Origin: Flavivirga spongiicola
GTDB lineage: Bacteria; Bacteroidota; Bacteroidia; Flavobacteriales; Flavobacteriaceae
Direction of reading: 5' to 3'
DNA length: 64,000 bases
NCBI RefSeq assembly: GCF_030540825.1
Contig: NZ_JAUOEO010000002.1
Coordinates: 1 to 64,000 of the forward strand
The translations under genes were made by a program, and so were the position numbers. Below are positions 1-64,000 of the stretch, one piece after another. The notes beneath the pieces were generated by a model. That model worked only from the letters and a program-made list of their open reading frames with translations. It was not told the origin of the DNA and made no database searches. The first letter of the stretch is position 1; every line of letters begins with the position of its first letter.

Positions 1-3000
1 ATGCAAAATAAACTCGCCAATATTCTCTTCTCAACACGTCTTACTGCCATTTTATTTATTGCTTTTGCAGCAGCTATGGCTACCGGAACATTTTTAGATG
101 CAGGACAAGAAACATCGCCAACGCCATATACCAGAAATTTGATTTATAATGCATGGTGGTTTGAAGCCATTATGGTATTTTTTGTAATAAATTTTACAGG
201 TAATATTTTTAGATTCCGATTGTATAAAAAGGAAAAGTGGGCAACGTTTATTTTACACTTAGCCTTCATTTTTATTTTACTAGGTGCTTTTATTACAAGA
301 TATGCGAGTTTTGAAGGGATGATGGCTATTCGGGAAGGCGCTACAGAAAACACATTCTTATCTAGCGAAACTTATGTCATAGGACAAATTGTAGGTGACT
401 ATAAAATTAACGGACAGCTACAACAACGTTATTTGGAAAGCAAGGTTGATTTTTCGGGTCGATTGGATAACGATTTTAAAATAGAAACCGATTATAATAA
501 ACAACTCGTTACTATTGAATTAGAAAAATTTATAGTTGGAGCAGAAGAAGATATTGTACCAAATGAGAACGGAGAGGAATATTTAAAAATAGTGGAAGCA
601 GGTGGAAGTGGACCACACAATCACTTTTTAAAAGTAGGGCAGGTACAGAGCATTCATAATATTCTATTTGCGTTAAATAAACCTACAGATGGCGCGATAA
701 ACATTACTTACAACAAAGAAGGGCTTACCATTCAATCGCCTTTTGAAGGCGAGTACATGACGATGGCAACCAGAGCGCAAGGTAAATTGGTAAAAGATAG
801 TTTACAACCTTTAGTATTACGTTCAAGGTATGTGATTGGCAATATGCAAATGGTGTTTCCTAAACCAGTAGTTAAGGGCGTTTTTGATGTTGTTCAGAAA
901 TCACAACTTTTAAGAAATGATGCAGATGGAGCAGTATTCAAAGTCACTGCCAATGGAAAAACAAAGTCTGTTGGATTATTGGGAGGTAAAGGCATTAATG
1001 GAAATTATAAACAAGTTGAGGTTGGTGGTTTGGATTTTGCATTAAAATATGGCTCTAAAGTATTGGAGTTACCCTTTAATATAAAATTAAATGATTTTGA
1101 GGCGGAGCGTTATCCTGGAACGGAAAAAGGGTACTCGGCATATTCCAGTCAGGTAACCGTTTTAGATGAAAAGGAAGGCGATTTTGATTATAAAATCTTT
1201 ATGAATAATATCTTAGATCATCGTGGGTATCGTTTCTTTCAATCGAGTTTCGATCCCGATGAAAAGGGCACTATTTTATCTGTAAACCATGATTACTGGG
1301 GGACTTTAATAACTTATATTGGTTATTTTCTGCTTTATTTTGGGATGTTGGCTATTTTGTTTGTTAAAGGATCTCGTTTTGGAGATTTAAAAAGACAACT
1401 AAATAAAGTAAAAACAAAGAAAGCTAAATTGCTTACTATATTGTTATTATGTTTTGGTTTGAATATGTTTTCACAAGAACATTCGGCTAACGATGGACAC
1501 GACCATTCTAAGCCAACAAAAGCTCAAATCGATTCTATTTTAGCGGTAAATATAACGCCTAAAGTACAAGCCGATGAATTTGGACATTTAGTAATTCAAG
1601 ATCTTAGTGGGCGTATGATGCCTGTAAACACCTATGCGTCTGAGATGCTTCGTAAATTAAGTAAGCATGATACATACGAAGATTTTGATGCTAACCAAGT
1701 GTTCTTATCTATACAAGAAAGCCCAACACTCTGGTACAATGTGCCTATCATTTATTTAAAATCGAAGAAGGCAGATTCCATTCGGAAAATAATAGGCGTT
1801 TCTAAAGAAGATAAATATGCCACTTTAGCAGACTTTTTTACTTTGCGCGGAGAATATAAATTAGCACCTTATTTAGAAGAAGCTTATAAAGCACAGGTGC
1901 CTAACGGGTTTCAAAAAGAGTTTAAAGAAGCTGATCAACGTGTTTCGTTATTATACAATACTGTTGAAGGGATGTCTTTAAAAATATTTCCAATTCCTGA
2001 TGATGAAAATAATAAATGGATTTCTACTTACGATTACAGACATGAAAACCATAAAATAAAAGATTCACTTTACGGAAATTTTATAAAAAATGGATTTAAC
2101 GTTTATTTATATACATTAAATCAAGCAAAACGAACGGGTGATTTCTCTGAAGCATCAAAACTTTTAGCCGCTTTCAAAAAAACGCAACGCCAATATGGTG
2201 CTGAGGTGATGTTAAGTGATGATAAAGTACATACAGAGATTTTATATAACCAATATGATATTTTTAAGAAGTTATTTAGTTGGTATATGTATGCGGGTAG
2301 TTTGCTTTTTATATTACTTATTATTCAAATTTTTAAAGATAAAAGCAAATCGATAAATATTGCTGTCACTGTTTTTAAATTTATTATTCTAGGCTTATTT
2401 ATTTTACATACAGCAGGATTAATTATGCGCTGGTATATATCGGGGCATGCCCCATGGAGTGATGCTTACGAATCGATGATTTATGTTGCCTGGGCAACCA
2501 TGTTTTTTGGTTTAGCTTTTGGGCGTAAAAGTGATTTAACAATTGCATCTACAGCATTTGTAACCGCAATGCTTTTAATGATAGCCCATTGGAATTGGAT
2601 GGATCCAGCAATTGCAAATTTACAGCCCGTATTAAATAGTTACTGGCTCATGATTCATGTAGCGGTTATAGTGGCGAGTTATGGACCATTTACTTTAGGA
2701 ATGATTTTAGGTGTGGTATCATTATTATTGATGATTTTCACTACTAAAGAAAACAAAGAGAAAATGTTTCTCAATATTAAAGAACTTACCATTATAAATG
2801 AAATGGCTTTAACTGTTGGATTAGTCATGCTTACCATTGGTAATTTTCTAGGTGGTATGTGGGCAAATGAAAGTTGGGGACGATACTGGGGATGGGACCC
2901 TAAAGAAACATGGGCACTTATTAGTATTATGATCTATGCGTTTGTAATCCACATGCGATTGATTCCTGGACTTCGAGGACGCTGGTTTTTCAACCTCATG

Positions 3001-3183
3001 TCAATCTTTGCTATTTACTTTATTGTATTCACATATTTTGGTGTAAACTTTTATTTGTCAGGATTACATTCATATCAATCTGGACAGGAAGCAAGTTATA
3101 GCATTATTCTAGGGAGTGTGGCTTTAGTTGCTTTACTAGGCTTTTTCGCTTATCGAGGACATGTTAAGCATTATAAGAAATAG
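1..3183 (+). CDS. ccsA: Cytochrome c biogenesis protein CcsBA (ResB-ResC fusion)
   Basis: Membrane protein of the system II pathway that exports heme and attaches it to apocytochromes c at the outer face of the inner membrane. The 1060-residue length fits the fused ResB-CcsA form common in Bacteroidota. Three membrane segments in the first 100 residues and one near 435 form the ResB part around a large periplasmic domain. A second periplasmic stretch follows, then a cluster of membrane helices from about 760 to 1055. The tryptophan-rich heme-handling motif of the CcsA family is at 959-966 (W-G-R-Y-W-G-W-D), followed by P-K-E-T-W. The start is the first base of the window, so an upstream extension cannot be excluded, although the N-terminus looks natural. 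The cytochrome c gene at 35.7 kb is a possible client. Family assignment is firm. Confidence 0.93.
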   Translation: MQNKLANILFSTRLTAILFIAFAAAMATGTFLDAGQETSPTPYTRNLIYNAWWFEAIMVFFVINFTGNIFRFRLYKKEKWATFILHLAFIFILLGAFITRYASFEGMMAIREGATENTFLSSETYVIGQIVGDYKINGQLQQRYLESKVDFSGRLDNDFKIETDYNKQLVTIELEKFIVGAEEDIVPNENGEEYLKIVEAGGSGPHNHFLKVGQVQSIHNILFALNKPTDGAINITYNKEGLTIQSPFEGEYMTMATRAQGKLVKDSLQPLVLRSRYVIGNMQMVFPKPVVKGVFDVVQKSQLLRNDADGAVFKVTANGKTKSVGLLGGKGINGNYKQVEVGGLDFALKYGSKVLELPFNIKLNDFEAERYPGTEKGYSAYSSQVTVLDEKEGDFDYKIFMNNILDHRGYRFFQSSFDPDEKGTILSVNHDYWGTLITYIGYFLLYFGMLAILFVKGSRFGDLKRQLNKVKTKKAKLLTILLLCFGLNMFSQEHSANDGHDHSKPTKAQIDSILAVNITPKVQADEFGHLVIQDLSGRMMPVNTYASEMLRKLSKHDTYEDFDANQVFLSIQESPTLWYNVPIIYLKSKKADSIRKIIGVSKEDKYATLADFFTLRGEYKLAPYLEEAYKAQVPNGFQKEFKEADQRVSLLYNTVEGMSLKIFPIPDDENNKWISTYDYRHENHKIKDSLYGNFIKNGFNVYLYTLNQAKRTGDFSEASKLLAAFKKTQRQYGAEVMLSDDKVHTEILYNQYDIFKKLFSWYMYAGSLLFILLIIQIFKDKSKSINIAVTVFKFIILGLFILHTAGLIMRWYISGHAPWSDAYESMIYVAWATMFFGLAFGRKSDLTIASTAFVTAMLLMIAHWNWMDPAIANLQPVLNSYWLMIHVAVIVASYGPFTLGMILGVVSLLLMIFTTKENKEKMFLNIKELTIINEMALTVGLVMLTIGNFLGGMWANESWGRYWGWDPKETWALISIMIYAFVIHMRLIPGLRGRWFFNLMSIFAIYFIVFTYFGVNFYLSGLHSYQSGQEASYSIILGSVALVALLGFFAYRGHVKHYKK

Positions 3184-3191
3184 TTGATGCT

Positions 3192-3350
3192 ATGGCAAAA
3201 ACAGGTCGTGATAAAAACACAAAAAATAAGGCAAAGCATACCAGATTAATGACTCAGAAGAAAAATAAAAAGAAATCTGAGGAAGCATTAAGAAAAGAGC
3301 GTCTAAAGGCGATTATTCAAAAAGCTAATTCACAAAGTAATAAAGATTAA
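3192..3350 (+). CDS. Small highly basic protein (52 aa)
   Basis: A short open frame begins 8 bases after the ccsBA stop, starts MAKTGRDKNTKNKAKHTR and is dominated by Lys, Arg and Asn, with no membrane segment or signal peptide. The close spacing suggests cotranscription with ccsBA. Its last four bases overlap the end of the convergent HAD gene. I do not recognise a family; the charge would suit nucleic-acid or ribosome binding, but that is only a guess. Codon use is like that of neighbouring genes, which favours a real gene over chance. Confidence 0.55.
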   Translation: MAKTGRDKNTKNKAKHTRLMTQKKNKKKSEEALRKERLKAIIQKANSQSNKD

Positions 3351-4012
3351 CAGGAATGAACTAATGTGTTTATTTTATTAAACGCAATGTCCTTAAAATC
3401 TGTTATTATCATATCCGCTGTACTGTAGTCCTGGTTTTTAGAATGGAAACTATCAAAACCTACACAAAAAATATCAGCAGCTTTTGCAGCTTTAATACCG
3501 TTAGTAGAATCTTCAATAACGATACATTCATCATTATTAAATCCCGAAGCTTCAGCAGCTTTAATAAAAATTTCAGGATGGGGTTTAGATGCTTTTAAAT
3601 CACCACCACTTAGCTTGGCAATAAAATATTGATCTAAATCAAAACGTTCAAAGATTTGATTAATACTCGTCATGGCAGCAGACGATGCTAAAACTAAAGT
3701 TAATCCGTTACGATGATAATCTTTTATTAAATCTAAAACACCATCAATTAAAGCTAAATCTGAATTGCTGTCAAAAAAACGTTTGTAATGCTTTCGTTTT
3801 AGGGCAACTAAGGTTTCTGGAGTTTCAGTGAGATTAAAATGATCGCATAAGCGTTTACAAATATTAATAGTAGATTGTCCTGTAAACGATTGATAAAGGG
3901 CATCTGAAACATCGATACCAATTTCATTAAACATATCATGATACGCTTTGTTATGCATGGGTTCACTATCAATAATAACACCATCCATATCAAAAATAAC
4001 GGCTTTTAGCAT
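3347..4012 (-). CDS. HAD-family phosphatase, beta-phosphoglucomutase-like
   Basis: A 221-residue soluble hydrolase of the haloacid dehalogenase superfamily, subfamily IA, probably acting on a sugar phosphate or similar small phosphoester. Motif I is at residues 8-12 (D-M-D-G-V) with the nucleophile Asp8 and acid/base Asp10. The helical cap follows (about 16-85). Motif II is the S-S-A near 110, motif III the Lys in S-K-P-H-P, and motif IV is E-D-S-T-N-G. This E-D-S-x-N-G signature is typical of beta-phosphoglucomutase and 2-deoxyglucose-6-phosphatase relatives. It is convergent with the small basic gene and stands alone. The substrate cannot be told from sequence. Confidence 0.85.
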   Translation of the reverse strand: MLKAVIFDMDGVIIDSEPMHNKAYHDMFNEIGIDVSDALYQSFTGQSTINICKRLCDHFNLTETPETLVALKRKHYKRFFDSNSDLALIDGVLDLIKDYHRNGLTLVLASSAAMTSINQIFERFDLDQYFIAKLSGGDLKASKPHPEIFIKAAEASGFNNDECIVIEDSTNGIKAAKAADIFCVGFDSFHSKNQDYSTADMIITDFKDIAFNKINTLVHSC

Positions 4013-4210
4013 GTTAATTTTTTTTTTGCTAAGATATTAGAATGGAAACTAACAGCCTAAAAAAATCATTTTGTAAATTAAAATTAAATGCACATCTTTG
4101 TCTTATGATTGTTTAATTCCACTTCCGCAAATGTGTCGAGGTTCTCTCGAGCAAAAACTACTAAGCGCGCTTTATGTGTTTGGTAATTATTTATATTTAA
4201 TACAATCAAA

Positions 4211-5617
4211 ATGCAATCAAATAAAATTTCTTTAAAACAATTTATTCAATATTTTAAAATAGCTGTAACAGGTAAAGAACAAAACTTTACTTCTGGCAGT
4301 ATTCGTCGCGCTGTATTTATGCTATCGATTCCCATGATTTTAGAAATGCTCATGGAATCTATTTTTGCCATTGTAGATATCTTATATGTATCTCAGGTTA
4401 GTGTAAATGCTGTAGCAACCATTGGTTTAACAGAATCTGTTATTACTTTGGTATATGCAGTTGCCATTGGTTTAAGTATGGCAGCAACTGCTGTAGTAGC
4501 AAGACGTGTAGGCGAAAAAGATTTAAAAGGTGCTTCTAATGCTGCGGTTCAGGTTATTTTTCTAGGTGTCTTTGTAGCTGCTATTATTAGTGTGATAGGC
4601 ATCTTATATCCTAAAGAAATTTTAGGACTTATGGGAGGTGAACCAGATCTAATTGCTGAAGGTTACGGGTATACTCAAGTACTTTTAGGCGGAAACATAA
4701 CTATTATGTTATTGTTTTTAATCAATGCCATTTTTCGTGGAGCGGGTAATGCATCAGTTGCTATGTGGACACTAATTTTATCAAATGGACTTAATATTAT
4801 TTTAGATCCCATGTTTATTTTTGGCTTTGGGCCTATTCCTGCTTATGGAGTAGAAGGAGCAGCCATAGCAACAACCATAGGTCGAGGTACCGCTGTTGTA
4901 TTTCAATTAGCTATTCTATTCCTTGGGTACAGTAAAATTAAAGTAGGTATAAAGGACTTAGTAATCCGTGTTGGAGTTATGTTTAATTTAATAAAAGTAT
5001 CGCTTGGAGGTATTGGTCAGTTTTTAATAGGGACTTCTTCATGGGTGTTTTTAATGCGAATTATGAGTGAGTTTGGAAGCGAAGTATTAGCTGGTTATAC
5101 GATCGCAATTCGTGTGATGATGTTTACCATAATGCCCGCTTGGGGTATGAGTAATGCAGCAGCAACTTTAGTTGGACAAAATTTGGGAGCAAAAGAACCA
5201 GAGCGTGCTGAGCTGTCTGTTTGGAAAACAGGTAAGTATAGTGCCATTTTTATGGGCTTAGTTTCTATTGTTTACTTAGTATTTGCCCCACAAATAATAG
5301 TGCTGTTTAATGCCACTCCGGATGTTGTTAAATACGGAAGTCTGTGCTTAAGAGTTATAGCGGCTGGTTATATTTTTTATGGTTATGGTATGGTGGTGAT
5401 TAACTCTTTTAATGGGGCAGGAGATACCAAAACACCTACATATATCAACTTTGTATGTTTTTGGTTATTGCAATTACCTTTTGCGTATATCATGGCAATT
5501 ACTTTAGATTTTGGACCATCAGGTGTATTTTGGGCCATTACTTTAGCAGAAATATTAATAGCGGTTATTGCTATTATTTGGTTTAAAAAAGGGCATTGGA
5601 AAACTGTGAAAGTCTAG
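4211..5617 (+). CDS. MATE family multidrug/toxin efflux transporter
   Basis: A 468-residue inner-membrane protein with about twelve hydrophobic helices in two homologous halves. The N-terminal phrase S-I-P-M-I-L-E-M-L and the repeat after about residue 260 (S-L-G-G-I-G-Q-F-L) fit MATE antiporters, which expel cationic drugs or metabolites in exchange for Na+ or H+. The cytoplasmic N-terminus of about 40 residues is slightly longer than usual. It is followed 38 bases later by a DUF1801 gene on the same strand, but nothing in the neighbours points to a particular substrate. The family is clear and the substrate unknown. Confidence 0.9.
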   Translation: MQSNKISLKQFIQYFKIAVTGKEQNFTSGSIRRAVFMLSIPMILEMLMESIFAIVDILYVSQVSVNAVATIGLTESVITLVYAVAIGLSMAATAVVARRVGEKDLKGASNAAVQVIFLGVFVAAIISVIGILYPKEILGLMGGEPDLIAEGYGYTQVLLGGNITIMLLFLINAIFRGAGNASVAMWTLILSNGLNIILDPMFIFGFGPIPAYGVEGAAIATTIGRGTAVVFQLAILFLGYSKIKVGIKDLVIRVGVMFNLIKVSLGGIGQFLIGTSSWVFLMRIMSEFGSEVLAGYTIAIRVMMFTIMPAWGMSNAAATLVGQNLGAKEPERAELSVWKTGKYSAIFMGLVSIVYLVFAPQIIVLFNATPDVVKYGSLCLRVIAAGYIFYGYGMVVINSFNGAGDTKTPTYINFVCFWLLQLPFAYIMAITLDFGPSGVFWAITLAEILIAVIAIIWFKKGHWKTVKV

Positions 5618-5655
5618 AATTTAGCTAGTTTGGGCTACTTGGTTTTTTATGAATT

Positions 5656-6003
5656 ATGATAAAGGAGACTGATACATACTATCTAAATATAAACGAGCCA
5701 AATAAAAGTACTTTACTCGCGTTAAGAAATATTATTTTAAACCAGGATAAAGAGATTATTGAATTTTTAAAATATAAGATTCCTTGCTTCAAATATAGGA
5801 GCAAGGTGTTTTGTTATTTATGGATTGATAAAGAATCTAATGAGCCTTGTCTTCTTATGCAAGATGGAAAACAGCTTAATCATCCAGGTTTAGAAAAAAC
5901 GAATCATAAACAAATTGAACTTTTTAGAATAAATCCGAATGAAGATTTACCAATAAAAAGGATTATTTCAATTTTAACTAAAGGGTTAGAATTGTTTAAA
6001 TAA
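5656..6003 (+). CDS. DUF1801 (YdhG-like) domain protein
   Basis: A 115-residue soluble protein. The pattern of a helix, then I-P-C-F-K-Y-R, then L-W-I-D, and the C-terminal helix resemble the small YdhG/DUF1801 fold, whose biochemical role is not established. Many relatives are near 110-130 residues, so the gene looks complete. It lies between a MATE transporter and a VOC protein; the 12-base gap to the latter suggests cotranscription. No catalytic residues are evident. Confidence 0.7.
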   Translation: MIKETDTYYLNINEPNKSTLLALRNIILNQDKEIIEFLKYKIPCFKYRSKVFCYLWIDKESNEPCLLMQDGKQLNHPGLEKTNHKQIELFRINPNEDLPIKRIISILTKGLELFK

Positions 6004-6015
6004 AAAATAAATAAT

Positions 6016-6441
6016 ATGGAACAAAGATTAACAATCGTTGGTTTAGGAGTCAACGATTTAAAAGTATCAAATGATTTTTATGAAAATAAATTTGGTTGGA
6101 AAAAAATGACATCGAGTAACGACGATATTTCTTTTTTTCAATTAAATGGGCTTTTATTATCACTATACCCAAGAGAAAAATTAGCAGAGGATGCAGGGGT
6201 TAGCCATGAAGGAAGTGGATTTAAAGCATTTTCTTTAGCTTTTAATACAAGAACGAAAGAAGAAGTTGATGAATTAATTCTATCATTAGAAACTAAAGGA
6301 GTCAACATTGTAAAAAAACCAGAAAGCGTTTTTTGGGGTGGCTATAGTAGCTACATTTCAGATCCTGACGGAAACCTTTGGGAAATTGCTTTTAACCCCT
6401 ATTTGCTGTTAGATGAAAATGGAAATACAGTTGAAGAATAA
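6016..6441 (+). CDS. VOC (glyoxalase/bleomycin resistance) superfamily protein
   Basis: A 141-residue cytosolic protein built of two beta-alpha-beta-beta-beta modules. The start (T-I-V-G-L-G-V-N-D-L-K-V-S-N-D-F-Y) and the end (I-S-D-P-D-G-N-L-W-E-I-A-F-N-P) are hallmarks of the vicinal oxygen chelate fold, with the Glu of the final strand a usual metal ligand. Members include lactoylglutathione lyases, dioxygenases and antibiotic-binding proteins; the substrate cannot be assigned here. It is probably cotranscribed with the DUF1801 gene 12 bases upstream and is followed by two small hairpins. Confidence 0.85.
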   Translation: MEQRLTIVGLGVNDLKVSNDFYENKFGWKKMTSSNDDISFFQLNGLLLSLYPREKLAEDAGVSHEGSGFKAFSLAFNTRTKEEVDELILSLETKGVNIVKKPESVFWGGYSSYISDPDGNLWEIAFNPYLLLDENGNTVEE

Positions 6442-6464
6442 TAGTCAATTTTAAATAAACCACT

Positions 6465-6511
6465 CTATGGACTTCCAGTCCATAGGTTCAGTTTGTCAGA
6501 CTGAAAGTCTG
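6465..6511. repeat. Pair of small adjacent hairpins
   Basis: Two short perfect inverted repeats follow the VOC gene: a 9-bp stem with a 3-base loop at 6465-6485 and a 6-bp stem with a 3-base loop at 6497-6511. Neither is followed by a clear T run, so they may be weak transcription ends, RNA stabilisers or a dispersed palindromic repeat. The rest of the gap to the next gene holds only A+T-rich sequence with a short ATTCGTG direct repeat near 6570-6583. Confidence 0.5.
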
Positions 6512-6641
6512 CTTTAAGAAATACCGAAATATAAAATAATAAACATTGTAACACTCAATTAGTGTGAATTCGTGAAATTCGTGTCAAAAGTTTTTAGAAG
6601 CTGAAAGCGAAATACATTAAAACGCATAGCTTTAACTACAT

Positions 6642-7577
6642 TTGAGACCAATAAAAATTAAGACCATCAAAACAAACCCAAACTTTCACTCAAACAACAA
6701 GCATAAATCTGGATACGATTTAGATACTTTATGTCATTCATATCCAGATTTAAAAGGGTTTATATTTGAAAATAAATATCAGAATAAAACGATCGATTTT
6801 GCAAACCCAAAGGCTGTAAAAGCATTAAATACAGCATTGTTGTTTACGTATTATGACATTAAATTCTGGGAATTTCCTGATAGTAATTTATGCCCCCCGG
6901 TTCCCGGTCGTGTGGATTATTTACATCATTTAGCAGATCTACTAAAACAATCGCGTGTTCATGAGAATATAAATGTTTTAGATATAGGGACTGGTGCCAG
7001 TTGTATTTACCCTATTCTTGGTAATGCAGCGTACCATTGGAATTTTGTTGGGACGGATATTGATAAAAAGTCATTACAACATGCACAAGACATCATTTCA
7101 AAAAACGAATTAGACAAATCAATTACATTAAGGCACCAAATTAATAGTTCAAACATTCTTAAAGGTGTTTTAAAAGAATCAGATACATTTTCTGCTGCTA
7201 TTTGTAATCCACCTTTTTATAAATCGGAAATAGAAGCTTTGGAAGCTACTAAGCGAAAACTAAAAGGTTTAAATAAGGAGGATACTGCTATTGTTAGGAA
7301 TTTTTCAGGAACTCACAACGAACTGTGGTATAAAGGTGGTGAAAAGGCTTTTATTCACAACTATTTATATGAAAGCTCTTTGTTTAAAGACCGTTGTTTC
7401 TGGTTTACGACCTTAGTATCTGCAAAAGATTTGGTAAGAGGGATGCAAGTGTCTTTAAAAAAGTTGGGAGCTACAGAAGTTAAAGTTATTAATATGGGGC
7501 AAGGCAATAAAATATCTAGAATTGTGGCATGGACTTTTTTAGATAAAACAGATATATCATTACAAAGAGAGAACTAG
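6642..7577 (+). CDS. rlmF: 23S rRNA (adenine(1618)-N6)-methyltransferase RlmF
   Basis: An SAM-dependent methyltransferase expected to modify A1618 of 23S rRNA. The 311 residues carry the family signatures: Y-D-L-D-T-L-C near residue 25, D-F-A-N-P-K-A-V-K-A-L-N, the C-P-P-V-P-G-R-V-D-Y stretch, the SAM motif L-D-I-G-T-G-A, and the catalytic N-P-P-F at 189-192. No in-frame ATG exists in the N-terminal half, and an in-frame TAA lies at 6633-6635, so TTG at 6642 is the most plausible start. The protein aligns with its family from its first conserved block soon after this start. It is a single gene and the assignment is firm. Confidence 0.9.
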   Translation: MRPIKIKTIKTNPNFHSNNKHKSGYDLDTLCHSYPDLKGFIFENKYQNKTIDFANPKAVKALNTALLFTYYDIKFWEFPDSNLCPPVPGRVDYLHHLADLLKQSRVHENINVLDIGTGASCIYPILGNAAYHWNFVGTDIDKKSLQHAQDIISKNELDKSITLRHQINSSNILKGVLKESDTFSAAICNPPFYKSEIEALEATKRKLKGLNKEDTAIVRNFSGTHNELWYKGGEKAFIHNYLYESSLFKDRCFWFTTLVSAKDLVRGMQVSLKKLGATEVKVINMGQGNKISRIVAWTFLDKTDISLQREN

Positions 7578-7678
7578 TTTGCATTGAGGACAGTTGAAGT
7601 GCGACGGTCTATCATAATGATTTTTAGGTTAACAGATTACCATTGCAAATAAAAATTTGCTTCACAATAACTCAACTA

Positions 7679-8362
7679 TTAAGCTTTTTTCTTCCTATGA
7701 TCCGTTTTAATAAATAATCCTACCTGTAATCTATGTAAGTTTATGTCTTTTTTAAACAGATACCGGTTTAAATACCCTAATTGTAGGTTACAAGATTTGG
7801 AAAGGTTTATACCAAGAGCGGTATAAAATCTGTTTGCAGTAGAGAAGTCATCTTCAATAGTGGAAAGCACTTCATTTTTTATACGAATAAAAAACAATTT
7901 GTTTAATTTAATTTTTGTTCCCACTCGATACCGTAATCTATGTTTTGTTGAATGTCCTTCTCTAAGATTAAACATACGGTGTTCAATTCTAAATCGATGA
8001 TCAATAGGTAAGTTACTAAGTTTATGTTTATAAGTAATTTGTTCAGATATTCTATTTTCAAATGTGTGGCTTCCTTCTATAGATTCTATGCTTTTATCAA
8101 TATCTAAAAAACTATACCCCAGTTCAACTTTTAATTTATTATTTATATGATAGTTTAAACCTACTTTGGCAAGGAATAAATTTAGGTTTGTGGTTGGTTC
8201 ATAGGCCCAAATTTCTCCACCAGCAACAATGCTTAATTTATTTGAGATTCTATGATTACCAAAATAAGTATACCATGTGCCTAATTTGTCTTCGGGTGAA
8301 GTTTGAGAGTAACTTAAAGATATAGTTAGTATAAAAACTAAGGCAGTTATATAGTATTTCAT
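7679..8362 (-). CDS. DUF2490 outer-membrane beta-barrel-like protein
   Basis: A 227-residue exported protein. A signal peptide of about 19 residues ends before S-Q-T-S-P. The mature part alternates polar and hydrophobic residues in many short strands (for example the R-F-R-I-E-H-R and R-L-R-Y-R-V-G stretches) and matches the Bacteroidota DUF2490 family, predicted as a small outer-membrane barrel of unknown function. It lies downstream of pckA on the same strand, but the strong terminator at 8536 separates them. Confidence 0.8.
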   Translation of the reverse strand: MKYYITALVFILTISLSYSQTSPEDKLGTWYTYFGNHRISNKLSIVAGGEIWAYEPTTNLNLFLAKVGLNYHINNKLKVELGYSFLDIDKSIESIEGSHTFENRISEQITYKHKLSNLPIDHRFRIEHRMFNLREGHSTKHRLRYRVGTKIKLNKLFFIRIKNEVLSTIEDDFSTANRFYTALGINLSKSCNLQLGYLNRYLFKKDINLHRLQVGLFIKTDHRKKKA

Positions 8363-8535
8363 GTGTATTTAATATTTGTTTTTATCGATCACATGTAGCT
8401 TCCATTATAATCATTCCCTTGGGTATCGACTGTTCATTATGGAAGTTTCATGATTTTAAATTTTTGGATTTGGGCAATAAAATATCGAGCATTATAATTT
8501 TGTGATGCTTTATCTGCTATAAAGATCAATAAGAG

Positions 8536-8562
8536 AAAAGGAGCTCATTTTGAGCTCCTTTT
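8536..8562 (-). terminator. Rho-independent terminator of pckA
   Basis: A perfect 12-bp stem (arms 8536-8547 and 8551-8562, 3-base loop) lies 20 bases beyond the pckA stop. Read on the minus strand it ends in TTTTCTCTT, so it probably terminates pckA transcripts. Confidence 0.8.
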
Positions 8563-8581
8563 CCGGTTAAATAAGAACCTA

Positions 8582-10210
8582 TTAAAAGTGTTCGTGTAAA
8601 TGATGGTGTTCATCAATTAGTGGTCCACCTTCAATAATCTGTTCAGATGCTTGACCTGCAAATTTTTCAAAGTTTAAGTGGAATGAGTGTGCTAACTGAA
8701 TAGCTTTACCAACATATGCACCCTTTTTTAACCATGTGTTCATAGGGTCTAAAATTTCAGATGGAACCCCTGGACAATATTTAGGCATATATAAGCCGAA
8801 AATAAAGTTTTGCTCGTAATCTACATTGTCTAAGTCTCCGTTAAGGATTGCAGTAATCATAGCTCTTGTATATTTTAATTTTATACGAGATCCTACGCCA
8901 TAAGGCCCTGCACTCCACCCTGTATTAATTAACCATACATTGACACCGGCTTCTTGCATTTTTTTGCTTAACATTTCACCATAAACAGTTGGATGTAACG
9001 GCATAAATGGTTCTCCAAAACAAGCAGAGAAAGAAGGTACGGGTTCTGTAATACCAGCTTCTGTTCCTGCAACTTTAGCAGTATAACCAGAGATAAAGTG
9101 ATAAGCAGCTTGCCCTGGTGTTAATTTTGATACTGGAGGTAACACACCAAAAGCATCACATGTTAAAAAGAATATGTTTTTAGGGTTGTCTGCATAAAGT
9201 GTTTCCTGAATATTATCAATGTGATAAATAGGGTAGCTTACACGCGTGTTTTGAGTAATGCTACTGTCTTCATAATCTATGTCTCCATCATCTTTAAATA
9301 CAACATTTTCTAGTATAGCTCCTGGTTTAACAGCTCTAAAAATGTCTGGTTCTTTTTCTTCAGTTAAGTCAATAACTTTTGCATAACATCCACCTTCAAA
9401 GTTAAAAATAGTGTTGTCTGCTGTCCATCCATGCTCATCATCACCAATTAATTTTCTATTTGGATCTGCAGATAATGTTGTTTTTCCTGTCCCAGAAAGT
9501 CCAAAGAAAATAGCTGTGTCTCCATACTTTCCAACATTTGCTGAGCAGTGCATTGGTAGTACATTTTTCTCAACAGGTAAAATCATGTTTAATGCTGAGA
9601 AAATACCTTTTTTCATTTCACCAGTATATGCAGATCCTCCAACTAAAGCTATTTTTTGAGTAAAGTTTAGAATTGAGAAATTACCTTGACGGATGCCATA
9701 AGCTTCCGGGTCTGGACAAACATATCCTGGAGCGCAAAGAATGAGCCAATCTTCTTTAAAGTTTTCTAATTCTTTTTCGCTAGGTCTTAAGAACATATTG
9801 TAAACAAATAAGTTAGACCAAGGTAGTTCGGTTACAGTTCTAATATTTGTTCGATATTCCGGTTCTGCACATACATAACCATCTCTTGCATAAATTTCTT
9901 TTCCAGAAAGATAGTTTGTTATTTCATTTTTAAGTTTATCGAAATTTTCTGGAGATACTGGTTTATTTGTTTTCCCCCACCAAACTTTATCGGCAGTGTA
10001 ATCATCTTTTACCAGAAAACGATCTTTAGGAGAACGTCCGGTAAATTTACCTGTATTAACAGCAAGCGTTCCGTTTGCAGTTTCTTTTCCCATACCTTTC
10101 TCAACGGTAATTTGTTGAAGCTTCTCTGGAGATAAATTCCAATTCACTTTCACGTCTTTTAAGCCATACTGTTCTAAACCCGTATGCTTAGCTGTTGTTG
10201 CATCTTTCAT
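8582..10210 (-). CDS. pckA: Phosphoenolpyruvate carboxykinase (ATP)
   Basis: A gluconeogenic enzyme that converts oxaloacetate and ATP to phosphoenolpyruvate, CO2 and ADP in the cytosol. From the chosen ATG the protein has 542 residues, typical of the ATP-dependent family. Visible motifs are the P-loop-like kinase-1a motif G-L-S-G-T-G-K-T-T, the D-D-E-H-G-W block that follows, the N-terminal G-R-S-P-K-D-R substrate loop, and the I-N-T-G-W-S-A-G-P-Y-G stretch. A longer in-frame start at 10264 would add 18 unrelated basic residues and overlap the upstream transporter by 13 bases; the ATG at 10208-10210 gives the conserved family N-terminus. It probably forms an operon with the SLC13 transporter, and together they suggest growth on dicarboxylates. 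Confidence 0.96.
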   Translation of the reverse strand: MKDATTAKHTGLEQYGLKDVKVNWNLSPEKLQQITVEKGMGKETANGTLAVNTGKFTGRSPKDRFLVKDDYTADKVWWGKTNKPVSPENFDKLKNEITNYLSGKEIYARDGYVCAEPEYRTNIRTVTELPWSNLFVYNMFLRPSEKELENFKEDWLILCAPGYVCPDPEAYGIRQGNFSILNFTQKIALVGGSAYTGEMKKGIFSALNMILPVEKNVLPMHCSANVGKYGDTAIFFGLSGTGKTTLSADPNRKLIGDDEHGWTADNTIFNFEGGCYAKVIDLTEEKEPDIFRAVKPGAILENVVFKDDGDIDYEDSSITQNTRVSYPIYHIDNIQETLYADNPKNIFFLTCDAFGVLPPVSKLTPGQAAYHFISGYTAKVAGTEAGITEPVPSFSACFGEPFMPLHPTVYGEMLSKKMQEAGVNVWLINTGWSAGPYGVGSRIKLKYTRAMITAILNGDLDNVDYEQNFIFGLYMPKYCPGVPSEILDPMNTWLKKGAYVGKAIQLAHSFHLNFEKFAGQASEQIIEGGPLIDEHHHLHEHF

Positions 10211-10251
10211 TTTGTTCAATTTTAAGGTTCCTATTAATATTTTTTTAGTTT

Positions 10252-12093
10252 TTAAAAAGGCCATATTATTGGCACTAGTATTAAGGTTATTATAAAAAAT
10301 AGAAGTAGCAATGGCGCTCCTACTTTTAGGTAATTCATGAATTTGTATCCACCTGCGGTCATCACCATGGCATTAGTTGTTGTTCCTATTGGTGTTAAAA
10401 ATGCTGTTGACGCACTTATAGCAACCACTATCATAAAAGGAGCAGGGGAGAGATTTAACGAGTTTGCAGCAAGTATAGCAATAGGTGCCATTAAAACGGC
10501 TGTTGCTGAGTTATTAATTACTTGGCTAAACGTTGTTGTTAGTAAAAACACACCACCTAATAATAATACGGGGTGAATAGATCCTAAATAATTTACCAAA
10601 CCATTGGCTATTACCTGTGCAGTTCCTGTTTTTTGTAGAGCCACTCCCATGGGTATCATAGCTGCAATCATAACAACACTCGTCCAACTGATGCCTTTAT
10701 AAGCTTTAGAAATTGGAACACAGCCAGTTAGTAAAACAATACCGGCAGAAATTAATGCTGCGATTGAACCTGGGACTATTTTAAAGACCATAAATATAAT
10801 CATGAGTACTAAAGCGCCTAAAGCGATATAAGATTTTGAGTTTAGACTCTCAATATTTTTAGCCATACCTTCCGGACTACCAATAATTACTAGGTTTTCA
10901 TGTTGCTTTTTTAAATCGTCTATATGTTCCCAGGTACCTCTTATTATAAAAGCATCACCAGCTTTTACGGTAATTTCTTTTTCTTGTAAGGGGGTATTGT
11001 TTCTTGAGGCTGCTAAAAGCTGAATGCCATATCGTTTAAAATATTCACCTAACTTGTATTTTCTACCAACCAACATAGAATTTGGATTTACGATAATTTC
11101 GGTCATACCAACCTCCTGATTAATTAGATTGTGTTTTAATTCATCTGTAATAGGCTCAAGAGGTAATAGCCCTAACCTGAAGGTGATCATCAGTTTGTTA
11201 ATAGCTTCAGTATCTCCTTTTACAGTTACAATGTCATGATAGAATAACTCTGTTTTTGGATTTGGAAATTCTTCAAAAGCAGGGACACCTTTTAAAACAT
11301 TTGGATGTCTTCTTTTTACACGGATGATGGTAACATTATAATTTTTTTCAAATAGCCAATCTTCAATTTTTGTATTAATTAATGGTGATAATAATCTTAT
11401 GCGTAATCTATAATAGCCATTATCAATTTTATAAGCTTCTATCCAATTATGTAAGGTTGAATCAATGTTTACAGGTTTATTATTTGTTTTATTTTTTGGT
11501 AATAGTCTGTATCCTATATATCTGAAATAAATTAATGCGACTATTAATAAAGGAATACCTATTAACGAAAATTCAAAGAAAGAGAATCCTTCAAAACCAG
11601 CATCTAATAAAGCATTACTAGCAATAATATTTGGTGGTGTGCCAGTTAGAGTTAGTAAACCCCCGGTATTAGAACCAAAAGCTACAGGCATTAACATTTT
11701 TGATGGAAGGGTGCCAATACTCCAGGCTGATGATATAGTAAGAGGCATTAAAGTTGCTACTGTACCTGTATTACTTACAAATCCAGATAATATACCAGCA
11801 CCTAATGTTACAATGACTAATAGCTTGGGAACGCTTTTTCCTGCCCATTCTACAAATTTTTTACCAGCTAAAGCTGTCCAACCGGTTTGAGCGATTCCTT
11901 CACCTATAATAAAGAGTGCGGCAATCATAATAACTGTTGGATTACTAAATCCACTTAATGTTTCGGTGGGCGTTAAAATTCCTGTTAAGAATAAACTTAT
12001 CATAGACATGAGAGCTACAATATCTGGTGTAAACTTTCCCCAGACAAAGAGACCAATTGTAATAATTAAAATGAGGAGCATTAAATAAATCAT
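10252..12093 (-). CDS. SLC13-family (DASS) permease with two TrkA-C domains
   Basis: A 613-residue inner-membrane transporter of the divalent anion:sodium symporter group, which imports dicarboxylates, citrate or sulfate. About five to six membrane helices (1-200) precede two soluble RCK-C/TrkA-C modules (about 215-400), then a second membrane block (425-613). The family motif with S-N-T-G-T-V-A-T in the first half and N-N-S-A-T-A-V-L in the second marks the two helical hairpins that bind Na+ and substrate. The gene ends 41 bases before pckA on the same strand, so import of a C4 acid followed by PEP formation is a reasonable inference. Sulfate remains an alternative substrate. Confidence 0.88.
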   Translation of the reverse strand: MIYLMLLILIITIGLFVWGKFTPDIVALMSMISLFLTGILTPTETLSGFSNPTVIMIAALFIIGEGIAQTGWTALAGKKFVEWAGKSVPKLLVIVTLGAGILSGFVSNTGTVATLMPLTISSAWSIGTLPSKMLMPVAFGSNTGGLLTLTGTPPNIIASNALLDAGFEGFSFFEFSLIGIPLLIVALIYFRYIGYRLLPKNKTNNKPVNIDSTLHNWIEAYKIDNGYYRLRIRLLSPLINTKIEDWLFEKNYNVTIIRVKRRHPNVLKGVPAFEEFPNPKTELFYHDIVTVKGDTEAINKLMITFRLGLLPLEPITDELKHNLINQEVGMTEIIVNPNSMLVGRKYKLGEYFKRYGIQLLAASRNNTPLQEKEITVKAGDAFIIRGTWEHIDDLKKQHENLVIIGSPEGMAKNIESLNSKSYIALGALVLMIIFMVFKIVPGSIAALISAGIVLLTGCVPISKAYKGISWTSVVMIAAMIPMGVALQKTGTAQVIANGLVNYLGSIHPVLLLGGVFLLTTTFSQVINNSATAVLMAPIAILAANSLNLSPAPFMIVVAISASTAFLTPIGTTTNAMVMTAGGYKFMNYLKVGAPLLLLFFIITLILVPIIWPF

Positions 12094-12341
12094 ATCTTGT
12101 GATTGTTTATTAGTTTTAGTGTCTAATTAATTATAGAGTAAAATTACATCTGATTACCGCTAATAATTATGACGAATGTCATGCTTTTTACGGGTGTGTT
12201 ATTTTTGGGAAATTGTGAAGATTTTGAACTATTAGGTGTAGAAAATGAATACGAAAACGTGAGAGTAATAATGAGTTTTTAATGATTTCTTATATATTCA
12301 ATAGATTTAGATTTAAGGATTGTAAATAATTAACAAAATAG

Positions 12342-13136
12342 ATGGAAAAAACAGAATTCAAGATATCTAAAATGGATTGTCCTTCTGAAGAAAATTTAAT
12401 TCGGATGAAATTAGAAGGCATAGAATCGATTAAAAATTTAGAATTTGATATTCCAAACCGAAAGCTTTTTGTATTTCATACAGGGCAAATAGATGCTATT
12501 GAGAAATCTATAGATGAACTGAATTTGGGAAGTACAAAAAGAAGTACAAAACAAACTAATCAAACTGATTTTAAAGAAGAAATTAATCAAAAGAAACAAC
12601 TTTGGATTGTACTGAGTATTAATTTCTCTTTTTTTATTATCGAAATGACTACAGGTTTAATTTCTAAATCAATGGGACTTGTTGCTGATAGTTTAGATAT
12701 GCTTGCCGATAGTTTTGTTTATGGTATTAGCCTTTTTGCTGTTGGAGGAACACTAATTAAGAAAAAACGAATTGCGAAACTTGCTGGTTATTTTCAAATC
12801 ATACTGGCATCTATTGGTTTTATTGAAGTTTTAAGACGATTTTTAAATGAAGAAGTATTGCCTAATTTTTCAACTATGATAATTGTTTCTATTTTTGCGC
12901 TTATAGCAAATGGAATTTGTTTATATGTGCTGCAAAAGACTAAAAAAAAGGAAGAAGTACATATGCAAGCGAGTATGATTTTTACATCAAATGATGTGAT
13001 TATTAACTTCGGAGTTATCATTGCTGGAATTTTAGTGACTTGGTTAAATTCAAACAAACCAGATCTAATTATAGGAACTATTGTTTTTGTTTTAGTGATT
13101 CAAGGCGCTTTTAGAATTTTAAAACTCAGCAAATAA
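12342..13136 (+). CDS. Cation diffusion facilitator-type transporter with HMA-like N-terminus
   Basis: A 264-residue membrane protein. Residues 1-65 form a ferredoxin-like heavy-metal-associated fold, but the usual C-x-x-C is replaced by M-D-C-P-S-E-E, with a single Cys. About six membrane helices follow from 85 onward. The second helix contains D-S-L-D-M-L-A-D-S, which fits the CDF metal site (D-x3-D). The large C-terminal cytoplasmic domain of classic CDF proteins is missing, so this is a short relative. Likely substrates are Zn2+, Co2+ or Fe2+, which is inference. It is followed by bshB1 after 25 bases, possibly cotranscribed; bacillithiol is linked to metal buffering. Confidence 0.78.
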   Translation: MEKTEFKISKMDCPSEENLIRMKLEGIESIKNLEFDIPNRKLFVFHTGQIDAIEKSIDELNLGSTKRSTKQTNQTDFKEEINQKKQLWIVLSINFSFFIIEMTTGLISKSMGLVADSLDMLADSFVYGISLFAVGGTLIKKKRIAKLAGYFQIILASIGFIEVLRRFLNEEVLPNFSTMIIVSIFALIANGICLYVLQKTKKKEEVHMQASMIFTSNDVIINFGVIIAGILVTWLNSNKPDLIIGTIVFVLVIQGAFRILKLSK

Positions 13137-13161
13137 AAAATAAATACTAACAAAAAGTATT

Positions 13162-13878
13162 ATGAAATTAGATATACTAGCTATTGGAGCGCATCCTGAT
13201 GATGTAGAATTAGGATGTGGTGGTACCATAGCGAAAGAAGTTTCCAACGGGAAAAAAGTAGGTATCATAGATTTAACAAGAGGTGAACTAGGAACACGAG
13301 GTACAGCTGAAACAAGAGCTATTGAAGCTAATAATGCTGCTAAAATACTAGGTGTAGCCGTTCGAGTTAATATGGGATTTGCGGATGGTTTTTTTGTAAA
13401 TGATAAAGAACATCAATTAGAAATCATTAAAATGATTCGTAGGTATCAACCAGACATTGTGCTTTGTAATGCATTTGATGACAGGCATATAGATCATGGT
13501 AAAGGAAGTAAACTAGTTAGTGATGCTTGTTTTTTAAGCGGATTAATTAAAATTGAAACTAATGATGGGGAAAAGACGCAAAACCCATGGAGACCTAAGC
13601 AAGTATATCATTATATACAATGGAAAAATTTAGAGCCAGATTTAACTGTCGATGTGTCTGGTTTTATAGATAAAAAAATGGCATCTGTACAAGCTTATAA
13701 AACACAGTTTTATGATGGTAGTAGTAAAGAACCTGAAACACCTATATCTAGTAAGAACTTTACAGATAGTATTGTTTATAGAGCCAGAGATTTAGGAAGA
13801 CTAGTAAACGTTGAACATGCTGAAGGTTTCACTGTTGAACGTCATGTTGTGGTAGATAGTTTATTCGATATTAAATAG
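13162..13878 (+). CDS. bshB1: Bacillithiol biosynthesis deacetylase BshB1
   Basis: A zinc-dependent deacetylase of the LmbE/PIG-L fold that removes the acetyl group from N-acetylglucosaminyl-malate, the second step of bacillithiol synthesis. In 238 residues it shows the Zn motif A-H-P-D-D at 10-14, the T-R-G-E-L-G-T-R-G stretch typical of BshB1, a D-R-H-I-D-H motif that supplies the second ligand His, and the C-terminal G-E-x-F motif in altered form. Other bsh genes are not in this window. Family assignment is firm, and bacillithiol use is common in Flavobacteriia. Confidence 0.92.
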   Translation: MKLDILAIGAHPDDVELGCGGTIAKEVSNGKKVGIIDLTRGELGTRGTAETRAIEANNAAKILGVAVRVNMGFADGFFVNDKEHQLEIIKMIRRYQPDIVLCNAFDDRHIDHGKGSKLVSDACFLSGLIKIETNDGEKTQNPWRPKQVYHYIQWKNLEPDLTVDVSGFIDKKMASVQAYKTQFYDGSSKEPETPISSKNFTDSIVYRARDLGRLVNVEHAEGFTVERHVVVDSLFDIK

Positions 13879-13993
13879 TTAGAATTTTTAAGCATTTTAT
13901 TTTTGATATCAATACAAAATATTAAAAAAAGTCTTTGTAGAAAAGGTTTAAATCAATTACATTTGCACACGCATTACAAAATGCAAGTTACAC

Positions 13994-14068
13994 GGTGGTT
14001 GTAGCTCAGTTGGTTAGAGCATTGGTTTGTGGTACCAAGGGTCGCCGGTTCGAATCCGGTCTTCCACC
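13994..14068 (+). tRNA. tRNA-His (anticodon GTG)
   Basis: A complete cloverleaf can be drawn. It has D stem GCTC/GAGC, anticodon stem TTGGT/ACCAA with loop TTGTGGT and anticodon GTG at 14029-14031, and T stem GCCGG/CCGGT with loop TTCGAAT. An extra G at 13994 pairs with C73 at 14068, the identity mark of tRNA-His. The acceptor stem pairs except for two adjacent T-T oppositions (positions 5-68 and 6-67). The 3' CCA is not encoded. A strong terminator follows. Confidence 0.93.
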
Positions 14069-14077
14069 CAAAAGCAA

Positions 14078-14108
14078 AAGCCTTTCAATTTATTGAAAGG
14101 CTTTTTTT
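14078..14108 (+). terminator. Rho-independent terminator of tRNA-His
   Basis: A 12-bp inverted repeat (AAGCCTTTCAAT and its complement) with a very short loop, followed by seven Ts, begins 10 bases after the tRNA. Confidence 0.85.
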
Positions 14109-14271
14109 GTTTTTAGACTTAGACTGTTTTAACTGATAAATAAGGTGTTATTGTGTAATACCATTTCTGTTATAATAGGGTTGGTTATCTATCTAATAAT
14201 ACCATACCTTGTTCTTAAAGCGTATAATTTTATTAGCAATTTTTAAAGGTTTTTATGTCATAATATTATCA

Positions 14272-15549
14272 TTAAGAACTGTAGTCTGGTGCCCAATAGT
14301 TCCCAGAAATGGTAATCATAGAAAGCAATTTTATCGTGTTTGAATAATAATCTCCATCCACTAAATCATTCTGTGATATTAAATTTTCGTATAAATTATT
14401 TAGCCAAGTCTGGTTATTGATATCCGTCATTGCTCCAACAGCAAATGGACCAACGAATGTTACATCATTCCATGTAAATATTTTGGTACCATCCAAATTA
14501 TAGCCATTGGAAATATTATTTACGTTGCCAGAAGTAGATGTGGCTAACCAGGTATTCAATTTTGTAATTACTGTTTTCGCCCTGTTGTCACCTGTTATTA
14601 AATAATCTGTACTTATCCTCCAAGGAAAACGGCAGGCATTATAATAATAGCTCCCATCATATATTCCTTCCAAATAGTTTTGCCCAGCAGGCATTGCAGT
14701 GGTATTGGTGTTTATAATAAAGTCAGGTACTAACCCTGTAGTCGTGTTTTGAACTGTAGCGACCAAATCATAGCATTTATCAACAGTTAAATTCCAATTT
14801 GAATTGCCAGTAGCCGTTGAAAAAGATTTAAAATGACTCGTAATAAAATCCGAAGATCTTGTTCCGTAGTAAAAACTCGGATTGTTGGATTTGCTCCAAT
14901 CTCCTAGTTTCACGGTTGAGGTATTGGGGTTGATTTCATCTTGCATTATTGCATTAATAATGGTTTTTGCTTCTTGCAAGTAATTGATGTCTCCCTCGCT
15001 CTTCCATTGAGCATGTGCCAGCAAAAGTGAAAACGCAATATCAATATCACCATCACTAGCCGAACCATCTGCAGAACTAGATACATCATTACATGTTATT
15101 TGCTGCCAGTCCATCAAATTATGGTTAATATTACTTGGATGGGATTTGTAATATTTGAACATGCCATCAAAATATAATTTGGCATTATTTTCATGACCAG
15201 CCATATAACACATGATCAGCATTCCGTAACCGTGCGCTTCGGAAACTGTTTTTGATTCATTGCTATACTGAATATAATATTCATTAATGTTTCCACAATC
15301 ATTTTTTAGATATTCTGATTTCCACTCATTGTAAAATGTTTTTGTTTGATTATCTAATTCTGTTTGAGTATAATTATTTGGTTTAATATAATCTCCAACG
15401 TAAACAGTATGATTGGGAAATGGATAATTTGACACTTGATCACCTATAGATGGATCTTGTTGACTTGTTGGTGGGGTTTGATTATTTGTACACGTAGCTA
15501 CAAAAAGTAGTATTGCGAAAATCAGGATTACATTTATAAACTTTACCAT
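14272..15549 (-). CDS. Glycoside hydrolase family 8 lipoprotein
   Basis: A 425-residue secreted or surface lipoprotein. The signal peptide ends at V-A-T-C with Cys20; Thr at the -1 position is unusual for a lipobox. The GH8 (alpha/alpha)6 catalytic domain spans about 50-420. The acid is probably Glu104 in S-E-A-H-G-Y-G-M, and the Asp-rich D-G-S-A-S-D-G-D-I-D-I-A segment at 161-172 supplies the second catalytic residue. These motifs resemble the Bacillus-type endoglucanase/lichenase/chitosanase branch more than BcsZ. It therefore probably cuts a beta-1,4-linked glucan or chitosan. It is the last gene of the minus arm of the glycan locus, separated from the GH9 gene by a 365-base gap that holds a repeat, so it may have its own promoter. 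Confidence 0.88.
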   Translation of the reverse strand: MVKFINVILIFAILLFVATCTNNQTPPTSQQDPSIGDQVSNYPFPNHTVYVGDYIKPNNYTQTELDNQTKTFYNEWKSEYLKNDCGNINEYYIQYSNESKTVSEAHGYGMLIMCYMAGHENNAKLYFDGMFKYYKSHPSNINHNLMDWQQITCNDVSSSADGSASDGDIDIAFSLLLAHAQWKSEGDINYLQEAKTIINAIMQDEINPNTSTVKLGDWSKSNNPSFYYGTRSSDFITSHFKSFSTATGNSNWNLTVDKCYDLVATVQNTTTGLVPDFIINTNTTAMPAGQNYLEGIYDGSYYYNACRFPWRISTDYLITGDNRAKTVITKLNTWLATSTSGNVNNISNGYNLDGTKIFTWNDVTFVGPFAVGAMTDINNQTWLNNLYENLISQNDLVDGDYYSNTIKLLSMITISGNYWAPDYSS

Positions 15550-15577
15550 AATTAAAATTTTATAGCTATTTTGATAA

Positions 15578-15738
15578 TGAACTCATTTAAACTTTTTTAA
15601 TTGGCTAAAAAATGGCCCTTTTATACCCATTTTTTATCTTTTTTCCTTTCGTAGCTTAGCTATGCAACTCAAAAACGCCTTCAAATGGAAACAAAATTGC
15701 TAATTTTCACTACAATCCAAAAGGTTTAAATGAGTTCA
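15578..15738. repeat. Dispersed inverted-repeat element, copy 1
   Basis: A 161-bp element bounded by an inverted repeat (TGAACTCATTTAAAC at 15578-15592 and its complement at 15724-15738). The core contains CGTAGCTTAGCTATGCA near 15651 and shares many blocks, in the same orientation, with the copy at 53629, including AATTGGCT and a TTTAAA-bearing end. It occupies the gap between the GH8 and GH9 genes. No coding sequence is visible inside. Confidence 0.7.
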
Positions 15739-15843
15739 ATGTGAGTTAATTATATCTACAGTTTAATTCTTCAATATTTATGTCTAAATACGTTTCTATC
15801 ATAAAATGCGACATATAATTCGTTTGTTTTTCACCATTTCATC

Positions 15844-15865
15844 ATTATAAAACATGTGCTCAGCT
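15844..15865 (-). repeat. Detached end module of the dispersed repeat
   Basis: The 22 bases here are the exact reverse complement of 53653-53674 in copy 3 (AGCTGAGCACATGTTTTATAAT), and the first 17 bases of that module also occur in copy 2 at 47168-47184. Copy 1 lacks this module inside its inverted repeats but has it about 105 bases away in opposite orientation. This suggests a rearranged or fragmentary second element. Confidence 0.6.
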
Positions 15866-15914
15866 GTTGGCAAGTAGCTTCGGGGATGGTTCGTTTCAAG
15901 AAACTCTTTATTTA

Positions 15915-17702
15915 CTATTCTTTAATAGAAGTTATAGCGAGCATAAACCAAGAACCGTGAGGCATCCATTGTTCTGCCCAACGCCAATTTTGAGCAGGGT
16001 CTTCTTTGTAGTGATCGGGCATATAGGCAATGTCTGTTTCATCTGTAAATCCAGATGTAATACCGTTTGCAACACCTCCTTTAAAATTAAAGTGATCATT
16101 TTCAATGAAATAATCTGGATTGTTAAAACCGATACCGTCTACCATACAGATATCATAAGGGTTTAAACCTAATATCCAATTTATGTTATTGGTTGCTAAT
16201 TGTATTGCTAAGGGTTTTTGTTGTTCTGTTAAATAAGGTTGCACCATATAAAAAGCACTTGCATAAGATGCTAAACGAGAGTTTTCTCCTTGCCACCAAT
16301 AACCTGTTTCGTTTTGATGTGGTATAAAAAATGCTGCTCGTTTTTTGTTTTCATTAATCGCTTTTACATATTGTCTAGGGTAACCAAAAGGATTATTTAC
16401 TTCTGAAGTAATTTTTACTTCAAAATCAAAAGATTTTTGAATGGCATTTATAGCCGTATTTCTAAAATTTTCATCAGTTTCGAACTCTAAAAATCGAGCT
16501 AATGCAATTAAAGGCAAACCTGCTTCCACTGCATGAAAATATGGGCGATTACCAGTGTCATCTGCTTGCCACCATCCAGAATAGTTTTCATCACTACTCA
16601 ATCTATTTGTTAATTGAGTCATTCTTTTTCTAGCATAGTCTAGATACGATGATTCTTTAGTTGCTACAAAAAGTTCTGTGGCAGCTATTAATGCGCAATA
16701 ATCATCAATTATGTTATCGGTACCATCGTCTGTATAAGCGTTGTTGTTTTTTATAAGATGATTAAAACCTTTAATGGCGGCTGTTAAATAATCCTGCCTG
16801 CTATATTCTCCTTTAGAGTTTAGTTGTGAAGCTCTTGCTAGAGCAGCAATAGCTATGCCTCCTCCTTCTCTAAAAGCAGCTTTGTATAGATCGCTTCTTA
16901 TTCCATCTTGAGTTTTATAGGCGCAAATTTCTCTTCTTTCTGGATCTCCAGACCAATTGTCAAAAATTGTTAAATAAAAATAACCTAATTCATCTTGCAT
17001 GCGCATTAAAAAATCGGCACCATAAGTAGTTTCTTTTAGCATCCGATTTACAAGATTTTTATCTACATTTTCCTTTTGTTTGTATTTTGAAATCGACTCC
17101 ATTAAATTCCATACAAAAATTGGAGTTTGCTGAGGAGGCATAAAGTTTGAATAACACAAATGACTGAAGTATTTAGACTTGTCTCCTGAAGCATCATACC
17201 ATCCGCCATGAACATCTACGGTGTCTTTTCTTGCTCCGAAAAAAGTCATTTTACTATCTTTTTTTTCAAAATCAACTTCGGGATGTTGAGACTCAAAACC
17301 TTCTATTAGCAGTTCTAAACCTTTGTCAATCATTGTTTTATTGTCGATTTTAAAAAGTCGACTTTTAAACTCTAATCCATCTATACTAGTGCTAATAGTA
17401 TACTCACCATCTACGTTAAATTTGCTAAAATCACCAACAAAAGCATTGCCTGTGTTCCAATTATCAATTTGCCCTCCTTTTTTAAAGAGGCCTTTGAAAA
17501 CAGCGGTATTACTTTGGTCAAGAATTTGAAATTGTTCAGGGACGACATTTGCTTTAGTTTGAAATACGACATTTTTAAAATCAGATTTGTTATAACCCGT
17601 ATGATTTAAAAGTAAAATAGCTTCGAATGATACTTTAGGTTTGTTGCAACCTACTATAATTAGCATAGCAAATAGGTGCCATATAGTAATAGATTTATTC
17701 AT
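15915..17702 (-). CDS. Glycoside hydrolase family 9 lipoprotein with N-terminal Ig-like domain
   Basis: A 595-residue enzyme anchored by Cys19 after the lipobox I-V-G-C. An immunoglobulin-like cellulase-N domain (about 25-115) precedes the GH9 (alpha/alpha)6 domain. The G-G-W-Y-D-A-S-G-D motif near 160 supplies the catalytic-base aspartates. The C-terminal block N-E-T-G-Y-W-W-Q-G-E-N near 463-474 contains the likely acid, Glu about 473. GH9 enzymes cut beta-1,4-glucans, and some remove glucosamine units. It lies 18 bases downstream of a ROK kinase, so it is part of the MFS-ROK-ROK-GH9 operon. The exact polysaccharide is not determinable. Confidence 0.9.
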   Translation of the reverse strand: MNKSITIWHLFAMLIIVGCNKPKVSFEAILLLNHTGYNKSDFKNVVFQTKANVVPEQFQILDQSNTAVFKGLFKKGGQIDNWNTGNAFVGDFSKFNVDGEYTISTSIDGLEFKSRLFKIDNKTMIDKGLELLIEGFESQHPEVDFEKKDSKMTFFGARKDTVDVHGGWYDASGDKSKYFSHLCYSNFMPPQQTPIFVWNLMESISKYKQKENVDKNLVNRMLKETTYGADFLMRMQDELGYFYLTIFDNWSGDPERREICAYKTQDGIRSDLYKAAFREGGGIAIAALARASQLNSKGEYSRQDYLTAAIKGFNHLIKNNNAYTDDGTDNIIDDYCALIAATELFVATKESSYLDYARKRMTQLTNRLSSDENYSGWWQADDTGNRPYFHAVEAGLPLIALARFLEFETDENFRNTAINAIQKSFDFEVKITSEVNNPFGYPRQYVKAINENKKRAAFFIPHQNETGYWWQGENSRLASYASAFYMVQPYLTEQQKPLAIQLATNNINWILGLNPYDICMVDGIGFNNPDYFIENDHFNFKGGVANGITSGFTDETDIAYMPDHYKEDPAQNWRWAEQWMPHGSWFMLAITSIKE

Positions 17703-17720
17703 GATTGATATTTTTAAATA

Positions 17721-18584
17721 TTAATACTTTTTTAACGTGTTATTTTGAGCATCATAAAATAGAGCGGAAGCTCCTAAGACGTCAATATTTTTGTTTTCTG
17801 AAACAACTATTTTAAGATTATTAAGAACATGCTTGTACATAAATGTTTTTACAACTCTAAACATTTCTTTTTTAAAGAAAGAAAAAGCATTTGATATTGC
17901 TCCTCCAATAACTATAATTTCAGGGTCAGCGACTAAGAGAATAGCCTTGATTAGGTTTCCTAGATCTTGCCCGTACTGTTCAAAAATTGCCAATGCTATT
18001 TTATCATCTTGCTTTGCTCTTTTGTAAAGGGTTTTAAAATCTAAATCATACTTTTCTTTAAAATATGAAGTGCTACAATAGTATTCAAAATCATGTTCTT
18101 TATATTGTAAATAACCTAATTCCCCAGCTCCACAATTAGTTCCAGAATATAAATGGTTTTTAAAGATAACTCCGGTTCCCACCCCAGAACCTAATATTAA
18201 CCCAACAATATTTTCGTAGTTTTTAGCTACTCCAAAATATTTTTCGCCAACTGCAAAGCAATTTGCATCGTTGTTAACATAAACTTTTACTTGAAATCGA
18301 CTTTCTAAAATGTCCTTAATATGTACTTCTTTCCAAGAAGGAATTTTTTGTATTTGATAAATGACTCCTTGATTTAAATCAACCAATCCTGGAACACCAA
18401 TGCCAATGCCTTCAATTTCTTTATCAAAAACCTCATCAATAGCCGTAATAACTTCTGAAATCACATGTTCTTTAGAGGCTCTATTGTCAATAATCTTTGT
18501 GCAGCTTTTAATTATGTTTCCGTCAAGAATCTTACCTACTTTTATGGTTTTTCCTTCAAGAAGTACGCCGATAATTGGTTTCAT
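17721..18584 (-). CDS. ROK family sugar kinase (copy A)
   Basis: A 287-residue cytosolic protein of the ROK family (glucokinase or N-acetylhexosamine kinase type). The sugar-binding segment N-N-D-A-N-C-F near 107-113, the G-S-G-V-G-T-G phosphate loop and G-A-G-E-L-G are present. The usual zinc motif C-x-C-G-x2-G-C-x-E is absent, leaving only Y-Y-C-S-T. There is no N-terminal helix-turn-helix, so it is an enzyme rather than a repressor. It is a tandem relative of the next gene upstream, with a 43-base gap. The likely role is phosphorylation of the monosaccharide released by the GH8/GH9 enzymes. Confidence 0.86.
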   Translation of the reverse strand: MKPIIGVLLEGKTIKVGKILDGNIIKSCTKIIDNRASKEHVISEVITAIDEVFDKEIEGIGIGVPGLVDLNQGVIYQIQKIPSWKEVHIKDILESRFQVKVYVNNDANCFAVGEKYFGVAKNYENIVGLILGSGVGTGVIFKNHLYSGTNCGAGELGYLQYKEHDFEYYCSTSYFKEKYDLDFKTLYKRAKQDDKIALAIFEQYGQDLGNLIKAILLVADPEIIVIGGAISNAFSFFKKEMFRVVKTFMYKHVLNNLKIVVSENKNIDVLGASALFYDAQNNTLKKY

Positions 18585-18627
18585 ATTTTGTTTAGATTTA
18601 GTTTTTTATTATGAAAATAGGTCATTT

Positions 18628-19503
18628 TTATATTGGTTTTGAGCATGATTCATAGCCTAATGATGTCGCTCCAAGAAGTGCTATGTCGGAGTTAGTTGAG
18701 TATTCAACCTTAAAATTATTGAGTACCTTTTTGTACGCAAAATTAGAAATACTTTTTTTTAATGCTTTATCAAAGAAAATAGCAGACTTTGCAATAGCTC
18801 CTCCAATGATTACTTTTTCTGGATTGACAGTGTACATTATTATCTTAATGGCGCTACCTAAATGATGTCCAAATTTCTCAAAAAGAGCCAATGCTTTTTG
18901 GTCTCCTTGTGTCGCTTTTTGCATCAATATTTCTCCTGATGAATTATGTTTTTTAAAAAATTTACCACTACAATAATCTTCAATAATTCCGTCTTTGTAT
19001 GGTATCATTCCAAATTCACCAGCACCTCCATTGGTACCATTTATTAAATGGTTTTCAGAAATAATGCCAGCACCTAACCCTGTTCCTAAAGTGATGCCAA
19101 CTATGCTTTTGCATCCTTTACCCAAGCCAAAAAAATATTCACCTACTGTAAAGCAATTTGCATCATTATCCATTAGTACGGGAACTTGGTTAAATTCATT
19201 TTTTAGAATTGATACTAAATGAACTTCATTCCATGCGGGAATATTTTGAACCTCATGAACAATTCCAAGCTTTTTATCTACAATACTTGGAACTCCAATA
19301 TAGATACCCTCTATGGTGCTGTCTCTAGCGACTTCTTTTATTAAGTCTATAATTAAGTTAATAACACACCATTCATCGTTATGTATACTTGGGACTTTTG
19401 CAGATGTTTTACGTATAATTTTTGCATCTTCTATCAATCCAACATTCACCTTTGTACCACCAAGATCGATACTTATAAGTTTAGCATCATTATATTTAAT
19501 CAT
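18628..19503 (-). CDS. ROK family sugar kinase (copy B)
   Basis: A 291-residue paralogue of the downstream ROK gene. It keeps the phosphate motif S-I-D-L-G-G-T-K near residue 11, the D-N-D-A-N-C-F sugar loop, G-T-G-L-G-A-G and G-G-A-G-E-F-G. Like its twin it lacks the zinc motif and has a lone Cys in D-Y-C-S-G. Its first bases overlap the stop of the MFS gene (ATGA, 4 bases), indicating translational coupling. Two non-identical kinases side by side suggest two sugars, or an anomer or phosphorylation-state split, but this cannot be decided from sequence. Confidence 0.86.
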   Translation of the reverse strand: MIKYNDAKLISIDLGGTKVNVGLIEDAKIIRKTSAKVPSIHNDEWCVINLIIDLIKEVARDSTIEGIYIGVPSIVDKKLGIVHEVQNIPAWNEVHLVSILKNEFNQVPVLMDNDANCFTVGEYFFGLGKGCKSIVGITLGTGLGAGIISENHLINGTNGGAGEFGMIPYKDGIIEDYCSGKFFKKHNSSGEILMQKATQGDQKALALFEKFGHHLGSAIKIIMYTVNPEKVIIGGAIAKSAIFFDKALKKSISNFAYKKVLNNFKVEYSTNSDIALLGATSLGYESCSKPI

Positions 19504-20750
19504 TTATTTTGTTTTAAATTTATTATTTTATTTTTTACGATTGGTTTAGCCCAGAAACCAATACTTAAAATATATACCAATGTTATAAAAACGAATAACA
19601 TCCCTGTTTTAAGAGAAGTAAAATCGCTAAGAAACCCTATAAATAATTGTACTACGGCTCCTCCTACAATACCTGTCATTAATATTCCGGTAAATGCACC
19701 ATGATATTCACTAACAGAATTAAGTGCTAAAGACATAATAATTGGATACATTACAGATAAGAACAAGCCACATAACTGAAAAGCATAAAGTGACACGTTG
19801 GCATTGCTACTTAATACAGCAAATCCAAAACATACAATTGAGAGACTGGTGAATATTTTTAATACTATTTTACTATCCATAATCTTAAGCAAAATCAATC
19901 CAAAAACCCCACCAACGGTCATTAATCCCCAAAAGTTACCTATGGCATTTGCACCTATTGTTTCATAATCAAAATTGTGGTATACATTTAAAAATTTACT
20001 CATCCAATAAGAGATCCCTTGTTCGGCACCAACATAGGCAAATATTCCAAAAAAGTAAAGTACTACAAGTTTGTTTTTAAATAAATTGATATAATTCTTT
20101 TTTGTTCCTACTTTTTCATCTTGTTTTAATTCAACTTTAGGAAAAGCAATGGTTAGTAAAATAAAGATCATTAGTAAACTAATAATGGCAAAAATCCAAT
20201 AAATAGATGTCCAGGACATATTAATTGGAATGTATTTTGAGATTATTTCAATGAACCAATTAGAGTTTTTAGTTCCATTTATATTGGTTACAAGCCATGA
20301 ATATACTTGCGGGCTGACAAAAGATGCTGCTCCAAAAACTAATTGACCTAATACTGATGTAAAAGCATAATTTTCTTCCCCGCCTGTAACTCTTAATAAT
20401 GGATTAATTACTACTTGCAAGATAGCCATGCCAGAGCCTATAGTAAATAGGGTAAATAAGTACATGCCAAAACTTGGAAAAGAAATGAAGAGCACAGGTG
20501 CTATAAAAGCAAGTAAAAAAGCGAGGAGCATTAGTTTCTTCTCTCCATATTTTTCTACTAAAAAACCGGAAGGTATTGACATGACTCCATAAGCAATGAA
20601 AAATGTAAACGGCAAAAAACCGGCCATTCCTTCACTTAAATTAAAGCTGTTTGATACACTTGGATTTAGTGCACCTAAAATATTTGTCAAAAACGAAATC
20701 ACAAAAAATGTGATTAGGATTAATAATACTATGGTGTAATTTTTCTTCAT
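19500..20750 (-). CDS. MFS sugar transporter, FucP/NagP-like (glucose/galactose:H+ symporter group)
   Basis: A 416-residue inner-membrane protein with twelve predicted helices. The first helix carries F-F-V-I-S-F-L-T-N and N-P-S-V, and S-I-P-S-G-F-L-V-E-K-Y-G-E-K-K marks the loop 2-3 signature of the major facilitator fold. It fits the fucose/glucose/galactose/N-acetylglucosamine importers found in Bacteroidota glycan loci. It is the first gene of the minus-arm operon, coupled to ROK copy B by a 4-base overlap. It should bring the monosaccharide from periplasm to cytosol for the two kinases. Confidence 0.88.
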   Translation of the reverse strand: MKKNYTIVLLILITFFVISFLTNILGALNPSVSNSFNLSEGMAGFLPFTFFIAYGVMSIPSGFLVEKYGEKKLMLLAFLLAFIAPVLFISFPSFGMYLFTLFTIGSGMAILQVVINPLLRVTGGEENYAFTSVLGQLVFGAASFVSPQVYSWLVTNINGTKNSNWFIEIISKYIPINMSWTSIYWIFAIISLLMIFILLTIAFPKVELKQDEKVGTKKNYINLFKNKLVVLYFFGIFAYVGAEQGISYWMSKFLNVYHNFDYETIGANAIGNFWGLMTVGGVFGLILLKIMDSKIVLKIFTSLSIVCFGFAVLSSNANVSLYAFQLCGLFLSVMYPIIMSLALNSVSEYHGAFTGILMTGIVGGAVVQLFIGFLSDFTSLKTGMLFVFITLVYILSIGFWAKPIVKNKIINLKQNK

Positions 20751-20829
20751 TTAATGATGTTCTTAGTTAATTAAAACATGATACTTATTATGATATTTTG
20801 AATCGCAAAATAATATATTATATTTTATA

Positions 20830-20845
20830 ATGCAAAATATTGCAT
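20830..20845. promoter_or_regulatory. Putative LacI-family operator O1
   Basis: A perfect 16-bp inverted repeat, ATGCAA-AATA-TTGCAT, in the divergent region between the MFS and SusC genes. Its half-site is one base from the PurR half-site (ACGCAA). On the minus strand it contains TTTG, followed after 20 bases by TATTTTG, which could be the -33 and -7 elements of the MFS promoter. The LacI gene at 27.3 kb is the obvious candidate regulator. Confidence 0.65.
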
Positions 20846-20910
20846 AAATTTATTTGTAATAAAAATGCATATTTCAGGCGTATTTTATCAGCTAATATAA
20901 GTTTAATTGA

Positions 20911-20940
20911 AATAAATATGCAAAATATTGCGTATTTATT
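20911..20940. promoter_or_regulatory. Putative LacI-family operator O2
   Basis: A 30-bp inverted repeat with 13-bp arms (12 matching) around an AATA centre; the inner 16 bp at 20918-20933 are ATGCAA-AATA-TTGCGT, one base from O1. It contains the TTG at 20928-20930 that fits the -33 element of the SusC promoter. A weaker third site (ATGCAA-TAAA-TTGTCAT) lies at 20959-20975. Confidence 0.65.
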
Positions 20941-20957
20941 TTATTTTATTAAATTTG
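20928..20957 (+). promoter_or_regulatory. Putative susC promoter (Bacteroidota -33/-7 type)
   Basis: TTG at 20928-20930 and TAAATTTG at 20950-20957, with 19 bases between them, fit the Bacteroidota consensus TTTG / TAnnTTTG. Transcription would start near 20963, about 35 bases before the SusC ATG. The upstream element is inside operator O2. Confidence 0.6.
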
Positions 20958-20998
20958 TATGCAATAAATTGTCATATTTAACTTAAAACATTTTTTTT

Positions 20999-23900
20999 AT
21001 GAAAAAAAACAACTTTTTATTATGTCTATTAATGTGCTGCTCGAGTATGTTATTTGCACAAACTATAACTGGAGTCGTATCGAGTAAAGAAGGTCCTTTG
21101 CTAGGGGCAACTGTTTTAGTTAAAGGAACTGATAAAGGAGTGGTTACAGATTTTGATGGGAAATACTCATTAAATGATGTAGCTCTTAACGAAACATTGG
21201 TGATTAGCTTTTTAGGATATATAACCCAAGAAGTGAATGTCGCAGGTTTATCGGTTGTAAATATTACACTTGTAGAAGGTTTAAACGAGCTAAACGAGGT
21301 GGTTGTAACGGCCTTAGGCATAAAACGCAGTAAGAAGGCTTTGGGGTACGCTGTAACCGAAGTTAAATCTGATGAAGTTTCTAAAAATGGAGAAATCAAC
21401 CCTATTTCTAGTTTGTCCGGGAAAATTGCTGGGGTAAATATTTCTCAAATGGCAACAGGTCCTTCGGGTTCACAAAGAGTAGTTATTAGAGGGATAAGTT
21501 CCATACAGGACAATAACCAACCTTTGTATATTGTTGATGGGATTCCTATAAATAGTGCCTCACTAGGACAAGCTGATCAAAATGGAGGTTTCGATTTAGG
21601 TGATAGTAGTGCAGATATTAATCCAGAAGACATTGAGTCCATTTCAGTATTAAAAGGAGCCTCTGCATCTGCATTATATGGGAGTAGAGCATTGAATGGT
21701 GTCATTTTAATAACGACTAAATCTGGTAAAATTGGAAAGAAAAGTTTAGATATAGATTTTAATTCATCTATAACCATGGATCAAGTATCTACTAAACTAG
21801 ATGAATACCAAACTATTTATGGACAAGGTATTAACGGCCGCCTACCTAGAGAAGGACAACAAGCCAGTAGTATTACCAGTGCTTGGGGTCCTAAACTAGA
21901 CCCGTCATTAACAATTCTACAAAGAGATGGCACTGTGCGACCATACGGATTAGTTAAAAATAACATTCAGGATTTTTTTAACACAGGAACAACTTATACA
22001 AACAGCATCTCTCTTAATTCCAGTCAGGAAAAAGGAAGTTTTAGATTTTCTTATGCTAATGTTACAAATAAGGATATCATACCTAATGCTGGTTTAGAAA
22101 AAAATAGTTTTACTATACGTGCAAAGAATAGATTGAACAACTTTCTAGAAATAGACACTAAAGCCAGTTATATTATTGAGAATGTAAAGAACCGTCCTGC
22201 ATTAACAGATAATGTTAATAATATTGGTAATGGATTGGTTGGTTTAGCTCCAAATATAGATCAGGCATGGCTGCAAAATTATATAGATCAAGATGGAAAC
22301 TATATTGATTATACAGGTAACAACTTTAGGGCAAACCCTTATTGGACCATTAATAAAACATTCAATAAAAGCAAAAAGAATCGTTTATTGGGTTTTGTGA
22401 ACCTAAACTTCAATTTGCATGAAAATCTTAAATTAAGATTAAAGTCAGGCGTAGATAGATATAATTTTAATTTTATTAATTTTATGGACAGGGGTACCCC
22501 TACTAGAACGGGCGGATTTTATTCAGAATTAGAATCTACTGTACAAGAGGTTAATCATGAGGCACTTCTAACGTATTCCAAATCAATAAACGATGATTGG
22601 CATATAACAACAAGTTTGGGAGCTAATGTTTCGAAGCAGGAATCCAGTATAATCTCAACAACAGCAACAGAAATTGCAGAGCCTGGAATAGCTAATATTT
22701 TAAATTTTCAAAGCCCTGTAGTTACTCCGGGCGGTACTAAAAAAGAAATACAAAGTGTTTTTGGTTTAGCGCAAATTAGCTATAAAGATTTTGCGTTTAT
22801 TGATATTACAGCGAGAAATGATTGGTCTTCCACTTTACCATTACAAAACAACTCATTCTTTTACCCATCTTTTTCAGGAAGCTTTGTGTTTACTGATGCT
22901 TTTAATATAAATAAAAACGCTATGACATATGGTAAAATAAGGGCTTCTTGGGCACAAGTTGGGGGTGACACAGACCCTTTTAGTCTTCAACAAACATATG
23001 CCATAACAGGCTTGTCATTTGGTGGATTTTCCCAAGGACAAATTGACGGAAATACTATACCCAATTCTAACTTAAAGCCTCAAACAACAACATCTTATGA
23101 GTTTGGAACAGATTTAAGGTTTCTTAATAATCGAATAAGTGTTGATTTCACATATTATAACCAAACAACTGATGACCAAATTTTACAAGTTGAAGTACCT
23201 ACGGCATCAGGATTTAGCAGTGCAAGATTAAATTCTGGAGCTTTAGAAAATAAAGGAATTGAATTGCTATTTACTGTAAAACCGATTAATACCAATAATT
23301 TTAAATGGGACGTTACCCTCAATTACTCAAAAATATGGAATAAAGTAATTAGTCTTCATGAAGACATTGATGTTTTCACCGTTGCTAATGCTAGATGGTC
23401 TGGCGTTACAATTGTTGCTTTTGCAGGAGAAGAGTTTGGGCAAATTTATGGGCGCGGTTACAAAAGAGACCCTCAAGGGAATATTGTACATGATGCTACT
23501 ACAGGCTTGCCACTTGCAACTGATGAAAATATGAAAATAGGGAATATTTTACCAGATTGGACAGGTGGTGTAATTAACACATTTAATTATAAAAATTTCA
23601 GATTAAAAGCTTCTTTGGGCGTAAGCATTGGAGGTGATATTTATTCAATTACGAACCGTTCTTTGTTAGCTAGAGGAACACATACTGCATCCTTAGAAGG
23701 TAGAGAGGCATTTAATGATTGGGCAGCTAGAAATGAGCAAGCACGGTTAGATTTTATTGCTGGTGGAGGTAGTCCAACAGACTACGTACCTCTTACTCTA
23801 GATGGAGGTTATGTTGGCCATGGCGTAAAATTGGTTAGTACTGATTCGGAAGGCAATGAAACATACGAAGAAAATGATGTTATTGTAAACCCTCAAAATT

Positions 23901-24190
23901 ACTGGTTAGAAGCTACTAATAAAATACCAGAAACGAATGTTTATGATGCTAGTTATGTAAAACTACGTGAATTAAGTTTGAGTTACTCTTTGCCAAGTAA
24001 ATATTTATCAAAAAAATATATTAAAGGTTTAACCATTTCAGTAATAGGCAGAAACTTATTTACATTTTACAAGAATGTACCTAATATAGATCCAGAGTCT
24101 ACCTATAACAATGGTAATGGTCAAGGATTGGAATATGGCTCTTTACCAACTAGACGCAATTATGGTTTAAATTTGAGTTTAAAGTTTTAA
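20999..24190 (+). CDS. SusC/RagA-family TonB-linked outer-membrane transporter
   Basis: A 1063-residue outer-membrane barrel that imports oligosaccharides using TonB energy. A signal peptide (about 1-20, ending at F-A-Q) is followed by a carboxypeptidase-D-like domain (about 22-105), the plug with the SusC phrase V-V-V-T-A-L-G-I-K-R, and a beta-barrel to the C-terminus, which ends in an aromatic residue (K-F). It is followed after 44 bases by its SusD partner. It is transcribed divergently from the MFS-ROK-GH9 operon from a region with LacI-type palindromes, so it is likely induced by the glycan breakdown product. Confidence 0.95.
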   Translation: MKKNNFLLCLLMCCSSMLFAQTITGVVSSKEGPLLGATVLVKGTDKGVVTDFDGKYSLNDVALNETLVISFLGYITQEVNVAGLSVVNITLVEGLNELNEVVVTALGIKRSKKALGYAVTEVKSDEVSKNGEINPISSLSGKIAGVNISQMATGPSGSQRVVIRGISSIQDNNQPLYIVDGIPINSASLGQADQNGGFDLGDSSADINPEDIESISVLKGASASALYGSRALNGVILITTKSGKIGKKSLDIDFNSSITMDQVSTKLDEYQTIYGQGINGRLPREGQQASSITSAWGPKLDPSLTILQRDGTVRPYGLVKNNIQDFFNTGTTYTNSISLNSSQEKGSFRFSYANVTNKDIIPNAGLEKNSFTIRAKNRLNNFLEIDTKASYIIENVKNRPALTDNVNNIGNGLVGLAPNIDQAWLQNYIDQDGNYIDYTGNNFRANPYWTINKTFNKSKKNRLLGFVNLNFNLHENLKLRLKSGVDRYNFNFINFMDRGTPTRTGGFYSELESTVQEVNHEALLTYSKSINDDWHITTSLGANVSKQESSIISTTATEIAEPGIANILNFQSPVVTPGGTKKEIQSVFGLAQISYKDFAFIDITARNDWSSTLPLQNNSFFYPSFSGSFVFTDAFNINKNAMTYGKIRASWAQVGGDTDPFSLQQTYAITGLSFGGFSQGQIDGNTIPNSNLKPQTTTSYEFGTDLRFLNNRISVDFTYYNQTTDDQILQVEVPTASGFSSARLNSGALENKGIELLFTVKPINTNNFKWDVTLNYSKIWNKVISLHEDIDVFTVANARWSGVTIVAFAGEEFGQIYGRGYKRDPQGNIVHDATTGLPLATDENMKIGNILPDWTGGVINTFNYKNFRLKASLGVSIGGDIYSITNRSLLARGTHTASLEGREAFNDWAARNEQARLDFIAGGGSPTDYVPLTLDGGYVGHGVKLVSTDSEGNETYEENDVIVNPQNYWLEATNKIPETNVYDASYVKLRELSLSYSLPSKYLSKKYIKGLTISVIGRNLFTFYKNVPNIDPESTYNNGNGQGLEYGSLPTRRNYGLNLSLKF

Positions 24191-24234
24191 GAATTAAATA
24201 TAATTGATCATACTTAACATTAAAATATATTATA

Positions 24235-25830
24235 ATGAAAGCAATTAAAAATATTATAGCTTTAAGCATTTTTGTAATGCTTTTTGCCCTGTCTTCATGT
24301 ACTGAAGATTTTGAAGAGATCAATACAAACCCTAATGTATTTAACTCAATAGATCCCGGAAATCAAATTACTAAAATTCAATTAGATTTAGTTGGTGTGC
24401 AGTTTACAAGCTGGGCTAATAACTTAGGTATTTGCTCCCCAATGGTTCAGCACTTGGGTGGATCTTGGTGGACGCAACATGGCGGACAATATAGAGTTGT
24501 AGAAAGACCGCATTGGTATGCCCTTTGGGAAGGGTCTTATCCGAATGAAGTAAAGAACATCGTTGATTTAGTACATAGAACTAAAGATGTGGAAGAATTT
24601 AAAAATACTAGGGCGGCAGCAAGAATTTTAAAAGTTTATATTTTCTCAAAGCTAACAGACTTATACGGTGATATTCCTTATTCTGAAGCTGGAAAAGGGT
24701 TTATTGATAAAATTTTACAGCCAAAATATGACAGGCAAGAAGATATTTATACAGACTTTTTTAAAGAACTTGAAGAAGCTGTACAATCATTTGACAGCTC
24801 GTCTCAAGATGTTCGAGGAGATTTAATGTTTAACGGAGATATAGAAAAATGGAAAAGGTTCGGAAACTCTTTAAGAATGCGTTTAGGATTCCGTATATCA
24901 AAAGTGAATCCTTCAGAATCAGAAAAACAAGTAAGAGCAGCCATAAACGGAGGGGTTATGCAAAGCAACGATGATACCTGTATGGTAACTTATGGCGAAT
25001 TTAACTTTGGTACAGGAGAAAATAGAGGAAATGCCATATCTCAAGTTTTCCGAGCAACTCCTAATTCTGAAGGTTTTCGTTTAACAAATACGCTTGTAGA
25101 TTTTATGAAAAACACTCAAGATCCAAGGTTATCAATTTATGGAGGAACGTATCTAAGCGTAAATAGTGGAGAATATGGGCAAGATCTTACCGAGCATTTA
25201 AAATTAGGAATTACCTATGGAGCCATGTGGTGGAATGAATGGGCGGATTTTGGTGATTTAGTTGATGGGGGTGGCAATTATGTTGCCTATGTTCCACATG
25301 CTCAAAAGCATATGCAACCCAGTAAATATGTAGCAGCATTAAATGCTCCCTTTTTCCACATGACCTATGCTGAAGTAGAATTATTATTAGCAGAAGCATC
25401 TATACGTAATTGGGGAGCTTCCGATGCTCAATCTCATTTTGAAAAAGGAATTAGAGCCTCTATGGAATTGGTTTCACAATATCCAGGCGCACCTCCAATT
25501 GAGCAAAGTGCTATTGATGATTTTGTTGCTGCTAATCCTTTGCCAGCGACTTTTCCAGATGATATGCGTGTTATTCATGAGCAAATGTGGGTGAATTTCT
25601 TTTTAAATGGAGAAGAAGCTTATGCCGATTTTAGACGCTCTGGATACCCTGAATTGGTGCCTTTTACTTCTGTAGAATGGTATAGCAGTGGTACAGGCGG
25701 CATTATCCCTCGCAGACATTTTTATCCAGAATTTGAAGCTACTAATAACCCAATAAATTACCAAGAAGCTGTTGATAGGATGGGAGGAACAGACGACTGG
25801 CTAAACAGAGTTTGGTGGGATGCTGAATAG
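24235..25830 (+). CDS. SusD/RagB-family surface glycan-binding lipoprotein
   Basis: A 531-residue lipoprotein with signal peptide and Cys22 in L-S-S-C. It caps the SusC barrel and delivers glycan. The N-terminus (T-E-D-F-E-E-I-N-T-N-P-N) and TPR-like helical layout fit the SusD-like_2 subgroup. Several Trp-rich patches (for example G-S-W-W-T-Q-H-G-G near 75) could stack on sugar rings. It is in operon with SusC. The ligand is not identifiable from sequence. Confidence 0.93.
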   Translation: MKAIKNIIALSIFVMLFALSSCTEDFEEINTNPNVFNSIDPGNQITKIQLDLVGVQFTSWANNLGICSPMVQHLGGSWWTQHGGQYRVVERPHWYALWEGSYPNEVKNIVDLVHRTKDVEEFKNTRAAARILKVYIFSKLTDLYGDIPYSEAGKGFIDKILQPKYDRQEDIYTDFFKELEEAVQSFDSSSQDVRGDLMFNGDIEKWKRFGNSLRMRLGFRISKVNPSESEKQVRAAINGGVMQSNDDTCMVTYGEFNFGTGENRGNAISQVFRATPNSEGFRLTNTLVDFMKNTQDPRLSIYGGTYLSVNSGEYGQDLTEHLKLGITYGAMWWNEWADFGDLVDGGGNYVAYVPHAQKHMQPSKYVAALNAPFFHMTYAEVELLLAEASIRNWGASDAQSHFEKGIRASMELVSQYPGAPPIEQSAIDDFVAANPLPATFPDDMRVIHEQMWVNFFLNGEEAYADFRRSGYPELVPFTSVEWYSSGTGGIIPRRHFYPEFEATNNPINYQEAVDRMGGTDDWLNRVWWDAE

Positions 25831-25930
25831 AAAATTAGTTAGATTTATTTTAGAACAAGAAGAGGTGTGCGGGAAACTTAACGCCTCTTGCTTGTTAGTA
25901 AATTGAAATTATTTTAATAAATACGAAAGC

Positions 25931-27271
25931 ATGATTAGCAAGAGAATCAACAATATAGTATATGCATTAATTTTAGTGTTTTTTACCGCTTGTACTTCTG
26001 ATGATAGTGTTGAAACCAATAATGCTATTGATGCTCATGTTTTAGTTTTTAATAGTATGCCTTTTAATGCTACTTTAAAAATTAAATCTACTAGTTTTTT
26101 AACGGTAAGTATAGATGTTTATAATGAAGATTCATCAGAGCTTATATGGACCTATTCCAATGTCGAGATAAACGATGAACCTAAAAATATAGTTATTGGA
26201 AATTTAAGAGAACTAAAGTCTTACCACTATAAGATTAGACATGATCAAGAAGTACTTTTTAAAGGAAATTTTACGATGTTAGAATCACCTGGATGGATTG
26301 CAGATTCATCGTCATTTAATGTTTCTGGTGAATTAATTTTGGATGGTAAATCTATGCTCTTTAATAAAATGAGCATGCCGTCTGGAGTTTTTGTAGTAGA
26401 TGAAAATGGAAAGACGCTATGGGCCAGATCATCTGATAATTTTATAAAAATGGTGAAGCTTACTCATAGAGAAACAATTCTTACCTTAGAAGATAATACA
26501 GGAAATCAATTAGGTAGCGGTAATATTATTTTAGAAACCACTTTTTCTGGAGACACATTAACATATTTAAAACAAGGGGTGAATGATTTTAAACACATGG
26601 CACATCATGATGTTTTACTAAATAATCAAGGGAACTTTGCTTATATTAATGATATACCTAAAGACAATAATTATGTGGTAGATGGAGTTTCTGTTTTGAA
26701 CCCAAACGGACAAAAAATATGGGAATGGGAAACAACTCCATATATTTCTATTCCAACTTTAAATAATAATGAATTTGTTCAGCCTTGGGGGAATTCTTTA
26801 ACAATAGATGAAAGTGATGATAATTATATTGTAAGTTTTCGTAACCTAAATCAGATTTGGAAAGTTCATTCTTTAACAGGTGATGTTATTTGGAGTATTG
26901 GAAAAGAAGGTACAATACTTTTAGAAGGCAATGATGCTTTTATGTTTCAGCATCATGCTCAAATGGTGAGTGACAACAAATTATTGCTATTTGATAATGG
27001 AAGTCTTGAAGACAGGTCTTATAGTAGAATTGTGGTTTACACTATTGATTTTGACAATAATGAAGCGAGTTTAACGACCAACATAAAACTCTCCAACACT
27101 TTATTCTCTCCTTTTATGGGAGCAGTTCAATTATTACCTAACGGCTTTCTTGTTACAAGCTCTATGACAGGGAAAATAGCTAGATTGAATAATAATGGTG
27201 AGGTTCTTGGTCAATTAGATTTTAGTGATAGAATATTTAGAGCAAGTATTATTGAAAATTACTTTGAATAA
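25931..27271 (+). CDS. Arylsulfotransferase (ASST)-like lipoprotein
   Basis: A 446-residue exported lipoprotein (lipobox F-T-A-C, Cys21). A short N-terminal beta domain (about 30-120) precedes a beta-propeller-like region with repeated blades ending in V-x-x-x-G-x-x-x-W (W-A-R, W-E-W, W-K-V, W-S-I-G). This matches the arylsulfotransferase fold. His-rich sites M-A-H-H-D near 222 and F-Q-H-H-A near 339 are at positions where ASST enzymes place catalytic histidines. It lies 100 bases after SusD and is probably part of the same transcript. It could be a real PAPS-independent sulfotransferase or a non-catalytic glycan-binding propeller; the fold is more certain than the activity. Confidence 0.72.
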   Translation: MISKRINNIVYALILVFFTACTSDDSVETNNAIDAHVLVFNSMPFNATLKIKSTSFLTVSIDVYNEDSSELIWTYSNVEINDEPKNIVIGNLRELKSYHYKIRHDQEVLFKGNFTMLESPGWIADSSSFNVSGELILDGKSMLFNKMSMPSGVFVVDENGKTLWARSSDNFIKMVKLTHRETILTLEDNTGNQLGSGNIILETTFSGDTLTYLKQGVNDFKHMAHHDVLLNNQGNFAYINDIPKDNNYVVDGVSVLNPNGQKIWEWETTPYISIPTLNNNEFVQPWGNSLTIDESDDNYIVSFRNLNQIWKVHSLTGDVIWSIGKEGTILLEGNDAFMFQHHAQMVSDNKLLLFDNGSLEDRSYSRIVVYTIDFDNNEASLTTNIKLSNTLFSPFMGAVQLLPNGFLVTSSMTGKIARLNNNGEVLGQLDFSDRIFRASIIENYFE

Positions 27272-27332
27272 AATTCATATTAAGACGTATGTTATTTTAA
27301 AATCTAAATAAATATGGTAATATTATTGTTCT

Positions 27333-28340
27333 TTATCCTTTAGTTGAAGAAGAACCTCTAATCACTAATTTTAAAGGTTCAACAAACAATTTATTATTTA
27401 ATGATTTTTCTTCACCCTCGTTTATAATTTTAACTAATTGTTGGGCTATCGTTTTTCCCATATTTTTCGAAGAGTATTCTACAGTAGAAATTCCTGGGTT
27501 TAAGTAATTTATATAAGATTCGTTTCCAAAACTAACAATCATTGTATCTTTTGGAATACGAATATTTTTTGATTTTAAAAAAGAAACTAATTGACAGGCT
27601 ACTAAATTATCGCAACAAACAAAACCATCTACAAAGGGTTTTATGTTCATAAATTCTTCAAATAGATATATTAAATTCCTATGATCTAATTTTGTTTTTG
27701 CAATTTGATGCGTTACATAATTATTATCAGCAAGTGTTGATGCAAAACCTTGTTCTATATCATTATTAATTTGTGAATTACAATCATCAATAATTAGCAC
27801 TATATGTTTTACGCTTTGGTTGAGTAAATGATTGGTAGCAATTTGCACTCCATTATAAAAATCAGGTAAAACGCTTAAAGTAGCTATAGAGGAGCTAGAT
27901 TGATTAACTGTAGTTAAATGAATGTTTTTTTCTTTAAAATAAGGGTATACATTTTTTGTTAAAATGGTATCTGACAGTAAGCTTATAACCCAAGTTAATT
28001 TTGTGGTTTCTAAAACTTCTATAAGATCTTTTTCTGTTTCTATAAGTTGAATAAATACTTCTATATTATTTTTCAAAAGGTGCTTTTGAGTTGTAGAAAT
28101 AAATTCGTGATTAGATTTCTTATTAAGATTATCTACAAAAAAAAACAATTGATTTTTTTGATTTTTCATGTATTCAGGTAAATTAGGAAAATACCCCATT
28201 GCTTTAGCAATATCCCAAACTTTTTCTTTAGTTTTTTTACTTATACTTGGATTATTGTTTAATGCTCTTGATACAGTAGATGCAGAAATATTGATTGATT
28301 TTGCAATATCGTGTATCGTTATATTATGTTTTTTTTTCAA
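27333..28340 (-). CDS. LacI family transcriptional regulator
   Basis: A 335-residue repressor/activator. An N-terminal helix-turn-helix with hinge (residues 5-55, I-H-D-I-A-K-S-I-N-I-S-A-S-T-V-S-R-A-L) is followed by a periplasmic-binding-protein-like effector domain that senses a sugar or its phosphate. It is convergent with the ASST-like gene and lies at the end of the glycan locus. The palindromes at 20830 and 20918 have the size and half-site of LacI-family operators, so it probably controls both arms of the locus. No copy of that palindrome is visible at its own start, so autoregulation is not indicated. Confidence 0.92.
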   Translation of the reverse strand: MKKKHNITIHDIAKSINISASTVSRALNNNPSISKKTKEKVWDIAKAMGYFPNLPEYMKNQKNQLFFFVDNLNKKSNHEFISTTQKHLLKNNIEVFIQLIETEKDLIEVLETTKLTWVISLLSDTILTKNVYPYFKEKNIHLTTVNQSSSSIATLSVLPDFYNGVQIATNHLLNQSVKHIVLIIDDCNSQINNDIEQGFASTLADNNYVTHQIAKTKLDHRNLIYLFEEFMNIKPFVDGFVCCDNLVACQLVSFLKSKNIRIPKDTMIVSFGNESYINYLNPGISTVEYSSKNMGKTIAQQLVKIINEGEEKSLNNKLFVEPLKLVIRGSSSTKG

Positions 28341-28594
28341 AGTATTTATGATTTTTTTTTGAAGTCTTTAATAAGCTGATAATTGGAGCTGTAACAAAAA
28401 AAAGACAAGTATTTATATTAACAAAGATAGCATATCTAATAGAGATTTTAAGAGGCTGTTTATCTGTTTTTTTATAATTCATATATCTAAAGAATTCTTC
28501 GAGACTCTGCCTTAAACCCGTATGACTGTTATCGATTTCAGTATTTTGAATATTAATTCCCAAAAAACAGATTGAGATTCAGTGATTAGATGAT

Positions 28595-29572
28595 TTATAA
28601 TATGCTATTAAATACGTAACCCGAAATAATGATACAAAGTGTCACGACTCCAAAAAAAATGGCAATAAGTTTTAAGGTCATTACTTTTTTAAGCAACATA
28701 GCTTCTGGTAAAGATAAGCCAACAACTCCCATCATAAAGGCAATTGCAGTACCTAATGGAATACCTTTGCTTACTAATACCTGAACGACAGGTAAAACAC
28801 CTGAAGCATTCATATACATTGGAACTGCCGTGATAGTTGCTAATGGAACAGCAAAATGATTGTCTTTGGCCATATATTTTTCAAAAAAACCTTCTGGAAT
28901 GTAACCATGCATTAAACCACCAATAGCAATACCAACCAAAACATAAGGAATGATGCCTTTAAGAATTTTAAGCATTTCATTCCATATTATAGGTAAACGA
29001 TTTAAAAAAGAAGTTTTTTCAGCTTTAAAAACAGCTTCTTCTTGTTGCGCATTTACTAATACTTCTTTTGCCCAAGGTGTTAAAAAATGTTCTAAGTTTA
29101 ATTTTTGAAGAATGATGCCAGAGATGGTTCCTAGCAAAACGCCGCTAATGACATAAATGATTGTTGTTTTTAAACCGAATAAAGCTATAAACAAACCAAT
29201 AGCAACTTCATTTACTAAAGGAGATGTAATTAAAAAAGCAAATGTTACACCTAAAGGAATACCACCTTTTACAAACCCAATGAATAATGGAACAGATGAA
29301 CAGGAACAAAATGGTGTAACAACTCCAAAAAGACTTGACATAAGGTATTCTAAACCATACAATTTATTTCTTGATAAGTAGTTTTTAACTTTATCTATCG
29401 GGAAGTAACTGTTTACTATGCCCATTAAAAAGATAACTACAAAAAGAAGTATTAAAATCTTTGTTGTATCGTAAATAAAAAAGTTTAAAGCTTCAGACAA
29501 ATGCTCTCCTTTTTTCATTTTCAATACTTCAAAGACCAACCAATCTGCTATATGTAGAATCCAGTCGAACAT
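28595..29572 (-). CDS. Permease of the ArsP/SO_0444 type (DUF318)
   Basis: A 325-residue inner-membrane protein with about eight to ten helices. The conserved motif T-P-F-C-S-C-S-S-V-P near 85-95 and its partner later (G-L-S-L-P-E-A-M) identify the predicted permease family that includes the organoarsenical exporter ArsP and Cu/Zn efflux proteins. The Cys pair is the likely metal or metalloid site. It is the last gene of an arsR-thioredoxin-permease operon, with a 10-base gap. Arsenic, antimony or a soft transition metal are candidate substrates. Confidence 0.85.
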   Translation of the reverse strand: MFDWILHIADWLVFEVLKMKKGEHLSEALNFFIYDTTKILILLFVVIFLMGIVNSYFPIDKVKNYLSRNKLYGLEYLMSSLFGVVTPFCSCSSVPLFIGFVKGGIPLGVTFAFLITSPLVNEVAIGLFIALFGLKTTIIYVISGVLLGTISGIILQKLNLEHFLTPWAKEVLVNAQQEEAVFKAEKTSFLNRLPIIWNEMLKILKGIIPYVLVGIAIGGLMHGYIPEGFFEKYMAKDNHFAVPLATITAVPMYMNASGVLPVVQVLVSKGIPLGTAIAFMMGVVGLSLPEAMLLKKVMTLKLIAIFFGVVTLCIIISGYVFNSIL

Positions 29573-29582
29573 AAAGAAATGA

Positions 29583-29873
29583 TTAGCAGCAGTTATCTTG
29601 AGAACAGGAACTTTTGGATGTACTGTTGTTTTCTGGTTTTAATAAAGATAAAACTTCATCTTTAGAGGGAACTCTACCCTTAATTGTGATTTCATTATCT
29701 ATTACCAAAGCAGGAGTAGTCATTATGTTAAACGTCATTATTTCCATAATGTCTTCTACTTTCTCGATAGTTGCATCAATATTGTTTTCTGAAACGATCT
29801 CTTGAACCAGCCTTGTCATTGATTTACATTTTGGGCATCCTGTTCCTAATACTTTAATTACTTTAGTCATCAT
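29583..29873 (-). CDS. Thioredoxin-fold small redox protein with Cys-rich tail
   Basis: A 96-residue cytosolic protein of the glutaredoxin/thioredoxin-like redox-active disulfide group. The active-site pair is C-P-K-C at 13-16 following G-T-G, and the cis-Pro motif is T-T-P-A-L-V-I. The last residues add three more cysteines (C-S-Q-D-N-C-C), which is not part of the usual family core and could hold metal. A start at either of the two initial Met codons is possible. Between arsR and this gene lies a second copy of the ArsR-type operator. Confidence 0.85.
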   Translation of the reverse strand: MMTKVIKVLGTGCPKCKSMTRLVQEIVSENNIDATIEKVEDIMEIMTFNIMTTPALVIDNEITIKGRVPSKDEVLSLLKPENNSTSKSSCSQDNCC

Positions 29874-29886
29874 TATTAATTTGTTT

Positions 29887-29902
29887 ATCGTAAATAAACG
29901 AT
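29887..29902. promoter_or_regulatory. Putative ArsR operator, internal copy
   Basis: ATCGTAAATAAACGAT: the outer six bases of each side pair at five of six positions, and the sequence differs from the copy at 30239 at a single base. Its position between arsR and the thioredoxin gene could allow separate control of the downstream pair. Confidence 0.6.
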
Positions 29903-29919
29903 ATTGTAATCAAAAAATA

Positions 29920-30225
29920 TCAATCAAAAAATTGTTGAAATAGTGTTTTCGCTATTTTCCAGTTTTCCTGATCGATACAATATTTTATTTTGGGCGGGTT
30001 TAATTCCCCTTGAATTAAACCTGCATTTTTTAATTCTTTTAGATGTTGAGAAATTGTTGATTGTGCTAATGGAAATACATGAACCAAATCTCCTGTATAA
30101 CAACAAGATTGCTTATCTAGATGTTTGAGTATAGCAATACGTGTAGGGTGAGATAAAGCTTTTGCAAAAATTGCCAATGCTTCTGTACCTTCTTTGTAAT
30201 CAATTTGTTCTAAGCTTCTCTTCAC
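29920..30225 (-). CDS. ArsR/SmtB family metalloregulatory repressor
   Basis: A 101-residue winged-helix repressor. The DNA-reading helix is S-T-I-S-Q-H-L-K-E-L-K, typical of ArsR. The metal-sensing region has adjacent cysteines (Cys41-Cys42, S-C-C-Y-T-G-D-L) where ArsR proteins have C-V-C-D-L, so it probably senses a thiophilic ion such as arsenite, antimonite or Cd2+. It is the first gene of a three-gene operon and has a perfect palindromic site immediately upstream. Confidence 0.88.
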   Translation of the reverse strand: MKRSLEQIDYKEGTEALAIFAKALSHPTRIAILKHLDKQSCCYTGDLVHVFPLAQSTISQHLKELKNAGLIQGELNPPKIKYCIDQENWKIAKTLFQQFFD

Positions 30226-30238
30226 TTTTATATTTTAT

Positions 30239-30254
30239 ATCGTAAATATACGAT
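30239..30254. promoter_or_regulatory. Putative ArsR operator, upstream copy
   Basis: A perfect palindrome ATCGTA-AATA-TACGAT ends 14 bases before the arsR ATG. It is nearly identical to the site at 29887-29902, which supports a common binding protein. Confidence 0.65.
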
Positions 30255-30350
30255 TAGTGTTTTTAATTGTACAATTTTTTATTTTAATTTTTTTCAGGCA
30301 TTGGTAAGTAGGCTAGAAATAGTATAAATTATTCACTTTGTTATTACATG

Positions 30351-31208
30351 TTATTCTTTTAATATCAACTTTTCTATTTTACTATTATCGGTTCTATTTT
30401 GGACGTGTTTCGAGCTTTCTAGTAAAACAGTATTTTTTAAGGAAGGAAAAATTTTGTTTGTGCGTTTAATCATTTTGATTCCTGGAAACATGATATCCTT
30501 TTTTGCAGCAACTATGGTTATTGGAGTCTTAATTAATTTTGCCTCCTCTTTCTTTATTATTGGAACTGGAGTAAAATCCATTTTAAAATGCAAAAACACT
30601 TTAGATAAGTATTTAAGAGCAAATGCATCTTTTTCCGTAAAAAGTACTTTCAAGAACTTTTCAAGATATTTATTGTTTTGTGTTTTTATATACAGCTTCA
30701 TAGGAATAAATATCTTAAATAGTGCAACAAGGGGATTTCCATTTACAATAAATGCAGGAGCTGATAAAAACACTTCTTTGATATTGTTTTCATTCTGAAT
30801 CAAAGTTTTGAGAATTATTAATCCACCGAATGAGAAACCAGCCATAGTTACTTTTTTTAATTTTAACTGATCTATGAGATCGTTTATCCATAAACCATAA
30901 CTATTATCTTTCATGCTTAATCTAGTTTCGGAACTTTTATTTGGTTGTGCTAGCACATCAATAGCATATACTTGAAATTTTTTGGAAAGGGTAGGGTAAG
31001 TTTCTAAAGCAATCGGAGCGCACCCATTTGACCCGTGAATTAATATTAATGGTGGTTTTGTTGAATCTCCTACTATAATAATGTTGGTTTTTCCAAAATG
31101 AGTATCAATGAGTTTGAGTTCATATTTTATTTTTAATTCATTTAATTTTTGATTATAAAGATTTAGTATTTCTTTTTTTCCAAATTCTGATTTGTATAAT
31201 GATTTCAT
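30351..31208 (-). CDS. Alpha/beta hydrolase
   Basis: A 285-residue soluble protein of the alpha/beta hydrolase fold. The oxyanion motif H-G-S-N-G-C is near 58, and the nucleophile elbow is G-F-S-F-G-G near 125. An Asp (K-K-D-I-M-F-P) and a His near the end (S-S-K-H-V) complete the triad. There is no signal peptide. It is divergent from a TetR gene, with 54 bases between the start codons, so it is probably the TetR target. The substrate is unknown, probably an ester. Confidence 0.8.
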   Translation of the reverse strand: MKSLYKSEFGKKEILNLYNQKLNELKIKYELKLIDTHFGKTNIIIVGDSTKPPLILIHGSNGCAPIALETYPTLSKKFQVYAIDVLAQPNKSSETRLSMKDNSYGLWINDLIDQLKLKKVTMAGFSFGGLIILKTLIQNENNIKEVFLSAPAFIVNGNPLVALFKIFIPMKLYIKTQNNKYLEKFLKVLFTEKDAFALKYLSKVFLHFKMDFTPVPIIKKEEAKLIKTPITIVAAKKDIMFPGIKMIKRTNKIFPSLKNTVLLESSKHVQNRTDNSKIEKLILKE

Positions 31209-31216
31209 TTTGTAAT

Positions 31217-31264
31217 TTTAGGACAAATTTACTAATAATATATATTTAGGACAAGTTTACTAAT
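31217..31264. promoter_or_regulatory. Direct repeat in hydrolase/TetR divergent promoter
   Basis: Two 20-base direct repeats (31217-31236 and 31245-31264) with consensus TTTAGGACAARTTTACTAAT, one mismatch apart and 28 bases start to start. The second overlaps the tetR start codon. They are good candidates for the TetR binding site; the repeat is direct rather than palindromic, which is unusual for TetR. Confidence 0.5.
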
Positions 31265-31892
31265 GGGTAAGAAAAAGAAATTGATTTTAGATGCAGCCAG
31301 AACTTTGTTTAATGAAAAAGGCTATAACCAAGTTACTATAAGAATGATTGCTTTAAAGCTGAATATGAGTTCGGGAAATCTAAATTATCATTATAAAAAG
31401 CGTGAGGACATTTTTGAAAATTTATATTTTGAGATGGTTTCAGAATTTGATGAAAGAATAAAAAACTTAACTACTATTGAAGTATCAATAGCTCAAATTA
31501 GAAGAGATATAGAGCAAAGTATGAGAAGAATGATTGATTATAAGTTTTTCTGGACAGATCTATATAATCTTTTGGCTGTAAGTGACAAAGTAAAGAAGCA
31601 TTTTCAAGAGGTCTATAAAAATAGAATATCTGGTTGTTTTTTGTTGTTTGAAAAAATGAAAAAACAAAATTTGATGAGAGATTCATCTTTTGAATTGGAA
31701 TATGATTTTCTGGCAGAGAGAATGATTAATTATGGAAATACGTGGTTATATTCCACCGGGCTATATTTGAATAAATTCACACCCAACGGTATAGATAATC
31801 AAGTAAATATGATTTTAAGTATGCTATATCCTTTTTTTACTCCTCAAGGTCAAAAAGAATTTAAAAATTTATTACCAGAGTTTTTTGATTAA
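31263..31892 (+). CDS. TetR/AcrR family transcriptional regulator
   Basis: A 209-residue repressor. The N-terminal helix-turn-helix (residues 4-50) reads I-L-D-A-A-R-T-L-F-N-E-K-G-Y then V-T-I-R-M-I-A and M-S-S-G-N-L-N-Y-H-Y-K, classic for TetR. The C-terminal ligand domain is unrelated to well-known subfamilies. It is divergent from the alpha/beta hydrolase. The ATG at 31263 lies within a 20-base direct repeat, which suggests autoregulation. Confidence 0.88.
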   Translation: MGKKKKLILDAARTLFNEKGYNQVTIRMIALKLNMSSGNLNYHYKKREDIFENLYFEMVSEFDERIKNLTTIEVSIAQIRRDIEQSMRRMIDYKFFWTDLYNLLAVSDKVKKHFQEVYKNRISGCFLLFEKMKKQNLMRDSSFELEYDFLAERMINYGNTWLYSTGLYLNKFTPNGIDNQVNMILSMLYPFFTPQGQKEFKNLLPEFFD

Positions 31893-31963
31893 TACGTTAC
31901 AGCTTATTTCTGCAAACACTTTTATTCTTGATATCCATCTATTTAGGATCGCTAAGAATAATT

Positions 31964-32971
31964 TTAATCCACTTTTACGCGCTCATTCCTATTAGCTAAT
32001 TCCCAAGCCGTATGAAAAATTAAACGTGCTCGTGTTTCTAATAAATCGTATTGAATTTTATCTGGAGTATCCGAAGGTCTATGATAATCAGCATGTGTGC
32101 CATTAAAATAGAAAATAACCGGGATGTTATTCTTAGCAAAGTTGTAGTGGTCTGAACGATAATAAAAACGATTTGGATCATTATCATCATTAAAAGTATA
32201 ATCAAACTCCATATTAATATATTTCTTGTTCACTGCTTCAGAAATATTGTGTAATTCCTTACTTAATTTATCCGATCCTATTAAGTATACATAGTTTCTA
32301 TTGTCCTTATGTTTTGGGTCTACACGACCAATCATATCTATATTTAAATTGGCTACGGTATTTTCTAAAGGTAATACAGGGTCTACGTCTGTGTAGTATC
32401 GAGAACCAAATAAACCTATTTCTTCGCCTGTAACATGTAAAAACAATATAGAACGTTTTGGACCATGCCCTCTATCTGAAGCAGCTTTAAAGGCTTCAGC
32501 AATTTCTAAAATAGCAACAGTGCCAGATCCATCATCATCTGCACCATTATTAATATCACCATTTCTAGAAATACCAATATGATCTAAGTGGGCCGAAATT
32601 ATAATGACTTCATCCGGTTTTTCAGTACCTTTTATATATGCTAAAACATTTTCAGAGGCCTTTATATTATTAGTAAAATATGATGCAGGAATTTCTTGAA
32701 AATAATCGCCTTCAGCAATAGGGGAAGGGATGCCTGCAGATACATAATGATTTTTAATAAATTCAACAGCTTTCTTTTGTCCGGGTTCCCCCGTTTTTCT
32801 GCCTTCATATTCATCTGAAGCATAAATATAAAGGGCTTCTTTTAATTCGTCTGCGGTAATCGTTTTTGCAAAATCTATTACAACGTCGGTATTTTTTAAA
32901 GTTTTTTTATTTTGAGAAGAACTACATGCAACTGATAAAGTAGCGCATAGAAGAATTACTAATTTTTTCAT
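31964..32971 (-). CDS. M28 family zinc aminopeptidase lipoprotein (copy A)
   Basis: A 335-residue exported metallopeptidase with lipobox V-A-C-S (Cys16). The M28 zinc site is complete: H-L-D-H near 128, G-A-D-D-D-G-S-G near 145, T-G-E-E-I-G near 180, N-I-D-M-I-G near 208 and S-D-H-Y near 275. It probably removes N-terminal residues from peptides in the periplasm or at the surface. It lies 63 bases downstream of a close paralogue, which suggests tandem duplication. Confidence 0.92.
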   Translation of the reverse strand: MKKLVILLCATLSVACSSSQNKKTLKNTDVVIDFAKTITADELKEALYIYASDEYEGRKTGEPGQKKAVEFIKNHYVSAGIPSPIAEGDYFQEIPASYFTNNIKASENVLAYIKGTEKPDEVIIISAHLDHIGISRNGDINNGADDDGSGTVAILEIAEAFKAASDRGHGPKRSILFLHVTGEEIGLFGSRYYTDVDPVLPLENTVANLNIDMIGRVDPKHKDNRNYVYLIGSDKLSKELHNISEAVNKKYINMEFDYTFNDDNDPNRFYYRSDHYNFAKNNIPVIFYFNGTHADYHRPSDTPDKIQYDLLETRARLIFHTAWELANRNERVKVD

Positions 32972-33034
32972 TTTTATAAAAATATATTTGGTACGATATT
33001 ACAAAAATGAATTAATAGAATAACTATTTTCAAT

Positions 33035-34087
33035 CTAATTTAACAATTCATTGTTTTTATCAAGAACTATTCGGTGTTTTTGATTGGCAATTTGCCACGC
33101 AGTACTAAATATAAGTTTTGTACGTCTTTGTAACAGATTGTAATCTATTTTATCAGGAGTATCTGTAGGTTTATGATAATCACTATGTTCTCCATTAAAA
33201 TAAAAAATAACCGGGATTCCTTTTATTGCAAAATTATAGTGGTCAGAGCGTGAGTAGTATTGATTCCTTTCACCTTTTACATTATATCTGTAATCTATAT
33301 TTATATTGAAATAAGTATTATTTACTTTTTCAGAGAGATAATGGAGTTCTTTGCTGTGCCTATCAGAACCTATTAAATATATATAGTCTTTATCGTTTTT
33401 ATGTTTTTCGTCAACCCTTCCTATCATATCAATATTTAAGTTGGCAATGGTATTCTGTAAAGGAAATACAGGATGCTGTGTATAGAATTCAGATCCTTGT
33501 TTTCCTATTTCTTCTGCGGTTAAATGCAAAAACAAAATACTCCGTTTGGGACCATGACCTTCTTTTTTTGCTAAGTTAAAAGCTTGTGCCATTTCCATGA
33601 TGGCAACAGTACCGGAGCCATCATCGTCTGCACCATGATTTATTTGTCCGTTATCAGAAATACCAAGATGATCCAGATGCGCTGAGATTATAATAACTTC
33701 ATTGGGTTTTTCACTCCCTTCTATATAAGCTAAAACATTTTCTGAACTATTGATGCCTTCTGAAAAGAAGCCTTTAGGAATAACTTGATAATAATTATCG
33801 TCTCCAAAAGGAGATGCTATCTTTTCATTTATATAGTATGATTTTAAAAATTCTGCAGCCAATTTTTGCCCTTTTTCACCAACTTTCCTGCCTTCGAACT
33901 CATCTGAAGAAAACTTATATAAGTGTTTTTTTAACTCTTTAACGGTGATGGTATTTGCATAATTAATGGTGTAAGTACTATCTACTATCTGAATATTATT
34001 TTTAATGTTTTGGATTCTTGTAGTGTACTTTGGTGTCGAGCAGGTACCTACTAATGCAAATGCCGATAGAATATAAAGGGATTTCAT
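33035..34087 (-). CDS. M28 family zinc aminopeptidase lipoprotein (copy B)
   Basis: A 350-residue paralogue of the downstream M28 gene with the same ligand series (H-L-D-H, G-A-D-D-D-G-S-G, T-A-E-E-I-G, N-I-D-M-I-G, S-D-H-Y). A signal peptide ends at V-G-T-C, with Thr at -1, a weaker lipobox. It has a slightly longer tail than copy A. Large parts of the two proteins can be aligned by eye without gaps. Both are probably exported aminopeptidases; differences in the loop before the last ligand may change specificity. Confidence 0.91.
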   Translation of the reverse strand: MKSLYILSAFALVGTCSTPKYTTRIQNIKNNIQIVDSTYTINYANTITVKELKKHLYKFSSDEFEGRKVGEKGQKLAAEFLKSYYINEKIASPFGDDNYYQVIPKGFFSEGINSSENVLAYIEGSEKPNEVIIISAHLDHLGISDNGQINHGADDDGSGTVAIMEMAQAFNLAKKEGHGPKRSILFLHLTAEEIGKQGSEFYTQHPVFPLQNTIANLNIDMIGRVDEKHKNDKDYIYLIGSDRHSKELHYLSEKVNNTYFNINIDYRYNVKGERNQYYSRSDHYNFAIKGIPVIFYFNGEHSDYHKPTDTPDKIDYNLLQRRTKLIFSTAWQIANQKHRIVLDKNNELLN

Positions 34088-34406
34088 ACGTTTATCAATT
34101 CAGATTTTACTATGTAACTTACAGTCAAATCATTTTCAAGGGCGAGAAAACTTTTGGTATGTGCTAGTCAAGCTTTAAAAGACTAAGATAAATAAAAAAA
34201 GGAGAAATTACTTACTGGGAAGGGGTAAATCTACATTAAGAACTTCTATAGTTTTTAATTTTTCTTTGTCTTTCCTATTTAATTTTTGTCTCTGTAATTT
34301 CTAATTAATTAGTGCTTAATGCATTAGCTTTAGTGAAGATTGATTTGTATGTCGTTATTACTAATACTATAGTCGTTTATAAGAATGTAAATTTGGATTA
34401 CTTTTT
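34088..34406. other. Gene-free stretch upstream of M28 copy B
   Basis: About 320 bases of A+T-rich sequence. It must hold the promoter of the M28 pair, but no confident -33/-7 pair stands out. On the minus strand between about 34305 and 34218 an open frame of about 30 codons reads like a charged protein C-terminus but has no start codon and follows an in-frame TAG; it may be a relic. Confidence 0.4.
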
Positions 34407-34562
34407 TTACGTGGTCACTTTTTTTGACAAATAAAATGCTGCTAACCCAAATGTTAATCCTATAACACTGGGTATAATTGCTAAATTATAAATTAAAAGC
34501 CCTAATAATATTATTGCTAATATTAAAGCTATAATTGTTAAAAAAACAAAAACTTTTTTCAT
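34407..34562 (-). CDS. Small hydrophobic membrane protein (51 aa)
   Basis: A short open frame that starts MKKVFVFLTIIALILA and contains two hydrophobic helices (about 4-28 and 30-46), joined at Tyr-Asn and Ile-Pro, with a basic Lys-Lys near the C-terminus. It has a clean ATG and codon use like the rest of the genome. I do not recognise a family. It stands alone between the M28 peptidases and the universal stress gene. Confidence 0.5.
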   Translation of the reverse strand: MKKVFVFLTIIALILAIILLGLLIYNLAIIPSVIGLTFGLAAFYLSKKVTT

Positions 34563-34856
34563 CTACATTATATATCTTTTATCCTTTAAATCAGTTACCA
34601 ATTTAATTTTTCACCAAGACCAATAACGTTATTTTTTCATGGGGGCTAATTGTTATTGCTAAAACAATTAAAGTTATTAACACATGATTTCAAGGTCTTA
34701 TGTGCTAGCACACATTTATTGTGCCGAAAACGTAATATTTTATATTATTTGTTAAATTTTATTTTAACCGTAAGTAATTAATTACAACTGACATTTGTCA
34801 TAGTTTTTTCCAGGCATTGATAATATATTTACTAACAATCCTATTTCTGTACTTCA
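34563..34856. other. Regulatory gap upstream of the stress operon
   Basis: About 290 bases that should contain the promoter of the universal stress gene. The only strong structure is a perfect 12-bp palindrome TGTGCTAGCACA at 34701-34712, near an ATGTG/CACAT pair. It could bind a regulator, but no second copy of the full palindrome is visible. Confidence 0.4.
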
Positions 34857-35696
34857 ATGAAAACGATATTGTTACCTACCGATTTTTCTATAAATTCTAT
34901 GAATTCTATTGATTTTGCCGTAACATTATTTAAAGATGTTGAATGTGATTTTTATTTACTTAACGTACAGAAAACGTCATCATTTATTTCTGATGATATC
35001 ATGGCGGTTACGTCATCAACGACCATTTATAAAACTATAATTGATGCTGCTAAAAAATCCTTAACAAATATTATTTCTAAAGTGAAGGAGCGTTATAAAA
35101 ATGATAAACACCGTTTTCATCCAATGGTTGATTATGATAATTTTATTGATTCTATTGATCAGGTTTCTGAGAAAAACCAGATTCATTTGATTATTATGGG
35201 AACCAAAGGAGCTTCTGGATTACAAAAAGTGATCTTTGGAAGCAATACCGTTCGGGTTATACAGCGTTGTAAAGCCCCAGTGCTTGCAATTCCAGATAAT
35301 TGTGTTTTTTCAAATTTAAGTAAGGTTGTATTTGTTACTAATAGTACCGCGTCATTTAGTATTAATGATCTAAGGCCTCTCATTGATTTAGTAGCATTAA
35401 GTGATTCCAAATTGCATGTTTTACATATTGCAGACGAAAATCATTTAGCGCAGAAGCAAAGGAAGAATGTTGACTTCTTTAATTCGAATTTTGTGAACCC
35501 TATTCACGATTATATCGATATAAAAACTAAAGATATGTACGATATTGTACATAAATATATTATTAGGAATGATATAAAAATGCTATGTATGATTGGAGAG
35601 AAGCATTCTTTTTTAGAACGCTTATTTAACAAACATTTGGTCGAAACTTTTGCTTTTAACATAGACGTCCCCTTTCTGGTAATGAAAAATAGTTAA
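34857..35696 (+). CDS. Universal stress protein (UspA family)
   Basis: A 279-residue cytosolic protein. The first 145 residues form a full Usp domain, including the start L-L-P-T-D-F-S and the nucleotide-binding motif G-T-K-G-A-S-G ending in F-G-S-N-T. The second half is a degenerate Usp repeat without that motif, as in many tandem-Usp proteins. It is followed 14 bases later by a cytochrome c lipoprotein, probably in the same operon. Such pairs in Flavobacteriia suggest a response to respiratory or redox stress, which is inference. Confidence 0.88.
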   Translation: MKTILLPTDFSINSMNSIDFAVTLFKDVECDFYLLNVQKTSSFISDDIMAVTSSTTIYKTIIDAAKKSLTNIISKVKERYKNDKHRFHPMVDYDNFIDSIDQVSEKNQIHLIIMGTKGASGLQKVIFGSNTVRVIQRCKAPVLAIPDNCVFSNLSKVVFVTNSTASFSINDLRPLIDLVALSDSKLHVLHIADENHLAQKQRKNVDFFNSNFVNPIHDYIDIKTKDMYDIVHKYIIRNDIKMLCMIGEKHSFLERLFNKHLVETFAFNIDVPFLVMKNS

Positions 35697-35710
35697 CTAA
35701 AATATGTGTA

Positions 35711-36172
35711 ATGAAAGTATTAATATTTTTAATAGGATTCATTTTTATTTTTACAAGTTGTAAAAATTCTAAAGATGAAAACAAAAAAACTTTAACCGAA
35801 TCTTATAGCAAAACTCATCAGGAACATCCAGGAAAAAAACTTATGGAAATGCATTGTTATTTATGTCATGATGCTACTAGAACTGAAGATGAAAGGCTGG
35901 GACCTCCAATGATTGCCATTAAAAAGCGTTATATATTTAAGGACACATCAAAAGAAGAGTTTATAAATGATATGCAGAGCTGGATTAAAAACCCTAATGA
36001 GAAAGACGCAAAAATGTTTGGGGCTGTAAGACGATTTGGAGTCATGCAAAAATTACCTTATTCCGAAGATGATGTAGAACTAATAGCGGACTATATGTTT
36101 GATAACGAAATTGAAGAACCCGAATGGTTTGAAGAACATTATAAACAAATGAGAGGGAATATGAAAAGGTGA
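35711..36172 (+). CDS. c-type cytochrome lipoprotein
   Basis: A 153-residue exported mono-heme cytochrome. A signal peptide ends in F-T-S-C (Cys17), making it a membrane-anchored lipoprotein. The heme site C-Y-L-C-H is at 49-53, and a Met in G-V-M-Q-K-L-P about 60 residues later is the likely sixth ligand. The pattern S-E-D-D-V-E-L-I-A-D-Y-M is the C-terminal helix of cytochrome c domains. It needs heme attachment by the CcsBA system at the window start. It is coupled to the upstream universal stress gene and followed by a terminator. Confidence 0.88.
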   Translation: MKVLIFLIGFIFIFTSCKNSKDENKKTLTESYSKTHQEHPGKKLMEMHCYLCHDATRTEDERLGPPMIAIKKRYIFKDTSKEEFINDMQSWIKNPNEKDAKMFGAVRRFGVMQKLPYSEDDVELIADYMFDNEIEEPEWFEEHYKQMRGNMKR

Positions 36173-36213
36173 TTTATGGTTGTTTATAGAATAATCAATT
36201 TCTATATTATATA

Positions 36214-36253
36214 AAAAAAGAACCCAATACTCAAAGGTATTGGGTTCTTTTTT
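36214..36253 (+). terminator. Rho-independent terminator of the stress-cytochrome operon
   Basis: A perfect 17-bp stem (arms 36214-36230 and 36237-36253, loop TCAAAG) ending in a T run follows the cytochrome gene by about 42 bases. The A run on the 5' side means it could work in both directions. Confidence 0.85.
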
Positions 36254-36389
36254 TAGAGTATTTATTGAGCACGTTATGGGTTGTAACTATAAGTATAACA
36301 GCTAATTATTTTATGTGAATTTGTTCAGTTTAAAATTTTACACTTAACTTTATAAAATAGTTAATCCAACCAAAACTCTCAACTTTAAA

Positions 36390-39300
36390 ATGAAATACAA
36401 GATTTGTATATTATTTTTAGTCAATTTCTATTGCTTTATTTCTTTTTGTCAAACGACCAAAATTGACAGTTTAAAAAGTGCTTTTTTAAATCAAAAATCA
36501 ACAGATTCTCTTAGGTTCGATGCTGGGCGTGATGCTTTTATGCTTTTGTTTAGACAAGACCTTGACTCGGCAAGGGGCTTTGGAAATAGCGTATTGAAAT
36601 TTGCTAAATTAAAGAATAACAAAGAATGGGAAGCGACCTTACTCCGTTATCTTGGAAACTCTTATGCGGTTCAAGGTAATTTTCAAGAAGCCTTAAAATA
36701 TTTTATTAGCAGCCATGTTATTCTAACTGAATTGTCGGACGAAAAAGGAATGACTACAACTTATAATAATATTGGAACTGTGCATTATGAATTAGGAAAT
36801 TTTCCTATGGCATTAGATAATTTATTAAAAGGATTAAAAATTGCAGAAACGCTAGATGATAAGGCTAATTTGGCAAGACTTACGAATAATTTGGGAAATG
36901 TATTCATAAGACAAAAAAATCAAGAAAAAGCTTTAGAATATTACCAATACAGCCTTAAATTAAAAAAAGAAATAGGTAATAAAAGAACCTTGCCTTATGC
37001 TTATAATAATGTTGGATTGGTGTATACCAATATAAAAAAGTTCGATCTGGCATTAAATAATTTATTGAAAAGTGCAGAACTTTCTGAAGAAATTAATGAT
37101 AAAAGATCGCTAACAAGAGCCTATAATAATATTGGTGCATTGTATAATTTACAAAGTCAGTTTTTAAAAGCTCAAGAATATTTAAATAAAAGTATTAAGA
37201 TAAAGAATGATATTGGAGATAGAGAAGGTTTGGTTTCTGCGTATTTGTATAGAGGAAGCTCTTATTTAAAAACCAAAGACTATTTAAAAGCAAAAGAAGA
37301 TTGCAAGAAAAGCTATGACTTGGCAACAGAAATGGGGGTTTTGATTGCTAAAAAACAGTCTTGTGAATGTTTGAGTACTGTTTGGGAAAAACTTGGTAAT
37401 CTAAATAAAGCATTAGACTATTATAAGCAATCTATCAGGGTAAAAGATTCATTATTTAATAAAGAAAAGACACAAGAGATTACACGGCAAGATATGCAGT
37501 ACCAATTTGAAAAACAGCAATTAGCCGATAGTATTGCATTTAATAATCAAAAAGCTGCACAAGAATTACAATTCGCAAACGACATAAATAAGCAACGAAA
37601 TAAATTAAATCTTATAGTTTTTGGAGGTTTAGGTTTGTTAATAATAGGAGTTGTTTATTGGCGTTCAAGACAAAAAAGTATAAAATTGATTCAAGAACGC
37701 AATGTTATAAATAAATTAAAGCAGGTAGACCAACTCAAAGATCAGTTTCTGGCAAATACATCACACGAATTGCGCACTCCTTTGAATGGAATTATTGGCT
37801 TGTCCGAATCTCTTAAAGACGGTGTAGCAGGACAATTATCGTCTAAGGCCATTGAAAATTTAGATATGATTGTGAATAGTGGCAAACGCTTATCCAATTT
37901 GGTTAATGATATTCTTGATTTTTCTAAATTAAAAAATAAAGACTTAGAACTTTCGCTTCGACCCACGGATGTGCATTCGGCTACCGATTTAGTTTTAAAA
38001 GTTTCCGAATTTTTAACTACGGGTAAAGAATTACGTTTAATTAATTTGATACCCAAGGATGTTCCATTAGTTGAAGCAGATGAAAATCGATTAGAACAAA
38101 TTTTGTATAACCTTATTGGAAATGCTATTAAATTTACTGAAACTGGTAAAGTCGAAATAAACGCATTAGAGAGCAATGATATGCTTTCAATTTCGATTTC
38201 GGATACGGGCATTGGGATTCCTGAAGAAAAATTTGAAACGATCTTTCAATCATTTGAGCAAGCCGATGGTTCTACAGCCAGAGAATATGGCGGAACGGGA
38301 TTAGGGCTTTCGGTTACAAAACAATTGGTTGAATTACATGGAGGTACCATAGCAGTGAATTCTGAAATTAATAAAGGTTCGACTTTTATATTTACTTTAC
38401 CAATAAGTAAAGAGGATAGAAAAACATTTAATAAATCTATAGTAAGGGAATCGTCTCAAAGCATTCAAAAAATTGATAACACAAATGATAATATTCAGGA
38501 GACTACCTCCAAAGTAAATAATGTTAATATCCGTATTCTTATTGTGGATGATATGGTCGTTAATAGGCGGGTTTTGGAAAACCATTTAACCTTGGCAGGG
38601 TATCATGTTGTTGAAGCTAGTAGTGGAAAAGAAGCTTTAAAGCTTATAGATGAATCAAGTTTTGATTTGGTTCTTTTAGATATCATGATGCCTAATATGT
38701 CTGGTTATGAGGTTTGTGAAAAAATAAGAGAACAGTATTTAACAAGTGAATTACCTGTTGTTTTATTAACTGCTAAAAACAGGGTAAACGATTTGGTTAC
38801 TGGTTTTAATGTTGGAGCGAACGATTATTTGACTAAACCATTTTCGAAAAATGAATTGCTAAGCAGAATCAAAACACATTTAAACCTCAATGGTATTCAC
38901 AAAGCAACCAGCCGGTTTGTACCATCTGAATTCTTAAAGTCTGTCGGAAGAGAGGCCATAACAGATGTGGTTTTAGGAGATCATATTCAAAAGAAAGTGA
39001 CCGTTTTATTTACTGATATAAGAGATTATACAAACCTGTCTGAATCGATGACACCAGAGCAAAACTTTAAGTTTGTAAATGCTTATGTGGGGAGAATGGG
39101 CCCTATTATTCAAGACAATGAGGGATTTGTTAATCAATATTTAGGAGATGGTATTATGGCGTTGTTTCCTCACCATGCCAATTATGCATTAAAAGCTTCA
39201 ATAGAAATGCAGAAGGCAATACAAGATTATAATATGAAGCGCATAGAAGAAGGATACAGACCAATTTATGTTGGTATGGGATTGCATACCGGTGATCTGG

Positions 39301-39764
39301 TCATGGGAATCATAGGAGATGTTTATAGGAACGATACAGCTATTATTGCAGATACAGTGAATACAGCCTCAAGAATGGAAGGTGTCACTAAATATTATGG
39401 AGCCAATATTATTGTTAGTGCCGATAGTTTGAATACTATAGAAAACAGACAAGATTATAATTTTAGATATTTAGGAAAAGTAAAGGTAAAAGGAAAAAAT
39501 AATAGTATTGCTATTTATGAATGTTTTGACGGTGATCATACCGAAAGCATTATTTTGAAAACAAAAACATTGAAACATTTTGAAAAAGGGCTAAGTCATT
39601 TTTATAATAAAGAGTTTCCTAAGGCATCCGCAGCTTTTGATACGGTGTTAACTAAAAATCCTAACGATCATGTTGCTAAATATTTTGTTACCAAATCTGC
39701 TGAATACACTATTTCTGGCACACCTAAAGATTGGGATATGGTAAATAAGATGGAAACTAAATAA
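36390..39764 (+). CDS. TPR - histidine kinase - receiver - adenylate/guanylate cyclase hybrid
   Basis: A 1124-residue signalling protein. A signal sequence (about 1-21) is followed by about seven TPR units (80-375) outside the membrane, a coiled stretch, a membrane helix near 407-424, a HisKA domain with S-H-E-L-R-T-P (His about 458), HATPase_c with D-T-G-I-G-I-P and G-G-T-G-L-G-L-S, a receiver (715-835) with phosphorylatable Asp near 762 in L-V-L-L-D-I-M-M-P and a T-K-P-F loop, then a class III cyclase (865-1045). The cyclase keeps F-T-D-I-R-D and G-D-G metal sites and the V-N-T-A-S-R stretch, so it may be active. A short TPR-like tail follows. The protein joins sensing, phosphotransfer and cyclic-nucleotide output in one chain. 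It has its own gap on both sides. Confidence 0.88.
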   Translation: MKYKICILFLVNFYCFISFCQTTKIDSLKSAFLNQKSTDSLRFDAGRDAFMLLFRQDLDSARGFGNSVLKFAKLKNNKEWEATLLRYLGNSYAVQGNFQEALKYFISSHVILTELSDEKGMTTTYNNIGTVHYELGNFPMALDNLLKGLKIAETLDDKANLARLTNNLGNVFIRQKNQEKALEYYQYSLKLKKEIGNKRTLPYAYNNVGLVYTNIKKFDLALNNLLKSAELSEEINDKRSLTRAYNNIGALYNLQSQFLKAQEYLNKSIKIKNDIGDREGLVSAYLYRGSSYLKTKDYLKAKEDCKKSYDLATEMGVLIAKKQSCECLSTVWEKLGNLNKALDYYKQSIRVKDSLFNKEKTQEITRQDMQYQFEKQQLADSIAFNNQKAAQELQFANDINKQRNKLNLIVFGGLGLLIIGVVYWRSRQKSIKLIQERNVINKLKQVDQLKDQFLANTSHELRTPLNGIIGLSESLKDGVAGQLSSKAIENLDMIVNSGKRLSNLVNDILDFSKLKNKDLELSLRPTDVHSATDLVLKVSEFLTTGKELRLINLIPKDVPLVEADENRLEQILYNLIGNAIKFTETGKVEINALESNDMLSISISDTGIGIPEEKFETIFQSFEQADGSTAREYGGTGLGLSVTKQLVELHGGTIAVNSEINKGSTFIFTLPISKEDRKTFNKSIVRESSQSIQKIDNTNDNIQETTSKVNNVNIRILIVDDMVVNRRVLENHLTLAGYHVVEASSGKEALKLIDESSFDLVLLDIMMPNMSGYEVCEKIREQYLTSELPVVLLTAKNRVNDLVTGFNVGANDYLTKPFSKNELLSRIKTHLNLNGIHKATSRFVPSEFLKSVGREAITDVVLGDHIQKKVTVLFTDIRDYTNLSESMTPEQNFKFVNAYVGRMGPIIQDNEGFVNQYLGDGIMALFPHHANYALKASIEMQKAIQDYNMKRIEEGYRPIYVGMGLHTGDLVMGIIGDVYRNDTAIIADTVNTASRMEGVTKYYGANIIVSADSLNTIENRQDYNFRYLGKVKVKGKNNSIAIYECFDGDHTESIILKTKTLKHFEKGLSHFYNKEFPKASAAFDTVLTKNPNDHVAKYFVTKSAEYTISGTPKDWDMVNKMETK

Positions 39765-39797
39765 TCTTTTTAATTGTTGAAAGTATAATAGCCATTT

Positions 39798-42700
39798 TCA
39801 TTTTTTATAAGTTAACTGTTGTTTTACTTTATTGTTTTGTAGCAATTTTGTTCTGCTAATATGATGAGCAGAGGCCATTTCTAAGTATTTATCAAATCGT
39901 TTGTCTACTCGTTTCTGTATATCTCGCATCAAAAGATTGCATTGTTCTTTGTCTTTTTTAAATAGCTTTGAGAAACGAGTTTCAAGTTTTAAATAGTCTT
40001 GAATTGGTATGGATGGCACTTCAGAATCAAGTTGTAGGGTATTCAGCCTCTTTTCTTCACGTCTTGGATCGTTTCTGTATAATATCCACTGACCAGAATT
40101 TACAGCAGCTTGATGATACCTACTAGGATGTTTCATGTCAATGCCATGTGAATCGCTATGAGAGTAAGCAATAATTATAGAAGGACCATCAAAACTTTCA
40201 GCTTCATTAAAAACTTTTAGGGTTTGTTCCTGATTGGCTCCAATAGCTACGGAGGCTACATAAACATGATCGTAATTCATAGCTAAAAAGCCCAAATCTT
40301 TTTTCTGTTTTTGTTTACCATTAAAAGCAAATTTAGCTTCAGCCCCAATGGGTGTTGCTTTAGATGCTTGTCCACCAGTATTATCATAAACCTCGTTATC
40401 TAAAACTAAAATATTCACATTTTTACCAGATGCCATGACATGATCTAATCCGCCATAACCAATATCGTATGCCCACCCATCGCCTCCTACAATCCAAACA
40501 CTTTTTTTAACCAAGCTATCTGCTATATTCAGAAGTTGTTTAGCTTCGGTAGACGCTATGGTTTTAAGTTGTTCTTTAAGTGTTTCAACTCTAACTCGTT
40601 GTTGGTTAATTTCAGTTTCTGTTGTTTGTTTTGCTTTTATAATATCATAAACCAAATCAAAGTCTAGTTGTGCTATTAGTTTTGTCAGTAATGTTTTAGC
40701 TTGTTTTTCTTGCTGGTTTATTGATAAACGATATCCCAAACCAAATTCAGCATTATCTTCAAATAATGAATTAGACCACGCAGGGCCTTGTCCCTTTTTG
40801 TTTTTACTCCAAGGTGTGGTTGGCAAAGCACCACCAAATATAGAACTAGCGCCAGTTGCATTCGCAACTAAAAGTCTATCCCCGAACAATTGCGACATAA
40901 GTTTTAAATAGGGAGCCTCACCACAACCTTCAACACCAGTTGAATATTTAAATAAAGGTTCTTGTAGTTGTTGTTGACTCACTTTTGTAGGATCAATTTT
41001 TTCTCTGTCGAATTCGGGAATACTTTCAAAATGTTCCCAATTTTGTTTTTCAGATTCGATAACTGGCAATTTATCAATCATTGTTAATGCTTTTACAGAG
41101 CAAGCATCTACACAATTATGGCATCCGTTACACTGTTTCGGATTTATTTGAATAGTATAATTTAATAGATCAATTTCCCAATCGGTTTCAACAGATTTTA
41201 CAGATTTAAAATTCGAAGGAGCGCTTTTTAAGTAAGAATCTTCATAGGCCTTAATTCTAAGAGCACCTTGTGGGCAAGCCATACTGCAAGCGCCACATTG
41301 CGTGCATAAATCTTGATGCCATTCAGGTAAGAACTCACTTTGTTGAATAGGGGTAAATCTTGCTGTATCACTAGGATATGTTCCATCCGACGGAAGCAAG
41401 CTTACGGGAACATCATTGCCTTTATTGGCAAGTAATTTTCCCAGGAGTGTATTATTGAAACCATCATCAAAATTAAAAAATACTTCTTCATTTTGATATG
41501 TTTCAGATGTGTCGACCTGATATATAAAATCGTTTAAATCTGTTATGGAGTCAGAAAAGATCAAACCTTTTTTAAGTGCTAAAAAGCAAGCATGTAATTC
41601 AGATAATGTGCTGTTTTTTAAAATGTTTAATTGTACTAACTCGTTACTGTCTACTATTAGTAAATTAATTTTTTTCTCTATTAGTCGCTGTTGTGTTTTA
41701 GTCGATAATGACTGCCAGAATGCTTTAGACTTTAATGAAGTATTGACCAAAAGTGTCCCCTCAGATTTTATATGATCTATAACATTGTCGTTTTGCGTGA
41801 AGTTAGCATTCCGGCATCCTATAAAATCGGCTTGCTCTATTAAATAAGGAGCTTTTATAGCTGTTTCATTTATACGTAAGTGAGCAATATTATAAGCGTT
41901 GGATTTTTTATAGTCACATTGTGTATACCCTTGTATATAAGTGTTTTTTTTCTTTCCAATACTATTTAGCATATTGGCAAAGCTTTGTGTTTCTTCTTTG
42001 TTTTTTTCTTGATAAAAAATAGCTTCGTAAGCTTTGTTTTTTATTTGAATGGTTTCTGAAAAGTCCAGGCTCAAATTTTTCACATCATCGTTAATACCTA
42101 TTGTAAAATTGTTTTTTGGTCGTTCTTGTTTTAGATTGTTGAAGATAGCCTGAACCATGATTGGAGTGAACTCTTTTGAAGATAATCCATAACGTCCTCC
42201 AACTATTTTTGGGAACGCTGTTATTTTGTTATTTTGAAATGCTTCTGAAATAGATTGTACAATGTCTAAATATAGTGGCTCACCAGTCGAACCAGGTTCT
42301 TTAGTTCTATCTAAAACTGCAATTGATTTTACTGATTTCGGTAAGGCTTTAACTAAATGTTTTGTGCTAAAAGGTCTAAATAGTCTAACTTTTATTAATC
42401 CAAGTTTTCCGCCGTTTTTATTTAAATGCGTGATGGTTTCTTCTATTGTTTCGGTTGAAGATGCCATAGAAATAATGATATGCTCTGCCTCTAAGTGCCC
42501 AACATAATCAAATAACTTATAAGCTCTTCCTGTTAGTAAAGCAAAAGTGTCCATGTGTTTTTGAACGATATCTGGACAAGCATCGTAAAAAGGGTTGATG
42601 GCTTCTCTACTTTGAAAAAAAACATCTGCATTTTGAGCTGTTCCCCTAATCACAGGATTATTTGGGTTTAAAGCACGATTTTTATGTTCTTCTATATCTT

Positions 42701-43295
42701 TTAAATCCATCATTAATTGGATGGTTTCATCTTGAACAGTTTCTATTTTGTTTATTTCATGAGAGGTTCTAAACCCATCAAAAAAGTGAATAAAAGGAAT
42801 GCGAGAATCTAAGGTGGCGGCTTGGGCTATTAATGCAAAATCCTGAGCTTCTTGTACAGAAGCGCTGCCTAGTATCGCGTAACCGGATTGACGTACTGCC
42901 ATAATATCACTATGATCTCCAAAAACAGATAAAGCATGTGTTGCTATACTTCTGGTAGCTACATGAATAACATTAGGAGTTAATTCGCCAGCAATTTTAT
43001 ACATATTTGGTAGCATTAAAAGTAACCCTTGAGAAGCTGTGAAAGTTGTTGATAAAGCCCCTGTTTGTAAGGCACCATGCATAGATCCGGCAACGCCGGC
43101 TTCACTTTGCATTTGAAAAACAGAAGGTATATTTCCAAAAGTATTTTGTTTTTTTTCTGAACACCATTGCTCTACCAATTCACTCATTTCTGAAGATGGA
43201 GTAATAGGGTAAATAGGGAAGACCTCATTTGTTTTGTAAGCTATGTGTGCTACAGCTTGATTGGCGTTCAATATGCTATGTGTTGAAGTTTTCAT
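39798..43295 (-). CDS. nifJ: Pyruvate:ferredoxin (flavodoxin) oxidoreductase-like protein
   Basis: An 1165-residue protein with the full PFOR layout: pyrimidine-binding domain with Y-P-I-T-P-S-S, transketolase-C-like and gamma domains, a 2[4Fe-4S] ferredoxin domain (C-T-Q-C-G-A-C-S-M-A-C-P near 661 and C-N-G-C-H-N-C-V-D-A-C near 718), and a thiamine-diphosphate domain (G-D-G-W-A-Y-D-I-G near 935 and N-T-G-G-Q). Known PFORs convert pyruvate and CoA to acetyl-CoA, CO2 and reduced ferredoxin. Oddly, the proximal-cluster ligands are changed: C-E-G-C-G-E is V-E-G-C-G-E, A-T-G-C-S-S is A-T-G-A-S-S, and the late Y-S-P-C is Y-S-H-S. Electron exit should therefore differ. It lies 75 bases downstream of osmC. 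Confidence 0.87.
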   Translation of the reverse strand: MKTSTHSILNANQAVAHIAYKTNEVFPIYPITPSSEMSELVEQWCSEKKQNTFGNIPSVFQMQSEAGVAGSMHGALQTGALSTTFTASQGLLLMLPNMYKIAGELTPNVIHVATRSIATHALSVFGDHSDIMAVRQSGYAILGSASVQEAQDFALIAQAATLDSRIPFIHFFDGFRTSHEINKIETVQDETIQLMMDLKDIEEHKNRALNPNNPVIRGTAQNADVFFQSREAINPFYDACPDIVQKHMDTFALLTGRAYKLFDYVGHLEAEHIIISMASSTETIEETITHLNKNGGKLGLIKVRLFRPFSTKHLVKALPKSVKSIAVLDRTKEPGSTGEPLYLDIVQSISEAFQNNKITAFPKIVGGRYGLSSKEFTPIMVQAIFNNLKQERPKNNFTIGINDDVKNLSLDFSETIQIKNKAYEAIFYQEKNKEETQSFANMLNSIGKKKNTYIQGYTQCDYKKSNAYNIAHLRINETAIKAPYLIEQADFIGCRNANFTQNDNVIDHIKSEGTLLVNTSLKSKAFWQSLSTKTQQRLIEKKINLLIVDSNELVQLNILKNSTLSELHACFLALKKGLIFSDSITDLNDFIYQVDTSETYQNEEVFFNFDDGFNNTLLGKLLANKGNDVPVSLLPSDGTYPSDTARFTPIQQSEFLPEWHQDLCTQCGACSMACPQGALRIKAYEDSYLKSAPSNFKSVKSVETDWEIDLLNYTIQINPKQCNGCHNCVDACSVKALTMIDKLPVIESEKQNWEHFESIPEFDREKIDPTKVSQQQLQEPLFKYSTGVEGCGEAPYLKLMSQLFGDRLLVANATGASSIFGGALPTTPWSKNKKGQGPAWSNSLFEDNAEFGLGYRLSINQQEKQAKTLLTKLIAQLDFDLVYDIIKAKQTTETEINQQRVRVETLKEQLKTIASTEAKQLLNIADSLVKKSVWIVGGDGWAYDIGYGGLDHVMASGKNVNILVLDNEVYDNTGGQASKATPIGAEAKFAFNGKQKQKKDLGFLAMNYDHVYVASVAIGANQEQTLKVFNEAESFDGPSIIIAYSHSDSHGIDMKHPSRYHQAAVNSGQWILYRNDPRREEKRLNTLQLDSEVPSIPIQDYLKLETRFSKLFKKDKEQCNLLMRDIQKRVDKRFDKYLEMASAHHISRTKLLQNNKVKQQLTYKK

Positions 43296-43320
43296 TGGTG
43301 GTGCTTAATTGGTTGGTAAA

Positions 43321-43361
43321 AAAAAATGACTACTCCTATTATTTTCGAGTAGTCATTTTTT
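43321..43361 (-). terminator. Rho-independent terminator after osmC
   Basis: A 15-bp perfect inverted repeat (43321-43335 with 43347-43361) has T runs at both ends, so it can stop transcripts in either direction. It lies between osmC and the PFOR-like gene and probably limits but need not abolish readthrough. Confidence 0.8.
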
Positions 43362-43370
43362 TGTTTGTTA

Positions 43371-43922
43371 CTACTTTACAATTTCTATTGAAACAGGAGT
43401 AGGGTTTGTAATCATATCGAATACAGGAGAGAATTTAGCTAAATTTTCCAATTGCTCGGTTGATGCATCAGATTTTACTTTAAGGACCACTTTGATACCG
43501 TCAAAACCGTTACGTACTTCAGGATCTAGTCCTAAAAATCCGTGTAGATCAACACCACCTGCTAAAGTCGATTCAGCACTTTCAATGTCAATACCGTTTG
43601 CAGCTGCATGGTATGTCATCGCAGCAGTTAAGCAAGAACCTAAAGCGTGTAACACAACTTCTGGTGGGGTAGCGGCTTTATCTTTTCCTAATAATACATT
43701 TGGATGATCGCATTCCATTGTAAAAGTTTCTTGACGAGATGCATCCTCTTGTCCTACACCGTAAAAACTTTTGATATTTGATACACAATGTCCGCCTTCT
43801 ATCCAATCGTTTTTAGATCTGAATTCGAATTTTGCTAAATCTGGATTTTGTTGAACTGCTCCAATAGTTTCTACTAATTGGTCTACGTTTACACCGTTTT
43901 TTACATTTGCTGTTGTAATCAT
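43371..43922 (-). CDS. OsmC family peroxiredoxin-like protein
   Basis: A 183-residue cytosolic protein of the OsmC/Ohr superfamily, which reduces organic hydroperoxides or acts on related thiol chemistry. The two typical cysteines are present, one in M-E-C-D-H-P and one in G-S-C-L-T-A-A-M. The family phrase T-P-P-E-V-V-L-H-A-L-G-S-C is clear. A strong sigma-54-type promoter lies 50 bases upstream of its ATG, suggesting that it is induced by a sigma-54 activator, perhaps the one at 45.2 kb. Confidence 0.88.
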   Translation of the reverse strand: MITTANVKNGVNVDQLVETIGAVQQNPDLAKFEFRSKNDWIEGGHCVSNIKSFYGVGQEDASRQETFTMECDHPNVLLGKDKAATPPEVVLHALGSCLTAAMTYHAAANGIDIESAESTLAGGVDLHGFLGLDPEVRNGFDGIKVVLKVKSDASTEQLENLAKFSPVFDMITNPTPVSIEIVK

Positions 43923-43969
43923 TTTTTCTAATTTTTAAATTGTTAAACATTATTGTTTGGTTAGTATAA

Positions 43970-43986
43970 AGCTAACAGTATGCCAA
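43970..43986 (-). promoter_or_regulatory. Putative sigma-54 (-24/-12) promoter of osmC
   Basis: On the minus strand the sequence is TTGGCATACTGTTAGCT, with GG and GC separated by exactly 10 bases, as required for RpoN. It agrees with TGGCAY-N5-TTGCW except at one base of the -12 element. Transcription would begin near 43960, giving a leader of about 38 bases before osmC. It lies 1.3 kb from the end of a sigma-54 activator gene. Confidence 0.65.
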
Positions 43987-44041
43987 ACAGTTTAAAGTGC
44001 TGACAATAAGTATGTTGTATGAAATTTAGCTACAAAGAAAA

Positions 44042-44077
44042 CTAACGATATTTCAAAAAATTACGAAATATCGTTAG
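44042..44077 (-). terminator. Rho-independent terminator of the S33 hydrolase gene
   Basis: A 13-bp perfect stem with a 10-base loop lies about 60 bases after the S33 stop and is followed on the minus strand by TTTTCTTT. It separates this gene from the osmC promoter region. Confidence 0.75.
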
Positions 44078-44135
44078 CTTTGTTATGAGATGTCGTGAAT
44101 TTATATGTTAGATATGGAATTCTTTCTTGAAGAAA

Positions 44136-45194
44136 TTAAAAACTACCATTATCTACATCTTTAATAAAACTTATAAGTCCTTTAAAAAAGTTTTCTTGGT
44201 CATCATATTGTGATAAATGGCTTCCGTTAGGGCAATGTAAGTATCTACCGTTTTGTACCTCGGTAGCTATCCATTCCATCTGTTTTGGATCCATAGTATC
44301 ATATTCTGCACCTATACTAAGTGTGGGAACAGAAATATTTTTAAGCTTATCTTTTACATTCCAATGTTTTAGTGTAGCATCACCTTTTATCCCAAATTCA
44401 CTAGGACCTTGCATAGTAACATAAACATCTGGGTTTAAATGATGAAAAGCTCTATTTATTGAATTTGGCCATTTTTCAACAGGCATTCTAATAATATGCT
44501 TTGTATAATAATTTTGAACAATAAGATCTAAATAGCGTTCGTTACTATAATCTTCTTTATTTTCATAAGCCATAATTTCTTCTAAAACCTCTGGAGGTAA
44601 TTGAGGTGCCAATACTTCATCAGAGTATTTTTGGTATTCAGGTATTGATGCTACCATATTAGAAATAACAAGTCCTTTTAGATTTTGTTGATACTTTAAG
44701 GCATATTCCATAGCTAAAATACCACCCCAAGATTGCCCATATAAGTAAAAATTGTCTTTATTTAAACCAAGAGCACCCCTAACTTGCTCAACCTCTTCTA
44801 CAAAACGTGGCAAATCCCATAAGGATAAATCTTTAGGTTGATCGCTGTAATAGGAACCCAATTGGTCGTAGTAATAAAACTCAATGCCTTCTTGTGGAAA
44901 ATAACCATTAAAACATTCATATATTTCATGTGTCATACCAGGTCCGCCATGTAGCAATAATACTTTTATTTTTGGGTTATTCCCCATGCGCTTAGTCCAA
45001 ACTTTAAATTCACCTTTAGGCGTTTCTATAGGAATCATTTTAATTCCACCAGTAAACTGGTCATCACGCCCAGTGTTGTCATGATACATTTTAATAGAAA
45101 TATTTGCATCAGAATCAGAAATAGGTTCTTTTTTTTGCTGATTGTTACAACCAATAAATAGTAATATTGAGCAAAATAGAATAATGTTTTTCAT
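44136..45194 (-). CDS. Proline iminopeptidase-like alpha/beta hydrolase lipoprotein (S33)
   Basis: A 352-residue exported lipoprotein with Cys16 in F-I-G-C. The S33 signatures are H-G-G-P-G-M-T-H near 80 (oxyanion loop) and the nucleophile elbow G-Q-S-W-G-G near 155, with an Asp in E-Y-D-T-M-D and a His in G-S-H-L-S near the end. It probably releases N-terminal Pro or another residue from peptides outside the inner membrane. It lies 48 bases after the sigma-54 activator gene on the same strand, so the two may be cotranscribed. Confidence 0.88.
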   Translation of the reverse strand: MKNIILFCSILLFIGCNNQQKKEPISDSDANISIKMYHDNTGRDDQFTGGIKMIPIETPKGEFKVWTKRMGNNPKIKVLLLHGGPGMTHEIYECFNGYFPQEGIEFYYYDQLGSYYSDQPKDLSLWDLPRFVEEVEQVRGALGLNKDNFYLYGQSWGGILAMEYALKYQQNLKGLVISNMVASIPEYQKYSDEVLAPQLPPEVLEEIMAYENKEDYSNERYLDLIVQNYYTKHIIRMPVEKWPNSINRAFHHLNPDVYVTMQGPSEFGIKGDATLKHWNVKDKLKNISVPTLSIGAEYDTMDPKQMEWIATEVQNGRYLHCPNGSHLSQYDDQENFFKGLISFIKDVDNGSF

Positions 45195-45242
45195 TGATAA
45201 TGAGTTTAGTAGATTACTAATTTAATGAAAAAAGAGCAATAT

Positions 45243-47075
45243 CTAAACAGGCCTTTCAATGCCTAAAGCTTTTATTCTTGAAGCAAGTGTAGTAGAGGGG
45301 AGCTGTAACAAAGCAGCGGCTCCATTGTTACCAGAAATCTTCCATCTGGTTTGCTTTAAAGCTTTTAGTATGTTTTCTTTTTCTAAAATGACTAATTCTT
45401 TAGAAGTAAGAATTTTTTCTTTTGCAGGTTCTTGAGTTATATTTTTTGGGTCTTGATCTCTTGGTATAATTGAATGCCAATTTATAATACCGTTTTGTGA
45501 AACGATCACAGCGCGTTCAATTAAATTCTGTAGTTCTCGAACATTTCCTGGCCATTTATAAGAAGTAAGTAATGATTTATCAGTTTCTGATAACTTAACA
45601 ATAGGTTTATTCAATTTTTTAGAAAACTGAGTGATCATTTCATCAGCAATTAGACAAACATCATTTCCCCTGCTTCTAAGGGCAGGAACTTCGATAGGGA
45701 AAACGTTAAGCCTATAGTACAGATCTTCTCTGAATTTACCTTCTTTGGAAAATTCAAAAAGGTTTCTATGCGTGGCTGCTATAATTCTAACATCAACCTT
45801 AATGGTTTCTGAGCTTCCAACAGGATCGAACTCACCTTCTTGAATGATGCGCAATAATTTAGGCTGTAATTCTAATGGCATTTCTCCAATTTCATCTAAA
45901 AAAATGGTGCCTTTATCTGCTAATAAAAAGCGCCCCTTTCTACTAACAGTAGCACCTGTAAAAGCACCTTTTTCATGTCCGAATAATTCACTTTCAATAA
46001 GGTTAGCAGGTATGGCACCACAATTAATGCGAATTAAAGGCTTGTCGTTTCTGTTGCTTTCTTTATGAATAGCTCTGGCAACTAATTCCTTGCCTGTTCC
46101 CGTTTCACCATTTATTAAAACAGTAGCGTTTGTTTTTGCTACTTGATGAATAAGGTTTAAAGCGTCTTTCATGCTTTTATCCTCAGCAATTATACCATAA
46201 CTGCTGGTAAGTTCTTGAATTTCTTCAGCTAAATATTGTGTTTGTTTCGTTAGTAAATTTATTTTGTCTTCTGCGACTAAACGCTCTTCAATATTTCTAA
46301 GAATAAGGGTGTAAAAGGTTTTAGTATCTGTACCATATTTGCTTATGGTGCCTTCATTTAAAGTTTCAGTATTGTTCGATCCTATTACTTTTACAATATT
46401 TGAAAGATATTTGTTTATTGATTTTTTATCGTCTTCGGCTTTAACAATCGATTCGATTAAACTAGCACTGCTTTCATCAAAGAAAAATAAGACGTTACGT
46501 TGAAGCGAGTCGTCATTTTCTAATAAAGTGTTTGCCGAAGGATTTGTAAGCACAATTCTAAAGTCGTCGTTAAACATAATAATAGCGTCCATAGCGCCAT
46601 CAATAAGACCACTCATTTTACTATTTGCTATTTCAATGTCTAGCTTGGAAGATGCTAACCGCTCTTGGATGGTATCTAATTCACGGTGACGCTTTATCAT
46701 GACTGATAAAATACCCTGAGCAAATCCACTATCATTTTTAATTAAATCTAAAAAGTCTTCACGTTCAATTTTTAAAACTTTAGTACTTTCTATAGCAGTA
46801 ACTGATGCAGAGCGCGTTTCGTTATCTATTAAAGCATATTCGCCAAAGCAATCGCCCATACTTAATGTATCATAAATATGGTTTTTATCATGAATTTTTA
46901 CCGAACCATCCAAAACAACATACATGGAATTTCCAATGGTGTCTTTTTCAAAAACAACTTCATTTTTTATATAGGTTTCTTCGGTAATATTATCACATAA
47001 GTGCTGAAGAGATTCCTGAGAAACTTCAGAAAAAAAAGAAATGTCTGATAAAAAATTTATGAGGGTTTTAGTCAC
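45243..47075 (-). CDS. Sigma-54-dependent activator with cyclic-nucleotide-binding and PAS domains
   Basis: A 610-residue regulator. Residues 10-130 form a cNMP-binding domain with the phosphate cassette F-G-E-Y-A-L-I and R-S-A (Gly78, Glu79, Arg88, Ser89), the residues that hold cAMP in CRP. A PAS domain follows (about 155-270), then the AAA+ domain (about 300-535) with Walker A G-E-T-G-T-G-K-E, the GAFTGA loop and R-fingers, and a Fis-type helix-turn-helix (570-610). It activates RpoN promoters; a matching one lies before osmC. Sensing of cAMP or cGMP is inferred from the pocket. No phosphorylated receiver domain is present, so control should be by ligand. Confidence 0.93.
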
Positions 47076-47143
47076 TTTTACTAATATATGATTGTTAAAG
47101 ATATTAATTATTATAATAGCTTTTATAACTTGATATTTTAAAT

Positions 47144-47326
47144 GAAGTGGTTTAAGCTACCCCGTCAAGCTGAGCACATGTTTTTTGATTGAAGCGAGAA
47201 ACAGCTAATTTTTGTTCATTTTACAGGTTTTTTGCGGTTCATAGTAGCGCTACAAAGTAATAAAAAGACAAAAAAGGAACGAAAAGGAGCATTTTATAGT
47301 CAATTGAAAAAAGTTTAAATCACTTT
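47144..47326. repeat. Dispersed inverted-repeat element, copy 2 (inverted core)
   Basis: A 183-bp element with imperfect terminal inverted repeats (GAAGTGGTTTAAGCT / AGTTTAAATCACTTT). Its left end through AGCTGAGCACATGTTTT matches copy 3 in the same direction, but its core (TTGATTGAAGCGA to TAATAAAAAGACAAAA) matches the reverse complement of copy 3. The whole lies in the 442-base gap between the sigma-54 activator and the DUF4870 gene; the remainder of the gap is A+T-rich and holds no gene. Confidence 0.65.
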
Positions 47327-47517
47327 AATGTCTTACTCATAGGAGTAAACTTATATCTTGAAATAATTTTCTAACATCTTGTAACATTTTAAAAAATGAT
47401 GCGTCATATAAGTATCAATCAAAAATCATCATCATGAAATACTTAAAACAATAGTTAATTGTTAACTTTAAATTTAAGAGTATTACATCTGACCGATTTT
47501 TAAAAATAATATTTCAG

Positions 47518-47856
47518 ATGAAACAGGATAATCAACTTTTAGTCATTACCCATTTAAGTCAGCTAATAACTTTATTTACAGGTTTTGGTAGCTTGTTACT
47601 ACCATTAGTGTTGTGGCTTACACAAAAAGAAAAAATATATCAAATGGATGCACACGGTAAAAATATTATAAACTTTCAGTTGAGTTTAATAGTTTACTGC
47701 TTAATATGTATTCCTTTAATATTATTATTTGGCTTAGGTTTATTAGGCTTTTTAATCCTAGGCGTTATTTCTATCGTATTTCCTATTGTAAATGCCATTA
47801 AAGCGAGTAGAGGCGAAATACCGACTTATCCTTTGTCTTTTAATTTTGTCAATTAA
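47518..47856 (+). CDS. DUF4870 membrane protein
   Basis: A 112-residue integral membrane protein with three hydrophobic helices (about 20-40, 52-72, 73-95). The phrase N-F-Q-L-S-L near 62 is the DUF4870 hallmark. Family members are small and their function is not known. The gene is alone, and a terminator follows after about 105 bases. Confidence 0.8.
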   Translation: MKQDNQLLVITHLSQLITLFTGFGSLLLPLVLWLTQKEKIYQMDAHGKNIINFQLSLIVYCLICIPLILLFGLGLLGFLILGVISIVFPIVNAIKASRGEIPTYPLSFNFVN

Positions 47857-47960
47857 AATTTATAAAAAAAGAAAATATAAAGAGAGCAAATAATTGCTCA
47901 TTCAAAATACCCTTTATCTCTAGATCTTTATTAGTTAGTTAAGTTAGCAAGAGATAAATA

Positions 47961-47989
47961 AAACGCTCACTTTTTGGTGGGCGTTTTTT
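47961..47989 (+). terminator. Rho-independent terminator of the DUF4870 gene
   Basis: The stem AAACGCTCAC / GTGGGCGTTT, with one G-T pair and a 5-base loop, ends in a T run. Placed between convergent genes, it may stop transcripts from the left. Confidence 0.75.
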
Positions 47990-48029
47990 ATTCATTAATA
48001 CTGCTTAGTATTTTAATGAATGCTATTTA

Positions 48030-49256
48030 TTAATTGTCAATTTTTACAACAGAACCATTTGAAGGGTTCCATATTTCCAAATTCTCGGGTATTTCAAAAG
48101 GATTATCATTAGAAAGTTCAGAAACGTTAGCAGCACTATCAGTTTTTATAGTTCGGCATACTATGTTCTTTTTGGATACGAAGATCCACTTGAATTGGTT
48201 GAACATTCCAGAATTTCTGGTCCAACTTTTTGAATCGTTATTTTTACGAATTGGAGCTCCCCAACAGCCTTCCCCAACATAAACAGTACCATTTTTGTCG
48301 TCTCTAATGAACCCTTCTTCACTACCAGAATGTGTTGAAGGTTTTATGGGCCAAGTGGTTTTTACGGTATGTGCATCACATTCTACAACCAATTGTACTC
48401 TATGCTTGTAAAATAAATTAGCCCAATTGGAATATTGATAATGACCTTCTTTTTTACCAGCCACATGAGGACGCATAGGTTTGTGATATTGAGCTATTCT
48501 CCATTTTACTTTTTTACTTACTGATAGGTCGTTTTTTAACCAATTTGTTTGACCACCTGCTATTGAGATTTCTGTGTTAAGTGTGAATACTTTTAAAAAG
48601 TTATTGCCAAAACTGATGCTATAATAATTTTTATCAGATGGCGTGTCAAACAAATTATGAATGGAGTTGTTCTCCTTTTCATGATTACCTCTTGCAGCTA
48701 TAATAGGAAACATTCTGTTATCAGAAGCTATAGTAAGCTGCCAGTCGTTCATCCAGTTGATCCATTGTTCATTATTGTCAGATGCAGTCATGTCACCTCC
48801 AAATAAAATGGCATGTGGTTTTAATTTAGCAACTAACGAATTAGCATTTTGTCTGCTTTTTCGTTTATTTCTTGAATCACCACCAGAGATCAATGATAGT
48901 TTTTCTTTATTCTTTGGAGCAGTTTTAAACCAAAAGCGTTCACTAACACCTTCACTATCTTTAATAACGAAAAAATAAGCAGTATTTGGCTTTAAGTTTT
49001 TTAAACGAGCGAAATGATTGTTCATTCCTCTAAATTTCACAACTCTTTCGGGAGTATGACTCTTTGCATATTTTAAATGATCAGTACCAAAATCTGTAGT
49101 GCCATAGTACACAGTAGGTGAATCACCTGATATTTGATCCCAACCAATTACAATGGTAGTTGCGGGATTGTCTCTTAGCATTAAACGGTATTTATCGTTT
49201 GAAGCAAAAAGAGAAGTGTACCCAATTAAGAAAATAAGGACTATTAGATTTTTCAT
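48030..49256 (-). CDS. Purple-acid-phosphatase-like metallophosphoesterase
   Basis: A 408-residue exported protein. A signal peptide ends near A-S-N, followed by a fibronectin-like N-terminal domain (20-110) as in plant-type purple acid phosphatases, then a metallophosphoesterase domain. Metal motifs G-G-D-S-R-N near 130, G-G-D-M near 155 and R-G-N-H-E near 195 are intact, and H-K-P-M and D-A-H-T provide later His ligands; the usual G-H-x-H appears as C-D-A-H. It probably hydrolyses phosphoesters in the periplasm or outside the cell. No neighbour suggests a specific substrate. Confidence 0.82.
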   Translation of the reverse strand: MKNLIVLIFLIGYTSLFASNDKYRLMLRDNPATTIVIGWDQISGDSPTVYYGTTDFGTDHLKYAKSHTPERVVKFRGMNNHFARLKNLKPNTAYFFVIKDSEGVSERFWFKTAPKNKEKLSLISGGDSRNKRKSRQNANSLVAKLKPHAILFGGDMTASDNNEQWINWMNDWQLTIASDNRMFPIIAARGNHEKENNSIHNLFDTPSDKNYYSISFGNNFLKVFTLNTEISIAGGQTNWLKNDLSVSKKVKWRIAQYHKPMRPHVAGKKEGHYQYSNWANLFYKHRVQLVVECDAHTVKTTWPIKPSTHSGSEEGFIRDDKNGTVYVGEGCWGAPIRKNNDSKSWTRNSGMFNQFKWIFVSKKNIVCRTIKTDSAANVSELSNDNPFEIPENLEIWNPSNGSVVKIDN

Positions 49257-49359
49257 AATTTTTTATGTAATGTTAAACTTTAATTTGCTATTTGATTCAT
49301 CGAAATGTAAATATATGCCCTATTTTTGATTTGAGTTTAATAACTTGAATGAAATATAA

Positions 49360-50229
49360 ATGGATTTTAAATTAAAAAGAAATAATAAGGTACATGTTAC
49401 TTCTTTAACAATTTTAAAACTTTCTGTTTTTTTTGTTTTTCTTGGTAGAGCGTATCAGTATCTGTTCTGGGATGCTCCTTTTAGAGCCTTTTTTTGGGAT
49501 GAACAATTGCTAAAGTTTTTTGTAGAAAGCATTTTAAAGATAGAATGGGATGACTATGCTACAAGTATTTCTGTAGACAACCTCATTCAAGGTCTGATTC
49601 TTTTTTTTGGAGCAGTATATGCTGTAGCTGCTATCATAGCATTGATTTTTCGTTATAATAAGCGAGTACATAAAGTTATTATACTTATAGGGGCTGTAGG
49701 CCTGTTTATACTGGCATATTTATTAATGAAAGAGCAGTTTTATCGTTTTAGCCAATTTTTCGAGTACAGTTTGCAGTTTAGTATACCTGTACTTTTAGTT
49801 TACTATAAGAGATCTTTTGTGAAAAAACATCTAGATCTAATCCTTAAGATTTTGATAGCCGCTGTTTTTGGTGCGCATGCTTTGTATGCGATTGGTTATT
49901 ACCCAGTATCAGGACACTTTTTAGACATGACAATTAGTATTACAGGCTTTTCTGAAGAAGTTGCAAAAACATTTTTATTAGTAGCTGGGGTTTTAGATAT
50001 TTTAGTGGCTATCTTTATTTTTTTTCCTAGAGTAGCTAAGTATACATTGATATATGCTATGGTATGGGGGCTACTAACATCGTTTGCCAGAATAGTATCA
50101 GGGTTTTATTTTGATTTCTTTTGGGAATCAATACATTCTAGTCTGTATCAAGTAATTTATAGACTGCCTCACGGTCTCATTCCCTTAATGGTACTATTTA
50201 GAATGAAAGAAAAAACCACGGTTATTTAA
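49360..50229 (+). CDS. Multi-pass membrane protein of unknown function
   Basis: A 289-residue protein with about seven to eight hydrophobic helices, many aromatic residues and a basic C-terminus. I see no catalytic motif; the general layout of short helices resembles DoxX-like proteins, but that is weak. Its last codons lie in the hairpin that serves as terminator for the convergent dnaN. It stands alone with its own promoter gap. Confidence 0.6.
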   Translation: MDFKLKRNNKVHVTSLTILKLSVFFVFLGRAYQYLFWDAPFRAFFWDEQLLKFFVESILKIEWDDYATSISVDNLIQGLILFFGAVYAVAAIIALIFRYNKRVHKVIILIGAVGLFILAYLLMKEQFYRFSQFFEYSLQFSIPVLLVYYKRSFVKKHLDLILKILIAAVFGAHALYAIGYYPVSGHFLDMTISITGFSEEVAKTFLLVAGVLDILVAIFIFFPRVAKYTLIYAMVWGLLTSFARIVSGFYFDFFWESIHSSLYQVIYRLPHGLIPLMVLFRMKEKTTVI

Positions 50230-50236
50230 CCGTGGT
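50215..50236 (-). terminator. Rho-independent terminator of dnaN
   Basis: A 9-bp perfect stem with a 4-base loop. On the minus strand it is followed by a T run, and it lies 30 bases beyond the dnaN stop. It overlaps the last codons and the stop of the convergent membrane-protein gene. Confidence 0.8.
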
Positions 50237-50265
50237 CTATATAGATTTTGTGATCTTTTAAATTA

Positions 50266-51384
50266 TTAGCTATTCAACATAACCGGCATAACTAGCATGG
50301 TTATATGTTCTCCTTCATCAAGCCCATCAATCGGTGTTAAAATACCAGCTCTATTAGGCATACTCATTTCTAATTGTACTTCGTCTGAACTTAGGTTATT
50401 AAGCATTTCGGTTAAAAAGCGAGAGTTAAAACCAATTTGCATATCGTCACCTTGGTAATCACAAGTTAAACGTTCTTCTGCTTTGTTGCTGTAATCTATA
50501 TCTTCTGCCGAAATATTAAGTTCTGCACCAGCAATTTTTAAACGTATTTGATGTGTGGTTTTATTTGAAAATATGCTCACACGTCTTACAGAGTTTAAAA
50601 ACTGTGTTCTGTCTATAACTAATTTATTAGGGTTTTCTTTTGGTATTACCGCTTCATAGTTAGGATATTTCCCATCAATTAAGCGACAAATTAATTCAGA
50701 GTTTTCAAATGTGAATTTTGCATTTGATTCGTTATACTCAATAGTCACATCGTCTTCACTGGCAGCCAGAATACCTTTTAAAAGATTTAAAGGTTTTTTA
50801 GGCATGATGAATTCTGCAACTTGGTTCGCTTTAATATCTTCACGCGTATATTTTACTAATTTATGCGCATCAGTAGCAACAAAGGTTAAACCTTCTGTTG
50901 AGAATTGAAAAAATACACCACTCATTACAGGGCGTAAATCGTCATTTCCAGCTGCAAAAATAGTTTTACTAACTGCTGTAGCCAATACATCTCCAGAAAC
51001 AACTGTTTTACTTGGGTCTTCAAGAGCTACTGCTTTAGGGAACTCATTACCATCAGCGTAAGCCAAGGCATATTTACCATGATTAGAGCTAATCTCAACG
51101 ATATTATTGTCTTCTACAACAAATGTGAGCGGTTGCTCAGGAAATGTTTTTAAAGTATCTAATAGTAAACGAGCAGGAATTGCAACACTACCTTTACTAT
51201 CACTTTCAACATCAAGAGACGATGCCATAGTGGTTTCTAAATCACTCGCCGAAACTGTAAGTTTGGTATGGTCTAATTCAAATAAAAAATTATCTAAAAT
51301 CGGTAATGTGTTAGAGCTATTAATGACACCCCCTAAAACTTGTAATTGTTTTAACAGATAGGTGCTGGATACTATAAATTTCAT
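50266..51384 (-). CDS. dnaN: DNA polymerase III beta subunit (sliding clamp)
   Basis: A 372-residue replication clamp that encircles DNA and tethers the polymerase. Three clamp domains of about 120 residues each are visible. The start K-F-I-V-S-S, the P-I-L-D-N-F motif, and the C-terminal M-L-V-M-P-V-M-L are family features. It is not beside dnaA here. It lies 84 bases downstream of gldG on the same strand, so it may be partly cotranscribed with the gld genes. Confidence 0.97.
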   Translation of the reverse strand: MKFIVSSTYLLKQLQVLGGVINSSNTLPILDNFLFELDHTKLTVSASDLETTMASSLDVESDSKGSVAIPARLLLDTLKTFPEQPLTFVVEDNNIVEISSNHGKYALAYADGNEFPKAVALEDPSKTVVSGDVLATAVSKTIFAAGNDDLRPVMSGVFFQFSTEGLTFVATDAHKLVKYTREDIKANQVAEFIMPKKPLNLLKGILAASEDDVTIEYNESNAKFTFENSELICRLIDGKYPNYEAVIPKENPNKLVIDRTQFLNSVRRVSIFSNKTTHQIRLKIAGAELNISAEDIDYSNKAEERLTCDYQGDDMQIGFNSRFLTEMLNNLSSDEVQLEMSMPNRAGILTPIDGLDEGEHITMLVMPVMLNS

Positions 51385-51468
51385 GTATTTATACTGGGTT
51401 TAAGTTTAATAAAGCTACTTACAAATATATTCGATACAGACTAGAATTGGAAAGAAACTTATTAACAT

Positions 51469-53139
51469 TTAAGAAGTGTACTTTTTCTTTCTGTAGTAAT
51501 TAAATCCTAATCCAAAGATGGCTAATAAGGTCAGTGGTAATGCGATATTTATAAGCTGCCACTTGTTTTTTTGTGCTGCTATTTTTTGCTGATCAAGAAA
51601 CGCTACGGCAATTTCTTTAGATCGAATGTTTATAAGTCCATCATCGTCCAATAAATAATTAACAGCATTTAGTAAAAATTCCTTGTTGCCGTAAGTTTTA
51701 CCTGTCCAACGATCAAAACCTAATTCTTGTGGATTATTTTTTATAACGTCATTTTTAATAACATCTCCATCGGCAATAACAATCATTTTGGTAGATGATG
51801 GACTTTTATTTTTTTCTTCTTGAAGTTGAAAGGGTTTTATACGATTGTTATAAATAGAAGTAAATTCGCCTTCTAATAAAACGGCTAGTGTTTGAGTCCC
51901 TTTATTGAAAACTGCAGGATCTGCTTTTTGAGTCACCAAATCTAAACTTATTTCTCTTGGAGTACCCTCTAGTTTTGTTAAAGGGGCTGTTTCTAAAAGA
52001 ATTGTTTTATTAATGTCGTTTTTAAGAGTGTCTATTTGGTTTGCAAAATCGAATTTGACTAAATTCAAATTATTAACAATGGGGTGGCTGCTGTTAGAGG
52101 ATGCTAATGGTGAATATGGCCATCTTAAAGGTTGAAATTGTGATTCACTACCTTCTCCAATAGCCAATGTAATAGGAGCAGAGTAGAGTGTGCTTACTAT
52201 TACTGGATTGATGCGAACACCATATTTAAAAAAGAAATCGGTTAAATTTAAATCTCTGGTTACTGCAAAATTTTTACCTGTATCATTGTATAAACTATCT
52301 TTTTCCATAGCTACAGCATCGATAAGCCATAAGCTTTTGCCTCCATTCATGGTAAATTGATCTAAAACCAATTTTTCCTTTTCAGTAAAAGCCTCGGTAG
52401 GTTTAGCTGAAATGATTAAATCATAAGCTTTTATGTCTTTAAGCGTTTTTCGTGGATTATTTGCAACGCTATCTAAAGTAAAAGGTGCAATAAAATAATG
52501 CTCTCCAAGCTTTTTGGCAAAGTCTGCAATATATTTATCCTCTAATTGATTATTACCCTTTAAAAAAGCAATTTTTCTGCGTTTAGGCTTTGTTAATTTG
52601 TTAAAACCATCTGCGAAGGCATATTCTAAATGCTGTATTGAATTACTAGCTAATTCTTGTTGGGATGCGCCTATTTTATTTTTGATTAAAGGGATAATAA
52701 CCGTTTGATCATTATAACTTGCTAAAGCCCAAGGAAAGATGACTTCCTGAGTTGCTTTACCGCTTTCTTGTACGCTTAATTGCATAGGAGTTAACCCCCG
52801 TTGAGCAAGTTGCTGTATGTTGCGTTCTCGAGTAGATTCGTCTTCTAACGGATTAATAAAATTAAAAATAATATGATCGTTTTCTGCTGAGAACTCTTCA
52901 AGTAATTGTTTGGTTTCTTTTTGAAGACGTCTAAATTCCGAAGGAAAATCATCACCACTTAAAAATACGTCTACTATAATAGGGGATTCAACGTCTTTTA
53001 TAATATTTATGGCAGATGCACTTAGCGTATAACGGCTATCTACGGTTAAATCAAAACGTTTGAAAATTTTATTGCTTAAAACATTAATCGCAATTATAGC
53101 AACTAAGAGTATGGTTATATGTTTAATATTTTTATTCAA
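51469..53139 (-). CDS. gldG: Gliding motility ABC transporter auxiliary protein GldG
   Basis: A 556-residue membrane-anchored protein of the GldA-GldF-GldG transporter needed for gliding in Flavobacterium johnsoniae. An N-terminal helix (about 7-25) is followed by a large periplasmic part with the GldG/ABC auxiliary fold (for example R-F-D-L-T-V-D-S-R-Y-T-L) and a C-terminal helix near 530. The length fits the family. It overlaps the end of the small upstream gene by 8 bases, implying translational coupling. Confidence 0.93.
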   Translation of the reverse strand: MNKNIKHITILLVAIIAINVLSNKIFKRFDLTVDSRYTLSASAINIIKDVESPIIVDVFLSGDDFPSEFRRLQKETKQLLEEFSAENDHIIFNFINPLEDESTRERNIQQLAQRGLTPMQLSVQESGKATQEVIFPWALASYNDQTVIIPLIKNKIGASQQELASNSIQHLEYAFADGFNKLTKPKRRKIAFLKGNNQLEDKYIADFAKKLGEHYFIAPFTLDSVANNPRKTLKDIKAYDLIISAKPTEAFTEKEKLVLDQFTMNGGKSLWLIDAVAMEKDSLYNDTGKNFAVTRDLNLTDFFFKYGVRINPVIVSTLYSAPITLAIGEGSESQFQPLRWPYSPLASSNSSHPIVNNLNLVKFDFANQIDTLKNDINKTILLETAPLTKLEGTPREISLDLVTQKADPAVFNKGTQTLAVLLEGEFTSIYNNRIKPFQLQEEKNKSPSSTKMIVIADGDVIKNDVIKNNPQELGFDRWTGKTYGNKEFLLNAVNYLLDDDGLINIRSKEIAVAFLDQQKIAAQKNKWQLINIALPLTLLAIFGLGFNYYRKKKYTS

Positions 53140-53617
53140 AGGCTTTCTCTAATTGATATTGTTTAATACTTTCAACTGTATTGTTATTGAATATAAGTTC
53201 TATGCATTCCTGCATATTATTAAAAGCACCTGGTTTAAAACCTAAATTGTAATTCCATTTATTAGGTGAGGTTGTTTTTAGACTATCATCCCAGCTAAAC
53301 CATTCACTTTTTCCTAAAACAGTTTCTACGTCTTTTTTACTTTTGCTAAGAAACAACTTTTTATCAAGTATTTCTTTACTCATTTCATAGCGTAAAGCTG
53401 GTTTATCTTTCCATGCTTCTGCATCGAAATGCTTTTGATGATGGTAACTGCTAAAAATGTTTAGTATGGGATAAAATATATAAAAATAGGCTACAGGTGT
53501 TAATACCAAGCTTATTAATAAACTAACCCATTTGCGTTTGTCTATGGTATTTGTAAATAACCAAACTAATGCAAAAACAAGTACTAAAAAAACAACAAAC
53601 AAAGGTGTTAAAATCAT
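53132..53617 (-). CDS. Unknown membrane-anchored protein between gldF and gldG
   Basis: A 161-residue protein with two N-terminal hydrophobic helices (about 3-22 and 30-52) and a soluble C-terminal domain. The segment L-S-K-S-K-K-D-V-E-T-V-L-G near 92 resembles a BamE/SmpA-type fold, but the match is weak. Its stop overlaps the gldG start by 8 bases, so it is translated together with gldG. Known gldF and gldG are adjacent in model organisms, which makes an additional gene here unusual. Confidence 0.65.
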   Translation of the reverse strand: MILTPLFVVFLVLVFALVWLFTNTIDKRKWVSLLISLVLTPVAYFYIFYPILNIFSSYHHQKHFDAEAWKDKPALRYEMSKEILDKKLFLSKSKKDVETVLGKSEWFSWDDSLKTTSPNKWNYNLGFKPGAFNNMQECIELIFNNNTVESIKQYQLEKAFE

Positions 53618-53628
53618 TTTTTTTCTTT

Positions 53629-53810
53629 GAAGTGGTTTAAACTACCCAGTCAAGCTGAGCACATGTTTTATAATTGGCTGCAAAATGTTCTTTCATCCCC
53701 ACATTTTGTCTTTTTATTACTCCGTAGCGATGCTATGCAGTTCAAAAAAGTCTTTATTTGGGAATAAAATTACTATTTTTCGCTTCAATCAAAAAAGTTT
53801 AAACCACTTC
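53629..53810. repeat. Dispersed inverted-repeat element, copy 3
   Basis: A 182-bp element with perfect 15-bp terminal inverted repeats (GAAGTGGTTTAAACT). It lies between gldF and the following gene of the operon. Its right end covers the last three codons and the stop of gldF. The core carries CGTAGCGATGCTATGCA, also seen with variation in copy 1. Transcribed, it would fold into a long hairpin. It has no coding capacity. Confidence 0.75.
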
Positions 53811-54518
53811 TTTGTTAATATTTATTTTGGTTAACATTAAAAAGAAAATAGCAACACTTAAAAAATATAAAATATCGCGCGTATCAAGCACACCACGACT
53901 CATACTCTTGTAATGCACGCTCATTCCTAATTGTTCTATAAAATTACTTGAAACGAAATCTGCAATACCTTCAAAACCTATATAAAATAGAAAGCAAATA
54001 AAAACTGCTATAATAAAGGATACGATTTGATTGTCTGAAAGAGAAGAAGCATAAACACCTATAGCGGTATAAGCTGCTATTAAAAATAATAATCCGAAAT
54101 AAGAACCAAGTGTACTGCCCATATCTAAATTACCGATCGGATTTCCCAATTGGTAAACAGTATAAACATAAAGTAAGGTTGGTAAAAGTGCGATTAAGAT
54201 TAAAATAAAAGCGCCAAAGTATTTCCCTAAAATAATGTTTATATGTGCTATTGGTTTTGTGAGTAAGAGCTCAAGCGTGCCTTGTTTTTTTTCATCAGAA
54301 AAACTACGCATGGTAACAGCTGGAATTAAGAATATTAAAATCCAAGGTGCTAATAGAAAGAAAGATGATAAATCTGCAAATCCAGAATCCAGAATATTAA
54401 ATTCACCTTTAAATAACCATAAGAATAAACCATTTAAAACCAGAAAAATGGCAATGACTAAATAACCAATAGGGGATGCGAAAAATGAGTTTATTTCTTT
54501 TTTTAGTATAGCTAACAT
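53799..54518 (-). CDS. gldF: Gliding motility ABC transporter permease GldF
   Basis: A 239-residue permease with six membrane helices, the membrane part of the GldAFG transporter that supports gliding and type IX-related functions. Features are the start K-K-E-I-N-S-F-F-A-S-P-I-G-Y, the loop F-S-D-E-K-K-Q-G-T-L-E-L-L-L-T-K-P, and the last helix. A start 18 codons earlier exists at 54572 but adds residues atypical of the family; the ATG at 54516-54518 gives the conserved N-terminus. Its final residues E-V-V and stop come from the end of a dispersed repeat. Confidence 0.93.
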   Translation of the reverse strand: MLAILKKEINSFFASPIGYLVIAIFLVLNGLFLWLFKGEFNILDSGFADLSSFFLLAPWILIFLIPAVTMRSFSDEKKQGTLELLLTKPIAHINIILGKYFGAFILILIALLPTLLYVYTVYQLGNPIGNLDMGSTLGSYFGLLFLIAAYTAIGVYASSLSDNQIVSFIIAVFICFLFYIGFEGIADFVSSNFIEQLGMSVHYKSMSRGVLDTRDILYFLSVAIFFLMLTKININKEVV

Positions 54519-54667
54519 TTCTTTTATTTTGTGTGTTACTTTCGTCAGCCGTTTAAGACCGTCTAAAGTCACGCGCTAATCTATAAAATTATATTTTTTT
54601 ATTTGAAAGATCGCCATAACAAATTTATCAATTTGTATCACAAAGACATTTTATTATTGAATAAATT

Positions 54668-55213
54668 TTATAAAGCGCTTGCTATGGTTTCAAAACGCTC
54701 AACTTTAATGGCCCCTTTTGTAGGGATCATATTTTGCCAAACCCAATTATAATGCTCAATGACTTTTTCTGCATTAAGATGCGGTCTATTTCCTGTTGTA
54801 TGCGCATCTTTTACAACGGTAATATTATAATCTTTTGCTAAAGCAGATTGTACCGTAGCTTCTACACAAAAATCGGTTGCGCAACCGGAAATATACAATT
54901 CATTAATGCCATGAGCTTCTAATTCAGGTTTAAGATTTGAATTATAAAATACATCATTGGCATATTTACTAATTAAAACATCTTCTTCGGATATCTTTAA
55001 TTCTGATAATATTTCCCATGCTTCTGTATTAGGAATAAAATCATTGTGCTTAGTGCCATCATGCTGAATATAAAAGACCTGATTTCCTGAAGCCCTAAAC
55101 CTATCGGCTAAAAAATTAATTCTGTTTACAACACCATGTGTATCATATCGGGGAGTTTCTGGAGTAAAGGATCCCTTTTGCATATCGATTATAAGTAGTG
55201 CTTTTTTGCTCAT
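54668..55213 (-). CDS. Isochorismatase-family cysteine hydrolase
   Basis: A 181-residue cytosolic hydrolase. The catalytic triad is visible as Asp10 in L-I-I-D-M-Q, a Lys near 80 and the nucleophile Cys in S-G-C-A-T-D-F-C-V near 115. Members hydrolyse nicotinamide, isochorismate or other amides; the closest pattern is the general cysteine hydrolase type. Its ATG lies at the end of a 45-base leader repeat that also precedes purC. It is followed, in transcript order, by no close gene. Confidence 0.85.
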   Translation of the reverse strand: MSKKALLIIDMQKGSFTPETPRYDTHGVVNRINFLADRFRASGNQVFYIQHDGTKHNDFIPNTEAWEILSELKISEEDVLISKYANDVFYNSNLKPELEAHGINELYISGCATDFCVEATVQSALAKDYNITVVKDAHTTGNRPHLNAEKVIEHYNWVWQNMIPTKGAIKVERFETIASAL

Positions 55214-55254
55214 ATCCCCTCTGTTTTTTAGACATCTCTCCCTTTGGGAGAGAA
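55211..55254 (-). repeat. Leader repeat before the isochorismatase gene
   Basis: Minus-strand sequence with a short hairpin (TCTCTCCC...GGGAGAGA) followed by ATGTCT, a purine-rich stretch and GGGATATGAG that includes the start codon. It is nearly the same as 57692-57738 before purC. Confidence 0.6.
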
Positions 55255-55256
55255 AT

Positions 55257-55553
55257 TCAAATTAAAGTTTCTAATTTATCAACACTCCATGCCATTGGCG
55301 GCATATTAAATAAAGGCTTGGTTTTAGCCCAAACGTTTTTAAAGACATCAGATTGTCTGTAATTTTCTAAATCGTCTTCAGCTTCCCAATAACTGTATGT
55401 GAAAAATATGGCTGGGTCATTTTTATCTCTATAAAGTTCTAATAATTGACAGCCTTTAAAACTTCTGATTTTTTCTTTATTAGCTTCAAAATTAGTAAGG
55501 AAAGTTTCGATATTTTGTTCGTGAAATCCCATTTTTACAATTCTAACAAACAT
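55257..55553 (-). CDS. Antibiotic biosynthesis monooxygenase (ABM) family protein
   Basis: A 98-residue dimeric ferredoxin-like protein of the ABM/quinol monooxygenase group. It starts M-F-V-R-I-V-K-M-G-F and has F-K-G-C-Q-L-L-E-L-Y-R-D and S-Y-W-E-A-E-D-D-L, matching the usual H/N-S-x-W-E helix. It lies 2 bases from the SAM hydroxide adenosyltransferase, so the two are cotranscribed. The substrate is not known. Confidence 0.8.
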   Translation of the reverse strand: MFVRIVKMGFHEQNIETFLTNFEANKEKIRSFKGCQLLELYRDKNDPAIFFTYSYWEAEDDLENYRQSDVFKNVWAKTKPLFNMPPMAWSVDKLETLI

Positions 55554-55555
55554 CC

Positions 55556-56398
55556 TTATGTTTTTATAAAATTAATACTAACAGTATCCATTAAGCCAAG
55601 TCCCATTAGTGTAGATGCACTACCAACTGTGGCACTATTACTTTTGTAAACGGCAATTTCTAAAAAATCACCAGAATTAAAAACCACCAATCCGCGGCCT
55701 TCATCATTACGTTTGTTTTCTTCTATTTCGAAATTAACAAGATCACTGTATTTCTTATAAATGGTCTTAAATTTATTGTTTCTTGCCGAAATCTCAAAAG
55801 CACGTCCTTTTTGTATCGTTTCAAAAAAGTTTCTTTTAATGTTTGTAATGACGTTACCATAGTTGTCAATATAAATAACACTGCCAATAATTTGCGTTTT
55901 ATCGTCATTTACGTAAGGCACAATATTCTTAATAGGCTTTATTTCATCAATGGTTTTTCCAATAACTTCTAATGTACCGCCTCGTGCAATATGACATGCT
56001 GCTTTTACAAACACATCTAAAACAGGGAAGCTTGTTTGTATTTTGTCGTGGATATTGATTTCTACAATTTTTTCGGGAGAAATTTCAGTACAAATCATAC
56101 TCATAATGCCATTATTTGCACAGATAAAAAAATGATCGTCTAGCTTTACGGCAATGTGTTTGTTTTCCGGATTTATCTCAGAATCAATTCCAATGATATG
56201 TATCGTGCCTTTAGGGAAACTACTGTATGCATTTTTAATGATGTATGCAGCTTCAGGAATGCTAAAAGGTGATATAGAATGAGAGATATCAACAATTCTA
56301 ACATCATGAAGTTCGCTGTAAATAGCTCCTTTTGTCGCGCCAGCAAAGTGATCTTTTTCACCAAAATCGGTAGTTAGTGTTATTATCGCCATTGGCAA
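55556..56398 (-). CDS. SAM hydroxide adenosyltransferase (DUF62 family)
   Basis: A 280-residue enzyme of the chlorinase/fluorinase superfamily that splits S-adenosylmethionine into adenosine and methionine, using water or hydroxide. Family motifs are T-L-T-T-D-F-G-E-K-D-H near the start, H-S-I-S-P-F, G-T-I-H-I-I-G-I-D-S-E, and A-N-N-G near 95, with the conserved D-x-x-G-N-x-x-T-N motif (I-D-N-Y-G-N-V-I-T-N) near 180. ATG at 56398 or two codons later are both possible. It is coupled to the ABM gene and divergent from phoH. Confidence 0.88.
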   Translation of the reverse strand: MPMAIITLTTDFGEKDHFAGATKGAIYSELHDVRIVDISHSISPFSIPEAAYIIKNAYSSFPKGTIHIIGIDSEINPENKHIAVKLDDHFFICANNGIMSMICTEISPEKIVEINIHDKIQTSFPVLDVFVKAACHIARGGTLEVIGKTIDEIKPIKNIVPYVNDDKTQIIGSVIYIDNYGNVITNIKRNFFETIQKGRAFEISARNNKFKTIYKKYSDLVNFEIEENKRNDEGRGLVVFNSGDFLEIAVYKSNSATVGSASTLMGLGLMDTVSINFIKT

Positions 56399-56537
56399 AA
56401 TTGTTGATATGTTTTTAGCGTTTGGTCACCCAAATTTATGTATTTTTGAGTTTTAACAAAACTAGTAAAATCATTTCATCGATTAAATATTATTTTCATT
56501 TAAAATCTGATGAAATACAAAAATAAAATCCACGCCT

Positions 56538-57491
56538 TTGAACGAAATTGTAATCGAACTTGAAGAAATTACTCCAAAAGAGTTTTTTGGAGCACAAAAC
56601 GCCAATATTGCACTTCTAAAAAAGTATTTTCCTAAACTTAAAATTGTCGCAAGGGGTAATAAAATTAAAGCCTTTGGTGATGAGGAATTATTAGAAGAAT
56701 TCGATCGTAGAATCACGATGCTTTTAAAGCACTTTGCAAAATATAATAAGTTAGATGAGAATGTTATTGAGCGTGTTTTAACAAGCCAAAGTAGCGACGA
56801 TTATACTACTTCAAAACAAAGTGGAGAAGTTATTGTACATGGTGTTGGTGGTAAACTTATTAAAGCACAAACGGCAAACCAACGTAAAATGGTAGAGCTC
56901 ATGCATAAAAATGATATGGTTTTTGCCATAGGTCCTGCAGGTACGGGTAAAACCTATACAGGTGTTGCATTGGCAGTTCAAGCTCTAAAGAACAAAGAGG
57001 TTAAGCGTATTATTTTAACACGTCCGGCTGTAGAAGCGGGAGAGAATTTGGGATTTCTACCAGGTGATTTAAAGGAGAAATTGGATCCATATATGCAGCC
57101 ATTATATGATGCATTACGTGATATGATTGCTCCCGAAAAGTTGACAAGTTATATAGAAAAAGGAACCATTCAGATAGCGCCATTGGCATTTATGCGCGGG
57201 CGTACACTTGATAATGCTTTTGTGATTTTAGATGAAGGTCAAAATACGACACATGCACAAATGAAAATGTTTTTAACCCGTATGGGTAAGAACGCCAAGT
57301 TTCTACTAACTGGTGACCCCGGACAAATAGATTTACCACGTCGTACCATTTCGGGTTTAAAAGAAGCGCTTTTGATTTTGAAGAACGTAGATGGTGTGGG
57401 GATGATATTTTTAGATGATAAAGATGTGATTCGTCATAAACTGGTTAAAAAGGTGATTGAGGCATATGAAGGGATAGAGAATAGATCTTGA
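56538..57491 (+). CDS. PhoH family ATPase
   Basis: A 317-residue cytosolic ATPase. An N-terminal KH-like segment (1-90) precedes a P-loop domain with Walker A G-P-A-G-T-G-K-T near 132 and Walker B F-V-I-L-D-E-G-Q-N. The T-G-D-P-G-Q-I-D-L-P motif is specific to PhoH. These proteins are linked to RNA metabolism and phosphate or stress conditions. The start TTG/ATG region is clear by homology (N-E-I-V-I-E-L). It is divergent from the SAM hydrolase gene. Confidence 0.92.
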   Translation: MNEIVIELEEITPKEFFGAQNANIALLKKYFPKLKIVARGNKIKAFGDEELLEEFDRRITMLLKHFAKYNKLDENVIERVLTSQSSDDYTTSKQSGEVIVHGVGGKLIKAQTANQRKMVELMHKNDMVFAIGPAGTGKTYTGVALAVQALKNKEVKRIILTRPAVEAGENLGFLPGDLKEKLDPYMQPLYDALRDMIAPEKLTSYIEKGTIQIAPLAFMRGRTLDNAFVILDEGQNTTHAQMKMFLTRMGKNAKFLLTGDPGQIDLPRRTISGLKEALLILKNVDGVGMIFLDDKDVIRHKLVKKVIEAYEGIENRS

Positions 57492-57544
57492 TTCAGTGTT
57501 CAGTTGCAGTGCGCAGTTGAGTTCGTAGGTAAAAATTAAAATAG

Positions 57545-57637
57545 TATGTCACACTGAGCTTGTCGAAGTGTCTCATCAAAAGTAAGTATGAATCCATAAA
57601 CAAAAATTCTCGATACATCCCGATTTCAAATCGGGAT
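57545..57637. repeat. Intergenic repeat sequences after phoH
   Basis: CACACTGAGCTTGTCGAAGTG (about 57549) and a perfect hairpin ATCCCGATTT/AAATCGGGAT at 57617-57637 lie within the 244-base gap before purC. Sequences of this type are scattered in many Flavobacteriia genomes. No T run follows the hairpin. Confidence 0.5.
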
Positions 57638-57691
57638 ACTCGAACTTAGAAAATTAGTGGATTACAATAGCATAAATATTAATTAAAAAGA

Positions 57692-57738
57692 GTTTCTCTC
57701 CCTCAGGGAGAGATGTCTGAAAGACAGAGAGGGATATG
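57692..57738 (+). repeat. Leader repeat before purC
   Basis: A short hairpin (TCTCTCCC/GGGAGAGA) is followed by ATGTCTGAAAGACAGAGAGG and GGATATGAG, with the purC ATG at 57736. The same leader precedes the isochorismatase gene on the other strand, sharing over 35 of about 45 bases by eye. It may act as an mRNA leader or be a hitch-hiking repeat. Confidence 0.6.
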
Positions 57739-58683
57739 AGTAATACAATAATAGATACCAATTTCAATTTCCCAAACCAGAAGAGTGTTTACAAAGGAAA
57801 GGTAAGAGAAGTATATAATATCAATGATGACGAATTGGTCATGATTGCAACCGACAGACTTTCGGCGTTTGATGTTGTGATGCCAAAAGGGATTCCGTAC
57901 AAGGGACAAATCTTAAATCAGATAGCTACTAAAATGATGGCTGCGACTGAAGATTTAGTGCCGAATTGGTTAACCGCAACACCAGACCCTAATGTAGCTG
58001 TAGGACATTTATGTGAACCCTTTAAGGTAGAAATGGTCATACGAGGGTATATGTCTGGTCATGCAGCACGCGAGTATAAGGCTGGTAAGCGCATCCTTTG
58101 TGGGGTGCCTATGCCAGAGGGCATGAAAGAAAATGACAAATTCCCTGAGCCTATTATTACACCTGCTACTAAGGCAGAACAAGGGGATCATGATGAGGAT
58201 ATTTCACGTGAGGATATTTTAAAGCGCGGTATTGTTTCTGAAGCTGATTATGTGGTATTAGAAGATTACACACGTAAATTATTCCAACGAGGAAGCGAAA
58301 TTGCAGCATCTCGAGGCCTTATTTTAGTCGACACTAAATACGAGTTTGGAAAAACGAAGGATGGACACATTGTACTCATTGATGAAATACATACACCAGA
58401 TTCCTCACGTTATTTTTATGCTGATGGCTATCAAGAACGTCAGGATAGAGGAGAAGCACAGAAACAGCTTTCTAAAGAATTTGTGCGTCAATGGCTGATA
58501 AGTAATGGCTTTCAAGGTTTAGAAGGGCAGACGGTGCCTTTTATGAGCGATGATTATATTGAAACTGTTAGTGAACGTTATATTGAACTTTACGAAAATA
58601 TTACAGGTGAAACTTTTGTAAAAGCAGATGTTTCTAATATACAGGAGCGGATTGAAGGGAATGTGTTAGCGTATTTGGAATAA
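57736..58683 (+). CDS. purC: Phosphoribosylaminoimidazole-succinocarboxamide synthase (SAICAR synthetase)
   Basis: A 315-residue cytosolic enzyme that joins CAIR with aspartate using ATP in purine synthesis. It is of the longer type also seen in yeast and plants. Motifs include Y-K-G-K-V-R-E-V-Y near 20, A-T-D-R-L-S-A-F-D near 37, R-G-Y-M-S-G-H and [10 protein letters not shown] near 220. It is preceded by the 45-base leader repeat. No other purine genes are in the window. Confidence 0.95.
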
Positions 58684-58737
58684 CTTGTTTATTTAATCTA
58701 ATCTAGTTTTTTGAAAAGATATTAGAAGACTTACTAA

Positions 58738-59658
58738 TTAGGGCTGATATCTTTTTATTTTTAAAATAACAGGATTAGTTTTATGGGAAATGTTGTAACC
58801 GTATTTTTTTACAAAATTTTCGTTGATTTTGTATCCTCCATTGTCAAATCCAATCCAGAATTCATCTTTTTTAACAAGAAGAGCTTCTGCTTTACCATAA
58901 CAGGTACAAGAATCACATTGCTTATTGTAAAATAATGAAGAATCAGTATCGCATACAATCTTTTTAAAAGAAACGGTTTTGGTTTTTTGAGTAGTAATGT
59001 TATACATTCTTATTTGTCTTTCATACCTCTCCAAAATGTATAATATAGGTTGACCCTTATCATTATAGCTGATTTTCATATCTGAAATATCTAGAGGGGA
59101 TTCATCTTTGCCTCTATAAATATCAAGTATCCTTACCTCATCAGAATTCCAGTTTTGATCCCGAAGGTTATTTAAATTATAAAAATAAATAGCCCTTTTA
59201 TTATATTCTTTCGAAAAATATAATTTGGAATTGATCGAGTCAATTGCAAAAGCTTCAATAGAAGAATTATCTTTGTTTGGTATTAAACTCGAAATGATTC
59301 CGTTCAAATTAGTAGAACTAATTGGTTGATAGGGGGAAGTAGATTTGAGATCTAAAAACTCAATTTTTCGATAATTTTCTTCAATTGCATACCAGATTTT
59401 ACCATTAAAAAAGTCAAGCGCTTCAATATCTTTTCCTATTATTTTATGGTCAATAGGTTTAAGTTTATAGTTTTTTAAATCAATGTAATCAATGCTTCCT
59501 TCATCGGAAGCAACGATTATGTTACCATGATTATCAGAACAAATAGCACTGAGTTCATATTTTTCTTTATTGAGTTGAATGAATTCAAAGTCATTTTGAG
59601 CAAATCCTGAAAATGTTATTAAAAAGAATATTGTAAAAGAATAAAATACATTTTGCAT
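58738..59658 (-). CDS. Secreted beta-propeller-like protein (SdiA-regulated/phytase-like)
   Basis: A 306-residue exported protein with a signal peptide ending near F-A-Q. The remainder repeats strands of the type L-S-A-I-C-S-D-N-H-G-N-I-I-V-A-S-D-E-G and I-E-A-L-D-F-F-N-G-K-I-W-Y-A-I-E-E, which fits the six-bladed SdiA-regulated/esterase-like phytase fold. Several Cys near 245-262 (C-D-S-C-T-C) may form disulfides. No catalytic site is apparent. It is convergent with purC. Confidence 0.62.
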   Translation of the reverse strand: MQNVFYSFTIFFLITFSGFAQNDFEFIQLNKEKYELSAICSDNHGNIIVASDEGSIDYIDLKNYKLKPIDHKIIGKDIEALDFFNGKIWYAIEENYRKIEFLDLKSTSPYQPISSTNLNGIISSLIPNKDNSSIEAFAIDSINSKLYFSKEYNKRAIYFYNLNNLRDQNWNSDEVRILDIYRGKDESPLDISDMKISYNDKGQPILYILERYERQIRMYNITTQKTKTVSFKKIVCDTDSSLFYNKQCDSCTCYGKAEALLVKKDEFWIGFDNGGYKINENFVKKYGYNISHKTNPVILKIKRYQP

Positions 59659-59771
59659 ATTTAAAGAGGGTTTTGTTTGTTGATTGGCATAATTGTCTGA
59701 TATAAATAAAGTTACTTATGTTTTATTTTAAAAGAAAATAATTTCTACAAAAAATAAAAATTTCCAACATT

Positions 59772-60893
59772 TCACACCAAACTCAATAAAAAACCAAACA
59801 TCGCCCCACCCAAAACAATAAAAGCACTATTCAATTTCTTAAAAACAAAAACGACTACCAAACTAACTATTGCTATTAAAACTGTTCGCCAGTCTGTTAC
59901 CGTATCTTTTACCATATCGATACACACGGCAACAATTAAAGCAACTGCGGCGACATTTACGGCATCTAAAAAAGCCCTGATGATTTTTGATTTCCGCATT
60001 TTAGGAATCAAAGGATTTAAAATTAAAACGAAAAGAAAGGAAGGGAGAAAAATTCCCAAAGTTGCGGCAATAGCCCCCCAAATACCGTTCATTTGCCAGC
60101 CAATAAATGTTGCTGTCGATAAAACGGGACCTGGAGTAATTTGTCCGATGGCAACAGCATCAATGAGTGCTTGTCTTGTTAACCAACCGTTTGCAACCAA
60201 TTCCGTATCGAGAAAGGCAAACAACACATAACCACTACCGTATAAAATAGCACCTACTTTTAAAAAGGTCAGAAATATTTTTAGAGTTCCTATTTTTAAA
60301 GGATCTGTTGCTTGAAATATTAAAAGAGGAACAAAACTGTTTAAATTGGTGTTGTTTTTTTTAATAAAATAGAGTGTCAAACCCAGTATGCCACTACCAA
60401 AAAGAGCTACTATTTCGTTGACTCCAAGTAAGCAGGCTGCTAAGGTTATACTGCCTAAAATAGCCAGTTCTGTATTTTTAATAGCCTTTTTACCAAGACG
60501 AAATGCTGCCATTAAAATAATGGCTATGACCGCTGGTTTAATACCATAAATAAAAGGTTCTACTTTTGGTAATTGACCATATTCCTGATAGAGATACGCT
60601 AATATGGAAGTTATAACAACCGCTGGAAAAATAAAGCAAATCCCAGCAACAAATAAACCTTTCCACCCTGCGCGTTCATGTCCGCAGTGCATGGTCATTT
60701 CTGTAGAATTCGGACCTGGAATTAAGTTTGTAGCGCCAACAAGATCGAGAAAGTGTTCTTGTGTCATCCACTTTCTTTTCTTTACAACTTCGTCTTCCAT
60801 CATGGCTATATGAGCGGCGGGACCACCAAATGCTATACTGCCTAACTTGAAAAATAGCTTGGCAATTTCTATTAGTTTCGTTTTTTGAGACAT
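59772..60893 (-). CDS. chrA: Chromate transporter ChrA
   Basis: A 373-residue inner-membrane protein with two homologous CHR halves. The N-terminal half has F-G-G-P-A-A-H-I-A-M-M and the signature G-P-N-S-T-E-M, and the second half has G-S-G-Y-V-L and G-P-V-L-S-T-A-T. Family members expel chromate by exchange; some also take part in sulfate relations. There is no chrB or sulfur gene beside it, so chromate as substrate is by family only. Confidence 0.9.
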   Translation of the reverse strand: MSQKTKLIEIAKLFFKLGSIAFGGPAAHIAMMEDEVVKKRKWMTQEHFLDLVGATNLIPGPNSTEMTMHCGHERAGWKGLFVAGICFIFPAVVITSILAYLYQEYGQLPKVEPFIYGIKPAVIAIILMAAFRLGKKAIKNTELAILGSITLAACLLGVNEIVALFGSGILGLTLYFIKKNNTNLNSFVPLLIFQATDPLKIGTLKIFLTFLKVGAILYGSGYVLFAFLDTELVANGWLTRQALIDAVAIGQITPGPVLSTATFIGWQMNGIWGAIAATLGIFLPSFLFVLILNPLIPKMRKSKIIRAFLDAVNVAAVALIVAVCIDMVKDTVTDWRTVLIAIVSLVVVFVFKKLNSAFIVLGGAMFGFLLSLV

Positions 60894-60921
60894 GTTATGA
60901 TATTCGAGGAAGTATAATGTA

Positions 60922-61296
60922 TTATTTGATTTTCTTTTTCTTCGGCTTACTAGCCTTAGCCAACGGGTTAAAAGCCATACATAAATCTAACCAATACGAT
61001 AAATCATCATCCCTATCAAAACCATCGGGGGTTACAAAAATATAGCCTCGCATGGGACGACCTGTAAAGTCCATAGGCAAACATTCAGGTTTGTCAAGTT
61101 CCGCTTCATAAACAGACTCTCCAATACGGGCCATTAATAAATGATCGCCGTATTTTTTATCTAAGTGAATTCCACAAAGCATTTTGTTATCAACTTTAAA
61201 ACATAAACCTCCCATCATTTTAAGTTCCGTAAAGGCAGTTCGCTTTTCCTTAAGTTGTTGTCTTATTCTATCTGCTAAATATTCATCGTAAGCCAT
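60922..61296 (-). CDS. TfoX N-terminal domain protein
   Basis: A 124-residue soluble protein with the TfoX/Sxy N-terminal fold: E-K-R-T-A-F-T-E-L-K-M-M-G-G-L-C-F-K-V, then L-C-G-I-H-L-D and V-T-P-D-G-F-D-R. The competence regulator Sxy has an additional C-terminal domain that is absent here, so regulation of competence cannot be assumed. The C-terminus is very Lys-rich. It lies 28 bases upstream of chrA on the same strand and may be cotranscribed. Confidence 0.8.
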   Translation of the reverse strand: MAYDEYLADRIRQQLKEKRTAFTELKMMGGLCFKVDNKMLCGIHLDKKYGDHLLMARIGESVYEAELDKPECLPMDFTGRPMRGYIFVTPDGFDRDDDLSYWLDLCMAFNPLAKASKPKKKKIK

Positions 61297-61451
61297 CGGG
61301 ATTTGTTTTAAACATTGAACTTGGAGTAAATTTAATACAATTTATGAATTCAACTAATAAACTAATAATAAATAGTATTCAATGATGTTAGAGGTTTTTC
61401 CTTAGTGGCTTTGCGGCTTTGCGAGACCCACAAAATATGAAGGTATTTATC

Positions 61452-61517
61452 CTAGAAGTGATAAGTCACAACCGGTTCATTCAAAAGTTGTTCCTTACTA
61501 TAATTATTAATCGACAT
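61452..61517 (-). other. 21-codon micro open frame in tandem unit 1
   Basis: Starts ATG and ends TAG; encodes MSINNYSKEQLLNEPVVTYH followed by F. The same frame with few changes occurs in units 2 (61634-61699) and 3 (61816-61881), each 66 bases. It has no known homologue that I recognise. It may be a real micro-protein, a leader, or the repeated N-terminus of a lost gene. Confidence 0.35.
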
Positions 61518-61633
61518 AGTTTAAACAATTTATGAATTCAACTAATAATAGATTAGAACTCAATAGTAGTTAGAGGTTTTTCCTTAGTGACTTTGCGGCT
61601 TTGCGAGACCCACAAAATATAAAGGTATTTATC

Positions 61634-61699
61634 CTAGAAGCGATAAGTCACAACCGGTTCATTCAAAAGTTGTTCCTTACGATAATTATTAATCGACAT
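61634..61699 (-). other. 21-codon micro open frame in tandem unit 2
   Basis: Encodes MSINNYRKEQLLNEPVVTYR plus F; differs from unit 1 by S7R and H20R. The reading frame is kept despite base changes. Confidence 0.35.
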
Positions 61700-61815
61700 A
61701 GTTTAAACAATTTATGAATTCAACTAATAATAGATTAGAACTCAATAGTAGTTAGAGGTTTTTCCTTAGTGGCTTTGCGGCTTTGCGAGATCAACTAAAT
61801 GTGAAGGTATTTATC

Positions 61816-61881
61816 CTAGAAGCGATAAGTTACAACCGGTTCATTCAAAAGATGTTTATTACGATAATTATTAATCGACAT
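61816..61881 (-). other. 21-codon micro open frame in tandem unit 3
   Basis: Encodes MSINNYRNKHLLNEPVVTYR plus F; it is the most diverged unit, with changes K8N, E9K and Q10H relative to unit 2, and still open. Confidence 0.35.
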
Positions 61882-61918
61882 ATTTTAATACATTTATGGA
61901 TTCAACTAACAAAGAATT

Positions 61919-63307
61919 ATGAATCAATTGGAGCAAATTGTTAAATCCTTTTCAGATTATGCTTGGGGATTGCCTCTGGTCATACTACTTATTGGAGGCG
62001 GATTGTATTTATTAATTCTGTCAAGGTTTTTACCATTTAGACTTATTGGTCACGCTATTGAAGTATTACGAGGTAAGTATGACGATCCTAATGATCCAGG
62101 GCAAATCAGTCATTTTAAAGCTTTAACTACGGCACTTTCTTCAACCATAGGTATGGGGAATATTGCTGGTGTAGCTGTAGCCATTTCTGTTGGTGGTCCC
62201 GGAGCGATGTTTTGGATGTGGGTAAGTGCTATTGTTGGGATGTCGACCAAGTTTTTCACATCTACATTAGCTATCATGTATCGAGGAAAAGATAGTCATG
62301 GAGACTTACAAGGTGGACCTATGTACTTTATTATGGAAGGTCTTGGGAAACATTGGAAACCTTTAGCTGTTATGTTTAGTTTTTTTGGGATGATTGGTGC
62401 ATTACCTGTTGTTAATGTGAATCAGCTAACACAAGCCATAAACGATATTGTATTAATACCAAATGGTGTTGCCGTTGGTTTAAAGTCTAATCTAATCATT
62501 GCCTTCGTTTTGGTCTCATTGACCTCGGTTATTATTCTTGGCGGATTAAAACGTATTAGTAATGCCGCTTCCAAGATGGTGCCTTCTATGGTATTGTTAT
62601 ATTTTGTGTTGGTTTTATTTATCTTAATTTCTAATTATGATATGGTTCCTAAATATTTTGTGATGATTTTTACGGATGCTTTCTCTGCTAATAATTTTAC
62701 GGGCGAACCTTTTTTAGGAGGTGTACTGGGAGCACTTATTTTATTAGGAATTCGTCGCGGCGCATTTTCAAATGAAGCCGGCATAGGGACGGCACCTATG
62801 GCACATGGTGCAGCAAAGACGGACCAACCGGTACGTGAAGGTTTAGTAGCTATGCTAGGACCTGCTATAGATACGCTAGTTGTTTGTACACTAACAGCTT
62901 TAGCTATTTTAGTAACAGGTGTTTGGGAAACAACCTCAGATAATGGCGTTAGTTTAACTGCCGCTGCATTTACCTATGCTATGCCCGGTTATGGTAAATA
63001 TTTACTAATGCTTTGTGTTTTAATCTTTAGTGTGTCTTCATTATTTTCATATGCATACTATGGTACAAAGTGTATGTCATTTTTAATAGGTGCAGAGAAA
63101 AAACACTATTATAATTACATTTATATTGTAAGCATTATATTAGCTGCTACGGCTCCTTTTAGTGTGATGCTAAATTTAATTGATGGCACTTTTGCTCTTA
63201 TGGCTATCCCAACCATGATAGCAACATTAATCTTAGGGCCTAAGGTTGTTAAAGAATTTAAAGAATATAGTAACCAATTAATCAAGGATAAACATGACGA
63301 AAAGTAA
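61919..63307 (+). CDS. Alanine/glycine:cation symporter family (AGCS)
   Basis: A 462-residue inner-membrane amino-acid transporter, taking up alanine or glycine with Na+. About eleven helices are visible. Family motifs are T-A-L-S-S-T-I-G-M-G-N-I-A-G-V near 75, G-G-P-G-A-M-F-W-M-W and the R-R-G-A-F-S-N-E-A-G-I-G-T-A-P segment near 280. It ends 14 bases inside the next gene and is preceded by the 185-bp tandem array. The D/L specificity cannot be told. Confidence 0.93.
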   Translation: MNQLEQIVKSFSDYAWGLPLVILLIGGGLYLLILSRFLPFRLIGHAIEVLRGKYDDPNDPGQISHFKALTTALSSTIGMGNIAGVAVAISVGGPGAMFWMWVSAIVGMSTKFFTSTLAIMYRGKDSHGDLQGGPMYFIMEGLGKHWKPLAVMFSFFGMIGALPVVNVNQLTQAINDIVLIPNGVAVGLKSNLIIAFVLVSLTSVIILGGLKRISNAASKMVPSMVLLYFVLVLFILISNYDMVPKYFVMIFTDAFSANNFTGEPFLGGVLGALILLGIRRGAFSNEAGIGTAPMAHGAAKTDQPVREGLVAMLGPAIDTLVVCTLTALAILVTGVWETTSDNGVSLTAAAFTYAMPGYGKYLLMLCVLIFSVSSLFSYAYYGTKCMSFLIGAEKKHYYNYIYIVSIILAATAPFSVMLNLIDGTFALMAIPTMIATLILGPKVVKEFKEYSNQLIKDKHDEK

Positions 63308-63548
63308 CGCGAAAGCCTATTGGAAAGAAAATATAAGATATGTGCTTATACTATTGTTAGTATGGTTTTTAGTGTCTTATGGTGCAGGAATTATATTTAA
63401 AGACAGTCTTAATAGTATAAAATTAGGAGGGTTTAAATTGGGCTTTTGGTTTGCGCAACAAGGTTCTATGTATGTGTTTGTTATACTCATATTTGTATAT
63501 GTTCGTCTTATGAATAAACTTGATAAAAAGTATGGTTATGACGAATAG
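63294..63548 (+). CDS. DUF4212 small subunit of a sodium:solute symporter
   Basis: An 84-residue membrane protein with two helices (about 13-33 and 48-68). DUF4212 proteins accompany the VC_2705 subgroup of sodium:solute symporters, and the large partner follows directly. It overlaps the symporter start by 11 bases, and the AGCS end by 14 bases, so all three are likely one operon. Confidence 0.88.
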
Positions 63549-64000
63549 TATCATGTTAATTGAACGGTTAGGAGTTCAAAATTGGACCTATATTTTAGTA
63601 GGAATTACGTTCGCCATATATATTGGTATAGCTATTTGGTCTAGAGCGAGTTCTACAAAAGAATTCTATGTTGCAGGTGGCGGCGTATCTCCATTAGCTA
63701 ATGGTATGGCAACTGCAGCCGATTGGATGAGTGCGGCATCTTTTATATCTATGGCGGGTATTATATCTTTTGCTGGTTATGATGGTGCTGTTTATTTAAT
63801 GGGTTGGACTGGAGGTTACGTATTGTTAGCCTTATTGTTAGCACCTTATTTACGAAAATTCGGAAAATTTACGGTGCCAGACTTTATAGGTGATCGGTAT
63901 TATTCAAAAACGGCACGACTTGTCGCTGTGTTTTGTGCCTTATTAGTGTCCTTTACTTATGTCGCAGGTCAAATGCGAGGTGTTGGCATTGTGTTTTCTC
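63538..64000 (+). CDS. Sodium:solute symporter large subunit (VC_2705-like), partial
   Basis: The first 154 residues are present before the window ends; typical length is about 550-600. The start ATG at 63538 overlaps the DUF4212 gene. The SSF signature appears as [11 protein letters not shown] and [14 protein letters not shown], followed by Y-D-G-A. This subgroup usually transports acetate or another short carboxylate with Na+. The substrate is inference. Confidence 0.9.

Follow-up and report, generated by a model that had tools for sequence, protein, structure and literature searches.

A Flavobacteriaceae clade of PFOR-like proteins lacking proximal-cluster ligands and the putative CoA P-loop motif

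Results

We analyzed a 64,000-nucleotide stretch of Flavivirga spongiicola (contig NZ_JAUOEO010000002.1, positions 1 to 64,000; hereafter "the window"), in which a PFOR-like gene lies downstream of an osmC-like gene and near genes for a sigma-54 activator and a class III cyclase (Table 1). The PFOR-like protein matches TIGR02176 over its full length at 1404.6 bits (cut-off 911.35), a scan made with the window protein only, its type-A relatives (defined below) being 53-86% identical, and it shares ~40% identity over nearly its whole length with solved homodimeric PFORs. A second, canonical PFOR is encoded in the same genome. An AlphaFold2 model (mean pLDDT 76.9, pTM 0.71) supports the PFOR fold and nothing beyond it: pLDDT falls below 50 at residues 97-116, 118-126 and 971-994, which makes the model uninformative on the vacated pocket described below. 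The global rmsd against PFOR is ~31 Å.

Table 1. Coordinates of the genes, motifs and candidate regulatory elements in the window
Feature	Position	Strand	Evidence
TPR / histidine kinase / receiver / class III cyclase protein	36390..39764	+	
PFOR-like ThDP enzyme (type A), 1165 aa	39798..43295	-	ORF, alignments, TIGR02176
S1047 codon, ligand 4 site	40155..40157	-	alignment
A816 codon, ligand 3 site	40848..40850	-	alignment
C791 codon, sole proximal ligand retained (32/32 type A)	40923..40925	-	alignment
V788 codon, proximal ligand 1 site	40932..40934	-	alignment
Ferredoxin-type motif 2, C722/725/728/732, intact	41100..41132	-	translation, alignment
Ferredoxin-type motif 1, C664/667/670/674, intact	41274..41306	-	translation, alignment
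Domain III stretch at the place of G(L/Y)G(S/A)DGTV(S/G)(A/G)NK in other rows; motif missing here	41958..42017	-	alignment
Terminator-like hairpin with T-run, between osmC and PFOR-like gene	43322..43360	-	
OsmC-like protein, one conserved Cys (GSC), upstream of PFOR-like gene on the same strand	43371..43922	-	
Sigma-54 -24/-12-like element TGGCATACTGTTAGCT, 63 nt before osmC start	43970..43985	-	
Perfect inverted repeat TAACGATATTTC-N10-GAAATATCGTTA, candidate activator site	44043..44076	-	
Sigma-54 activator: cNMP-binding domain, PAS match below cut-off, AAA+ with GAFTGA	45243..47075	-	

In PFOR, the proximal cluster accepts electrons from the thiamine radical. A preliminary description of this DNA had claimed that three of the four cysteines binding this cluster are replaced by V, A and S, and HMMER alignments to the PFORs of M. 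thermoacetica (6cin) and D. africanus (1b0p/7plm) bear this out. The alignments are gap-free at the ligand sites, which rules out ligand cysteines masked by a gap, and they place V788 (STGVEGCGE, vs. SGACAGCGE in 6cin), A816 (NATGASS, vs. NATGCSS in solved PFOR) and S1047 (AYSHS, vs. AYAPC in 6cin and AYATC in 1b0p) where PFOR has cysteine, so that C791 is the one proximal ligand left. As also described, the last 400 residues hold a single further cysteine, C1119.

The same substitutions recur among relatives in Flavobacteriaceae, which we call type A, as opposed to canonical type B. By hand count, a family sample of 299 genomes comprised 30 with type A, 2 with divergent members, 45 with type B, 4 with both, and 3 with fragments or a distant match only, 76 altogether. 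We inspected the cysteines of 20 of the 45 type-B genes and used 22 type-B loci as controls for gene context. Of 395 genomes sampled across the class, 60 gave a match, a figure that includes family members and the own genome; 36 rows from outside the family, one a fragment lacking the sites, were aligned. A phylum sample of 395 genomes gave 5 matches at E 1e-200 or better (own genome included), and 4 of its rows were read, with reading confined to sites 1 to 3. Among these 36 class-sample and 4 phylum rows, within Bacteroidota, we found no type A outside Flavobacteriaceae. The duplicate window row was removed before ligand sites were counted, and six rows were dropped before one alignment count (two divergent, one canonical partial, two duplicates and one partial type A).

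Type-A rows have no cysteine at site 1 (0/32), site 3 (0/32) or site 4 (0/31 readable) and retain C791 throughout (32/32), whereas every readable cell in 56 other Bacteroidota rows is cysteine (55/55, 55/55 and 52/52 at sites 1, 3 and 4). The replacements are themselves conserved, with V at site 1 in 29/32, A at site 3 in 30/32 and S1047 in 31/31 readable rows. Two divergent members (L042 and L043) also lack the ligand cysteines, site 4 being a gap in one of them, and keep C791, which is thus invariant in 34/34 rows. Alignment revealed no second invariant cysteine in domain VI of type A, ruling out a new four-cysteine site there. Residue 1045, two before the lost ligand 4, is cysteine (AYCHS) in 22 of 31 readable type-A rows, Ser in 8, the window protein among them, and Thr in 1; as a universal relay this cysteine is therefore ruled out.

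A second PFOR part is also missing from type A. We take the domain III motif G(L/Y)G(S/A)DGTV(S/G)(A/G)NK to be the CoA P-loop on the basis of its position; a CoA-binding role for the domain III P-loop of PFOR is given in an excerpt of PMC8091585. The motif occurs in 56/56 other rows vs. 0/32 type-A and 0/2 divergent rows, and by this equation the window protein has no CoA-binding P-loop. At matched domain-I identity, domain III identity is 0.385 in 283 type-A pairs vs. 0.703 in 153 canonical pairs. The rows removed beforehand were the duplicate of the window, L031, L042, L043, L071 and L116-118.

Other parts of the protein are retained. The same comparison shows no relaxation in the ThDP part (0.791 type A vs. 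0.778 canonical) or in the lobe of the lost cluster (0.860 vs. 0.833), which is the most conserved of six stretches compared in type A, and modest relaxation in the ferredoxin domain (0.570 vs. 0.664). That both ferredoxin-type motifs and the thiamine site are intact, as previously described, held up: both CxxCxxCxxxC motifs and the checked ThDP residues are present, and all eight ferredoxin cysteines occur in 32/32 type-A rows and both divergent members. Residues T32, E65, R115, D939 and N972 are present in type-A rows wherever readable; T32, E65, R115 and N972 correspond to Thr31 (YPITP), Glu64, Arg114 and Asn996 of D. africanus PFOR, of which we take Glu64 to be a pyruvate/ThDP residue. The other three are among such residues in the available part of PMC5020499. 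Across five type-A pairs dN/dS is 0.090-0.152, so purifying selection acts on a protein that retains its pyruvate/ThDP residues and its two-cluster ferredoxin cysteines; it is weaker than in the single canonical pair measured (0.042). This range and the recurrence of the substitutions in 32 genomes also rule out a sequencing error or pseudogene.

Type-A loci carry a common gene module, absent at the 22 type-B loci examined, in which a cyclic-nucleotide/sigma-54 activator gene, an osmC-like gene and the PFOR-like gene occur with a class III cyclase gene nearby. The osmC-like gene adjoins the PFOR-like gene in 32/32 type-A and 0/22 type-B loci. Classical OsmC/Ohr peroxidases have two catalytic cysteines. 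In an alignment of 32 OsmC-like proteins, read by eye, SC is retained and SPV stands at what we presume to be the second cysteine position, leaving one of the two. The kinase-cyclase query matched 11/22 type-B loci at 94-109 bits, all lacking a match to the cyclase domain alone and below the 400 bits that we set for window-like genes. The activator is a bEBP by its AAA+ sigma-54 interaction domain (Pfam, 2.3e-74) and by GAFTGA in its translation.

Upstream of osmC, a looser promoter pattern places TGGCA at -50 to -80 in 31/32 type-A loci; a first strict pattern matched 9/32. A genome search with a strict promoter pattern gave no match, but that pattern missed the window's own promoter as well. 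Inverted repeats were counted in 20/32 loci, with arms and spacing that vary so that not all are one repeat, and a genome-wide search found no second copy of the pattern in the own genome. The hairpin between osmC and the PFOR-like gene is present in 29/32 loci vs. 1/32 in each of five mononucleotide shuffles; a stricter scan (loop limit 8) listed none. A possible link to sulfur metabolism comes from 6 loci. The earlier proposal of a redox-stress setting stands in part: the osmC placement and the sigma-54 promoter are real and conserved, but the stress role itself is conjectural, since the promoter has a cNMP-binding activator and a class III cyclase as partners and the OsmC-like protein has one cysteine. 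A Bizionia OsmC gene is down in a regulator mutant (excerpt of PMC9478572), with no tie to the window operon established.

Finally, E1_dh (PF00676) genes were found in 16/16 type-A genomes tested (of 32), with best matches in frames of 332-350 aa, consistent in size with a PDH E1 alpha chain and suggesting PDH; PF00676 also matched in 13/14 control genomes and is not specific to PDH. Acetyl-CoA therefore need not depend on the type-A enzyme.

Discussion

Type A is one conserved Flavobacteriaceae clade with the PFOR fold, without the proximal [4Fe-4S] ligands and without the CoA P-loop motif. With homodimeric PFOR/NifJ (TIGR02176; 6cin/6ciq, 1b0p/7plm) the window protein shares the domain order, the ThDP and pyruvate residues and the two ferredoxin-type motifs; it differs in its one remaining proximal ligand, in the missing CoA motif and in a Thr-to-Asn change at N967, which we take to be a likely Mg2+ ligand site. 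Oxalate oxidoreductase (5c4i) has the OFOR fold in common, does not use CoA and retains its clusters. That enzyme carries YPIRP (part of PMC5020499) and consists of separate subunits, whereas the window protein has YPITP, with T32 in 32/32 type-A rows. The two-subunit Sulfolobus OFORs (5b46, 5b48) likewise have an OFOR core with reduced cluster content, but through the opposite loss, the proximal cluster being present and the ferredoxin domain missing (part of PMC5020499), a domain that the window protein has. The route proposed below for type A resembles the bifunctional POR/PDC of P. furiosus, an OFOR that releases acetaldehyde with no oxidation. This enzyme bears clusters. Its acetaldehyde release is CoA-dependent in the accessible text of PMC4030962.

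The chemistry may be non-oxidative or may use a new electron route, both of which the earlier description had raised; the ferredoxin cysteines favor some redox role. With the CoA motif gone too, we consider a changed reaction more likely than a PFOR that merely reroutes its electrons. The earlier label of a modified enzyme has good support and, for the same reason, falls short of what is found. Most likely, the window protein is a ThDP enzyme that works on pyruvate or a similar 2-oxoacid independently of CoA, without oxidizing the intermediate via a proximal cluster. Such an enzyme would bind ThDP and its substrate, decarboxylate it, and make no acetyl-CoA with ferredoxin via the PFOR route; the hydroxyethyl-ThDP intermediate would most likely exit independently of CoA, either released as an aldehyde or joined to a second carbonyl compound. 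The retained ferredoxin domain may serve redox chemistry or regulation as a module of its own, perhaps together with the OsmC-like protein. Expression would be driven from the sigma-54 promoter by the activator with its cyclic-nucleotide domain, and the hairpin would probably make the enzyme a minor read-through product relative to OsmC.

Taken whole (two PFOR parts lost, CoA-independent ThDP chemistry, cNMP/sigma-54 control), we give this explanation somewhat less than even chances. It draws on the cluster ligands missing in all readable type-A cells and present in all readable others, on the motif count and diverged domain III alongside an unrelaxed ThDP part and lost-cluster lobe, on the invariant substrate and cofactor residues (T32, E65, R115, D939, N972), the dN/dS range, the module missing at canonical loci and the E1_dh genes of the 16 type-A genomes tested, and on the precedent of acetaldehyde release by P. 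furiosus POR. Against it, the eight ferredoxin cysteines ought to be dispensable if the chemistry were purely non-oxidative, as in the L116-118 group, where the CxxCxxCxxxC motifs are lost; both losses lie on one branch and so count as one event in the association; dN/dS exceeds that of the canonical pair; PF00676 is unspecific; P. furiosus PDC activity needs CoA; and C791 is invariant.

An alternative is an oxidative but CoA-independent (acetate-forming) 2-oxoacid enzyme in which electrons pass from ThDP to the ferredoxin domain by a new path, through another cofactor in the vacated pocket, a thiol/disulfide relay at C791 (with C1045 where present) or a moved ferredoxin domain. We regard this as possible, if doubtful: the invariance of the eight cluster cysteines and of C791, the frequent cysteine at 1045, the rank of the lost-cluster lobe as the most conserved of the six stretches and the ever-adjacent single-cysteine OsmC-like partner agree with it, but domain VI has no second invariant cysteine, residue 1045 is Ser or Thr in nine rows including the window's, a domain scan of the window protein showed no new cofactor motif or extra domain, and the replacements are mostly small residues. 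A fuller version, which we consider rather unlikely, would make type A a new kind of ThDP enzyme, a CoA-free (e.g., acetate-forming) 2-oxoacid oxidoreductase whose C791 pocket houses a novel acceptor of electrons or acyl groups (thiol/disulfide or other cofactor) feeding the two ferredoxin clusters, with the single-cysteine OsmC-like protein as obligate partner and a cNMP-gated sigma-54 switch.

A ThDP/2-oxoacid-binding sensor or scaffold without turnover would suit the tight link to signaling genes, but is improbable given substrate and ThDP residues that are invariant where readable and a ThDP part constrained as in canonical enzymes. Present in all readable type-A rows, C791 and non-cysteine ligands such as S1047 could in principle still hold the proximal cluster, or a smaller cluster, yet the V and A that prevail at sites 1 and 3 cannot ligate iron and the CoA motif is lost too, so we hold this very improbable. 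The preliminary description had also offered an oxygen-tolerant form. An oxygen-tolerant PFOR with the usual reaction would fit the adjoining osmC and, weakly, E1_dh genes in all 16 tested genomes, which agree with an aerobic life; it is likewise very improbable in view of the lost CoA motif and of D. africanus PFOR, named among oxygen-stable PFORs in an excerpt of PMC8887894, which has all four cysteines in our alignments. A pseudogene or sequencing error has a negligible chance, given long open frames, recurrence of the substitutions in 32 genomes and the dN/dS values.

Type-A loci add a compact, conserved signaling module of cyclase, cNMP sigma-54 activator, osmC and enzyme, for which we found no description in the accessible parts of the literature searched. 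The clade offers a natural experiment on PFOR, in which the thiamine-radical cluster and the grip on CoA are gone while the active site is still under selection. The type-A enzyme probably runs a different reaction under the PFOR name, and since the score of the window protein lies well beyond the TIGR02176 cut-off, annotation by that model would mistakenly assign fermentative or ferredoxin-based metabolism to these Flavobacteriaceae.

Loss of proximal-cluster ligands in the window protein

The PFOR-like protein matches the solved PFORs of M. thermoacetica and D. africanus across nearly its full length, and scores 1404.6 bits against the NCBIfam PFOR equivalog (cut-off 911.35). In these alignments, V788, A816 and S1047 stand at the Cys positions of the proximal [4Fe-4S] cluster (sites 1, 3 and 4) and only C791 remains, as the preliminary description had claimed; the alignments are gapless at these ligands, which argues against cysteines displaced by a small gap. 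C791 and C1119 are the only cysteines among the last 400 residues, again as described.

The ferredoxin-type clusters and thiamine site, also reported as intact, proved to be so: all eight ferredoxin cysteines are invariant among window-like genes of Flavobacteriaceae (type A), divergent members included, and the pyruvate- and ThDP-binding residues T32, R115, E65, D939 and N972 are retained in every readable row (the roles of the E65 and D939 positions are assumed). The position of D. africanus T991, presumably a Mg2+ ligand, is N967 in the window protein, with N in 31/31 readable type-A rows and T in 54/54 others. For the pyruvate and ThDP site, Thr31, Arg114 and Asn996 of D. africanus are named in PMC5020499. 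At residue 240, Cys is found in 32/32 type-A rows and Val in 35/56 others.

Coordinates of genes and features in the window and in related loci
Feature	Location	Strand	Description
PFOR-like gene	39798-43295	minus	ORF of 1165 residues
C240 codon	42576-42578		in PFOR-like gene
Cyclase gene	36390-39764		single protein joining TPR repeats, histidine kinase, receiver and class III cyclase domain
Hairpin	43322-43360		terminator-like, inside operon
OsmC-like gene	43371-43922		single conserved Cys at usual sites
Alpha/beta hydrolase gene	44136-45194		between activator and osmC
Sigma-54 activator gene	45243-47075		cyclic-nucleotide-binding domain
Second PFOR copy, own genome	G000:C1:1528702-1532184		in locus L038; all four cysteines
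Genes adjoining a type-A gene	L037:13703-15841		SoxA/TsdA-type cytochrome c, weak TetH (thiosulfate dehydrogenase) match, DsrE-like
Other PFOR-like proteins	L116:7109-10366		~1080 aa
	L117:7322-10549		~1080 aa
	L118:7163-10402		~1080 aa

Recurrence across Flavobacteriaceae

Of a sample of 299 Flavobacteriaceae genomes, the 76 with a match were sorted into classes by hand: type A in 30, divergent copies in 2, ordinary PFOR genes (type B) in 45, both kinds in 4 (the window's own genome among them), and only a fragment or distant match in 3. Type-A genes are 53-86% identical to the window protein. Across 32 type-A rows (one per genome, with Flavivirga algicola and an uncultured Flavobacteriaceae bacterium as named additions), the residue is V/I/E/S at site 1, A/S at site 3 and, where readable, S at site 4; C791 is kept in 32/32. 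The 56 other Bacteroidota rows, of which 20 are type B from Flavobacteriaceae, have Cys in all readable cells (site 1, 55/55; site 3, 55/55; site 4, 52/52).

In trees, type A and the two divergent copies form one side of a long branch of ~0.7 changes per column (0.68 in a second tree with 10 type-A rows). These copies, L042 (1037 aa, genome G154) and L043 (1133 aa, G191), are fast-evolving and type-A-like; the shorter L042 shows no fourth-ligand stretch in the alignment. Pairwise dN/dS was 0.090-0.152 across five type-A pairs vs. 0.042 for one canonical pair, indicating that the type-A gene is under purifying selection, somewhat weaker than that on the canonical gene.

Divergence of the CoA domain

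By its position, we read the glycine-rich motif of domain III, G(L/Y)G(S/A)DGTV(S/G)(A/G)NK, as the CoA P-loop. It is found in 0/32 type-A and 0/2 divergent rows against 56/56 others, and the Pfam POR domain scores 36.7 bits in the window protein vs. 117.9 in L116, another Bacteroidota PFOR. A CoA-binding P-loop is described for the M. thermoacetica enzyme in PMC8091585.

At matched domain-I divergence (283 type-A and 153 canonical pairs, non-independent, with author-set domain borders), identity in domain III was 0.385 for type A vs. 0.703 for canonical pairs. The ferredoxin domain was mildly relaxed (0.570 vs. 0.664), whereas the lobe of the lost cluster (0.860 vs. 0.833) and the ThDP part (0.791 vs. 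0.778) were not. Since domain III diverges while these last two parts are unrelaxed, the type-A CoA domain has decayed or taken another use, with the active site staying fully selected.

A conserved gene module

We compared 32 type-A loci, over up to ~20 kb and some cut by contig ends (including L098), with 22 type-B loci. All 32 type-A loci have an OsmC-like gene upstream of the PFOR-like gene and in the same orientation; 29/32 contain a sigma-54 activator that bears a cyclic-nucleotide-binding domain, and 30/32 a class III cyclase gene of either of two architectures. At the same author-set bit-score cuts, 0/22 type-B loci yield any of the three, although 11 give weaker kinase-type matches (94-109 bits). 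Of the genomes with no activator at the locus, those of L098 and L103 carry a 71% identical copy elsewhere, and G173 (locus L096) has no full-length copy; L096 is also one of the two loci without a cyclase gene. Domain content and neighbourhood suggest that the activator may respond to cAMP or another ligand, and that the cyclase may be linked to the activator.

The window's OsmC-like protein has 2opl as its nearest solved structure by sequence and weakly matches an OsmC-related selenoprotein model, under that model's cut-off. A same-cluster gene occupies the alpha/beta hydrolase position in just one other locus, L093. The cytochrome c and its companions adjoin the PFOR-like gene in six type-A loci, of which L037 is the one whose gene families were checked.

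All 16 type-A genomes tested contain rpoN, and TGGCA lies 50-80 nt ahead of the osmC start in 31/32 loci, L096 being the only exception; the -24/-12 pattern takes a fuller form in 27/32 and a strict form in 9/32. An upstream inverted repeat with a TCGTTA-like half-site (<=2 mismatches) occurs in 20/32 loci, with arms that differ among loci, and in none of twenty mononucleotide shuffles; the window's perfect repeat is the sole match of the searched pattern in its genome. In the gap that separates osmC from the PFOR-like gene, 29/32 loci show a hairpin with a T-run behind it, vs. 1/32 in each of five mononucleotide shuffles; a stricter scan (loop limit 8) listed none there. Stem sequences differ among relatives but stay paired.

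The same 16/16 genomes carry PF00676 (E1_dh) genes, with best matches in frames of 332-350 aa, as do 13/14 control genomes; those of the type-A genomes probably encode PDH.

Predicted reaction

Known reduced OFORs have lost the ferredoxin domain and kept the proximal cluster (PMC5020499), the opposite of type A. The PFOR-like proteins of L116-118, from one other family of the class, are reduced in the opposite direction, keeping the four proximal Cys and the CoA loop motif with both ferredoxin-type motifs absent. In open-licence full text, we found neither a PFOR described as lacking the proximal cluster nor an account of the osmC/PFOR-like/activator/cyclase module.

Because L116-118 demonstrate that a PFOR can lose both ferredoxin-type motifs, the strict retention of all eight cluster cysteines in type A counts against a non-oxidative reading, and leaves as the main rival an enzyme that is oxidative yet independent of CoA, its electrons taking a new route around C791; we give this rival a lower, though not negligible, probability. 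With the proximal cluster gone, no path is known by which electrons of hydroxyethyl-ThDP could reach the ferredoxin domain, and loss of the P-loop deprives CoA of its only known seat. The predicted model of the window protein is weak around the ThDP loops, too weak for a view of the pocket. For the type-A enzyme, the simplest consequence of the two losses, which we advance tentatively at somewhat under even confidence, would be CoA-independent decarboxylation, after which the hydroxyethyl group would be released or ligated. P. furiosus POR is likewise known to release acetaldehyde, but in a CoA-bound state (PMC4030962).
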